Assembly: GCA_012521915.1 (NCBI GenBank)
Contig: JAAYLM010000126.1
Location: 1-36,177, forward strand
Origin: Oscillospiraceae bacterium
Lineage (GTDB): Bacteria > Bacillota > Clostridia > Saccharofermentanales > UBA5734
Reading direction: 5' to 3'
Length of the DNA stretch: 36,177 bases
A program made the position numbers and the translations under genes. Positions within the stretch are counted from its first letter, which is position 1. Each line of letters opens with the position of its first letter. Of the stretch, positions 1 through 36,177 are shown in pieces. The notes under the pieces were generated by a model. The model was not told the origin of the DNA, did no database searches, and saw only the letters and a program-made list of their open reading frames with translations.

Positions 1-2
1 CT

Positions 3-572
3 ATGAAAACAATAAAAAACAAACAACTGCTCGTCGGTGCTGATTTTGCGGGATTCCCGCTGAAGGAAGCCGTTGTCAACCATCTGCGGCAAAAAGGCTG
101 GGAAATCACGGATGTCGGTGTGCGTTCCCCTTCAGACAACGATCCGGACTTGATGTTCCACCGCGTTGGGCTCAGGGTTGGTTCCCTGATCGCCGAAGGC
201 GAGTTTGAACGGGCGCTTATTTTCTGTGGAACAGGCATGGGGATCCACATCGCGGCCAGCAAATGCCCGCATGTCCACGCTGGTGTTGTGGAATCCGTGC
301 CTGCCGCCTTGCGGGCCATCACAGGAAACGGAGTCAATGTCCTGGCAATGGGTGCTTTTTACGTTGCACCGCAAATGGGGATCGATATCGCTGAGGCTTA
401 TCTGAACAACGAACTGGGCAGCGGCTATGAATGGTGGCACAATTTTTACGCGTTCCACAAGCTTGCGATCGATGAGCTTGAGGCTTTTGACTATGAAAAA
501 TACAAAGCCAACGGCTTTAAGCTGGAGCACCTGGGCAACTACCCTCTGAAACTGGAAGTAAAACCGGAATAG
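3..572 (+). CDS. RpiB/LacA/LacB-family sugar-phosphate isomerase
   Basis: A 189-aa cytosolic protein of the RpiB/LacAB family, whose members interconvert aldose and ketose phosphates. The family core is visible: GADFAG near residue 12, the conserved Cys75 in CGTGMG (catalytic base in RpiB), and NGVNVLAMGA around 109-118. It departs from standard ribose-5-phosphate isomerase B in three ways. The usual His after GxD is Phe15, the Arg of the NVLxLGAR segment is Phe119, and there is a C-terminal extension of about 40 residues. A different sugar-phosphate substrate is therefore likely. The ATG sits 3 nt from the window edge, so the ribosome binding site and any upstream start cannot be seen. It is first in a run of glycan genes, which suggests a catabolic role. 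The family is secure; the substrate is unknown. Confidence 0.85.
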   Translation: MKTIKNKQLLVGADFAGFPLKEAVVNHLRQKGWEITDVGVRSPSDNDPDLMFHRVGLRVGSLIAEGEFERALIFCGTGMGIHIAASKCPHVHAGVVESVPAALRAITGNGVNVLAMGAFYVAPQMGIDIAEAYLNNELGSGYEWWHNFYAFHKLAIDELEAFDYEKYKANGFKLEHLGNYPLKLEVKPE

Positions 573-594
573 CCTGTCAAGGCAAATTTTGGAC

Positions 595-623
595 TTGACC
601 GGTACGCTGAAGTATCGTCAAAT
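595..623 (+). promoter_or_regulatory. Candidate sigma-A-type promoter before sialidase-like gene
   Basis: A TTGACC -35 (595-600), a 17-nt spacer and a TCAAAT -10 (618-623) lie in the 101-nt gap between the isomerase and the sialidase-like gene. They are followed by an A-rich stretch. A GTCAAG...CTTGAC inverted repeat overlaps the -35 (about 576-599). The spacing is ideal but the -10 matches only 4 of 6, so this could be an internal operon promoter. Confidence 0.4.
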
Positions 624-673
624 AAAAAATAAAGTTAAAAAACGAAAACTGATGATCAAGGGAGGAAACCGAA

Positions 674-1762
674 ATGAACCGTACCGGCAGTGTTATACTT
701 GATCTGGCGCCAAGACCAGATAATCCGCGAAACAGTGAAGGTGCTTTTATCGGGCTTCGTGAGGGTCAGCTGCTCTTCATTTATTCCCGTTTCAACGGAA
801 GCAGCTCGGCAGACAACGCACCGGCCGGCCTGGCCGCCATCCGTTCTTTAGATGGTGGTGAAACCTGGACCAGCGAGCAAATCATCCTCACAGCAGAAGA
901 AGACCGGGCTGAAAATATCATGAGTGTGTCCCTGATCCGCATGAATAACGACGACATCGGCCTGTTCTATTTCATCCGCAGGGATTTTGATCATGGCAAA
1001 GCCTATCTGCGACGTTCCGCTGATGAAGGACAGACCTGGAGCGAGCCGGTTTGCTGCGTGCCCGCCAAAGGCTATTATGTCACCAACAACGACCGTGTTG
1101 GCCGGCTCACTGACGACCGCCTGATTGTCCCCGCGGGTTATCACCGTACCGTCAACCGCCAAAAAGACAGTTTCGCCAGCTGGGATGGCCGCAGCACTAC
1201 GATCTATTTTTATTCTGACGATGACGGTCACACATGGCATGAATCCAACCTCTGCTCGGTCAATGCCCGTTGTACACGCTCCGGTCTGCAGGAACCGGGT
1301 GTCATTGAGCTGAAAAACGGTTCCCTATACGGCTGGGCACGAACCGACCTGGGTGTGCAGTACGAAATGTTTTCAATTGACCGCGGCCGCAGCTGGTCTC
1401 CTCCGCAGCCCTCCCGTTTCACCGCCCCCTGCTCACCTCTTTCCATGAAGCGTGATCCCCTGACCGGTACGCTGATCGCCATCTGGAACCCAATACCTGA
1501 ATACATCACCCGCCGCCGGCAGGCAAAGATCTGGAACGGCGGCCGTACACCGCTGGTCTGCGCGCTCAGCCGTGATGATGGGGAAACCTGGGACGAGCCG
1601 ATTATCCTGGAAGATGACCCGGACAGCGGCTACTGTTATATAGCCATGCATTTTTTAGATGACGATCTTCTGTTGGCATACTGCGCCGGCGGTCCTGCCG
1701 ACGGCGGCTGTCTGAACCGGCTGCGCATCCGCAAGATGCCCAACCCTGCCCGACAAGCCTGA
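674..1762 (+). CDS. Sialidase-fold (BNR/Asp-box) glycosidase-like protein
   Basis: A 362-aa protein with five Asp-box motifs of the SxDxGxTW type, at about residues 58-65 (SLDGGETW), 115-122, 181-188, 234-241 and 299-306. This is the signature of a six-bladed sialidase beta-propeller. The segment QEPGVIEL near 206 resembles the conserved Glu-Pro region of sialidase-superfamily enzymes. There is no signal peptide, so the protein should be cytosolic. The classical FRIP arginine motif of GH33 is not evident (NPRNSEGAFI occupies that place), so true sialic acid hydrolysis is not assured. The start is fixed by a good AGGGAGGAAA site about 6 nt upstream. It is followed after 36 bp by the NagA-type deacetylase, consistent with cleavage or sensing of N-acetylated glycans. 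Confidence 0.8.
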   Translation: MNRTGSVILDLAPRPDNPRNSEGAFIGLREGQLLFIYSRFNGSSSADNAPAGLAAIRSLDGGETWTSEQIILTAEEDRAENIMSVSLIRMNNDDIGLFYFIRRDFDHGKAYLRRSADEGQTWSEPVCCVPAKGYYVTNNDRVGRLTDDRLIVPAGYHRTVNRQKDSFASWDGRSTTIYFYSDDDGHTWHESNLCSVNARCTRSGLQEPGVIELKNGSLYGWARTDLGVQYEMFSIDRGRSWSPPQPSRFTAPCSPLSMKRDPLTGTLIAIWNPIPEYITRRRQAKIWNGGRTPLVCALSRDDGETWDEPIILEDDPDSGYCYIAMHFLDDDLLLAYCAGGPADGGCLNRLRIRKMPNPARQA

Positions 1763-1798
1763 CGATCACAGACAGGAAGATGAAACGGAGGCAGCACC

Positions 1799-2944
1799 AT
1801 GTTAACAGCCATTACTAACGCGAAAGTCGTTCTACCGGAGGGTCTTGTAGACGGATCCATCCTGATGGAAGAGGGCAGGATCCTGGCTGCCGGCCGGGTG
1901 ATCCCACCACAGGACGCGGTCATTCGCGATGCCCGCGGGCAGTATGTCGGCCCCGGCTTTGTCGATATCCACTGTCACGGCGGCGGAACTGCCCTGGGCC
2001 ATGAACAGCCGCTGGAGGCTGCCCGCCATCACCTGGCGCACGGTACCACCTCACTGCTCATCTCTCTCGCTTACAGCCTGACCAAAGACCAGTGGGTTGA
2101 GGGGATTGCCAGAATAAGGCAGGCGATGGCACAACCCGGCACCAGTCTGGCCGGCATTCATTTTGAAGGCCCCTATACCAACCCGCAGTATGGTGCCAGA
2201 AGCCAGCGTGCCTGGCAGATAAGAGAAGAAGACTACCGTTTGTTGTTTTCTCTGGCAGAAGGGCTGGTGCGCCAGTGCACCTATGCGCCGGAAATGCCGG
2301 GTGCCCGTGATTTCGCCCGCTATGTCAAAAGCAGGCAAGTTGCCCTGGCTGCCGGCCACACAGAGATGTCACCTGCGGTTCTGGCAGATGCCGTCACCGA
2401 CGGTGTCACCCTAATCATCCACCTTTTCGACGCGATGGGCTGCCATCTGGGCAGGGAAAGCATTCGTCAGACCGGCGTCCTGCAGGATTCTGCCGCGGAC
2501 GCCGCCCTGGCCCGCACAGACCTGTCCTATGAGCTGATCTGTGACAGTCGTGCGGTTCATGTCAAACCGGCCAACATGCAATTGGCCTACCGGGCCGCAG
2601 GCGCGGACAAGCTCATCCTAATCACCGATGCGACTGTGCAGCCCTACGACCCCGCAGGCTTCCCGGCTGATGACCCGCGCAGCAGCATCGACCTGAACTA
2701 CAACAGCGAAGGCCAATTGAGCGGCAGCCGGCTGACCATGGACCAGGCTTGCCGCAATATGAAGAAATACACCTGTGCCCCTGTTATGGACCTTTTCAAG
2801 ATGGCCGCCGGCAATCCAGCCAGAGCGGTCGGCCTGGACGCCGTTGTGGGGTCACTGGAAGCCGGGAAAGAAGCCAACATCGTTCTTTGTGATGAAGACA
2901 TGAATCTATCGGCTGTTTTTCTGGGCGGAACGCAGGTTCATTGA
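1799..2944 (+). CDS. nagA: N-acetylglucosamine-6-phosphate deacetylase family amidohydrolase
   Basis: A 381-aa metal-dependent amidohydrolase. NagA hydrolyses GlcNAc-6-P to GlcN-6-P and acetate, feeding amino sugars into glycolysis. Visible ligands are the HxH of VDIHCHGGG (His58, His60), Glu123 in HFEGPY, His187 in AAGHT, His208 in IHLFDAM and the catalytic Asp277 in LITDAT. A substrate-binding His254 sits in AVHVKP. Length matches the family. Two departures are the canonical HLYNAM reading HLFDAM (Asn to Asp) and an unusual DSRAVHV in place of DGIHV. The sugar recognised may therefore not be plain GlcNAc-6-P. The start ATG follows AACGGAGGCAGCACC, a good binding site. The operon position between a sialidase-fold protein and a sulfatase supports modified amino-sugar catabolism. 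Confidence 0.82.
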   Translation: MLTAITNAKVVLPEGLVDGSILMEEGRILAAGRVIPPQDAVIRDARGQYVGPGFVDIHCHGGGTALGHEQPLEAARHHLAHGTTSLLISLAYSLTKDQWVEGIARIRQAMAQPGTSLAGIHFEGPYTNPQYGARSQRAWQIREEDYRLLFSLAEGLVRQCTYAPEMPGARDFARYVKSRQVALAAGHTEMSPAVLADAVTDGVTLIIHLFDAMGCHLGRESIRQTGVLQDSAADAALARTDLSYELICDSRAVHVKPANMQLAYRAAGADKLILITDATVQPYDPAGFPADDPRSSIDLNYNSEGQLSGSRLTMDQACRNMKKYTCAPVMDLFKMAAGNPARAVGLDAVVGSLEAGKEANIVLCDEDMNLSAVFLGGTQVH

Positions 2945-3014
2945 ATCTGCCAAATCATCAAAGACATCACCCGATAAGCATCAGGGCACAAAAAATTGAA
3001 AGAGAGGCTGCGCC

Positions 3015-4511
3015 GTGCAAAACCGTCAAATCATCCTGCTGATGACCGATACCCAAAGACATGATATGCTGAGCTGCTACCGTGATACAGGCTTACGTAC
3101 ACCTGAGCTGGATAAACTGGCCGCCAGCGGCCGCCGTTTCACCAAGGCCTACACCACTCAGCCGGTCTGCCAGGCTGCCAGGACTGCCCTGTTCACCGGC
3201 CTCTACCCTCATGAATGCAACGGCTGGACCAATTCATCCGCGCTCGCCGACCATGTTCATCATGTTGGCGAACGCCTGCAACGACATGGCATCCATACCG
3301 CCTATATTGGCAAATGGCATCTTGACGGGGGCGATTATTTCGGTCTCGGCCGCTGTCCGGCCGGCTGGGATCCGGCCTATTGGTTTGACATGCGCACGTA
3401 TCTGGAGAAGATGTCTCCTGAAGACCGGCGGCTCTCGCGCCAGGCAAAGCAGATGGAAAAAATGGACTTCCCTTCTGCCTTCACTTACGCCCACCAGTGC
3501 AGCGATCGTGCGGTTCAGTTTATTGAACAGCACAACCAGGAAGACTTTTTTCTTGTCGTATCCTATGACGAACCCCATGGCCCGTCGATCTCCCCGCCGC
3601 CGTTCTCCCGCATGTATCAGGACTATACCTTCCCCAAATCTGCCAATGTCACCGATTCACTGGCCGGCAAGCCGGAACACCAGCGGATCTGGGCCGGTGA
3701 CCAGCTGGAGAAAGACCTTTCCGGGCTTGAGATCAGATCCCCGGCCTTTTTCGGCTGCAACTCATTCGTCGACCAGCAGATCGGGCGGGTGATCGATGCC
3801 ATCCGGCTACAGGTTCCAGACGCACTGATCATCTATACCTCGGACCACGGTGACTTTCTGCACAGCCACCGCCTGTCCGGCAAAGGGCCTGCCGCCTATG
3901 AGGAAATCACCCACATTCCCCTGATCATGAGCGGACCGGGGCTGGATGCCGGAACGGTTGATACGGCACCCGTCTCCCATATCGACCTGCCTCCAACATT
4001 GTTCGCCCTGATGGGCTTGCCGATTCCCCGGGTGTTCCGGGGTACCAGCCTGCTGCCTCAGCTGACCGGCCAGACCAGCCAGGCCAACGAGCATATTTTC
4101 ATGGAATTTGGCCGCTATGAAGTGGATCATGACGGGTTTGGCGGCTTTCAGCCTTTAAGAGCCACCTATGATGGCCGCTACAAACTGGTGGTCAACTTGC
4201 TGTCCAGCGATGAATTGTATGACCTGGAGCAGGATCCTGACGAACTGGACAACCGCATCAATGACCCCGTCCTGGCCGCTCTGCGCGATCGTCTCCATGA
4301 TGCCATCCTCGACTGGATGAACCGGACACGGGATCCGTTCCGCGGCTATTACTGGGAACAGAGGCCCTGGCGCCAGGATGCGGCCAGGCCAACCTGGTCT
4401 TATACCGGCATGACGCGCCAGCGTGAAGACGAGGACTACGAGCCGCGGCAACTCGACTACGATACCGGCCTGCCCATCACAGAAGCCTCCCGCTCCAAGA
4501 ACCTCTACTAG
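3015..4511 (+). CDS. Sulfatase (arylsulfatase, alkaline phosphatase superfamily)
   Basis: A 498-aa type I sulfatase that hydrolyses sulfate esters. The N-terminus has the metal-binding Asp11 region (LMTDTQRHDML). The formylglycine precursor is Cys52 in CQAARTALFTG, a CxAxR motif instead of the CxPSR usual in aerobic enzymes. Other catalytic residues are Lys100 and His102 (GKWHL), His188 (EPHGP), Asp277-His278 (TSDHGD) and Lys290. No secretion signal is seen, so it probably acts on imported, desulfatable mono- or oligosaccharides. CxAxR in an anaerobe points to maturation by a radical-SAM anSME encoded elsewhere; none lies in this window. The start codon is GTG, preceded by AGAGAGGCTGC. The substrate is not determinable; a 6-sulfated amino sugar fits the NagA neighbour. 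Confidence 0.9.
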   Translation: MQNRQIILLMTDTQRHDMLSCYRDTGLRTPELDKLAASGRRFTKAYTTQPVCQAARTALFTGLYPHECNGWTNSSALADHVHHVGERLQRHGIHTAYIGKWHLDGGDYFGLGRCPAGWDPAYWFDMRTYLEKMSPEDRRLSRQAKQMEKMDFPSAFTYAHQCSDRAVQFIEQHNQEDFFLVVSYDEPHGPSISPPPFSRMYQDYTFPKSANVTDSLAGKPEHQRIWAGDQLEKDLSGLEIRSPAFFGCNSFVDQQIGRVIDAIRLQVPDALIIYTSDHGDFLHSHRLSGKGPAAYEEITHIPLIMSGPGLDAGTVDTAPVSHIDLPPTLFALMGLPIPRVFRGTSLLPQLTGQTSQANEHIFMEFGRYEVDHDGFGGFQPLRATYDGRYKLVVNLLSSDELYDLEQDPDELDNRINDPVLAALRDRLHDAILDWMNRTRDPFRGYYWEQRPWRQDAARPTWSYTGMTRQREDEDYEPRQLDYDTGLPITEASRSKNLY

Positions 4512-4578
4512 AAGGATCTGCCCACCGCGTGCAGACTCTTCTAGAGGCTATTTCGGAGCAATCCTGGAAAGGTCATTC

Positions 4579-5211
4579 ATGTTTGAAGCGATCATCTTTG
4601 ATTTCGACGGTACACTGGCCGATACCGGCCATATCATGCAAGATGTTTTACAGGTTCTCTGCCGGAAATATGGCCTGCCCGAGCCGGATCAGGCACAAAT
4701 TGAAAAACTGCGCGGCCGTTCTCTGATGGAACGTCTGCGCTATTTCAACATGCCGCTGCACCGTCTCCCCCTCCTGACACAGGAGGCATTGTCCCTTTAT
4801 AGCAAACAGATCGGGACAGCAAGTCCCTTTCCCGGTGTTCGATCTCTGCTGGCTGAGCTGGATCACCTTAACATCAACAGGGCGATACTTTCCTCAAACA
4901 GCGCGGCCACCATTCGCCTGTTTCTCGATGGGCATGACCTGAACGGTTTTTCTATGATCAAAGGACACGCACCGATTTTCGACAAGCACCGGACTTTACA
5001 CCGCATGCTGCGCAAGCTGGATACGGACCGGCAGAAAATCCTGTATGTCGGCGATGAATTAAGGGATATCGAAGCCTGCCGCAAAATCAGCCTGCCTGTT
5101 GCTGCCGTGTCCTGGGGCTACGATCACCGGGCCTTGCTCGCTGACGGCCAGCCGGATTATCTGATTGACCGGCCTGACCAGCTGAGAGAACTGCTCACCC
5201 GAAGGCATTAA
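4579..5211 (+). CDS. HAD-superfamily hydrolase (phosphoglycolate phosphatase-like)
   Basis: A 210-aa HAD phosphatase with all four motifs: DFDGT (Asp8, Asp10), motif II SSN (Ser105-Ser106), a motif III lysine (Lys136 in DKHRTL) and GDELRD (Asp159, Asp163). A helical cap follows motif I, as in subfamily IA (phosphoglycolate or sugar-phosphate phosphatases). The ORF track opens at 4423, but that extension overlaps the sulfatase out of frame. The homologous start is the internal ATG at 4579, preceded by TGGAAAGG. It is the last gene of the rightward operon and ends before a hairpin terminator. The substrate is unknown; a sugar phosphate from the same pathway is the natural guess. Confidence 0.85.
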   Translation: MFEAIIFDFDGTLADTGHIMQDVLQVLCRKYGLPEPDQAQIEKLRGRSLMERLRYFNMPLHRLPLLTQEALSLYSKQIGTASPFPGVRSLLAELDHLNINRAILSSNSAATIRLFLDGHDLNGFSMIKGHAPIFDKHRTLHRMLRKLDTDRQKILYVGDELRDIEACRKISLPVAAVSWGYDHRALLADGQPDYLIDRPDQLRELLTRRH

Positions 5212-5378
5212 CCGCATATCCCGAACACGGTTATGGACGCCTACCATCCAGAGATTTACGGTTTCTGCTGGGCAGATGAAGATGCGCCGCGCTTTCAGAT
5301 GGAGCCGCAGGGCTACCGCGGCTATAGCCGGCCGCCCGGTCCGTCCCATAACAGACAACCGCTGAACAGACAGGGCAA

Positions 5379-5407
5379 AGGCCTCCGTTTCAGAAAAACG
5401 GAAGCCT
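5379..5407. terminator. Bidirectional hairpin terminator between convergent genes
   Basis: A 12-bp stem with one mismatch (AGGCCTCCGTTT at 5379-5390, AAACGGAAGCCT at 5396-5407) and a 5-nt loop. A short T run follows on the plus side and AAA precedes it (TTT on the minus strand). It sits between the converging HAD and Ohr genes and can serve both. The 259-bp gap 5212-5470 holds nothing else that I recognise. Confidence 0.7.
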
Positions 5408-5470
5408 CTTTCAGCGTTTCGGCTTAATGCCTGGCGTTTGTCCGGGGTTAGCCACCGGAGGTGACCTACA

Positions 5471-5887
5471 CTAAGTGCCTCGCACCGTAACGGGTATGTT
5501 GCCCTGTACAGCCTTGGAATAAGGGCAGATGGTATGCGCCACATCGGCGTATTTCTGATTCTCAGCCTGGCTGAATCCATCAATAGCCACGGCGATATCA
5601 ACAGACAGGGAAAAACCACCGTCATCCTGCAGCAGATCGACCGTCACAGTCACTTTGCTTTCTTGAAAACGGACACCCGCCTGCTTCAGGGCGAGTCTGA
5701 GTGCGCCATTAAAGCAGGCGCTGTAGCCTGCAGCGAATAGCTGCTCAGGATTGGTTGACTGGGCCTCCTGCGCCTCCGCCGATCCTGGTGGCGCAATACG
5801 GACAGTAAAAGAACCATCCGTTGCCTGGGATTGACCGCCATCACGACCGCCTGTATTGACGACTGTAGCTGTATATAGTTTTTTCAT
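5471..5887 (-). CDS. ohr: Organic hydroperoxide reductase, Ohr/OsmC family
   Basis: A 138-aa Ohr peroxidase, which reduces organic hydroperoxides with dihydrolipoyl-type thiols. Two redox cysteines are present: Cys58 in AAGYSACFNGAL (peroxidatic) and Cys121 in HTICPYSKA (resolving). Arg15 (GGRDGG) and Glu48 (NPEQLF) match the residues that activate the cysteine in Ohr. The ORF track starts at 5959, but the true start is the inner ATG at 5887. It gives the standard MKKLYTATV opening and has an AGGAG site about 8 nt upstream. It is a single-gene transcript, divergent from the phosphatase/MFS operon. No OhrR-type regulator is next to it. Confidence 0.93.
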   Translation of the reverse strand: MKKLYTATVVNTGGRDGGQSQATDGSFTVRIAPPGSAEAQEAQSTNPEQLFAAGYSACFNGALRLALKQAGVRFQESKVTVTVDLLQDDGGFSLSVDIAVAIDGFSQAENQKYADVAHTICPYSKAVQGNIPVTVRGT

Positions 5888-5999
5888 ATTCTTCACACTC
5901 CTGTAGCTAAGTGGTCCGGTATAACCAACGCACCATCCGGACACGGTTCTTCTTTTCATTCATTATCTCCTGTTTCAGCCATTCCCGCAGTAACAAAGG

Positions 6000-6030
6000 C
6001 AACCGGGAAAAGCATAAGCGATCCCGGTTG
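6000..6030. other. 9-bp perfect inverted repeat in divergent intergenic region
   Basis: CAACCGGGA (6000-6008) pairs with TCCCGGTTG (6022-6030) around a 13-nt loop, between the divergent Ohr and IMPase genes. GCGTTTTC follows on the plus strand and CCTTTG on the minus strand, so it could be a weak terminator or a leader stem-loop. The rest of 5888-6125 shows no convincing gene; ORF 5907-6113 has no recognisable protein features. Confidence 0.4.
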
Positions 6031-6125
6031 ATGGCGTTTTCAGATTGCGCCGGTCCGGCCGGCATGATAGGATGAAGGCTGTTGGCAGAAAAGATATGCC
6101 GGATATCGGACATAGTGAGGACAAA

Positions 6126-6983
6126 ATGGTTTTGAACGAAAACATAGCGACATCACCATCCCTCTGGCAACAGTTGCTGGAGCCGGTCGGCCAATTGCTC
6201 CGCCAGGCCGGCCGCCTGATTCTGGACAGCAGCCAGACAAGGCTGCAGGTGGAAAAAAAGAGCGCGGATAATTATGTCACGGACATTGATCTTGCTGTGC
6301 AAAAATACATGCTTGCCAGGCTGGCTGAATGGACACCTGCCTGGCCGGTCATCGCGGAAGAAAGCGCGACCGGACGACAGGAGCTGACCGGACAGACTTG
6401 GATTCTTGATCCTGTGGACGGTACCACCAACCTGATGCGTGCCTATCACCATTCCGCAATTTCCCTGGCACTGGCCGATGAGAACCGGCTGTTGCTCGGT
6501 TTTGTTTACAATCCCTATACCGATGAATTGTTCACAGCTGTCGCTGGCGGCGGTGCCCACCTGAATGGCTTGCCGATTCAAACATCACGGCATTCTAAGC
6601 TGCGTGACTGCCTCGTCGGTTTCGGTACCACACCTTACGACCGCGCCAACGCGCATCTGACCTTTTCGCTCGCGGAAAATATTTTTATGCAGACACTGGA
6701 GATCCGGCGTTCCGGGTCAGCAGCCCTTGACCTTGCTTATGTTGCCTGCGGCCGCCTTGACGCGTTTTTCGAGCTTTGCCTGCAGCCATGGGACTATGCC
6801 GCCGGCAGCCTGATCCTGCAGGAAGCCGGAGGGCAAGTAACCAACTGGCAGGGGAATGCCCCCAGCCTGCAACAGGGCGACAGCATTCTGGCCACCAACA
6901 AGCTGGTCCACCAGGCGTTGCTCGACCTGGTCGGAAACACTGCCGGAGCAGCGGTAGTGCGTGTTCAGCCGCAGGAGCTTTAA
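6126..6983 (+). CDS. Inositol monophosphatase family protein (SuhB-like)
   Basis: A 285-aa Mg-dependent phosphatase of the IMPase/FBPase/CysQ superfamily. Metal-binding signatures are AEES (Glu78/79), WILDPVDGTTN (Asp95, Asp98) and WDYAAG (Asp223). This set is typical of inositol-1-phosphatases, but the family also contains enzymes for fructose-1,6-bisphosphate, PAP and histidinol phosphate. The ORF track starts at 6045. I prefer the ATG at 6126, preceded by GTGAGGACAAA; the extra N-terminal residues resemble no family member. The downstream MFS gene starts 2 nt after the stop, so the two are translationally linked and a polyol- or sugar-phosphate route is possible. Confidence 0.85.
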   Translation: MVLNENIATSPSLWQQLLEPVGQLLRQAGRLILDSSQTRLQVEKKSADNYVTDIDLAVQKYMLARLAEWTPAWPVIAEESATGRQELTGQTWILDPVDGTTNLMRAYHHSAISLALADENRLLLGFVYNPYTDELFTAVAGGGAHLNGLPIQTSRHSKLRDCLVGFGTTPYDRANAHLTFSLAENIFMQTLEIRRSGSAALDLAYVACGRLDAFFELCLQPWDYAAGSLILQEAGGQVTNWQGNAPSLQQGDSILATNKLVHQALLDLVGNTAGAAVVRVQPQEL

Positions 6984-6984
6984 T

Positions 6985-8262
6985 ATGGCGCCCGCCTCCT
7001 ATCGCCGCACAACAATCGCCTGTTTCACCGGTATCTTCGTGCAGGCCATTGTGACCAATCTCACAGCCATCCTTTTTGTCCCGCTGATGGGGCTATATGG
7101 TTTACAGTATGGCCAGCTCGGGATCCTGGTCGGTGTCAATTTCACCGCACAGGTCAGTGCGGACATCCTTTTCAGCGGAGCCATTGATCGTTTCGGTTAC
7201 CGGCGCATCATCCTGCCGGCCAGCCTGACAGCAGGCCTGGGGCTAGTCCTGTTCGCCCTGACACCCTGGCTGTTCCCCGGTCGCGAATTCAGCGGCATGC
7301 TGCTGGCAACAGTGCTCTTTTCATTCGCGGCCGGCTTGCACGAAATCATGCTTAGCCCGATTATCGCCGCGATCCCGAGCGCTGACAAAAGTCTGGCCAT
7401 GAGCCTGATGCATTCCTTTTATGCCTGGGGCCAGGTGGCGACCATAATCCTGACAACCCTTTTCCTTTTCCTGGTGCCGTATCGTTTCTGGCCGTTTATC
7501 GTGCTGTTCTGGGCCCTGGTTCCGCTGTTGGATTTTTTACTGTTTGTCGGTTCTCCTTTTCCAGATGTTGTGGCGGTTGAGCACCGGCTCAACATGAAGG
7601 ATTTACTGTTCCAGCCTTTCTACTTATTGGCCTTGCTGGCGATTTTTGCTGGTGCCGGCGCGGAAATAGTCATGAACCAGTGGGCTTCGACCTTCGCCGA
7701 AGTCGCACTGTCCCTTCCTAAGCTGACAGGGGATCTGCTCGGCATGTGTTTGTTTGCAGCCATGATCGGCGTCGGCCGTCTTCTGCACGGCCGCTTTGGC
7801 TCCGGTGTCAACATGAACAAGCTTCTGACCGGCAGCTCAGTGTTGGCGGCCATTCTTTACCTGGTCGTAGCTCTTTCTCCTTTTAACGTGGTGAGCCTGA
7901 TAGCCTGCGCGCTTTGCGGCCTGGCAGTAGCCTTGCTTTGGCCGGGTACTCTGGTCATCTGCGCAGACCGGTATCCGTTAGCCGGTGCCTGGATGTTCGC
8001 CATCCTGGCTGCGGCTGGTGACATCGGCGCGGCTTTCGCGCCCTGGCTGACCGGGCGGGTTGTGGAACAGTCGCTCCAGGCCAGATCTGTGGCTACTTTC
8101 GCTGGCCTTTACAACATAACCCAGGAACAGGCAGCGATTCGCATGGGTCTGCTGGCAGCGATCATTTTCCCACTGGCTGCCGTAGGCATCCACCTGGCAT
8201 TGCTTAAGCTTTCACCGTCAAAACAGCGACCCGTAATAAAACAACACATGAAAGTGCAATAA
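6985..8262 (+). CDS. MFS transporter
   Basis: A 425-aa integral membrane protein with about 12 hydrophobic segments in two halves and a central cytoplasmic loop near residues 190-200 (HRLNMKD). The loop after TM2 carries DRFGYRR, the MFS A-loop pattern (GxLaDrxGrrr). Family members move sugars, acids or drugs with H+ or Na+. The ORF track begins with a GTG at 6961 inside the phosphatase gene. The ATG at 6985 has an AGGAG site 8 nt upstream and avoids the overlap. It is the second gene of a phosphatase-MFS pair, with the CobW gene 78 bp beyond. The substrate cannot be read from the sequence; the pair suggests uptake and dephosphorylation of a polyol or sugar. Confidence 0.85.
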   Translation: MAPASYRRTTIACFTGIFVQAIVTNLTAILFVPLMGLYGLQYGQLGILVGVNFTAQVSADILFSGAIDRFGYRRIILPASLTAGLGLVLFALTPWLFPGREFSGMLLATVLFSFAAGLHEIMLSPIIAAIPSADKSLAMSLMHSFYAWGQVATIILTTLFLFLVPYRFWPFIVLFWALVPLLDFLLFVGSPFPDVVAVEHRLNMKDLLFQPFYLLALLAIFAGAGAEIVMNQWASTFAEVALSLPKLTGDLLGMCLFAAMIGVGRLLHGRFGSGVNMNKLLTGSSVLAAILYLVVALSPFNVVSLIACALCGLAVALLWPGTLVICADRYPLAGAWMFAILAAAGDIGAAFAPWLTGRVVEQSLQARSVATFAGLYNITQEQAAIRMGLLAAIIFPLAAVGIHLALLKLSPSKQRPVIKQHMKVQ

Positions 8263-8340
8263 ATAGGCATAAGATTCAAGAAAAACTTGCAGTGCCGTTG
8301 TATGCTGAAAACAACAAAACGATCGGGAAAGGGTGATCGT

Positions 8341-9291
8341 ATGGGCAAGACAACCATCATGCTGATAACCGGCTTTCTGGGAGCCGGTAAGACAACGGTG
8401 CTGAACCACCTGCTTCAGCAACTCCCGGCAGGTGACCAGGAAAACGGCCAACCGCTAAAAGTCGGCGTTGTAGTCAATGAATTCGGCAAAGCCAGTATTG
8501 ACGCTCCTTTTCTGGCCGGTCAGGGCTACCAGGTGACAGAGCTGAACAACGGATCGATTTTCTGCCAGTGCCTCGCCGCCACCTTTATTGACACCATGGC
8601 GCATTTGCTGAGCTTTGACCTGGATTATCTGCTGATCGAAGGATCCGGCCTGGCCGACCCGGCCGGTATGAACACCAGGATGGATCGGCTCAAGCAAAAA
8701 ACAGAACGCCCCTACCGCTATGCAGGGTCAATCTGCGTGATTGACGCTCTGTATTACCGCAAATTGAGCCAAAGCCTGGAAACCATCAATCGCCAGATCC
8801 TGGCGTCTACCCTGATTGTGATCAACAAAGCCGATCTCGTCGATCCGGCAACCCTTGCTGAAGTCTCACAGAATGTCAGCAAGCGCAATCCACTGGCAGA
8901 GGTGGTGACCGTCAGTCATGGGCAACTGGATCCGGCTTATTTGGCCAGGCTGCGTAAATCCCGTCTGGCGCGCCGGCTAACTTCGTTGAACACGCCGGGC
9001 GGCCGACCGGAAACACTGCTGCTTCTGACAGATGATGTGCTGGAGGCAAAGCGCCTCGCGGCTTTTTCCGCCCGGATCATAACGCAGGCCTATCGTGTCA
9101 AGGGAATGGTACGCCTTGCCGAAGGGCTTTTCCGTCTGGATGCCGTTGGTCAGGATTTCTCGCTGACACCGCTGCCGATCAGCAGCGGCCGCTCTGAAAT
9201 TGTGGTTATCGCCTATCCAGGCGAGCACCTGCGCGAGCGTGTGGCCGAACTGGCCAGAGATATCCTGCAAGTCGAGGCCGAACTCGCTTGA
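8341..9291 (+). CDS. CobW/P47K-type (COG0523) GTPase with altered metal motif
   Basis: A 316-aa P-loop GTPase of the G3E group that includes CobW, UreG, HypB and MeaB. Visible parts are Walker A GFLGAGKTT (11-19), VVNEFGKASID (45-54), IEGSG (99-103), the guanine motif NKAD (162-165) and a C-terminal CobW_C-like region. The CxCC metal-binding site that defines most COG0523 metallochaperones is replaced by GSIFCQC (71-77). I associate this variant with CobW-like proteins near corrinoid methyltransferase systems, but only from memory. The ATG at 8341 follows GGGAAAGGGTG and gives the usual TTIMLITGFLG opening; the track start at 8287 adds unrelated residues. The gene is convergent with the Fe-S/cysteate-synthase operon, whose last stop is 6 bp away. 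Confidence 0.85.
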   Translation: MGKTTIMLITGFLGAGKTTVLNHLLQQLPAGDQENGQPLKVGVVVNEFGKASIDAPFLAGQGYQVTELNNGSIFCQCLAATFIDTMAHLLSFDLDYLLIEGSGLADPAGMNTRMDRLKQKTERPYRYAGSICVIDALYYRKLSQSLETINRQILASTLIVINKADLVDPATLAEVSQNVSKRNPLAEVVTVSHGQLDPAYLARLRKSRLARRLTSLNTPGGRPETLLLLTDDVLEAKRLAAFSARIITQAYRVKGMVRLAEGLFRLDAVGQDFSLTPLPISSGRSEIVVIAYPGEHLRERVAELARDILQVEAELA

Positions 9292-9297
9292 GCCGGT

Positions 9298-10035
9298 CTA
9301 TCTGCTTTCGGCATCATCTTTTTCCAGGTCTGCCGTGATCCTGCCGGACAGGTCAGAAAGCAGTGCCACAATCTGGCCGGTCTGCCATTTTTCCTGTTGT
9401 CCAGACGTCAAAAAAGCACCCAGACCGGCCACCACCTGCGCTTTGTGCCATACAGGCACCGCGATGGCAACACGATTATCCGGGCGTGAAAGAACGACAA
9501 ACCTCTTTTGCTTGATTTCCTGAAGATAGCGTCTGAAATCATCATAACTGGCAAACCGTCTGGGCAAGCCATAGTATTCCAGAATCTCATCCTGCTTGTG
9601 TCCTGGTTCATAGCTGAGCAGGATAAGACCCGTCGATGAGTTCATCACAGCGGCATTGGGACTGGCCTGCATGATGACTTCACCCCGGTCGCTGATCTCC
9701 ATGATGGTGTGCCGGACATGGTTGCGCAGAACAGACAAAGACAGGTACAGCTGATGCTTAAGCGCCGAAGCTGTAATGTGCTGGTGGGCAGCGACCAGCA
9801 ATTCGCGCCGGTACAGGTCACTGTGTGTCAGCGTGGTGGCCATGATCCCCAAGCGGTAGCCCCGCACCGGATCTTTCTGCAGATAGCCTGCTTCTGTCAG
9901 TGTTTTGACAATGCCGGCCACCGTTGATGGTTTCTCCTGCAGCTGGCCAGCCAGTTCGGAAAGACGTACCGGCTGGCCGCCATGCGTAGAAACCATTTCC
10001 AAAATGCGCAAACCTTTGATCATGACTTTTATCAT
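9298..10035 (-). CDS. IclR-family transcriptional regulator
   Basis: A 245-aa regulator with an N-terminal winged helix-turn-helix (about residues 5-66: GLRILEMVS...RLSELAGQLQ...STVAGIVKTL...YRLG) and a C-terminal IclR effector domain (about 75-245). Members bind 14-16 bp palindromes as dimers or tetramers and respond to small organic acids or sugars. The start ATG has a CAGGAG site 9 nt upstream. It is the last gene of a leftward operon and begins 25 bp after the PLP enzyme, so it is probably autoregulatory. The perfect TTCGACA-T-TGTCGAA palindrome at the operon promoter is its best candidate operator. The effector is unknown. Confidence 0.9.
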   Translation of the reverse strand: MIKVMIKGLRILEMVSTHGGQPVRLSELAGQLQEKPSTVAGIVKTLTEAGYLQKDPVRGYRLGIMATTLTHSDLYRRELLVAAHQHITASALKHQLYLSLSVLRNHVRHTIMEISDRGEVIMQASPNAAVMNSSTGLILLSYEPGHKQDEILEYYGLPRRFASYDDFRRYLQEIKQKRFVVLSRPDNRVAIAVPVWHKAQVVAGLGAFLTSGQQEKWQTGQIVALLSDLSGRITADLEKDDAESR

Positions 10036-10060
10036 GGACCCACTCCTGATTTTTTCTTTT

Positions 10061-11362
10061 TCAGGACGTCAGCGATGCCAGAATTTCCTGGCGGGTTTGC
10101 GCCAGCATTCCGGCCAGCTGCGCCTGGTCAATATCATCCGGATCAATCAGCAGATCCGCTATGACCGGCTGCGGGTTCAGATCCTTTTTGATGTTCAACC
10201 GTCCGCCGCCCGTTACATTCAGCATGATCACAGCCTGGCGGTTGATGAGCTTCTTCTCGCAGGCCTCAATCAGGGACGCCAGCGCAACGCCGGCTTCGGG
10301 ACACACATCACAGCCTTCGCTCGCAGCAAAAAGGTCCCTGGCCTGAGCCAGTGCCGTGTTATCGACGGCATACACGTGTCCGCCTGCTGCGCTCAGCGCA
10401 TCGAACAGACCCCCGGTTAACCCGTAGGGCGGCTTGCGGTTAGCCAGCACTTTGGCATCGATCGCCTGGCTCAGCCTGCGGGCTTCTGTTGTGTCCATCG
10501 GCGCGATCTCACGACGCCTGGTCTGCCATGCCTGGAAAATTGGTAAAAACGGGCTGTTCTGGGAAAGATGCAGCTGCATCAGTTTATGACCATACCGCCC
10601 GTCCCCAAGCAGCCGGAGATTAGCTTCATGAGCGGCGATCGCTCCGGTTCCGCTACCGATCGCCTGAAAATAGCAATCCGGTATCTGACCTATGGTAGTC
10701 GCGGCAGATAAAAGCGTTGTCCCCATCCCGTCACGCCGGGCGATGTTCCTGGCCCCGCCTTCCGCTTTGAAACCTTGCAGTACGCTGACCTTGTCTGAAA
10801 TCTGGATGGCGTCAAAGTAGTCGCTGTCTCCCGCTGCAGCCACAATACGCACCCACGGCTGCAATGGTTTTTCCTGCCAGAGCTCATTAAGTGATGATTG
10901 GGGCACCACAACCACCAGCGGTACACGGTTTTCTGAAGCGACTTTCAAAAAAGCGCGCGCTGTATTGCCGGCTGACGCGACCACCAGGACTTCTTGACTG
11001 TCCTGCGGATAGCGGGCGCAAACCGTGTAGGCTTCACATTCTTTGAAGCTTCCGGTTGTCATGAAGGCACCCCTGGCAGGCCAATAACCAGAAAAGGTGA
11101 TGTACAGGTTCTCCAGTCCGAGAACAGAAGCCAGGCGCTCGCTTCGGAAAGTCACCGGATAACCGGCAGAAGGCAGGACACGACTGACCGGCAGCCAGTC
11201 GGCGAAACGAAAGAGGCCGGGCTGTTCCGGACGGATATTGAGCTGGCTGGCCTGATACTCCGCACGTAACAGTGCCGGCCCGGCAGCGGCTGGGTTTACC
11301 AGGATAAAGCCGTCATCAACAAGGATCTGGCTGGTTTCCAGGCAGCGGATACGATAACGCAT
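10061..11362 (-). CDS. Cysteate synthase-like PLP-dependent enzyme
   Basis: A 433-aa fold-type II PLP enzyme, related to threonine synthase. Lys107 in TGSFKECEA is the Schiff-base lysine; SAGNT (130-134) and GSGTG (236-240) bind phosphate and cofactor. From memory it closely resembles archaeal cysteate synthase, which makes L-cysteate from O-phosphoserine and sulfite for coenzyme M synthesis. The shared stretches are LLRAEY, FRFADWLPV, FSGYWPARGA, EGGARNIARRDGMGT, GSGTGAIAAHEANLRL and NRKPPYGLTGGLYDAL-type sequences. The N-terminal zinc-ribbon cysteines often found in these enzymes are mostly absent (only Cys7). The start has GGAGGA 7 nt upstream. It lies downstream of three Fe-S proteins in one operon. 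The alternative is an unassigned threonine-synthase-like lyase; the family is firm, the exact reaction inferred. Confidence 0.75.
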   Translation of the reverse strand: MRYRIRCLETSQILVDDGFILVNPAAAGPALLRAEYQASQLNIRPEQPGLFRFADWLPVSRVLPSAGYPVTFRSERLASVLGLENLYITFSGYWPARGAFMTTGSFKECEAYTVCARYPQDSQEVLVVASAGNTARAFLKVASENRVPLVVVVPQSSLNELWQEKPLQPWVRIVAAAGDSDYFDAIQISDKVSVLQGFKAEGGARNIARRDGMGTTLLSAATTIGQIPDCYFQAIGSGTGAIAAHEANLRLLGDGRYGHKLMQLHLSQNSPFLPIFQAWQTRRREIAPMDTTEARRLSQAIDAKVLANRKPPYGLTGGLFDALSAAGGHVYAVDNTALAQARDLFAASEGCDVCPEAGVALASLIEACEKKLINRQAVIMLNVTGGGRLNIKKDLNPQPVIADLLIDPDDIDQAQLAGMLAQTRQEILASLTS

Positions 11363-11425
11363 AGCGGTCCTCCGATGCGTGTATGCGGGCAGCCGGACGG
11401 CTGCCCGCGTCAGGTGACAGTAAAA

Positions 11426-12271
11426 TCAGATTAGATCACCACGTCTGTTTTTCTTCCAGGGTTCTTTAACTCGAAAAGTGTTTTTCATGCTGCCGATACC
11501 TCGTGCCTCCAGGGCAGCTAGGCAGGTCCGGTTGCACACCGCCGCGAAGCGGTCCGGTTTGCCGCTCGGATGCAGCCGGTTAGCCATGCCGCCATTCGGG
11601 CATTTCTTGCACATCTCAAAATTAATCTCAGCCATGACAAACGTCTTGCCGCAGATTGTGCGGGTGACTTTCTTTTCCGTGCTGATCGCCTGTAAAGGGC
11701 ATGCGCTGACACAGGCGCCGCACTGGTCGCAGACCGTCTGGTCCAGCAATGGATCCGACATCAGGGGGGCATCGGTGATGATCATCTGGAAGCGCTGGCG
11801 ATGACCAAATTCAGGGGTTAACACATCCTGATTGAGACCTAGTTCACCGAGGCCGCAGGCTACAGCCGCGTAATCAAAGTCCGGTGTGACATTCGCAGCC
11901 GGACGTCCTTCAGCCACCGGCACGCCCATGGCCGTTGTCGAAGTCGGATTAGGGAAGATGGGGCAGGCTTCCCATCCGGCGTTCTCGATAAAACGGACCA
12001 GGTCATAGGTGACCTGAGCGACAAACTGATTATCCAGCCAGGTGTAGCCAAAATTACTGTAGCTGTTGATGTTGGTGCCCTCTTCGACACCACGCAGTGT
12101 ACCGCGTGGGATCATCTGGCCGATCAGGATCACCGTATGCCCCTCAGGGAAAATACTGAACGGATTATACTGTGGGTCCAGATCTGCGAAACGCTCTTTT
12201 TCGGCAAAACCAATCAGATCGATTTTCAGCTCCTGGGCCTTATCCTTTATTTCTTGCTTAAATGCGTTCAT
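11426..12271 (-). CDS. QueG/RdhA-like double [4Fe-4S] protein, paralog A
   Basis: A 281-aa cytosolic protein of the COG1600-like group, which shares its core with epoxyqueuosine reductase and reductive dehalogenase. The N-terminus (IKDKAQELKIDLIGFAEKERF) and the GLGELGLNQDVLTPEFG segment (141-156) match the region that cradles the corrinoid in those enzymes. The first cluster is CDQCGACVSACP (Cys181, 184, 187, 191). Candidate second-cluster ligands are Cys221, Cys224, Cys246 and Cys250. There is no Tat signal, unlike respiratory dehalogenases. It closely parallels paralog C (13398-14237), including the CNRTC motif. An AAGGAGG site precedes the start. The likely role is low-potential electron transfer or reductive chemistry; the substrate is unknown. 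Confidence 0.75.
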   Translation of the reverse strand: MNAFKQEIKDKAQELKIDLIGFAEKERFADLDPQYNPFSIFPEGHTVILIGQMIPRGTLRGVEEGTNINSYSNFGYTWLDNQFVAQVTYDLVRFIENAGWEACPIFPNPTSTTAMGVPVAEGRPAANVTPDFDYAAVACGLGELGLNQDVLTPEFGHRQRFQMIITDAPLMSDPLLDQTVCDQCGACVSACPLQAISTEKKVTRTICGKTFVMAEINFEMCKKCPNGGMANRLHPSGKPDRFAAVCNRTCLAALEARGIGSMKNTFRVKEPWKKNRRGDLI

Positions 12272-12297
12272 GCCATGCCTCCTTTGTCAGATAACGG

Positions 12298-13401
12298 TCA
12301 GTATTCATTTTCCCGCATTGCCGGATCGCGTTTATCCAGATAGGCTTCACGCCAGGGATTGATGCGCCCGACTTTTTCCTTTTGCTGCCAGGGAAGCATC
12401 CACAGTTTGCGCTTGTACAGCGGGTTTTTGAACAAATTCTTGATCGCTTTGCGTTTCTCCAGAGCGTCCATGCAGCTGCAGATGCAGCCGCGCGCACCGC
12501 AGAGGGCAAAATAGCCGACATGGCTCAACACATATTTGTAGTAGTGGATGATTGCGTTGTCCGGCTGGTCATAAACTGAACCCCAGGTGGCCAGAGCCAT
12601 GGTGTAGGTAAGGCGGTAAGCCTCTTCCTCAGTACCATTCATGTTCTGCACGTCCAGTTCCAGATTAGGCAGGTCCTTTTTCAAGAAGGGCGATATACGG
12701 TTGTTAAGACCGTGGTGCGTCAGGGTGCAGCGGCCCATGTCGACATCACCCCAGTGGATATCAACGCCACCCACATTGATGTGTATGTCTTTGTCTTCTG
12801 TTTTGGCCGGTGGGATCGCATTGCCGGGACAGTCAATGACACAACGTCCACATTGGTTACAAAGCGTCCCGGGCTGAATGATGGGATCCGGATCAAGTTC
12901 AGCGTCCGTCATGATCATGCCCAGGCGGACACGTGGCCCGAATTCCGGCGTCATGAAGACTTTGCCATGGCCCATCTCACCCAATCCCGCGCCGACGGCC
13001 ATGATGCGCACACTCATGGCCACATTGGGCAGACGGCCGGGCACGACTGGTTCTCCTTCGCCCATCCGTTCACTGACCGCCGGGTAATGCGGGATGGCTT
13101 CCCAGCCCATGTCTTCGATAAAACAGGACAAGGCATAGGTCAGCTTCGGGCGGAAAAGTGTATTGAGGCGATTGTAAGAATAAAAAGTGTAGTTATGCCA
13201 GTGGGTCCCTTCGATGATGCCGCGATAAGAACCACGGGGAATCCGCATGGCCAACATGATGATTGATTTGCATTCTGGAAAATAGTTCTTCGGGTTCATC
13301 AACGGAGGCGCTTCCTTGTAACGATCGATATTGCCGATGGCAATACAGTCAATACCCAGTTCTTTCGCCTTGTCTTTGATCATTTGCGATGTCAGTTTCA
13401 T
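12298..13401 (-). CDS. QueG/RdhA-like double [4Fe-4S] protein, paralog B (long form)
   Basis: A 367-aa homologue of the flanking two Fe-S proteins, but about 85 residues longer. It keeps the same N-terminal start (IKDKAKELGIDCIAIGNIDRY) and the core GAGLGEMGHGKVFMTPEFG (137-155). The first cluster is CNQCGRCVIDCP (Cys181, 184, 187, 191). Its second Cys cluster differs: a C-terminal CGARGCICSCMDALE (Cys301, 306, 308, 310) replaces the CxxC...CNRTC arrangement. The insert between the clusters (about 200-300) is rich in His, Trp and Asp, including DIHWGDVDMG. The start codon overlaps the upstream stop in an ATGA arrangement, so the two are translationally coupled, and GGAGGG precedes it. It is probably a catalytic partner or distinct subunit. 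The reaction is unknown. Confidence 0.75.
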   Translation of the reverse strand: MKLTSQMIKDKAKELGIDCIAIGNIDRYKEAPPLMNPKNYFPECKSIIMLAMRIPRGSYRGIIEGTHWHNYTFYSYNRLNTLFRPKLTYALSCFIEDMGWEAIPHYPAVSERMGEGEPVVPGRLPNVAMSVRIMAVGAGLGEMGHGKVFMTPEFGPRVRLGMIMTDAELDPDPIIQPGTLCNQCGRCVIDCPGNAIPPAKTEDKDIHINVGGVDIHWGDVDMGRCTLTHHGLNNRISPFLKKDLPNLELDVQNMNGTEEEAYRLTYTMALATWGSVYDQPDNAIIHYYKYVLSHVGYFALCGARGCICSCMDALEKRKAIKNLFKNPLYKRKLWMLPWQQKEKVGRINPWREAYLDKRDPAMRENEY

Positions 13402-14237
13402 TGGCGCCCTCCTTCGACGATTTCTACAGCTTCGCCGAACTCGTTTTTACCCCATGCCTGTCGTTTGCGGAAGCGCGCCTCAAACGTGTTGCTCAACACA
13501 CCGGCCTGCTCCAGTTCGTCCACACAGGTCCTGTTGCAGAGTGCCGCCAGACGATCCACACCATTCGGTCCGTTGACGGCTCCATTTTTGCAGATGGCGC
13601 ATTGTTGCTCATCGCGAGCGGCAACCTGCATGGTTTTGCCGCAGATACTGATGTTATAAGCCTTTTCCATATCCAAAGCCTGCAGGGGACAGATGCTGAC
13701 GCAGCGGCCGCAGCGTGTGCAGACCGGCTGGTCCAGCAAAGGGTCTGCCGGCAGACTGGCTTCAGTCAGAATCATGATAAAGCGCTGGCGGGGACCAAAA
13801 CGCGGCGTCAGAATTTCTCCGCTCAGACCGATCTCACCCAGACCGCAGGCAACTGCGGCATAGTTGAAATCAGGCTGAACCGTCCGGGCTACTCCGGAGA
13901 CTGAAACCTGCTTTTCCGGAACCAGCGGCATCGCCTCATAACCGCTGCGCTCAATAAAGGTCACTAATTCATATGCGGACTGGGCCAGAAACTCGTCAGC
14001 CAGCCAGCTTTTGCCAAAACTACCGTAATCGCCGAAATTGATGCCTTCTTCAACACCACGCAGACTGCCACGGGTGACGCGCCTGGCGATCATAATGACC
14101 GTCTGGGCAGCAGGGAACAGGGAAAACGGGTTTTTCTCTGCACTCAGACCGTCAAAGCGGTCACGCCCGGCAAAACCGATCATGTCGACCAGGGCAGTTT
14201 TGGCGGCTTGGCGGATCTCCTCCTTGAATTGAAGCAT
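13398..14237 (-). CDS. QueG/RdhA-like double [4Fe-4S] protein, paralog C
   Basis: A 279-aa protein, the first gene of the leftward operon. It has the same architecture as paralog A: an N-terminal alpha/beta region (IRQAAKTALVDMIGFAGRDRF), the core GLGEIGLSGEILTPRFG (132-148), the first cluster CTRCGRCVSICP (Cys173, 176, 179, 183), and further cysteines at 213, 216, 234 and 238 (CAIC, CNRTC). The binding site GAGGAGGAG is very strong. Both A and C carry RGSLRGVEEG- or RGTLRGVEEG-type sequences near residue 56 and lie on either side of the longer paralog B, which suggests a duplication and a multi-subunit complex. The promoter with an IclR-type palindrome lies about 100 nt upstream. The function is not known. 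Confidence 0.75.
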   Translation of the reverse strand: MLQFKEEIRQAAKTALVDMIGFAGRDRFDGLSAEKNPFSLFPAAQTVIMIARRVTRGSLRGVEEGINFGDYGSFGKSWLADEFLAQSAYELVTFIERSGYEAMPLVPEKQVSVSGVARTVQPDFNYAAVACGLGEIGLSGEILTPRFGPRQRFIMILTEASLPADPLLDQPVCTRCGRCVSICPLQALDMEKAYNISICGKTMQVAARDEQQCAICKNGAVNGPNGVDRLAALCNRTCVDELEQAGVLSNTFEARFRKRQAWGKNEFGEAVEIVEGGRQ

Positions 14238-14333
14238 AGACTCCTCCTCTCACGGGACAAAACATTGCTCAATGGACTTTTGCTTGAATTGAATTTTGCG
14301 GATCTTAAGCACCGCAGACAGAAGATGATAATG

Positions 14334-14348
14334 TTCGACATTGTCGAA
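14334..14348. promoter_or_regulatory. 15-bp palindromic operator (candidate IclR site)
   Basis: TTCGACA-T-TGTCGAA is perfectly symmetric, with 7-bp arms around one central base. It lies immediately downstream of the -10 of the Fe-S operon promoter, where a bound repressor would block initiation. The operon encodes an IclR regulator, and IclR proteins bind palindromes of this size. A related half-site (GGACAAT) lies at 14356-14362. Confidence 0.65.
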
Positions 14349-14377
14349 TATGTATGGACAATATTTCTCTATGTCAA
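14349..14377 (-). promoter_or_regulatory. Promoter of the Fe-S / cysteate synthase-like operon
   Basis: On the minus strand there is a perfect TTGACA -35 (14377-14372), a 17-nt spacer and TACATA (14354-14349) as the -10; CATATT slightly downstream is an alternative. The leader to the paralog C start codon is about 100 nt. The -10 abuts the 15-bp palindrome. I see no other feature in the 335-bp gap 14238-14572 except the terminator at 14492-14530. Confidence 0.65.
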
Positions 14378-14491
14378 ACAACCAACATTGTAAAACAGGA
14401 TGCCGCTTTCGTCAACAAAGTTAAGGACAAAAAGCGCGCGGATGCGGAAGACAGTAATTGAACCGGACATCCTGATTAATCATCTCCTAAA

Positions 14492-14530
14492 AAACGAACC
14501 TGCCACCGTTTACAGATGGCAGGTTCGTTT
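14492..14530 (-). terminator. Intrinsic terminator of the two-gene Gfo/Idh operon
   Basis: A perfect 14-bp stem (AAACGAACCTGCCA, 14492-14505, with TGGCAGGTTCGTTT, 14517-14530) and an 11-nt loop. On the minus strand it ends in a T run (TTTT). It lies about 43 nt beyond the stop of the Gfo/Idh gene at 14573 and insulates the next promoter. Confidence 0.85.
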
Positions 14531-14572
14531 GCTGATCGTTCATAAACACCAGGTTTCGTCAGCCTGGATAAG

Positions 14573-15430
14573 TTAAACATGCCCTGGAACCGCAATCCAC
14601 TTGCCGGGTTCTGCCATAGCCTGCAGGCCGGCATCGCGCATAGCTATGGTCGCGCAGGTTTCCCTGGCTGGAACAGGCGGTTTGCCATCCGTGAAAAAGC
14701 GCAGCAGATCATCGATAAACGGTTGCCAGAAATCAGCCTTGATGTCTCTGGCTGTGCCTTGCTGTCCGCTGGCCTGGATAACAAAAGAGAAACCGGTCCA
14801 GGGCAGTTGGCTGATCTGACTGCTGCGTCCGTCATCGTAGGTATACAGGATCACCGGTACCTCAGCAGTACCGACGGCCATGGCACGTCTGGCTCCGGGG
14901 CCCATCATCCGGACGATCATCTCCAATTGATGAATCACGTAGCTGGAGAACTGTCCCGGACCGCGGGTAGCCATGTATGTGACATCTGCCTGCCCAAGCT
15001 TCTGTTCTTCCAACCATTTCAATTCCTGAGCATATCGCAGCGCAGAGGTTGAATAGAGGGGGGTGTGGCCGGCTTCAGCCTGGGCGAAAAGCCGCACGGC
15101 CGCAGCCAGGTCAGGCGCGAAAGTCTTATCGATATAGGTCGGTTTTCCTGACTGGAGCGCTACCCGGGCCAGTGTCTCGTGCTGTTCCGGATGATCCGGT
15201 GATAAAACAACCAGGCAGTCACTGGCGGCAACCAGGGCCTCGACTGAAGGCATCGGCTTTACTGAAAAGCGCTCGCACCAAGCTTTTGTCCCCAGGCCAC
15301 CTGGCTTATCCATGGCAGCCCAGGCGTAGGAGATCTCGAAGCCGTCAATTTCCGAAGCGCTGATCCAGGCAGGATAATTGTTGGCATGCCATTCGTCCAG
15401 ATAGTAATCGATAAAGCCGATCTTCTTCAT
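14573..15430 (-). CDS. Gfo/Idh/MocA-family protein with atypical Rossmann start
   Basis: A 285-aa protein of the Gfo/Idh/MocA type (NAD(P)-dependent sugar or polyol oxidoreductases). The usual GxGxxG loop is absent; the protein opens with KKIGFIDYYLDEWHANNY. The catalytic EKP motif reads DKTF (Lys102). The segment CLVVLSPDHPEQHETLARVAL is a normal second part of the nucleotide domain, and the C-terminal half is shortened to about 170 residues (typical is 200-250). Its start overlaps the upstream Gfo/Idh stop by 4 nt (ATGA), so the pair is translationally coupled. It may be a non-catalytic partner or bind the cofactor differently. I recall similar proteins in other Clostridia and paenibacilli, always without a known substrate. 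Confidence 0.75.
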   Translation of the reverse strand: MKKIGFIDYYLDEWHANNYPAWISASEIDGFEISYAWAAMDKPGGLGTKAWCERFSVKPMPSVEALVAASDCLVVLSPDHPEQHETLARVALQSGKPTYIDKTFAPDLAAAVRLFAQAEAGHTPLYSTSALRYAQELKWLEEQKLGQADVTYMATRGPGQFSSYVIHQLEMIVRMMGPGARRAMAVGTAEVPVILYTYDDGRSSQISQLPWTGFSFVIQASGQQGTARDIKADFWQPFIDDLLRFFTDGKPPVPARETCATIAMRDAGLQAMAEPGKWIAVPGHV

Positions 15431-16494
15431 GAAAAAACGACCTCTTGTCCACTTTCAGCCGACTGGTATAACCCATCCATGATCTGCGCGGTGACCAGAA
15501 CTTCATCAACATTCGAGCGGATTTTCTTACCCTGGCGGCCACATTCGATGAAAGCGTCGATCTCATCATAGAACATGTCCGCCATGTTCATATCACATTT
15601 GGTCTCTGTAAGCATGTCGTCTTTGGTGCTGAACAGCGTAAACTGGCCGCCATACTGCAGCTTGATGCCGGCCTTGTCACCGAGAAACTCAATAAACATG
15701 GCCCGTTCATTCAGGTTCTGAGCCCAGGCGCCGTTCAGAGTGATGCTCGGTCCGGCTGTGCGAACAAAACCGGTCACAAAATCTTCCACATCGTATGTGC
15801 CTGAATAGTCAGGAGGCCCTGCCCACATTCCGGTGTAGACATAGTCTTCCATGTCGGTACCCAGCTTGCTGTAGGCTGCGCCGGAAACCGACTGTACCGC
15901 AGGCGCGTTGATGCAATAGCAGATCAAGTCAATAAAATGGACGCCCCAGTCGATAAGGACGCCTCCACCAGCCATAGCTTTTGTCGTGAACTGGCCTCCG
16001 AGACCAGGAATGGAACGGTGTGCCCTGAAAGAACAATAAATATGATAAAGCGATCCCAGTTCACCTGCCTGAATAAGGTCGCGCACCTTGTTTACTGCCG
16101 TATTAAAGCGGTTGACGACACCGATATTCAGGATGCGCTGGTTTTTATCGGCCGCTTCCTTCATGCGCAGAACTTCAGCATAATTCACAGCAGCCGGTTT
16201 TTCACAAAGGACATGCTTTCCGGCGTTGAGGCAGTCGATGGAGATAGGGGCATGCAGATAGTTCGGCACGCACACCGACACCAGCTCAACAGACTGGTCT
16301 TGAAGAAAATCATGGTAGTCTGTTAAAACCTGTGTCTCCGCGTCTCCGTATTTTTCCGCCAGTGCCTTGGCTCTCTCAGGAATAATGTACACACAGTAGG
16401 CAATTTTCGCTTTGGGGTTTTTCGCATAGGATGGTCCGTGGGCGGAATTGGCGATGGTTCCGCAGCCGATGATCGCAATTTTTACCGGTTTCAT
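15427..16494 (-). CDS. Gfo/Idh/MocA-family oxidoreductase
   Basis: A 355-aa NAD(P)-dependent oxidoreductase. The N-terminal Rossmann motif is AIIGCGTIANSAHG (8-20) and the catalytic CEKPAA carries Lys99 (EKP at 98-100). The C-terminal alpha/beta domain includes GGVLIDWGVHFIDLI, where the conserved substrate-site Asp and His sit. Relatives oxidise or isomerise inositols, glucose-type sugars and their amino derivatives. The start has AGGAGG 7 nt upstream. Together with the coupled second Gfo/Idh protein it forms a two-gene operon ending at a strong terminator. The substrate cannot be assigned; the setting is a genome segment rich in sugar enzymes. Confidence 0.88.
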   Translation of the reverse strand: MKPVKIAIIGCGTIANSAHGPSYAKNPKAKIAYCVYIIPERAKALAEKYGDAETQVLTDYHDFLQDQSVELVSVCVPNYLHAPISIDCLNAGKHVLCEKPAAVNYAEVLRMKEAADKNQRILNIGVVNRFNTAVNKVRDLIQAGELGSLYHIYCSFRAHRSIPGLGGQFTTKAMAGGGVLIDWGVHFIDLICYCINAPAVQSVSGAAYSKLGTDMEDYVYTGMWAGPPDYSGTYDVEDFVTGFVRTAGPSITLNGAWAQNLNERAMFIEFLGDKAGIKLQYGGQFTLFSTKDDMLTETKCDMNMADMFYDEIDAFIECGRQGKKIRSNVDEVLVTAQIMDGLYQSAESGQEVVFS

Positions 16495-16558
16495 ATGATC
16501 CTCCTGATGGCTTGATATCCTCAGCGTTTACGCCGGGTAGGCTTGTTGCCTAAATTTC

Positions 16559-16564
16559 ATTATA
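16559..16564 (-). promoter_or_regulatory. -10 element for the Gfo/Idh operon
   Basis: A perfect TATAAT on the minus strand, about 65 nt upstream of the Gfo/Idh start codon, in an AT-rich patch. The -35 (GGCGCA at 17 nt) is poor, so an activator may be needed. Confidence 0.4.
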
Positions 16565-16628
16565 ACGTAAAGATCCGTTTTTGCGCCTGCTGGTACTGGA
16601 AAAAACAATGAGCTTCATCTACCGTGCA

Positions 16629-16658
16629 AAGCCGCAGGATCGTTTGATCCTGCGGCTT
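16629..16658 (-). terminator. Hairpin terminator after the NfeD-FloA operon
   Basis: A perfect 13-bp stem (AAGCCGCAGGATC, 16629-16641; GATCCTGCGGCTT, 16646-16658) with a 4-nt GTTT loop, about 70 nt past the stop of the last gene. The T run on the minus strand is short, so termination may be incomplete. Confidence 0.65.
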
Positions 16659-16726
16659 CAGTTACTGTAAAGTCACGTTCTTACAATCTCTTTGCTGGAG
16701 GTCAGCACGCATCCCGCAGCCGACTG

Positions 16727-17086
16727 TTAGAAGCCATAGCGTCCACGGCCTCGGCGACGGGCCAGCGGGCGTCCGAGAATTTCAGCGAAAACAACACCCT
16801 GCACCATCGCTGAGGCAGAAATCGACGGCAGAACATGTGTATCCTGCATGTGGCCGGTGGTTTCCATTGATTCTTGCGCAGGGTTCAGCTCTTTTTTATC
16901 CTCGAGCATACGTGCGACTGAACCGGGACCAGCTTCGACCGCCTGTTCCGGCTCAGGCGGCTGGTATGAATAACGCGATGGCTGCATCGTAACGCGCGGT
17001 CCGGCCTGATGGTCGTCCATGGCAGAAGCCGCGGCAGCCTCCAGGCGGTTCAGCATCTCATTAATTCGTTCATTCAGGGTTGCCAT
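16727..17086 (-). CDS. Small hypothetical protein in floA operon
   Basis: I do not recognise this 119-aa protein. It opens with a short amphipathic helix (NERINEMLNRLEAAAASAM). A Pro/Gln/Glu-rich, probably disordered middle (QPPEPEQAVEAGPG) follows, then a more hydrophobic stretch (SASAMVQGVVFAEILGRP), and it ends in a basic, Gly-rich tail (LARRRGRGRYGF). There is no signal peptide or clear membrane span. It lies 29 bp after floA and before a terminator, in the place where Bacillus has the unrelated small gene yqfB. The G-rich GGGGGTGGGG upstream of ATG can serve as ribosome binding site. A soluble partner of the FloA membrane domain is a reasonable guess, nothing more. Confidence 0.6.
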   Translation of the reverse strand: MATLNERINEMLNRLEAAAASAMDDHQAGPRVTMQPSRYSYQPPEPEQAVEAGPGSVARMLEDKKELNPAQESMETTGHMQDTHVLPSISASAMVQGVVFAEILGRPLARRRGRGRYGF

Positions 17087-17115
17087 ATGGCCCCACCCCC
17101 TGTATCGTGCAAAGC

Positions 17116-18123
17116 TTACTGTTCATTTTTCGCTTTGCTGCTTGCGGAATTGTCCTGCTTGCTGACATCGGCAATTGATGAGCGCATCTGCGTATCAGAA
17201 ACGACATTCTGCATGTTGTAGTAATCCATGACCCCAAGGTGGCCTTCGCGCAGGGCCTGGGCCATTGCTTTCGGCACATCCGCTTCTGCTTCGACCACTT
17301 TAGCCCGCATCTCGACAACGGCTGCCTTCATTTCCTGCTCACGGGCAACCGCCATGGCACGCCGTTCCTCGGCTTTCGCCTGGGCAATCCGTTTGTCGGC
17401 TTCAGCCTGGTCGGTCTGGAGCTGGGCGCCAATGTTGCGGCCAACGTCAACGTCGGCGATATCAATAGAGAGGATTTCAAAAGCAGTGCCGGCATCCAAT
17501 CCTTTGTCCAGCACAGTCTTGGATATGCGGTCCGGGTTCTCCAGGACATCCTTGTGGGTCGTCGATGAGCCGATGGTTGTGACAATACCTTCACCAACCC
17601 TGGCGATGATGGTCTGCTCGCCAGCGCCGCCAACCAGTCGGTCAATATTGGCACGTACCGTGACACGGGCTTTGGCTTTCAGTTCAATGCCATCTTTTGC
17701 GATGGCGGCGACCAGCGGCGTTTCAATGACTTTGGGATAGACACTCATCTGAACAGCTTCCAGAACATCGCGTCCGGCCAAATCAATGGCGGCCGCCCGT
17801 TCGAAACCCAAGTCAATTTCCGCCCGCTGGGCAGCAATCAGCGCGTTGACAACCTTGTCGACATTACCGCCAGCCAGGAAATGAGCCTCCAGCTTATTGA
17901 TGCTGATATTCAGTCCAGCTTTGGTCGCTTTGATCATCGGGCCGACGACACGCGTCGGGATGACCCGGCGCACGCGCATGCCGATCAGGTTGAAAATGCC
18001 GACTTTTACACCGGCAGCCGCTGCTGAAATCCATAATCCGACCGGGACAAAGCTGAAAAACAAGGACAGTACGATGATGATACCGGCAATAATCAGGAGA
18101 TAGATAAAGATATCTGGTGGCAT
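17116..18123 (-). CDS. floA: Flotillin-like protein FloA (UPF0365)
   Basis: A 335-aa membrane-associated scaffold of functional membrane microdomains, corresponding to YqfA/FloA of Bacillus (331 aa). An N-terminal hydrophobic segment (about 5-30) anchors it. An SPFH-like domain follows ([42 protein letters not shown]...[28 protein letters not shown]). The C-terminal coiled coil is rich in Ala, Glu and Lys (about 235-300) and drives oligomerisation. The tail is polar and less conserved. AAAGGAG precedes the start. It sits between nfeD and a small unknown gene, as in the nfeD-floA operons of many Bacillota. Confidence 0.95.
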
Positions 18124-18160
18124 AGGTGTTTCGCTCCTTTCGGTTTGCGGGAGACAGGAA

Positions 18161-18697
18161 TTATTCCTGAATCGGTCTGACGACTATTCGGCGCCCTTCG
18201 ACGCGGACTACCTTGACACGGGTTTGTGACTGGATAAATGTGCCTTCGGCAACAACATCAAGCTTCTCCCCGGCAAAATCCGCAGATCCAGCCGGCCGCA
18301 GCACGGTTAAGGTGATTCCTTCACGGCCAACCAGATCAACATTTTCGGAGGTGGACCGGTAACCATCTTCTGCGCGGGCTGCCGACTGCAGGACAACCCG
18401 CCTGGCCAGGACCCCTTTTTTGGCCGAACGCAGTATAATGGTTAGGAAAATCGCCAGAATGACCAGCAGAACGAGTACCATCATAAATGCTTCAAAGGCG
18501 TTGCGGGCGGTCAAGATGATCCCAAGAATCAAGAGAAGCAGCCCGGTGCCGCCGGCGATGCCAAAGCCGGGCACGAAGACCTCGACAACCAAAAGAACCA
18601 GGCCAAGAATTAGAATAATCGCTTGTAGGGTATCGATGGCTTCAACAAAACTGAAAATCCCCGATGCCGCGTTGGCAACCAGCGCCAGCATGTCCAT
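18161..18697 (-). CDS. NfeD family membrane protein (short form)
   Basis: A 178-aa membrane protein with about three or four hydrophobic segments in residues 20-92, including the typical [31 protein letters not shown]-terminal OB-fold follows (about 122-177: [30 protein letters not shown]...[10 protein letters not shown]). It lacks the N-terminal ClpP-like serine protease domain of long NfeD proteins. NfeD OB-folds work with SPFH/flotillin proteins, and floA is the next gene, 37 bp downstream. AAGAGGTGG precedes the ATG. It is the first gene of a three-gene operon with its own promoter. Confidence 0.92.
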
Positions 18698-18762
18698 CTT
18701 TCATCCACCTCTTTCCGTCTTGATCCCTGCTGCAGATACGGAAGCAGAACAAATCTGTATTC

Positions 18763-18791
18763 AGTATAGGCACATGCACGCCAAAACTCAA
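18763..18791 (-). promoter_or_regulatory. Promoter of the nfeD-floA operon
   Basis: Minus strand: TTGAGT -35 (18791-18786), exactly 17 nt, then TATACT -10 (18768-18763), about 65 nt upstream of the nfeD start. It lies between the end of gdh and nfeD and makes the operon independent of gdh. Confidence 0.65.
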
Positions 18792-18845
18792 TTGCCGCAC
18801 CGGCTACAGCCTTCATATTTACGAAACAGACATATTTCTGCAGTG

Positions 18846-20108
18846 TCAGGGGAACACACCGCGGATTTTTTTCGCTTTGACCACCCTGTCAATGGCCAGC
18901 ATGTAGGCGCTCAGACGCAGGGTTATTCCGCGTCTGGCGGCAGCCTGCCAGATTTCATTGAAGGCACGGATCATGATCTGTTCCAGCGTCCTGTTGACGG
19001 CCTCTTCATCCCAGGTCAGCGATTGGATGTTCTGAATCCATTCAAAATAAGAAACAACAACACCGCCTGCGTTAACGAGGATATCGGGGACAACGATGAC
19101 CCCCATCTGTTCAAAAACACGGTCCGCGTCACTGGTCGTCGGCCCGTTGGCCGCTTCAACAATGATCTTCGCCCGGACGCGAGGCGCAACATCCAAAGTC
19201 AATTGATTTTCCAGTGCCGCCGGAATCAGGATATCGGTGTCCAGAGTCAGCAAAGCCTCATTCGTGATGTGTTTGATGCCTTCTCCATTGTAACCGGACA
19301 GAAAACCGCCCGGATGATCCTGCATATAGGTCAGGATGTCGGGAATGTCGAGACCGGAACGCTTGTAGAGGCCTCCTGATACATCACTGACAGCAACAAT
19401 TTTACACCCTTCAAGATCCAGCAGTTTCGCAGTTGTGCCGCCGACGGCTCCCATTCCCTGAATCGCCACCGTTGTGCCCAGCATCGGTCGGCCCAGGCGG
19501 TGCAGGGTTTCCCGGGTGATGAGTGTGACGCCGCGTCCGGTGGCTTCCCGCCGTCCCAGCGAACCGCCGATATCCAGCGGTTTACCGGTGACGATACCGG
19601 GAACAGTGTACCCTTTGAACATGCTGTAGGTGTCCATGATCCAACCCATGACTTCTTCGTTTGTCCCGACATCAGGGGCTGGAATGTCTTTTTCAGGACC
19701 GATCAGCGGCAGGATCATGGCGGTATAGCGCCTGGTCAGGCGTTTCAGTTCCTGGCGGGAAAGCGCTGCCGGATCCACTTTGACGGCGCCCTTGGCACCA
19801 CCGTAAGGTATATTTACCACGGCACATTTCAAGGTCATCAGGGCGGCCATGGCCTTGACCTCATCAAGTTCAACACCAGGATGATAGCGCAGTCCGCCTT
19901 TGCAGGGACCGCGTGACGTCGAATGCTGAACACGGTACCCGGTAAAAACCTGGATGCCGCCATGATCCATTTCCACAGGGATCGAGACAGTTAATGCCCG
20001 TTCCGGATACTTCAACATGATGTAATCCGCTTCCTGCAGACCCAGCAAGGCTGCCGCCTGGTCGATTGTGGTCAGCAACGTGTCATAGGTGATGTTCGTG
20101 TCCTGCAT
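18846..20108 (-). CDS. gdhA: Glutamate dehydrogenase (Glu/Leu/Phe/Val family)
   Basis: A 420-aa NAD(P)-dependent amino acid dehydrogenase, of the size of hexameric class I GDH (about 420-450). The substrate domain holds GPCKGGLRYHP (68-77), Lys94 in TLKCAVVNIPYGGAKG and the catalytic Lys106 within PYGGAKG. The nucleotide domain has AIQGMGAVG (GxGxxG-type, about 215-223). The reaction is L-glutamate + NAD(P)+ to 2-oxoglutarate + ammonia. The surrounding sequence (FTGYRVQHSTSRGP) fits the catabolic GudB/RocG-like branch. GGGAGG lies 8 nt before the ATG. It is a single-gene transcript with a near-consensus promoter. Confidence 0.93.
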   Translation of the reverse strand: MQDTNITYDTLLTTIDQAAALLGLQEADYIMLKYPERALTVSIPVEMDHGGIQVFTGYRVQHSTSRGPCKGGLRYHPGVELDEVKAMAALMTLKCAVVNIPYGGAKGAVKVDPAALSRQELKRLTRRYTAMILPLIGPEKDIPAPDVGTNEEVMGWIMDTYSMFKGYTVPGIVTGKPLDIGGSLGRREATGRGVTLITRETLHRLGRPMLGTTVAIQGMGAVGGTTAKLLDLEGCKIVAVSDVSGGLYKRSGLDIPDILTYMQDHPGGFLSGYNGEGIKHITNEALLTLDTDILIPAALENQLTLDVAPRVRAKIIVEAANGPTTSDADRVFEQMGVIVVPDILVNAGGVVVSYFEWIQNIQSLTWDEEAVNRTLEQIMIRAFNEIWQAAARRGITLRLSAYMLAIDRVVKAKKIRGVFP

Positions 20109-20166
20109 GCAAAACCTCCCTGATCGTCCTGGTTACTCTTGGAGATGGGGCGAGCTTTCCCTTTTG

Positions 20167-20195
20167 ATTGTAGCATGTTCGACGGCAATCGCCAA
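20167..20195 (-). promoter_or_regulatory. Promoter of gdhA
   Basis: Minus strand: TTGGCG -35 (20195-20190), 17-nt spacer, TACAAT -10 (20172-20167), about 60 nt before the gdhA start codon. The remaining part of the 345-bp gap 20109-20453 contains no gene that I can support. Its only other notable element is the palindrome at 20410-20424. Confidence 0.65.
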
Positions 20196-20409
20196 TTCAA
20201 TCAGAGCCGGGATATGCAGCATCCTGCTGTATTAAGGCTCATGTTCTGATATGATGAGCTATAGGCAACGCAGCACCCCCACGCTGTGAAGTGGTTTCAT
20301 GATCAAGTGCTGCTGTTTGACAAGATGAGAAGTCATGCTCCGCGGTCAAACAGCCTGCGCAGCAGGAGAAAGCGTCGAAAGACTTCGGGAACGCTGTGCA
20401 TAAGTAAAT

Positions 20410-20424
20410 ATTGTTCCGAACAAT
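20410..20424. promoter_or_regulatory. 15-bp palindrome upstream of SDR genes
   Basis: ATTGTTC-C-GAACAAT is perfectly symmetric with 7-bp arms, 29 nt upstream of the first SDR start codon. It overlaps a weak AT-rich region (TAAGTAAATA) that could hold the -10. It looks like a dimeric repressor site. No regulator gene lies adjacent. Confidence 0.5.
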
Positions 20425-20453
20425 CGCGCTATAGACCTGAAAGGGGATCCACC

Positions 20454-21212
20454 ATGCGGGCATTGATCACAGGCGCCAGCTCCGGCATTGGCCGGGACAT
20501 GGCAATTCTTCTCAGCGAAATGGGCTACGAGCTGATTCTCGTGGCCAGAACAAAAGAACGGCTGGAGTCTTTGAGTCAAGAACTAAAAACAAAAACTGAG
20601 ATCCATGTTCTGGACCTATCTATTGCAGAATCCTGCTATGCCCTGCACAAAACGGTCTCAGAGAAGGGGCAGCCGGTCGACCTGCTTGTCAACAACGCAG
20701 GCTTTGGCACCTACGGGCCCTTTGTCTCCAAAAATCTGGACACAGAGCTCAACCTGATTGACCTGAACGTGCGTGCCGTCCATATTCTGACCAAACTGTT
20801 TCTGCTTGATTTCACCGCACGCGACCAGGGCACCATCCTTAATGTCTCATCAATCGCTGCCTTCCTGCCGGGACCGCTCATGTCCAGTTATTATGCATCC
20901 AAAGCCTATGTACAGCGGCTTTCTGAAGCCATCAGCGAAGAACTGCGCCGCCAGAAAAGCAAGGTGCGCATCTGTACGCTCTGTCCAGGTCCGGTCAGGA
21001 CAGGCTTCAACAAGCGGGCAGGGGTGCGTTTTCTGGTCGACGGCATGGAAAGCCGGGCTGTCGCCGCCTATGCCCTGCGCAAAACACTGCGCGGCAAACT
21101 GGTGATTATCCCTGGATGGCCGGTGCGTCTCCTGCGGCTCTCCGCACGCCTGGCCGGCACCAGACTGATGCTGCGCGCTGTATACATGATGCAGTTTCTG
21201 AGGAGACCATAA
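20454..21212 (+). CDS. SDR-family oxidoreductase (short-chain dehydrogenase)
   Basis: A 252-aa classical-type SDR with TGASSGIG (6-13), NNAG (80-83), catalytic Ser132 in NVSSIAA and Tyr146/Lys150 in SYYASKAY. It resembles the DltE/YqjQ-like group, with a basic, hydrophobic C-terminal extension (RLLRLSARLAGTRLMLRAVYMMQFLRRP) that may associate with membranes. The ORF track begins at 20286, but those 56 residues are non-coding in character. The ATG at 20454 has AAAGGGGAT upstream and begins the Rossmann fold at once. The stop is 1 nt before the next SDR start, so the two are co-translated. Confidence 0.88.
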   Translation: MRALITGASSGIGRDMAILLSEMGYELILVARTKERLESLSQELKTKTEIHVLDLSIAESCYALHKTVSEKGQPVDLLVNNAGFGTYGPFVSKNLDTELNLIDLNVRAVHILTKLFLLDFTARDQGTILNVSSIAAFLPGPLMSSYYASKAYVQRLSEAISEELRRQKSKVRICTLCPGPVRTGFNKRAGVRFLVDGMESRAVAAYALRKTLRGKLVIIPGWPVRLLRLSARLAGTRLMLRAVYMMQFLRRP

Positions 21213-21213
21213 T

Positions 21214-21948
21214 ATGGCTCGTGTTGTATTGGTTACTGGCGCTTCGCGCGGTATTGGCAGGGAAGTGGCCCGCCAATTTGCACTTGCAGGTGATCATGTC
21301 GCCATCAACTGCCGGCAGCACAAGAGACTTGCAGAAGAGCTGGCAGAGGAACTACGCCAGGCGGGCGGCCGGGCAGAGGTTTTTCCGGCAGATATTGCTG
21401 ATCGCAGCCAGGTGCTGCAGATGATCGGGCAGATCAGCCGGACATTGGGCCGAGTCGATGTGCTGGTGAATAATGCTGGCTTCGCACAGCAAAAGCTCTT
21501 CACAGAGATCAGTGAAGCTGAATGGCTGGACATGTTCGCTGTCCATGTTAACGGTGCTTTCCACTGCTGCCAGGCTGTTCTGCCACACATGATACGCAGG
21601 CAGTCCGGTCGGATCATCAACATTTCCTCAATCTGGGGTCTGGTCGGTGCCTCGTGCGAAGTGCACTATTCAGCTGCTAAAGCGGCATTGATTGGTATGA
21701 CCCGGGCACTTGCCAAGGAGCTGGGACCTTCCGGCATCCAGGTAAACTGCATCGCTCCCGGAGTGATTGATACCGAAATGAATCAGGAGTTTGACCAGCA
21801 AACCCGCGATGAACTGGCAGACCAGATCCCGCTGGGTCGTTTCGGTACGCCTGGGGACATCGCCAGAACCGCGTTTTTCCTGGCTTCAGACCAGGCCGAT
21901 TACCTCACCGGCCAGGTGATCAGCCCCAACGGCGGCATGGTTGTCTGA
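21214..21948 (+). CDS. SDR-family oxidoreductase, FabG-like
   Basis: A 244-aa NAD(P)H-dependent reductase of the classical SDR family, closest in layout to 3-oxoacyl-ACP reductase FabG. Motifs are TGASRGIG (8-15), NNAG (86-89), Asn113, Ser138/139, Tyr152 and Lys156 (YSAAK), and the terminal GQVISPNGGMVV. The Arg after TGAS (SRGIG) and Arg34 fit NADPH use. GAGGAG precedes the ATG. It lacks fatty-acid synthesis neighbours, so it may act on another 3-oxoacyl or keto substrate together with the preceding SDR. Confidence 0.88.
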   Translation: MARVVLVTGASRGIGREVARQFALAGDHVAINCRQHKRLAEELAEELRQAGGRAEVFPADIADRSQVLQMIGQISRTLGRVDVLVNNAGFAQQKLFTEISEAEWLDMFAVHVNGAFHCCQAVLPHMIRRQSGRIINISSIWGLVGASCEVHYSAAKAALIGMTRALAKELGPSGIQVNCIAPGVIDTEMNQEFDQQTRDELADQIPLGRFGTPGDIARTAFFLASDQADYLTGQVISPNGGMVV

Positions 21949-21973
21949 AAATCTGCGCTACAACCGGAACGGC

Positions 21974-22002
21974 TTGCCGCAGGCCAGTTAAATAACTATA
22001 CT
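21974..22002 (+). promoter_or_regulatory. Promoter upstream of zinc-ribbon membrane protein
   Basis: TTGCCG -35 (21974-21979), 17 nt, TATACT -10 (21997-22002), about 72 nt before the ATG at 22074. The spacing is ideal and the -10 matches 5 of 6. Confidence 0.6.
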
Positions 22003-22073
22003 GGAAATAGATAAAACACGTATCCGGCGGGAAACTCTTTAACGGGCCGGCCTGATCAGGGGAGGGAAACATA

Positions 22074-22571
22074 ATGCGTTGCTGGTTTTGTGATGTTCGT
22101 GATGCGGAAACGGAACATGTTTATCAAGTCGAAATGTATGGAGATGTCGACACCAGGAAAACACCGTCTCAGACACAAGTCGCGTACAATGTCCGTCATG
22201 TAGAGGTGCCACGTTGCGCTGACTGTCACAGCCGGCATGTCATCGCCTTCTATGCCCTTGTCATCTCGCTGATCATGGTCATTGCCCTGGCTTTCGCGAT
22301 CCTGGCCGCGGTCCTCAGCTGGACCCCCCAGTGGATCTGGGGCCTTTGGGCCGGACTGGCAGCCGGACTGTTGCTGGGCACCCTGCTGATTCGCTTCCTG
22401 ATCCTCAAGGGTATCCGATCGATTCATCAGGCCAGGATAACCCATCCGGAAATCAAAGATCTGCTGGAAAAATGCTATCGTTTTGGCCGCAGGCCTAAAG
22501 GCTCGCCGCCGAAAAGTGACAAACCGTGTGACGCTCCTTCCGACCAGGACGCGTCCGGAACAGTACCGTAA
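22074..22571 (+). CDS. Membrane protein with N-terminal zinc-ribbon cysteines
   Basis: I do not recognise a named family for this 165-aa protein. It starts with CWFC (Cys3, Cys6), followed about 40 residues later by CADC (Cys48, Cys51). The two CxxC knuckles could bind one zinc. Two hydrophobic segments follow (about 58-83 and 89-110), joined by a short WTPQWIW turn, then a basic cytoplasmic tail ending in a polar, low-complexity stretch. A strong GGGGAGGG site precedes the ATG, and the gene has its own promoter. It is convergent with the DUF134 gene. The intervening 178 bp show no convincing terminator. Confidence 0.7.
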   Translation: MRCWFCDVRDAETEHVYQVEMYGDVDTRKTPSQTQVAYNVRHVEVPRCADCHSRHVIAFYALVISLIMVIALAFAILAAVLSWTPQWIWGLWAGLAAGLLLGTLLIRFLILKGIRSIHQARITHPEIKDLLEKCYRFGRRPKGSPPKSDKPCDAPSDQDASGTVP

Positions 22572-22749
22572 TCCAACGAACCAACGGGCTGTACCTGTAA
22601 TGATCAGCCATGGAAACAACTTTCCCACCGCACGCAACAGTCAGCCTTTTCAGACGCTGCTACCTGACGGCCTGAGGCGTTTTCTGTGTCGTAAAACAAC
22701 CTGATCAACAGGAGAAGGTGCCCAAAAGCCTGTGGGGGAAGTTGTGTTT

Positions 22750-23283
22750 TCAGTCAACCATTCTGCCGTGGTGAAAGCCGCGGCCATTGCCGGGTCCTCG
22801 CCCCAGACGGCGGCAGGCGCCCCAGCAGCTGTGACTGCGGCCACTTTGGGCTTCCATGTCTTCCGGACAACACTCCAGCTCCCCTGAAAGGCAGTCGGGA
22901 CAGCTGATCTGACCATCCTTGTTTTCCAGCCGCTCGATACTTTCTTCCCAGACTTTACCACAGGACAGACAACGGACAGGACAAATACCACGGGTATAGT
23001 TGCCGCCTTCTATTCGAATACCTTTCCCGTGAATCAGGCTGTCAGCCACCTTTTCCCGGGCAGCTGTCAGAATGCGTTGAAAAGTCGGTCGTGAGATCTC
23101 CATGCGGCTGGCGCAATCTTCCTGTTCCAGTCCTTCCAGATCTTTCAGACGAATGGCTTCAAGTTCTTCCAGCTTCAATATGTTTTCTTCAGAGCGCTGC
23201 CCCTGCCCCAACGGTGTGAAATGCTGGAAACGCGGCATGTTTTCAATTCTGCGCCATTTAACCGGTCTGGCCAAATCAGCCAC
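22750..23283 (-). CDS. DUF134 (UPF0251) family DNA-binding-like protein
   Basis: A 177-aa protein. The N-terminal half is DUF134: RPVKWRRIENMP, then LEELEAIRLKDLEGLEQEDCASRMEISRPTFQRIL, a sigma-70 region 4-like helix-turn-helix (about 40-75). Downstream is a zinc-ribbon-like Cys set (CPVRC, CGKV, CPDCLSGELECCPED) and a Gly/Arg/His-rich tail. The track start is a GTG at 23283. The likely ribosome site AGGGGTGG covers that codon and is better placed for a TTG at 23274, which keeps the conserved ARPVKW. The 315-bp gap to the peroxiredoxin holds an inverted repeat TGAATG-GGTAT-CATTCA. DUF134 proteins often accompany Fe-S or metal genes; a redox- or metal-responsive regulator is plausible. Confidence 0.85.
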   Translation of the reverse strand: MADLARPVKWRRIENMPRFQHFTPLGQGQRSEENILKLEELEAIRLKDLEGLEQEDCASRMEISRPTFQRILTAAREKVADSLIHGKGIRIEGGNYTRGICPVRCLSCGKVWEESIERLENKDGQISCPDCLSGELECCPEDMEAQSGRSHSCWGACRRLGRGPGNGRGFHHGRMVD

Positions 23284-23522
23284 CCCTAATCTATTGTTAT
23301 TGAATGGGTATCATTCATTTTTTAATTTATCTGATGGTTCATGCACGCTCATCGTATCATCGTGCCAGGGCAGTGTCAAACACGATGCTATGCGGGAACC
23401 CCCTGGGTGAAAGCTTCCAACAACACAACATCTCCTCCCGCAGCAGCAGAAACAAGCACCGAAGAGACTGTAAGATTGTTGTGTTCAAAAATTTTTAACT
23501 TTATTGTGACGAAGTTACTGAA

Positions 23523-23546
23523 ATGTTCATATGTTCATAATATAAT
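23523..23546 (+). promoter_or_regulatory. Peroxiredoxin promoter with tandem ATGTTCAT repeat
   Basis: A perfect TATAAT -10 (23541-23546) lies 52 nt before the start codon. It is preceded by two head-to-tail copies of ATGTTCAT (23523-23538) occupying the spacer. The -35 position (CTGAAA) is weak, which fits activator control. Confidence 0.5.
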
Positions 23547-23598
23547 AAGGTCATCGGTAATATAAGCAATGCATGATGCTTTACAGGAGGTTCAGAAC

Positions 23599-24270
23599 AT
23601 GGATGATAACATCAAACTGCCACTCATCGGTGACCCCGCTCCAGCTTTCAAAGCCAAGACAACTCAGGGTGACATCAATTTCCCAGAAGACTACAAAGGC
23701 AAATGGGTGATTCTTTTTAGTCATCCGGCTGACTTCACCCCCGTCTGCACAACTGAGTTCATGACATTCGCCAGTATGCAGGAAGAATTCCGCTCGCTCA
23801 ATACTGAGCTGGTTGGACTTTCCATTGACAGCATGTATGCACATATCGCATGGCTGCGTACGATCAAGGAGAAGATCGAGTGGAACGGCCACAAGGATCT
23901 TGAAGTCAACTTCCCGGTCATTGAAGACATTAGCATGAATGTCGCCAAGCTCTTTGGCATGGTTCAGCCGAATGTCTCAACAACCCAAGCGGTTCGCGCT
24001 GTTTTCATTATTGATCCGGCAGGCATTGTCCGCCTGATCATGTACTACCCCGCTTCGACCGGCCGCAACATGCAGGAAATCAAACGCGCTGTCCTCGCCA
24101 TGCAGAAAGCCGATAAGGAATCAATTGCTACACCGGCCAACTGGCAGCCCGGTGAAGATGTCATCGTTCCGCCTCCCGGATCCTGTGGTGCTGCCAAGGA
24201 ACGCGTTGAGCAGCACGGAGATGATGTCTATTGCCTCGACTGGTTCCTCTGCTTCCGTCGCGAGAAATAA
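23599..24270 (+). CDS. Peroxiredoxin, Prx6-type (AhpC/TSA)
   Basis: A 223-aa thiol peroxidase of the archaeal/Prx6 class, which reduces H2O2 and organic peroxides. The active site is HPADFTPVCTTEF with peroxidatic Cys50 and Thr47; Arg133 lies in AVRAVF. The C-terminus carries Cys196 (GSCGAA), Cys212 and Cys218 in YCLDWFLCFRRE. This matches the C-terminal cysteine pair of archaeal Prx6 proteins, which acts in resolving the sulfenic acid. The ATG at 23599 has AGGAGG 9 nt upstream, so I reject the track start at 23569, which precedes this site. It is a single gene ended by a strong terminator. The function is secure; the electron donor is unknown. Confidence 0.93.
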   Translation: MDDNIKLPLIGDPAPAFKAKTTQGDINFPEDYKGKWVILFSHPADFTPVCTTEFMTFASMQEEFRSLNTELVGLSIDSMYAHIAWLRTIKEKIEWNGHKDLEVNFPVIEDISMNVAKLFGMVQPNVSTTQAVRAVFIIDPAGIVRLIMYYPASTGRNMQEIKRAVLAMQKADKESIATPANWQPGEDVIVPPPGSCGAAKERVEQHGDDVYCLDWFLCFRREK

Positions 24271-24307
24271 TACTGAAAAACAAAAAGCAACGATACCACC
24301 CACCCGG

Positions 24308-24337
24308 AACCGGCAGGATCACCCCTGCCGGTTTTTT
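24308..24337 (+). terminator. Intrinsic terminator of peroxiredoxin gene
   Basis: A 10-bp stem (AACCGGCAGG, 24308-24317; CCTGCCGGTT, 24324-24333), a 6-nt loop and six T residues, 38 nt after the stop. Confidence 0.9.
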
Positions 24338-24384
24338 GTATGGCCGCCACAGGGAAGCGGCTCCTGTCGCAGCAGACAGGCTCG

Positions 24385-24413
24385 TTGCCAGCCGGCGTTG
24401 GCTGGCATATAAT
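24385..24413 (+). promoter_or_regulatory. Near-consensus promoter with embedded palindrome
   Basis: TTGCCA -35 (24385-24390), 17 nt and TATAAT -10 (24408-24413) give an almost ideal sigma-A promoter for the baeRF gene. An 8-bp inverted repeat TGCCAGCC-GGCGTT-GGCTGGCA (24386-24407) runs from inside the -35 to the base before the -10. A factor binding there would exclude RNA polymerase. The leader to the start codon is about 135 nt. Confidence 0.75.
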
Positions 24414-24555
24414 GAGGTTGTGACCAGCTGAAGCGTCTTTCTTCAGTGCTTAACCCAAGCTTGATCCGGGGCAATGTCCGCTCCTGTCCGACGCTGCTCA
24501 GATCCATAGTCATCGGCCTGAACCGATATTGCCCCCGAAACGGAGGAATCAAACC

Positions 24556-25692
24556 ATGGATCTTTTCACCAAACAAAACGTCAATCAATTGCTCAGCATC
24601 CAGCAGAATCCTTGTGTCAGTATCTACCTGCCGGTTGATAAAGTCGGCCAGGATACCCGTCAGGGACCCATCCGCCTGCGCAAACTGATAAAAGCGACAG
24701 CCGAAGCCCTGCGTGAACGCGGTTTTCGTACACCTTTCATTGAACAGCTGCTGCAGCCAGCTGAAGCCTTATACGATCATGCTCTTTTCTGGGAACACCA
24801 GGATCAGGGCCTGGCCCTCTTCCTCAACCAGGACGGCCTGCTGTTGCATCAGCTGAGTGAACGTTGCGTTGAATCGGTAACCATTGCGGAACGGTTCATG
24901 ATTTTGCCGCTACTCGCTGAGCAGGCAGATGACCGGACATATTACCTGCTCGCCTTAAGCCTCGATGACACCAGGCTCTATCTGGCGACTCACCGGAATT
25001 TAACAGAATGCGTCCTGCCTGAACCTCGCTCACTCAAAGCTGTTGTGGAGGCCTACAATCTGGAAAAGCAGTTAAGCCACCATGGTGGATCAAGCGGTTC
25101 TGTTGTGCATGGCTCGGCTTCCGGACGTGATCTGGACAAGCAGCGGATAGAAGAGTTTTTCCGTTTGCTGGACAGTAACCTGGGCGACGTCCTGACAGAA
25201 CGCGAAGCGCCGGTTGTCGCTGTCTGTGTTGATTATATCTTTCCCATGTTCCGAACAGTCTGCAAAAGTAAAAACCTCATGGCAGAGCACATATCCGGGA
25301 CCATGGACAGTTTGAAAAAAGAAATCCTGCTGGAAAAAGCCTGGCAGATTGTACGGACATTTTTTGAAAAGGACAAAACAGCAGCCCTGCAAAACTACGA
25401 AAAGCTGGCCGGTACCGGTCTGGCCCGGCATGATATCGGCAATGTCCTGCCCATGGCCTTCCAAGGCAGGATTGATACGCTCTTTCTGCGGCAGGACCGT
25501 CAGCTCTGGGGTGAATGGGATGAGACCAGCGGTCACCTAACAACACTGCTGGATGAACAAACACGGTTCGGCGAACCAGATTTGCTCAGCGAAGCCGCAA
25601 TATTAACCTTGCAACAAGGCGGTCGTGTCTATATTCTGGATGGAGAGAACATGCCGGTACCAGCTGCCTGCGCCTGTCTGCTGCGCTTTTAG
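24556..25692 (+). CDS. baeRF-family (bacterial eRF1-like) protein
   Basis: A 378-aa protein resembling the bacterial archaeo-eukaryotic release factor families (baeRF3/baeRF7 type), which share the central and C-terminal folds of eRF1. Landmarks are CVSIYLPVDK (20-29), FLNQDGLLLHQL, the YYLLALSLDDTRLYLAT strand pair near 140, HGSASGRDLDKQRIEEFFRLLDSNLGDVL and the VAVCVDYIFPMFRTVCKSKNL segment. The proteins are predicted to act near the ribosome or nucleic acids, but the role in bacteria is not established. The inner ATG at 24556 has GGAGG upstream, so I prefer it to the track start at 24529. It is followed after 59 bp by a degenerate GGDEF membrane protein, possibly co-transcribed. Confidence 0.75.
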   Translation: MDLFTKQNVNQLLSIQQNPCVSIYLPVDKVGQDTRQGPIRLRKLIKATAEALRERGFRTPFIEQLLQPAEALYDHALFWEHQDQGLALFLNQDGLLLHQLSERCVESVTIAERFMILPLLAEQADDRTYYLLALSLDDTRLYLATHRNLTECVLPEPRSLKAVVEAYNLEKQLSHHGGSSGSVVHGSASGRDLDKQRIEEFFRLLDSNLGDVLTEREAPVVAVCVDYIFPMFRTVCKSKNLMAEHISGTMDSLKKEILLEKAWQIVRTFFEKDKTAALQNYEKLAGTGLARHDIGNVLPMAFQGRIDTLFLRQDRQLWGEWDETSGHLTTLLDEQTRFGEPDLLSEAAILTLQQGGRVYILDGENMPVPAACACLLRF

Positions 25693-25751
25693 CCCAGTCC
25701 CGGATTGCGGTTTCAGCATACAACCTTCAGCAAGGAAAGGGACCATCAAAC

Positions 25752-26900
25752 ATGAAACGTGATAAACTGAGCGCGCGGATTGAACGCGCCATCATCCAGG
25801 CCGGTAATCGAATGGCCGACCTGCCGGCAGAAGGGACCGAACTGCCGCTGGACCGTAATTCACGCCTGCTGGCCTGGATTTTGCTGCTGTTGTTCTGCCT
25901 GATGGTCTTGTCATCGCTCGTCGTTTTGCTGCTGGAATGGGATAACCCGCAGCTGTTGCTGCACCTTGGCGTCACCATGACCTATGCCGCACTGCTCATG
26001 TTTTGCTTTTTGCTCAATCGCTGGCGTTATACCCGTCTGGCAGCCCGCGGCGCTGTCTTAATCGGTGTCGCTGCCGTATGGGTTGTCCTGCTGTTCGATC
26101 AGCAAATCAAGACGGACATGGCGAACGTCCCTTTATATCTCGTCTCTCTGGCCATCATGCTGGCGGCCTTTCTGCTGAGCAGCTGGGAAACCGGCCTGAT
26201 AGCCGTTGCCCAGCTGCTGGGCCTGGTCTGGCTGCTTGAAGCTCAAGAAGCCTGGTCACGCGCCAACTGGCGTTTCCTGTTCGTTTATATTGTATTTATA
26301 TCTCTGCTCGCGATTGCCACCAGTCACATCCAGCAAACAAACCTGCAACTGATTGAACGGCAAAACCAACGTCTCCTGGAAAATGAAGCGAAGTTAAAAG
26401 ATATGACCACCCGCGATTCACTGACCGGTCTCTACAATCGCCACTATCTTCTGGAAACACTGCCGCGTGAAATCAGCCGTGTCACCCGGCGCAACAGCAA
26501 CCTGGGCCTGATCATGATCGATCTTGACCAGTTCAACGATATCAACAGCCAATACGGACACACGGTTGCTGATGATCTGCTGCGGCTGGTTGGCCAGGTT
26601 CTTGCCGGCAAGATCCGTGCTTCCGATATCGCCTGCCGTTATGCCGGTGATGCTTTCATACTCATGATGCCCGACGCGACCGGTCAGGCCACTTTTGACC
26701 GTGCGGACAGCATCAGGACTGAGGCGCTATCCTGGACCTTTGATGTTGATACACTCAGCCTTAAGGATCTTACCCTGACCTGCGGCGTCGCCAGTTATCC
26801 TAAACACGGCACCAACGGGACAGCTTTACTGGAAGCCGCCGCGGCAGCATTGCGCCAGGCACGTCAGGCCGGTGGCAACCGCACCGGGGTCGCTCAATAA
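25752..26900 (+). CDS. Membrane protein with degenerate GGDEF domain (AGDAF)
   Basis: A 382-aa protein with six likely membrane segments (about 38-62, 70-88, 96-116, 126-143, 147-162, 175-190), a short coiled coil (about 195-215) and a C-terminal GGDEF domain (about 218-378). The signature loop reads RYAGDAF (298-302: AGDAF). The first Gly and the catalytic Glu are replaced, and IDLDQFNDINSQYGH also lacks the usual Lys and Asp (FKxINDxxGH). Diguanylate cyclase activity is therefore unlikely. The product-inhibition I-site RxxD is intact as RASD (289-292), five residues before the loop, so c-di-GMP binding is possible. AAGGAAAGGGA precedes the start. The 3' end overlaps the convergent flavin reductase by 7 nt. 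Confidence 0.88.
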   Translation: MKRDKLSARIERAIIQAGNRMADLPAEGTELPLDRNSRLLAWILLLLFCLMVLSSLVVLLLEWDNPQLLLHLGVTMTYAALLMFCFLLNRWRYTRLAARGAVLIGVAAVWVVLLFDQQIKTDMANVPLYLVSLAIMLAAFLLSSWETGLIAVAQLLGLVWLLEAQEAWSRANWRFLFVYIVFISLLAIATSHIQQTNLQLIERQNQRLLENEAKLKDMTTRDSLTGLYNRHYLLETLPREISRVTRRNSNLGLIMIDLDQFNDINSQYGHTVADDLLRLVGQVLAGKIRASDIACRYAGDAFILMMPDATGQATFDRADSIRTEALSWTFDVDTLSLKDLTLTCGVASYPKHGTNGTALLEAAAAALRQARQAGGNRTGVAQ

Positions 26901-27415
26901 GCAGGTTCGTCTGCTTTCAGGAGTATTTTCTCAATCGCTCCGATATACAGTGTATGGTAGTCCTGTTTTGGATAGCACGCTGAAACCAGCGGATCCAGGA
27001 AAGCAGCCGGATCATAGGGCTGGGCGAACAGTTTGCGGCAAAGGATGGCGCGATTGGCTTCGGCAAAACAGGGAACGCTGTCGTAATCAACAATAGTCAG
27101 GCCGCTTTTTTTAATCTTGTTTTCATCTCTGCCGGATACTGTGCCCAGATAGTTGAGTGTTTTTCGGTACCCTTCCGGAAAAAAGGTCAGGGAAAAATGG
27201 TCGGCTGCGTCAACAAAGCCCTTGGTATGGCGCGATTGCCGAATAACCACAAAAGCAACATTCTCGCCCCACATGACCCCCAGGCCGCCCCAGGACGCTG
27301 TCATGGTGTTTACCTGACTGCCTTTACGTGCCGTAACCAACATCCACTCCTGTCCGATTAAAACAAAGGGATTAGCGATGAATGCTTCTGGTTTTACTTC
27401 CTGCCAGTGCTGCAT
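26894..27415 (-). CDS. Flavin reductase-like FMN-binding protein
   Basis: A 173-aa protein of the flavin reductase/flavoredoxin family (split-barrel FMN fold). The signature is MLVTARKGSQVNTMTASWGGLGVMWGENVAFVVIRQSRHTKGFV, where the TxSW region and R-x-S-R-HT bind FMN. The latter half (FFPEGYRKTLNYLGTVSGRDENKIKKSGLT) also follows the family. It transfers electrons between NAD(P)H or ferredoxin-type donors and substrates; the partner is unknown. AGGAGGAAG lies just before the ATG. It is convergent with, and overlaps, the GGDEF gene. The 290-bp gap 27416-27702 upstream holds small imperfect stem-loops but no gene that I can support. Confidence 0.88.
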   Translation of the reverse strand: MQHWQEVKPEAFIANPFVLIGQEWMLVTARKGSQVNTMTASWGGLGVMWGENVAFVVIRQSRHTKGFVDAADHFSLTFFPEGYRKTLNYLGTVSGRDENKIKKSGLTIVDYDSVPCFAEANRAILCRKLFAQPYDPAAFLDPLVSACYPKQDYHTLYIGAIEKILLKADEPAY

Positions 27416-27702
27416 GTTTCTTCCTCCTGCCTTCTCGTTGTTTTTGACTAATACACGGTTAATCTGCCCTTTGCTGAATCTGAACGGAAGGGCATTTTCG
27501 TCGGTTCCCCTGATCGCTATTTCAGCGCGTCGCCTGAAAGGAGGCGCTTAAGAAGGAACCTGACCGGATCCTTTGGCGATGATGGCGGCAGCACATCCAT
27601 TGACAAGCCTCAGCAGGAAATAGCTTTATAGATTCAGCAGAGACTGCCCTGAGCACAAGACAGTCCCTGCCTGACTATGAATCAGGTCTATCGTGATGAC
27701 GT

Positions 27703-27906
27703 TTAGATCTCCGGGATGGAAATCTCAATTTCACGACCAAGTTCAGCAGACCTAACGATACCATCGAGAATCGCCTGGTTGATAACGATCTGGCTGCTGG
27801 GTACAGGTGCCGGGCCGCCGGTCGGAATTGCGTCGAGGAAGGAGCGGATCTTCTTGTCAAACAGTCCAGGTCCTTTATTTTCAATGACCGGGATTTCTGT
27901 TTCAAC
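27703..27906 (-). pseudogene. Separated C-terminal end of the Gfo/Idh gene
   Basis: This stretch is in frame with the upstream amber codon and encodes 67 residues before TAA: VETEIPVIENKGPGLFDKKI, then SFLDAIPTGGPAPVPSSQIV, ending in ILDGIVRSAELGREIEISIP plus EI. It reads as the usual last helix and strand of a Gfo/Idh protein (AILDGIxxSAexGxEVxI). There is no start codon or ribosome site of its own, so it is either read through or dead. With it the protein would have about 383 residues, a normal family length. Confidence 0.85.
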
Positions 27907-28854
27907 CTATTTGCCGGCAACATCATGGTAGATTTTCATCGGGCCGCCTACGGTGCCGTTCCAGCAATCGGGCGAAGGAATGCGCAAACCGCCTTTTTTG
28001 CCCAGAATAATCGTGTCGCCGGGGGTGTCAAGATGCATAGCCCAGGCAATACGGAAATCCAGGATAATGCCACCTTCGAGACGGACAAAAGCAGCCGCGA
28101 AGTCATCGACATTAAAGCGGGAGGCATTCTCCGGCAGGGAATAAGTCTCACTCTTTCCGAAGAAATCAGACGTATAGCCGGTGATGGTCAATGGTTTAGG
28201 GTACCCAATGGCATTAAGCACCATATCCAGTGAATAACAGCCAATATCACCCAAAGCCCCGATACCAGCTGTCTTTTTCTCAATGAAGGTGCTGTTGGGG
28301 ATACCGCGACGCCGGCCGCCACCAGTCTGGATGTAGTAAATCTCCCCCAGTTCTCCGGATTCGACAATCTTTTTGATCATTTGCATATTGGCATCAAAGC
28401 GTGGCTGGAAGCCGATTGAAAGCAGCTTGCCACTCTTCTTTTCCGCTTTGGCCATGGCCACAGCCTCATCCAGGGTAACGCTCATGGGTTTTTCCAACAG
28501 GACGTTGACGCCTTTTTCCAGAGCATCTATCGTGCATTGGGCGTGCGTCATATTGTAGGTGCAGACACTGACAGCATCCAGTTCTTCCGCTTCCAGCATG
28601 GACTTGTGGTCCGGATAGCAGCGGACACCCTCCACGCCCCAGCGCTGGAAGAATTTTTCTGCCTTGCCGGGAATAAGATCCGCCCCGGCCACGACCTCGA
28701 CATCCGGCATGCGTTTGTAGGATTGGATATGGGCTTCAGCAATCCAGCCTGTCCCAATCAAGCCCACCTTGAATTTCTTAGCTACATTAACGGGGGTTTC
28801 ATCAATTTTCTCCTGTTGAAACTGATTCAGGACTTCATCACCTTTGTTGACCAT
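27907..28854 (-). CDS. Gfo/Idh/MocA oxidoreductase, cut short by in-frame amber
   Basis: A 315-aa reading frame of an NAD(P)-dependent Gfo/Idh oxidoreductase: GLIGTGWIAEAH (31-42), catalytic EKP at 121-123, and IGALGDIGCYSLDMVL in the C-terminal domain. The start is the ATG at 28854, with AAGGAG upstream; the track start at 28914 adds residues ahead of that site. The frame stops at TAG (27909-27907) right after GGPMKIYHDVAGK, but the same frame stays open beyond it for 67 family-typical codons. A single C-to-T change in CAG (Gln) would explain it. A TATAAT on the minus strand at 28919-28914 may be its -10. Without readthrough the product lacks part of the C-terminal domain. Confidence 0.85.
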   Translation of the reverse strand: MVNKGDEVLNQFQQEKIDETPVNVAKKFKVGLIGTGWIAEAHIQSYKRMPDVEVVAGADLIPGKAEKFFQRWGVEGVRCYPDHKSMLEAEELDAVSVCTYNMTHAQCTIDALEKGVNVLLEKPMSVTLDEAVAMAKAEKKSGKLLSIGFQPRFDANMQMIKKIVESGELGEIYYIQTGGGRRRGIPNSTFIEKKTAGIGALGDIGCYSLDMVLNAIGYPKPLTITGYTSDFFGKSETYSLPENASRFNVDDFAAAFVRLEGGIILDFRIAWAMHLDTPGDTIILGKKGGLRIPSPDCWNGTVGGPMKIYHDVAGK

Positions 28855-29247
28855 AATGTGATCTCCTTTATGTTTGTTTTCTCGCGACTGGCGGCGCAAG
28901 TGCAGATGCTTCAATTATACACCAGAGAAAGGCGCAGTGACGCTTGATCTTGGCTGTGATGTTTCATCTTAAATGGCCATCAGCTGCCAGCTTGTATTGG
29001 TGAACCTGATGACGAAGCCTTCTGTCATCCGTCCGTACATTAGCGCAAAACGTGAAAAAAAGGTAAAATAGAACTATAGGTACACGCGGTAAAAGCCGCA
29101 CCGGTTCAACTCATGCGTTTTGCCGGGCTGTTTTGTTTTTTCTTGGAGTCAGGGGAAAGCCGTTGGTACCCTAGGCAGGAAACGCGGCCGGCGATATGCT
29201 GTGATACCGCTGGTGCACAAAACCAAAAGGAGAAACGAGGAAGATCA

Positions 29248-29745
29248 ATGTTTCAAGTTCATGATTATGTGGTGCTTGGCGCGACAGGCGTCTGCCAGAT
29301 TGTCGATATCAGCAGAGAGGCTTTCGGTGATGATGAGGCAAGGGAGTATTATGTCCTGAACCCTCTGGGCGGCAACGGGTTGACCATCAATATCCCGACA
29401 GATAACCAGACCGTTCCGCTGCGTGCGGCAATGACCAGGCAAGAAGTCATCGATCTGGTTGCGACCATGTCGGAAGGCGGGGAAGAATGGGTCGAAGATG
29501 ACAACACGCGCAGAGCCATCTACAATGACGCGCTGCACGATGGTGACCAGCGCCTGCTGCTGCAGACGGTCAGATCCGTAGCCAAGCAGAAAACGCAACT
29601 GGAGCAGGAAGGGAAAAAATTGCCAAGCGCCGATCTTGAAGCCCTCAAAGCAGCCGAGAAAATGCTGACTCAGGAAATCTGCCTTGTTCTGGACCTTGAT
29701 CCGGATGATGTCATCCCATTCATTATGCGTGAAACAAACCTTTAA
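29248..29745 (+). CDS. CarD/CdnL-family transcriptional regulator
   Basis: A 165-aa protein. The N-terminal half is the RNA polymerase-interacting CarD/TRCF Tudor-like domain (FQVHDYVVLGATGVCQIVDISREAFG...YYVLNPL...TINIPTDN...PLRAAMTRQEV). The C-terminal half is helical (DALHDGDQRLLLQTVRSVAKQKTQLEQEGKKLPSADLEALKAAEKMLTQEI), as in CdnL proteins that bind promoter DNA and stabilise open complexes. The ATG at 29248 has ACGAGGAAG upstream; the 45 residues added by the ORF track are not family-like. It is probably a single gene. A weak GTGAAA-17-TATAGG promoter is seen near 29050-29080. The rest of the gap 28855-29247 holds only that and the -10 of the divergent Gfo/Idh gene. Confidence 0.9.
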   Translation: MFQVHDYVVLGATGVCQIVDISREAFGDDEAREYYVLNPLGGNGLTINIPTDNQTVPLRAAMTRQEVIDLVATMSEGGEEWVEDDNTRRAIYNDALHDGDQRLLLQTVRSVAKQKTQLEQEGKKLPSADLEALKAAEKMLTQEICLVLDLDPDDVIPFIMRETNL

Positions 29746-29784
29746 AGCCGCCGGTTGACTTGGTGCGTACATGCCGGTCTTTTA

Positions 29785-29813
29785 TTGACGGCAAAGCTTG
29801 TGACCGTTAAGAT
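29785..29813 (+). promoter_or_regulatory. Candidate promoter for DUF4234-DUF2752 pair
   Basis: TTGACG -35 (29785-29790), 17 nt, TAAGAT -10 (29808-29813), about 50 nt before the DUF4234 start. The -35 also forms the right part of a small stem-loop (TGCCG...CGGCA, 29772-29793). Confidence 0.5.
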
Positions 29814-29861
29814 AAGACGCATAGAGCATCGGCCTGAATCAAGCAAGCAAGGAGTATGCGT

Positions 29862-30227
29862 ATGTACCGAGGAGAAACAAGAAACCCTGTGCTGGTCATT
29901 GTTCTCAGCATCGTCACCTGTGGCATTTATCAGCTTGTCTGGCTATTTATGGTCAGCAATGAGATCAACAACGCCGCTGGTGAAAAGAAAGTGGACCCGG
30001 TCATCTTTTTCCTGCTGGGCATTCTGTGTTTTCCGCTTTTCTATGTTGGTTTCTACAAAATAGATGAATCCATCTTCGAGCTGAATACACGATATGGCCT
30101 GCCGGCGGAAAAACATTTTATCCTCTGGCTGATCCTCAGCCTGCTCGGCATCGGCTGGCTTTTTATGGGATATCAGGTTCAGGAACAGCTGAACAACCTC
30201 TGGGCCCGGACATCAACCCCCGCCTGA
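29862..30227 (+). CDS. DUF4234-family membrane protein
   Basis: A 121-aa integral membrane protein. The N-terminus RGETRNPVLVIVLSIVTCGIYQLVWLFMVSNEINN is the DUF4234 signature (RnPxxxxxLsxxTcGIYxxyW). Three membrane segments lie at about 10-31, 46-66 and 84-104. The function of this family is unknown. Of the two adjacent ATG codons I chose 29862, because AAGGAG lies 7 nt upstream; the ATG at 29856 is too close to that site. It is followed 20 bp later by a DUF2752 gene, a pairing I recall from other Clostridia. Confidence 0.85.
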   Translation: MYRGETRNPVLVIVLSIVTCGIYQLVWLFMVSNEINNAAGEKKVDPVIFFLLGILCFPLFYVGFYKIDESIFELNTRYGLPAEKHFILWLILSLLGIGWLFMGYQVQEQLNNLWARTSTPA

Positions 30228-30247
30228 CCTCCTTCTCGGATTGAGCA

Positions 30248-30718
30248 ATGAAGAAAAAAGCACTTGACCGCCTGCGGGCCCACATGCGCAAACATGCTGC
30301 GCTCTGGATCGGACCAGGTGTTTTTTTTCTGCTTGCCTGGTGGTTTACAGGCACCGGTTGTGTGTTTCACGCAACCATCGGCCTGCCCTGCCCGGGCTGT
30401 GGATTGACCCGGGCTTTATTGGCTGCACTGCGGGGTGACCTGGCAGGAGCCTGGCAGATGCACCCGCTCTTCTGGCTGGCACCCCTGATCTTGATCAGCG
30501 TTGTTGTCTTGTATCTTGTTGCGCCTGCCCATCTGAGCACACCCGGCATGAACCGTTTCTGGTTGCTGCTGGCCTTACTTTTTCTCGTTGTTTTCCTGGT
30601 GCGCATGCTGCTCTATTTTCCAGAGCGTGAGCCGCTTGTCTGGAATGATAAGGCCTTGCTGCCCCGCATCTGGTCTTTTTGGAAAAGCCTTCTTCAAACC
30701 GTGCAAAACCGACCGTAA
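30248..30718 (+). CDS. DUF2752-family membrane protein
   Basis: A 156-aa protein. The DUF2752 hallmark GLPCPGCGLTRALLAALRGDLAGAWQMHPLFWL is at 45-77, with Cys48 and Cys51 in a CPGC motif that could bind metal or be redox active. Three membrane segments are likely (about 18-35, 72-92, 103-122). A basic N-terminus and an amphipathic C-terminus follow. No clear Shine-Dalgarno site precedes the ATG (only TTGAGC), so translation may depend on coupling to the DUF4234 gene 20 bp upstream. The function is unknown. It converges on the GH116 gene with a 14-bp gap. Confidence 0.85.
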   Translation: MKKKALDRLRAHMRKHAALWIGPGVFFLLAWWFTGTGCVFHATIGLPCPGCGLTRALLAALRGDLAGAWQMHPLFWLAPLILISVVVLYLVAPAHLSTPGMNRFWLLLALLFLVVFLVRMLLYFPEREPLVWNDKALLPRIWSFWKSLLQTVQNRP

Positions 30719-30732
30719 TCCGGAATCGGCCT

Positions 30733-33336
30733 TCAAGCTGTTTCTGTCTCCTGCAGCCGCAGAAGCGAGCCCGCGGAAATCTGTAGATTATTGAAGAAGA
30801 GTGTCTGTCCGGAGCGATCAAACATGATCGATGCTTCATCCAGCCAGGCCTGGCTGACCTGAGCCGCTTCCGGAATGGTAAGGGCGCCCAGTTGCAGGCT
30901 TCCACCCAGCACAGCCAGTTCAATCTGCCCTTCCCGCCAGCGGATTTCACCCCAGGCTGCGTCGACTGACCAGAAAAATTGTTGCGGTCGGCTCCGGTGC
31001 AGCGGCTGAAAGGACAGGTGGCCGCAAGTCATGTCGCAGGTGAATCCGCTGTAGGCCAGCAGCAGTGCATAGGACGCAATGGATCGGGCATAATTGCTGC
31101 CGCATTCGAATTCGTTCCAGGGATTGCGTTTCTCACCATCATATCGGTCACGGACCGCCTTGACAACTTTCATGCCTTCTTCTTCCATGCCGCGCATGAT
31201 CATGTGGATACCTGCCTGGTACTCAAAGCCATGCATCGTTTCCTCACTGTATGGTGCCGGCACCACCGGCTTATAACGGCCTTCAGGCCAGGCGCAGATC
31301 GTTGTGCCACCCTCGTCGTTGAGGCAGTAGATCCGGCAGGGATTAAACAAGTGGCGCATCGAATCATGATAATTGAAGCGAAAGATGCTCTGCAGGGCAG
31401 CCTGAACTTTATCCTTGTCAAAAACCTCATCCAGGCCGATCAGGTCGCAATGCCACTGGGCCAGCACCTGGTCAATCGCAGAACCTTCCCCGATCTGGTA
31501 TTTCAGCTCACCGGCTTCTTCATTCCAGTAGGCATCACGCAGCGAATGACCAATCAGGGTATCGTCAGCGTATAGATCCAGAACAGACACATCGTTCAGG
31601 TCGATCTGCTGGAAAAAATACTCACCATTAAAAAGATGCTCGTTGACCCAATGACGGCCGCGTTGAGCGATTTCCCGGTAGAGCGTTGCTGTCTCTGTTT
31701 CGTGCAGAGCCTCTGCCATACGGGCGGCAGCCAGCAGAGCAGCCAGGTAAAAACCGCTCAGCCAGGCATTAGGGCCGAAGAGCTCCATATCCAGCGTATG
31801 ATGCTGTCTGCCAGACAGATAGCCCTTCTTGTCCGGATCCCAGCGGTCATGGTTTTCCGGTGACCAGGCATATTCCAGCGATTTTTTAACAGCAGGCCAG
31901 AGTCGGCGCAACCAGTTTGTGTCACCACAAATCCGCCATTCCCGGTAAACTTTGACCACCCCACCCATCTGACCGTCGACACAAGCCCGGAAAGACCAGG
32001 GATCACGTCCCAGGGGCAGTTGCAGGCGGAAGGGCATCTCACCACTCTCCAGCAGGTTGTAGCGGTAATCCAGATCACGCATGGAGCGCTCCAGCGACGG
32101 GTACAGATACGGCAGGGCATAAGCATAGTTCCAGACATGGGTGCAGGAACCTTCACAGCAGCCGGATGTGGCATGGCAGCCCTCAAAACCATAAAACGAG
32201 CCGTCGGTCAGAAGCAGGCAGGTGGGCGAGCGCAGCAGGGAAAGGTTCGCAGTCAAGGCCTCCAGGGCCACCTCCGGCAGGGAGGAGCGGTACAGGACAT
32301 CCTGAAAACGCTCGGTCTGCGCTGCCAGCCGCGTCCAGTTCTGCTGCAGATACAAGTTGACCGCCAGCGCGTCGGGGAAAAGCAGGGCATAATGGTTTTT
32401 CCAGGTATTCTGGCTGATGATCTCCTCAGCGGTAGCCTCTTCTGCTTTCTGTGGCTTCCAGTAGTTGGTCGCGTTAGGAAAATACCAGGCCAGGACAAAG
32501 CGTACCTTTGCCTGTTCGCCCGGCTGTAATGTCAGGCGGGCTGTCAGCGTCGCGACAGATTCACCCTGTTCGGTCTGTTTTTCCAGAGGATATCGCCTGT
32601 TGCTTAAATCCCCGGATGCCGTGAAATCACGCCAGAAAATACCCAGACTGTCAAACCAGGCACCATGAAACCAATCCTCCTGCCAGGCAACCCGGTCTGC
32701 CTGTACAGAAAAAGTCAGTTCACCGAATTGAGGATCATCTGAATCAGCCCAGCTGCTCTGTTGCCGCATCATGTGCACATCACCGGACTGCAGATGCGTG
32801 TTGTACCGCTTGCCCTGAGGCAGAGGGTTGCTGACGCTCAGCGCCAGGACAAAATCCCTGACCTTGTCGGAACGGTTGGTGATCAATGGCTCAAAGCAGG
32901 CAGCTGGCAGGGCCGAATCATCCTGATTCAGCGGAATCATGGGGTTGAAAGCTTTCAATGAGACATCAGCAGGAAAAGTATCGTCCAGAAAGTCAATCCG
33001 GGCGGCAGGATAGCGGGCCGTAAAGACCGTCTGGCGAAAATGCGGTACACCGGCCATCAGATGGCGATCCGGTCCGAAACCATAGTTTTTTTCACCACCG
33101 GTGTAGGGCGGCGGGAGGTCGCTGTTCAGCACCCGGGCGTCCACAACACGACCATCTTCTTCGATCTTGACAGCAAAGTGGGAAAAGCCGTTCAGGCTGT
33201 TTTTGTTCGGCTTGTTGAAAATTTCCCAGTCAACCAGACGTCCTGTTCCGGACAATCCGATGGTTCCGGTGCCAATGCCGCCGAGTGGAAAGGATATTTC
33301 GCGAAGGTACTGGTCACGGTAGACAAATCTGCTCAT
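30733..33336 (-). CDS. GH116-type glycosidase (GBA2_N + DUF608)
   Basis: An 867-aa glycosidase of the non-lysosomal glucosylceramidase type. The GBA2 N-terminal beta domain begins with ISFPLGGIGTGTIGLSGTGRLVDWEIFNKPNK and runs to about 310. The DUF608 alpha/alpha-barrel follows. Glu518 in HHTLDMELFGPN aligns with the GH116 nucleophile region; I do not assign the acid/base. GH116 enzymes cleave beta-glucosides or beta-xylosides, some also act on GlcNAc. No signal peptide is seen, so it acts on imported oligosaccharides. The track start at 33351 is unlikely: its first codons are the GGAGGAC ribosome site for the ATG at 33336. It is the second gene of an operon with GH127, 47 bp upstream. Confidence 0.88.
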   Translation of the reverse strand: MSRFVYRDQYLREISFPLGGIGTGTIGLSGTGRLVDWEIFNKPNKNSLNGFSHFAVKIEEDGRVVDARVLNSDLPPPYTGGEKNYGFGPDRHLMAGVPHFRQTVFTARYPAARIDFLDDTFPADVSLKAFNPMIPLNQDDSALPAACFEPLITNRSDKVRDFVLALSVSNPLPQGKRYNTHLQSGDVHMMRQQSSWADSDDPQFGELTFSVQADRVAWQEDWFHGAWFDSLGIFWRDFTASGDLSNRRYPLEKQTEQGESVATLTARLTLQPGEQAKVRFVLAWYFPNATNYWKPQKAEEATAEEIISQNTWKNHYALLFPDALAVNLYLQQNWTRLAAQTERFQDVLYRSSLPEVALEALTANLSLLRSPTCLLLTDGSFYGFEGCHATSGCCEGSCTHVWNYAYALPYLYPSLERSMRDLDYRYNLLESGEMPFRLQLPLGRDPWSFRACVDGQMGGVVKVYREWRICGDTNWLRRLWPAVKKSLEYAWSPENHDRWDPDKKGYLSGRQHHTLDMELFGPNAWLSGFYLAALLAAARMAEALHETETATLYREIAQRGRHWVNEHLFNGEYFFQQIDLNDVSVLDLYADDTLIGHSLRDAYWNEEAGELKYQIGEGSAIDQVLAQWHCDLIGLDEVFDKDKVQAALQSIFRFNYHDSMRHLFNPCRIYCLNDEGGTTICAWPEGRYKPVVPAPYSEETMHGFEYQAGIHMIMRGMEEEGMKVVKAVRDRYDGEKRNPWNEFECGSNYARSIASYALLLAYSGFTCDMTCGHLSFQPLHRSRPQQFFWSVDAAWGEIRWREGQIELAVLGGSLQLGALTIPEAAQVSQAWLDEASIMFDRSGQTLFFNNLQISAGSLLRLQETETA

Positions 33337-33383
33337 ACGAAGGTCCTCCATTCATGTTTATCGGCAGGCCTGGCAACAGTCGT

Positions 33384-35336
33384 TTATCCCGGCAGAGCAT
33401 GCAGCCAGACAAGCATTTCGCCCGGACCGCGGTTCCCCCAGACATAATACGGCACAAAATTCAGACGGACAGGCACCAGTTCAGGTGTTTCTGCAAAACG
33501 GTAAAGCGAATCAACGGATCCGTCCGCCTGCCGGTAACCGGCTGCCTTGAGACCGGGTATGTCGCCCGGCCAGGCTTGATGCCAGTCGAGGTCGACCGGG
33601 CTGTTGTCCGGCAGATACAATCGCCACAGTTCCCGACCCTGGTCGGCTTCTTCAAGGCAATAAAGCAGCGGTCCGCGCTGCAGGCAGACCTTACCGATAT
33701 TTTCCGGTACAGCCGGATCGCAGGTTACACGGCATGGCTGCATGTCAAAGGTCAGGCTGACCGTTACCGGTCCCGCGGGACAGTCGATCTGGATATAACC
33801 GTTTTCAATGTCCGGAACAACCTGCCGTCCGTCCTGCATCAATGTATGCTGCCGGCACCAGCCGGGAACACGCCAGGCCAGCCGGCAGGCGGCACCGTCC
33901 TTATGCAGCGTCACCGCGCCATCAGCCGGATATCGTGTCCGGCAGGTCAGCTGAACAAGGCCGTTCGCCATTGAAAAAACGGCTTCGCTGTCGATATAAA
34001 GGTGCTGGTATATGGTCTGGCTGTTATAGGTGAAGACATAGCGGTCCAGGCTGCTCAGCAGACGTATCAGGTTGGTCGGGCAGCAGGCACAGCCAAACCA
34101 TTTTTGCCGCTCAGGTTTGACATGCCAGTGATCTGGCTCTTGCTGGCTGGCAGACGGCCAGACCTGCAGGGGATTGACATAGAAGAAGCGGGTACCGTCG
34201 AGCTGAACACTGGCAAGACAATTGTTGTAAAGCGCCCTCTCCATGACATCGGCTATGGCTGAACGTGGCTGGACTTCAAGCATGCGTCTTGCCGCAAAAA
34301 CAAGGGCGATCGAGGCACAGGTTTCCGCATAGGCTGTGCCGTTGGGCAGATGATTGTCAAAAGTGAACGCTTCACCGTGATGGGTTGAACCGACACCGCC
34401 GGTTACATAGAGGCGATGGCGTATACAGTTGTCCCAAAGCCGTTCCGCAGTCTGCATCAACTCAGAAGAGCCGCTTTCCGCGGCAACATCGACCAGCCCG
34501 GACAGCAGGTACAGCGCGCGGACAGCGTGCCCATCCAGTGTCTGCTGCTCTTTTAATGGTTTGTGAGCCTGATATTGTCTGAGGGGTGGTCGGATATATG
34601 GCGGCCAATCTGCCTGCTCCCGGCCAGCGCGCTTTTTTTCTTCTTCGAAATAAAGGGGTTGTTGACCTCGCTCCTCGATAAAATACCGGGCTAGCCGGGC
34701 ATGATGCGGGTTGCCGGTTACATGGAAGAGTCGCATCAGCGCCAGTTCCAGTTCCGGATGGCCGGGATAGCCCCGGCGCTGGCCGGGTTCGCGACCGAAC
34801 GCTTCCGCAATACAGGCGACATTGCGTTCCATAATATCGATAAAACGTCGTTTCCCGGTGGCTTCGAAGTAAGCGACCGCGGCTTCGATCAGGTGGCCGC
34901 TGCAATAGAGCTCATGCTCATCCCTCAGGTTGCGCCAGCGGTTTTTTCCCAGCACGAGGCTGCCAAACGTATTCAGATAGCCGTCTGCCTCCTGGGCTGC
35001 GGCCAGCAGGTCAATCACTTCATCAATGCTCTTTTCCAACTGTTCATCGGGGCGGGCTGCCAGCCAGCCGGCAGCTGCTTCCAGCCATTTGGCCAGATCC
35101 GAATCCAGAAAACAGGGACCCTGGTAGGTTTCTCCGGAAGAAAGGCCACGATTGCGGTCTGCGGCCAGGCGCAGGTTGCGCAAGCTGTAAGATGGCGGCG
35201 CATCCGACAGGTCATCGTTCAAAGCCCGCCACTGGTGGGGGATCATGGACGAGAACGCAAGATCGCGATAATAACCCCAGAAACCCTTATCTATCTTTAC
35301 CTGCTTCAAGGATACCGGCTGTGTATTTTTCATCAT
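33384..35336 (-). CDS. GH127 beta-L-arabinofuranosidase-like protein (DUF1680)
   Basis: A 650-aa glycosidase of the GH127/DUF1680 family, which removes beta-L-arabinofuranose from arabinooligosaccharides. All hallmarks of the Zn-thiolate site are present: acid/base Glu322 (GEAFTFDNHLPN), Glu338 and Cys340 (YAETCAS), and the CACC cluster (Cys416, Cys418, Cys419) holding the nucleophilic Cys. The numbering is almost that of Bifidobacterium HypBA1. There is no secretion signal. The track start at 35444 adds an unrelated leader. I use the ATG at 35336, with GAGAGG 6 nt upstream; the next ATG at 35333 is equally possible. It is the first gene of the GH127-GH116 operon. Neighbouring glycosidases imply breakdown of arabinose-containing plant material or glycoprotein glycans. 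Confidence 0.92.
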   Translation of the reverse strand: MMKNTQPVSLKQVKIDKGFWGYYRDLAFSSMIPHQWRALNDDLSDAPPSYSLRNLRLAADRNRGLSSGETYQGPCFLDSDLAKWLEAAAGWLAARPDEQLEKSIDEVIDLLAAAQEADGYLNTFGSLVLGKNRWRNLRDEHELYCSGHLIEAAVAYFEATGKRRFIDIMERNVACIAEAFGREPGQRRGYPGHPELELALMRLFHVTGNPHHARLARYFIEERGQQPLYFEEEKKRAGREQADWPPYIRPPLRQYQAHKPLKEQQTLDGHAVRALYLLSGLVDVAAESGSSELMQTAERLWDNCIRHRLYVTGGVGSTHHGEAFTFDNHLPNGTAYAETCASIALVFAARRMLEVQPRSAIADVMERALYNNCLASVQLDGTRFFYVNPLQVWPSASQQEPDHWHVKPERQKWFGCACCPTNLIRLLSSLDRYVFTYNSQTIYQHLYIDSEAVFSMANGLVQLTCRTRYPADGAVTLHKDGAACRLAWRVPGWCRQHTLMQDGRQVVPDIENGYIQIDCPAGPVTVSLTFDMQPCRVTCDPAVPENIGKVCLQRGPLLYCLEEADQGRELWRLYLPDNSPVDLDWHQAWPGDIPGLKAAGYRQADGSVDSLYRFAETPELVPVRLNFVPYYVWGNRGPGEMLVWLHALPG

Positions 35337-35455
35337 AGAAAACCTCTCAACGCATGCTGGAACCCTTCCGGATATGGCGGTTGCGCCTGCATCCGGCAAA
35401 ACAGCGAAAATCCGCCAAAAGCGGTCGATCGCATCAGACAACAACGACCGTGTTC

Positions 35456-35461
35456 ATTATA
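35456..35461 (-). promoter_or_regulatory. -10 of the GH127-GH116 operon
   Basis: A perfect TATAAT on the minus strand, with TTGTTC 17 nt further upstream as a weak -35 (35484-35479). The leader to the GH127 start is about 115 nt. Confidence 0.5.
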
Positions 35462-35557
35462 CTCTGAAGGGTTATCATGAACAAGGAAACACTAAACAAT
35501 ATTGAGCCTGCTACGCTGGTCTCGGTTTAACTGGAAAGGCAGCGTTAACATAATATT

Positions 35558-35579
35558 AAAAAAAGCCGTGCTTCCGGCT
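35558..35579 (-). terminator. Possible minus-strand terminator with T6 tail
   Basis: Read on the minus strand: AGCCG-GAAGCA-CGGCT followed by six T. The stem is short (5 bp) but the T run is good. No minus-strand gene lies to its right in the window, so it would protect the GH127 promoter from upstream transcription or end a small RNA. It overlaps the larger inverted repeat 35565-35653. Confidence 0.4.
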
Positions 35580-35653
35580 CCGGGCAAGACTTCTGCCATG
35601 AGGGAGAATCGTGCTGACACGCTTCTCCTGTTTATCCGGATCAGAAGCACGGC
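35565..35653. repeat. Nested inverted repeats (possible structured RNA)
   Basis: The outer perfect 10-bp arms are GCCGTGCTTC (35565-35574) and GAAGCACGGC (35644-35653). Inside lies a second hairpin, GGAGAA-t-CGTG-CTGA-CACG-c-TTCTCC (35603-35628), and a small GGCA/TGCC stem. Together they could fold as a multi-branch RNA of about 90 nt. The 440-bp gap 35337-35776 otherwise contains only promoters; ORF 35502-35696 has no recognisable features. Confidence 0.5.
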
Positions 35654-35683
35654 ACCAGGCAAAGCTCAGCGAGGCAGTTCCCT

Positions 35684-35711
35684 TTGCATTGATTGAGCAA
35701 CACCTTATAAT
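35684..35711 (+). promoter_or_regulatory. Promoter of the partial right-end gene
   Basis: TTGCAT -35 (35684-35689), 16 nt, TATAAT -10 (35706-35711), about 65 nt before the ATG at 35777. Confidence 0.6.
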
Positions 35712-35776
35712 AGTGCGTGAAGAGCCCCGTGCCCAGACAAGCAGAACAGGTTATTGGACAAGGAGGCCAGCAGGCT

Positions 35777-36177
35777 ATGAATGCACTTCATGATCTTTTG
35801 TCCACAAGCCCTTCACCAGCAGCCCTTGCATACCGGCATTTTCCCACGCAGCACCAGGCGGTGATCTTTCGCAACTGGGAAATGGTCCATCCGGCACGAC
35901 TGGCTCAGATTCTGGCAACAGATGAGGGGACAGTGCTGGCGGCTGCCCGGGAAATGGGACTTAGGGTACCGCCCAAGGTCGATGACCGGTGGCTGGATCG
36001 CGGCTACATCACCATCATCCGCAACAACTGGCACCTGCTGCCTGTTGAACAATTGCTGGAACTCCTGGGATGGAGCGAGGAAAAACTGGCATATGCCCTC
36101 AAAGAAGATGATTTCCTGTGGGTTAAATTGGGCCAACTCAAACCTTCTGTGCCCAAAGCGGTCTACCGGCCGCTGGA
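35777..36177 (+). CDS. N-terminal part of a large, probably glycosidase-related protein (cut by window edge)
   Basis: Not in the ORF track because it has no stop in the window. The frame is open from ATG 35777, with AAGGAGG 10 nt upstream, for 133 codons to the edge. The sequence opens MNALHDLLSTSPSPAALAYR and carries RGYITIIRNNWHLLPVEQLL and LGWSEEKLAYALKEDDFLWV. I recall this block, a helical module with an RNNWHLLPYxQLLxLLGW core, at the N-terminus of large DUF4838/glucuronidase-like or glycosidase-like proteins in Clostridia and Bacteroidota. The assignment is from memory and the catalytic part is not visible. Neighbouring GH127 and GH116 genes fit a sugar-degrading role. Confidence 0.7.
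   Translation, partial: MNALHDLLSTSPSPAALAYRHFPTQHQAVIFRNWEMVHPARLAQILATDEGTVLAAAREMGLRVPPKVDDRWLDRGYITIIRNNWHLLPVEQLLELLGWSEEKLAYALKEDDFLWVKLGQLKPSVPKAVYRPL

Follow-up and report, generated by a model that had tools for sequence, protein, structure and literature searches.

A cysteate synthase gene in one operon with three RdhA-like Fe-S proteins in an uncultured anaerobic bacterium

The DNA analysed here (the window, 36,177 nucleotides) belongs to an uncultured anaerobic bacterium and carries a unit of five genes on its minus strand (Table 1). They are read in the order short2, long1, short1, cysteate synthase and IclR regulator, and are spaced in that order by -4, 26, 63 and 25 bp. The open reading frames and these short distances confirm the arrangement proposed in an earlier sequence-only reading, in which three paralogous double [4Fe-4S] proteins, a cysteate-synthase-like PLP enzyme and an IclR regulator form one leftward operon. 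The interval then assigned to the operon (10061-14377) has to be corrected, as 14238-14377 is non-coding upstream DNA. The terminator upstream of the unit belongs to the preceding Gfo/Idh gene and, together with the promoter-like site, marks the start of the unit. For the perfect palindrome in front of short2, 0.17 occurrences are expected by chance at 2 mismatches; no exact copy is present at the sister locus L072, which has a similar imperfect one. No riboswitch or other RNA was found 5' of the operon within the window.

Table 1. Genes and putative control elements of the five-gene unit, with positions in the window.
Feature	Position	Strand	Description
Intrinsic terminator	14490-14529	-	13-bp stem, 11-nt loop, T run; sequence reading
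Promoter-like site TTGACG-17-TACAAT	14387-14415	-	5' of short2; 10/12 match, chance matches expected
Palindrome TTCGACA-A-TGTCGAA	14334-14348		Perfect, 15 bp; between promoter-like site and short2; candidate operator
short2	13398-14237	-	279 aa, double [4Fe-4S] RdhA-like protein
long1	12298-13401	-	367 aa, double [4Fe-4S] RdhA-like protein; 4-bp overlap with short2
short1	11426-12271	-	281 aa, double [4Fe-4S] RdhA-like protein
Cysteate synthase	10061-11362	-	433 aa, PLP fold type II, TIGR03844
IclR-family regulator	9298-10035	-	Final gene of the unit

Cysteate synthase converts O-phosphoserine and sulfite to L-cysteate and phosphate. By its sequence, the PLP enzyme of the operon is a clear member of this family. 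It reaches 480.8 bits in a profile search with TIGR03844 (cut-off 324.9) and is 53% identical to the solved cysteate synthase 9k3c (E 6e-138). In a tree built without archaeal sequences, it is placed among the cysteate synthases, split from the threonine synthases with a support of 100/100. An alignment of eight other cysteate synthases has 125 invariant columns; the enzyme retains 117 of them, and 67 of these retained residues never occur in the threonine synthases. Score, tree and residues thus rule out a threonine synthase and bear out the earlier assignment; a grouping with ordinary threonine synthases, the outcome that had been named as speaking against it, did not occur. The same three lines of evidence place the enzyme in one family with the synthases of the Methanosarcina CoM route and of the bacterial sulfonolipid route. 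Its setting differs from these, since RdhA-like Fe-S proteins and an IclR regulator adjoin it instead of CoM genes or a sulfonolipid acyltransferase.

The Fe-S proteins short2, long1 and short1 are paralogous to one another; short1 shares 51% identity with short2 and 38% identity with long1. Each contains an invariant CxxCxxCxxxCP motif and additional conserved Cys residues. With the reductive dehalogenases (RdhA, like PceA and NpRdhA) they share a nitroreductase-like N-terminal part and a double [4Fe-4S] part, as indicated by profile and fold searches. Their scores are 52.3, 53.9 and 44.1 bits with the reductive dehalogenase profile TIGR02486 (cut-off 160.35) and 31.7, 38.1 and 24.5 bits with the QueG profile TIGR00276 (cut-off 200), and neither cut-off is reached. 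Judged by sequence, they are neither QueG nor canonical RdhA, but distant homologues only. Besides the low RdhA scores (44-54 bits), they differ from RdhA in their size (279-367 aa), in forming a gene triplet with one degenerate member, in the lack of a Tat twin Arg, as judged by eye from the N-termini MNAFKQEIKD, MKLTSQMIKD and MLQFKEEIRQ, and in the lack of an rdhB-like membrane-anchor gene adjoining the operon. QueG belongs to the same superfamily and cytoplasmic size class and is the top fold-search match of the models. In contrast to QueG, the short forms stop after the Fe-S part, with no room for HEAT repeats, and all three proteins have the RdhA-type Arg that is absent from QueG (PMC4646009).

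Among the RdhA active-site residues, whose roles have been described (PMC4646009, PMC5500849), Y246, N272 and R305 of PceA align with a Tyr-Asn-Arg proton-donor set in long1 (Tyr76/Asn/Arg159) and in short1 (Tyr76/Asn/Arg160), the Asn lying 13 residues ahead of GLG in an ungapped stretch. The Tyr is retained in all 16 long forms examined. In short2, Lys76 replaces the Tyr and Thr replaces the Asn, while Arg152 is retained. This pattern suggests that long1 is likely the catalytic subunit and short2 likely a partner subunit. Fold searches with the AlphaFold models of long1 and short1 return QueG, PceA and NpRdhA, and count as weak support only, because the models, made with the three window paralogues as sole input, have a pLDDT of 45. 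The label QueG/RdhA-type given to these proteins earlier is therefore supported by the active-site residues in two of the three copies, but has to be loosened to a distant homology, as both profile cut-offs are missed. Our literature searches returned no named family for proteins of the long1, short1 and short2 type.

The grouping of these genes is conserved in sister species. In two sister-species MAGs (G002 and G004), the order is long1-short1-short3-long2-cysteate synthase, preceded by a truncated short2-like gene; a third MAG (G003) has short2-long1-short1 at a contig end; all the genomes compared are fragmented MAGs. The preservation of gene order in two sister-species MAGs indicates that the grouping is not due to chance. 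The comparison across genomes that had been proposed thus shows the cluster in collinear order in two sister species, while a third retains the three Fe-S genes as far as the contig end. The neighbourhood is not unique to one genome; such uniqueness had been named as a ground for discarding the proposal.

Relatives of the Fe-S proteins are also found beside sulfur genes in other families. At five loci (L141-L144 and L146), in five other genomes, such a relative directly adjoins CysK, in clusters that also contain an SsuA-like transporter, a corrinoid protein and MtaA-type and RACo/AcsV-type genes. These loci share with the window the immediate adjacency of a PLP beta-replacement enzyme and an RdhA-like Fe-S protein. 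These clusters differ in that the enzyme is CysK, the Fe-S protein is single and of another clade, and an ABC transporter and corrinoid methyltransferases are present. In the tree, the relatives from the sulfur clusters form a clade apart from the operon proteins (99/98), and their context may not transfer to the latter. The closest Fe-S pair outside the genus (G104, L135) has a LacI regulator in its neighbourhood, where sulfur genes are missing. On the sequence evidence, the use of a corrinoid by the Fe-S trio is plausible. B12-binding proteins are present in all five genus genomes, in which no cobalamin riboswitch was found. The link to sulfur and corrinoids that had been suggested gains from the related proteins beside CysK, corrinoid-protein and methyltransferase genes elsewhere, and loses from the lack of the riboswitch in the five genomes.

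The origin of the sulfite was searched for in the same five genomes with the CysD/CysH domain PF01507, found in none of them (controls 14/14 positive), and with AprA (NF005331), also without a match above the cut-off. By these two profiles, APS reductase or PAPS reductase is rejected as the sulfite source of the genus. We favour, with a probability of roughly 0.4, the interpretation that cytoplasmic RdhA-type reductases free sulfite from an organosulfur compound and that cysteate synthase captures it on phosphoserine. The view of the locus as a regulated cysteate module is equally tentative. In the proposed mechanism, long1 (and short1) would be cobamide-dependent reductases supplied with low-potential electrons via their [4Fe-4S] clusters, and short2 would be a structural or electron-transfer partner. 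Together they would reductively cleave the C-S bond of an organosulfonate or a similar compound (R-SO3- + 2e- + H+ -> R-H + sulfite), as a counterpart of reductive dehalogenation. The released sulfite would be trapped by cysteate synthase on phosphoserine, under the control of the IclR-type regulator. Among the points in favour of this interpretation are the negative searches for CysD/CysH and AprA, the pairing of a synthase with APS reductase in G406 described below, and the CysK neighbours of related Fe-S proteins. Points against it are the separate clade of those relatives, the LacI setting of the closest outside pair, the lack of a cobalamin riboswitch, the poor models, and the 12-25 Fe-S-protein matches in each genus genome, most of which do not adjoin cysteate synthase.

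We know of no description of enzymatic reductive desulfonation by the RdhA/QueG superfamily. It is doubtful, though conceivable, that the operon proteins belong to a new class of reductive desulfonases, cytoplasmic and dependent on cobamide. Such RdhA-like heteromers would use low-potential electrons to break carbon-sulfonate bonds and would pass the sulfite on to a PLP enzyme. If so, anaerobes without sulfate assimilation could obtain cysteate from sulfonates of their environment by transsulfonation.

It is also possible, if rather unlikely, that the step of the Fe-S proteins follows that of cysteate synthase and is a reductive modification of cysteate or a derivative toward an unknown sulfonated metabolite or cofactor, the sulfite coming from the environment or from the breakdown of an organosulfonate elsewhere. 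In the operon, cysteate synthase is the sole enzyme that can be recognised as carbon-building, and the search for known cysteate-consuming enzymes was negative (ComD is absent and there is no SulA-type Lys). Moreover, QueG demonstrates that the superfamily can act on biosynthetic intermediates (PMC4646009). However, the operon contains no ligase, transferase, decarboxylase or other further biosynthetic gene, and the position of Fe-S relatives beside the sulfur-capturing CysK resembles supply more than consumption.

We consider it unlikely that the association is a loose one, in which the short-long-short set would be a general reductive module for an unrelated substrate and the synthase would merely share its promoter in part of the genus. 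This would agree with the occurrence of short-long pairs or short-long-short sets without an adjoining synthase, both within the genus and in three further families. The synthase itself is absent from G001, and outside the genus only one other genome among 391 sampled in the class has one. Against it, the cluster has remained linked in three species despite synthases only 64-70% identical to the one in the window, and in G002 and G004 it has done so although a second short-long set was inserted there, separating short1 from the synthase.

In bacteria, cysteate synthase is known for its part in sulfonolipid (capnine) synthesis (PMC11211663), with cysteate feeding a cysteate acyltransferase as in Bacteroidota. 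At a Paenibacillus locus, the gene after the synthase likewise encodes an acyltransferase, which has the SulA-type Lys (FAKSLP). The earlier reading did not take this bacterial role of the family into account, although the role is not borne out here. The genus does encode an Spt-like AOS enzyme, but it has Ala (FSASIPP) at the position of Lys281, the residue that distinguishes SulA (PMC9304779), and it is also present in the synthase-free G001. Since the operon moreover lacks an acyltransferase and its Fe-S proteins would be left unexplained, this role is rejected as very improbable.

In some methanogens, the CoM route begins with cysteate synthase and continues via sulfopyruvate and sulfoacetaldehyde. 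The suggestion of a CoM-like cofactor was not borne out and has become extremely improbable, because none of the five genus genomes has ComD (sulfopyruvate decarboxylase alpha, TIGR03845), for which the control methanogens are positive, and RdhA-like proteins have no part in that route.

The locus is a new arrangement of known families, and the operon suggests a sulfur-handling pathway that nobody appears to have described. Two lines of the B12/Fe-S reductase superfamily are well studied, and their chemistry is the removal of halogens or of an epoxide oxygen. A branch linked to sulfur, if true, would widen this known chemistry. It could also account for the ability of anaerobes to break open sulfonates with neither oxygen nor glycyl radicals.

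The one synthase found elsewhere in the class (G406, L096; 52% identity) is also joined to a redox enzyme, its gene overlapping that of APS reductase alpha by 4 bp. A ferredoxin weakly similar to AprB follows, and no RdhA-like protein is encoded on that contig. As judged from its genes, the APS reductase at this locus can supply sulfite to cysteate synthase. Besides sulfonolipids and this pairing with APS reductase, the operon described here is a third genomic setting for bacterial cysteate synthase. Since it occurs in organisms without visible sulfate assimilation, the question of where the sulfite comes from can be tested directly.

The PLP enzyme of the operon belongs to the cysteate synthase family, as the sequence-only reading had proposed, and is predicted to have this activity. 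Its score on TIGR03844, the cysteate synthase model, is 480.8 bits (cut-off 324.9), against 66 bits on the best threonine synthase model; the solved cysteate synthase 9k3c matches it with an E-value of 6e-138. The enzyme keeps 117 of the 125 columns that are invariant across eight other cysteate synthases, and 67 of these 117 were never found in the threonine synthases compared. A tree of the PLP enzyme, ten further cysteate synthases and eight threonine-synthase-like proteins separates the cysteate synthases from the others with a support of 100/100.

The label "QueG/RdhA-type" given to the three Fe-S proteins holds as distant homology, not as family membership. All three contain CxxCxxCxxxCP and further conserved cysteines. 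Their scores on the reductive dehalogenase (RdhA) model (44-54 bits of 160) and the epoxyqueuosine reductase (QueG) model (24-38 bits of 200) are weak, so that by these definitions they are members of neither. With a profile built from 23 relatives, structures of RdhA and QueG are retrieved (E 4e-19 to 5e-10), matching mainly in the central region through the first Fe-S motif inclusive. AlphaFold models built from the three window paralogues alone are poor (pLDDT 45); their Foldseek matches are, in order, QueG, PceA and NpRdhA. In the reductive dehalogenase PceA, Tyr246, Asn272 and Arg305 are grouped above the corrin, the Tyr-Arg pair being implicated in proton transfer; QueG keeps the Tyr, has Asp in place of Asn and lacks the Arg (PMC4646009, PMC5500849). 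Aligned to PceA, long1 presents Tyr76/Asn/Arg159, short1 Tyr76/Asn/Arg160 and short2 Lys76/Thr/Arg152. Since every one of the 16 long forms examined keeps the Tyr, whereas most short partners have another residue there, the long form looks catalytic, of the RdhA type, and the short form often looks like a degenerate partner; short1, with all three residues retained, is an exception. The Fe-S proteins may bind a cobamide. B12-binding proteins occur in all five genomes of the genus, so corrinoids are probably used there, but the absence of a cobalamin riboswitch from these genomes weakens a cobamide step.

The neighbourhood is not unique to the window's genome. Contigs G002:C210 and G004:C328 of sister genomes carry long1, short1, short3, long2 (short3 and long2 being extra copies) and cysteate synthase in this order; both contigs begin with a truncated short2-like gene, ahead of long1. 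G003:C252 carries short2, long1 and short1, and ends 127 bp past short1; G001 has neither cysteate synthase nor this Fe-S gene set. As the sister synthases are merely 64-70% identical to that of the window, the linkage has lasted. No genome of the family beyond the genus carriers has a cysteate synthase, G406 from another family is the sole further case in the class sample (391 genomes), and G000 is the only one in the phylum sample. In the Fe-S protein tree, shorts and longs fall on distinct branches (88/88 and 74/73), and copies have multiplied within the operon in the genus. Short-long pairs or short-long-short sets that lack the synthase turn up again within the genus and in three other families; the nearest such system beyond the genus is a LacI-short-long set in G104. 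This makes it probable that the Fe-S set came first and that the synthase was added to one of its copies. G000, G002 and G004 have 12-25 matches to QueG/RdhA-like Fe-S proteins each (0 or 1 in most sampled relatives), and the genus copies often lie in pairs or triplets near Gfo/Idh, TIM-barrel and GH4 genes.

In the likeliest model, reductive cleavage of a C-S bond by the Fe-S complex would free sulfite from an organosulfur compound, to be captured by cysteate synthase on O-phosphoserine. The observed part of this model is the gene content, its conservation, the synthase family, the active-site residues and the lack of genes usually responsible for sulfite and CoM. PF01507 (CysD, CysH) was found in none of the five genus genomes and in all 14 control genomes, and AprA in none of the five; these genus genomes are all MAGs, and the absence calls rest on their assemblies (G000: 94% complete, 7% contamination, 538 contigs). 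In G406 (L096 = G406:C50, 4981-8301), the cysteate synthase gene shares 4 bp with that of APS reductase alpha (849 bits, cut-off 557), and a ferredoxin gene with weak AprB similarity comes next; the genome also encodes a PF01507 protein. APS reductase would be a ready supply of sulfite in G406; in the window's genus, the RdhA-like Fe-S set may provide the supply that is missing. L096 looks like an operon leading from sulfate to cysteate, in a family of the class other than the window's, and no description of such a cysteate synthase and APS reductase operon was found in the literature.

By analogy, a similar pattern of RdhA-like Fe-S protein and PLP beta-replacement enzyme, with corrinoids added, seems to recur in five genomes of other families (L141-L144, L146), where a single Fe-S relative lies directly beside a CysK-type cysteine synthase. 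Varying sets of an ABC transporter with SsuA-like binding protein, a corrinoid protein, MtaA-type methyltransferases, a RACo/AcsV-type activator, homocysteine synthase and a NifH-like protein accompany them, forming an apparent corrinoid-linked sulfur assimilation cluster. These relatives form a separate clade (99/98), which makes their context an analogy for the window operon.

The main rival reverses the direction of the Fe-S reaction, which, like the cobamide, the electron path and the substrate, we infer: the Fe-S proteins would act on cysteate. A sulfonolipid role was rejected. Downstream of the Paenibacillus synthase (L004) lies an acyltransferase gene with the SulA-type Lys (FAKSLP), whereas the serine-palmitoyltransferase-like AOS enzyme of the genus has the Spt-type motif FSASIPP (residue distinction in PMC9304779) and occurs in all five genomes, including the synthase-less G001; it hints at sphingolipid-like lipids in the lineage. 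The CoM-like cofactor once considered is made unlikely by the absence of ComD (TIGR03845) from the five genus genomes.

Coordinates of features in the window and in loci cut from sampled genomes (L numbers)
Feature	Position	Strand	Remark
short2	13398-14237	minus	279 aa; first of five genes 5'->3'
long1	12298-13401	minus	367 aa; second
short1	11426-12271	minus	281 aa; third
PLP enzyme	10061-11362	minus	433 aa; fourth
IclR regulator	9298-10035	minus	fifth
Intrinsic terminator	14490-14529		13-bp stem; closes preceding Gfo/Idh gene, upstream of operon
Promoter-like site	14387-14415		between terminator and short2
Perfect palindrome	14334-14348		15 bp; ahead of short2
AOS enzyme	L097 3457-4704 (G000:C208)		519 bits, cut-off 640
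~343-aa protein (KFAVGYQ...)	L075 3645-4679; L080 9646-10680; L081 443-1465; L088 2550-3584; L137 5916-6947		

The short2/long1 overlap is 4 bp and the remaining gaps of the operon are 26, 63 and 25 bp. In the G003 sister locus (L072), a terminator, a TTGACA-17-TAAAAT site and an imperfect palindrome likewise precede short2. Promoter-like matches are not more frequent than expected by chance, so these upstream elements are anatomy, not proof. In L072 a NamZ exo-muramidase gene (3159-4322) separates the Gfo/Idh genes from the Fe-S operon; the corresponding place in the window lacks it.

Convergent with the operon, genes for an IMPase-family phosphatase, an MFS transporter and a CobW-type GTPase occupy 6045-9291 of the plus strand; the sister-species contigs are too short to judge their linkage with it. 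A plus-strand row at 674-5211 (sialidase-type BNR protein, amidohydrolase, sulfatase, HAD hydrolase) possibly serves glycan use. The ~343-aa protein, with no Pfam or NCBIfam match (members L075 and L137 scanned), is encoded immediately next to a long-form Fe-S gene, both within the genus and in G129, a genome from another family. In L083 (G002:C195, 6659-10007), a 723-aa glycyl radical enzyme, whose top NCBIfam matches (PFL2-3, sulfopropanediol dehydratase) are far under the cut-offs, lies beside an enolase-superfamily protein, and a convergent long-type Fe-S gene adjoins them.
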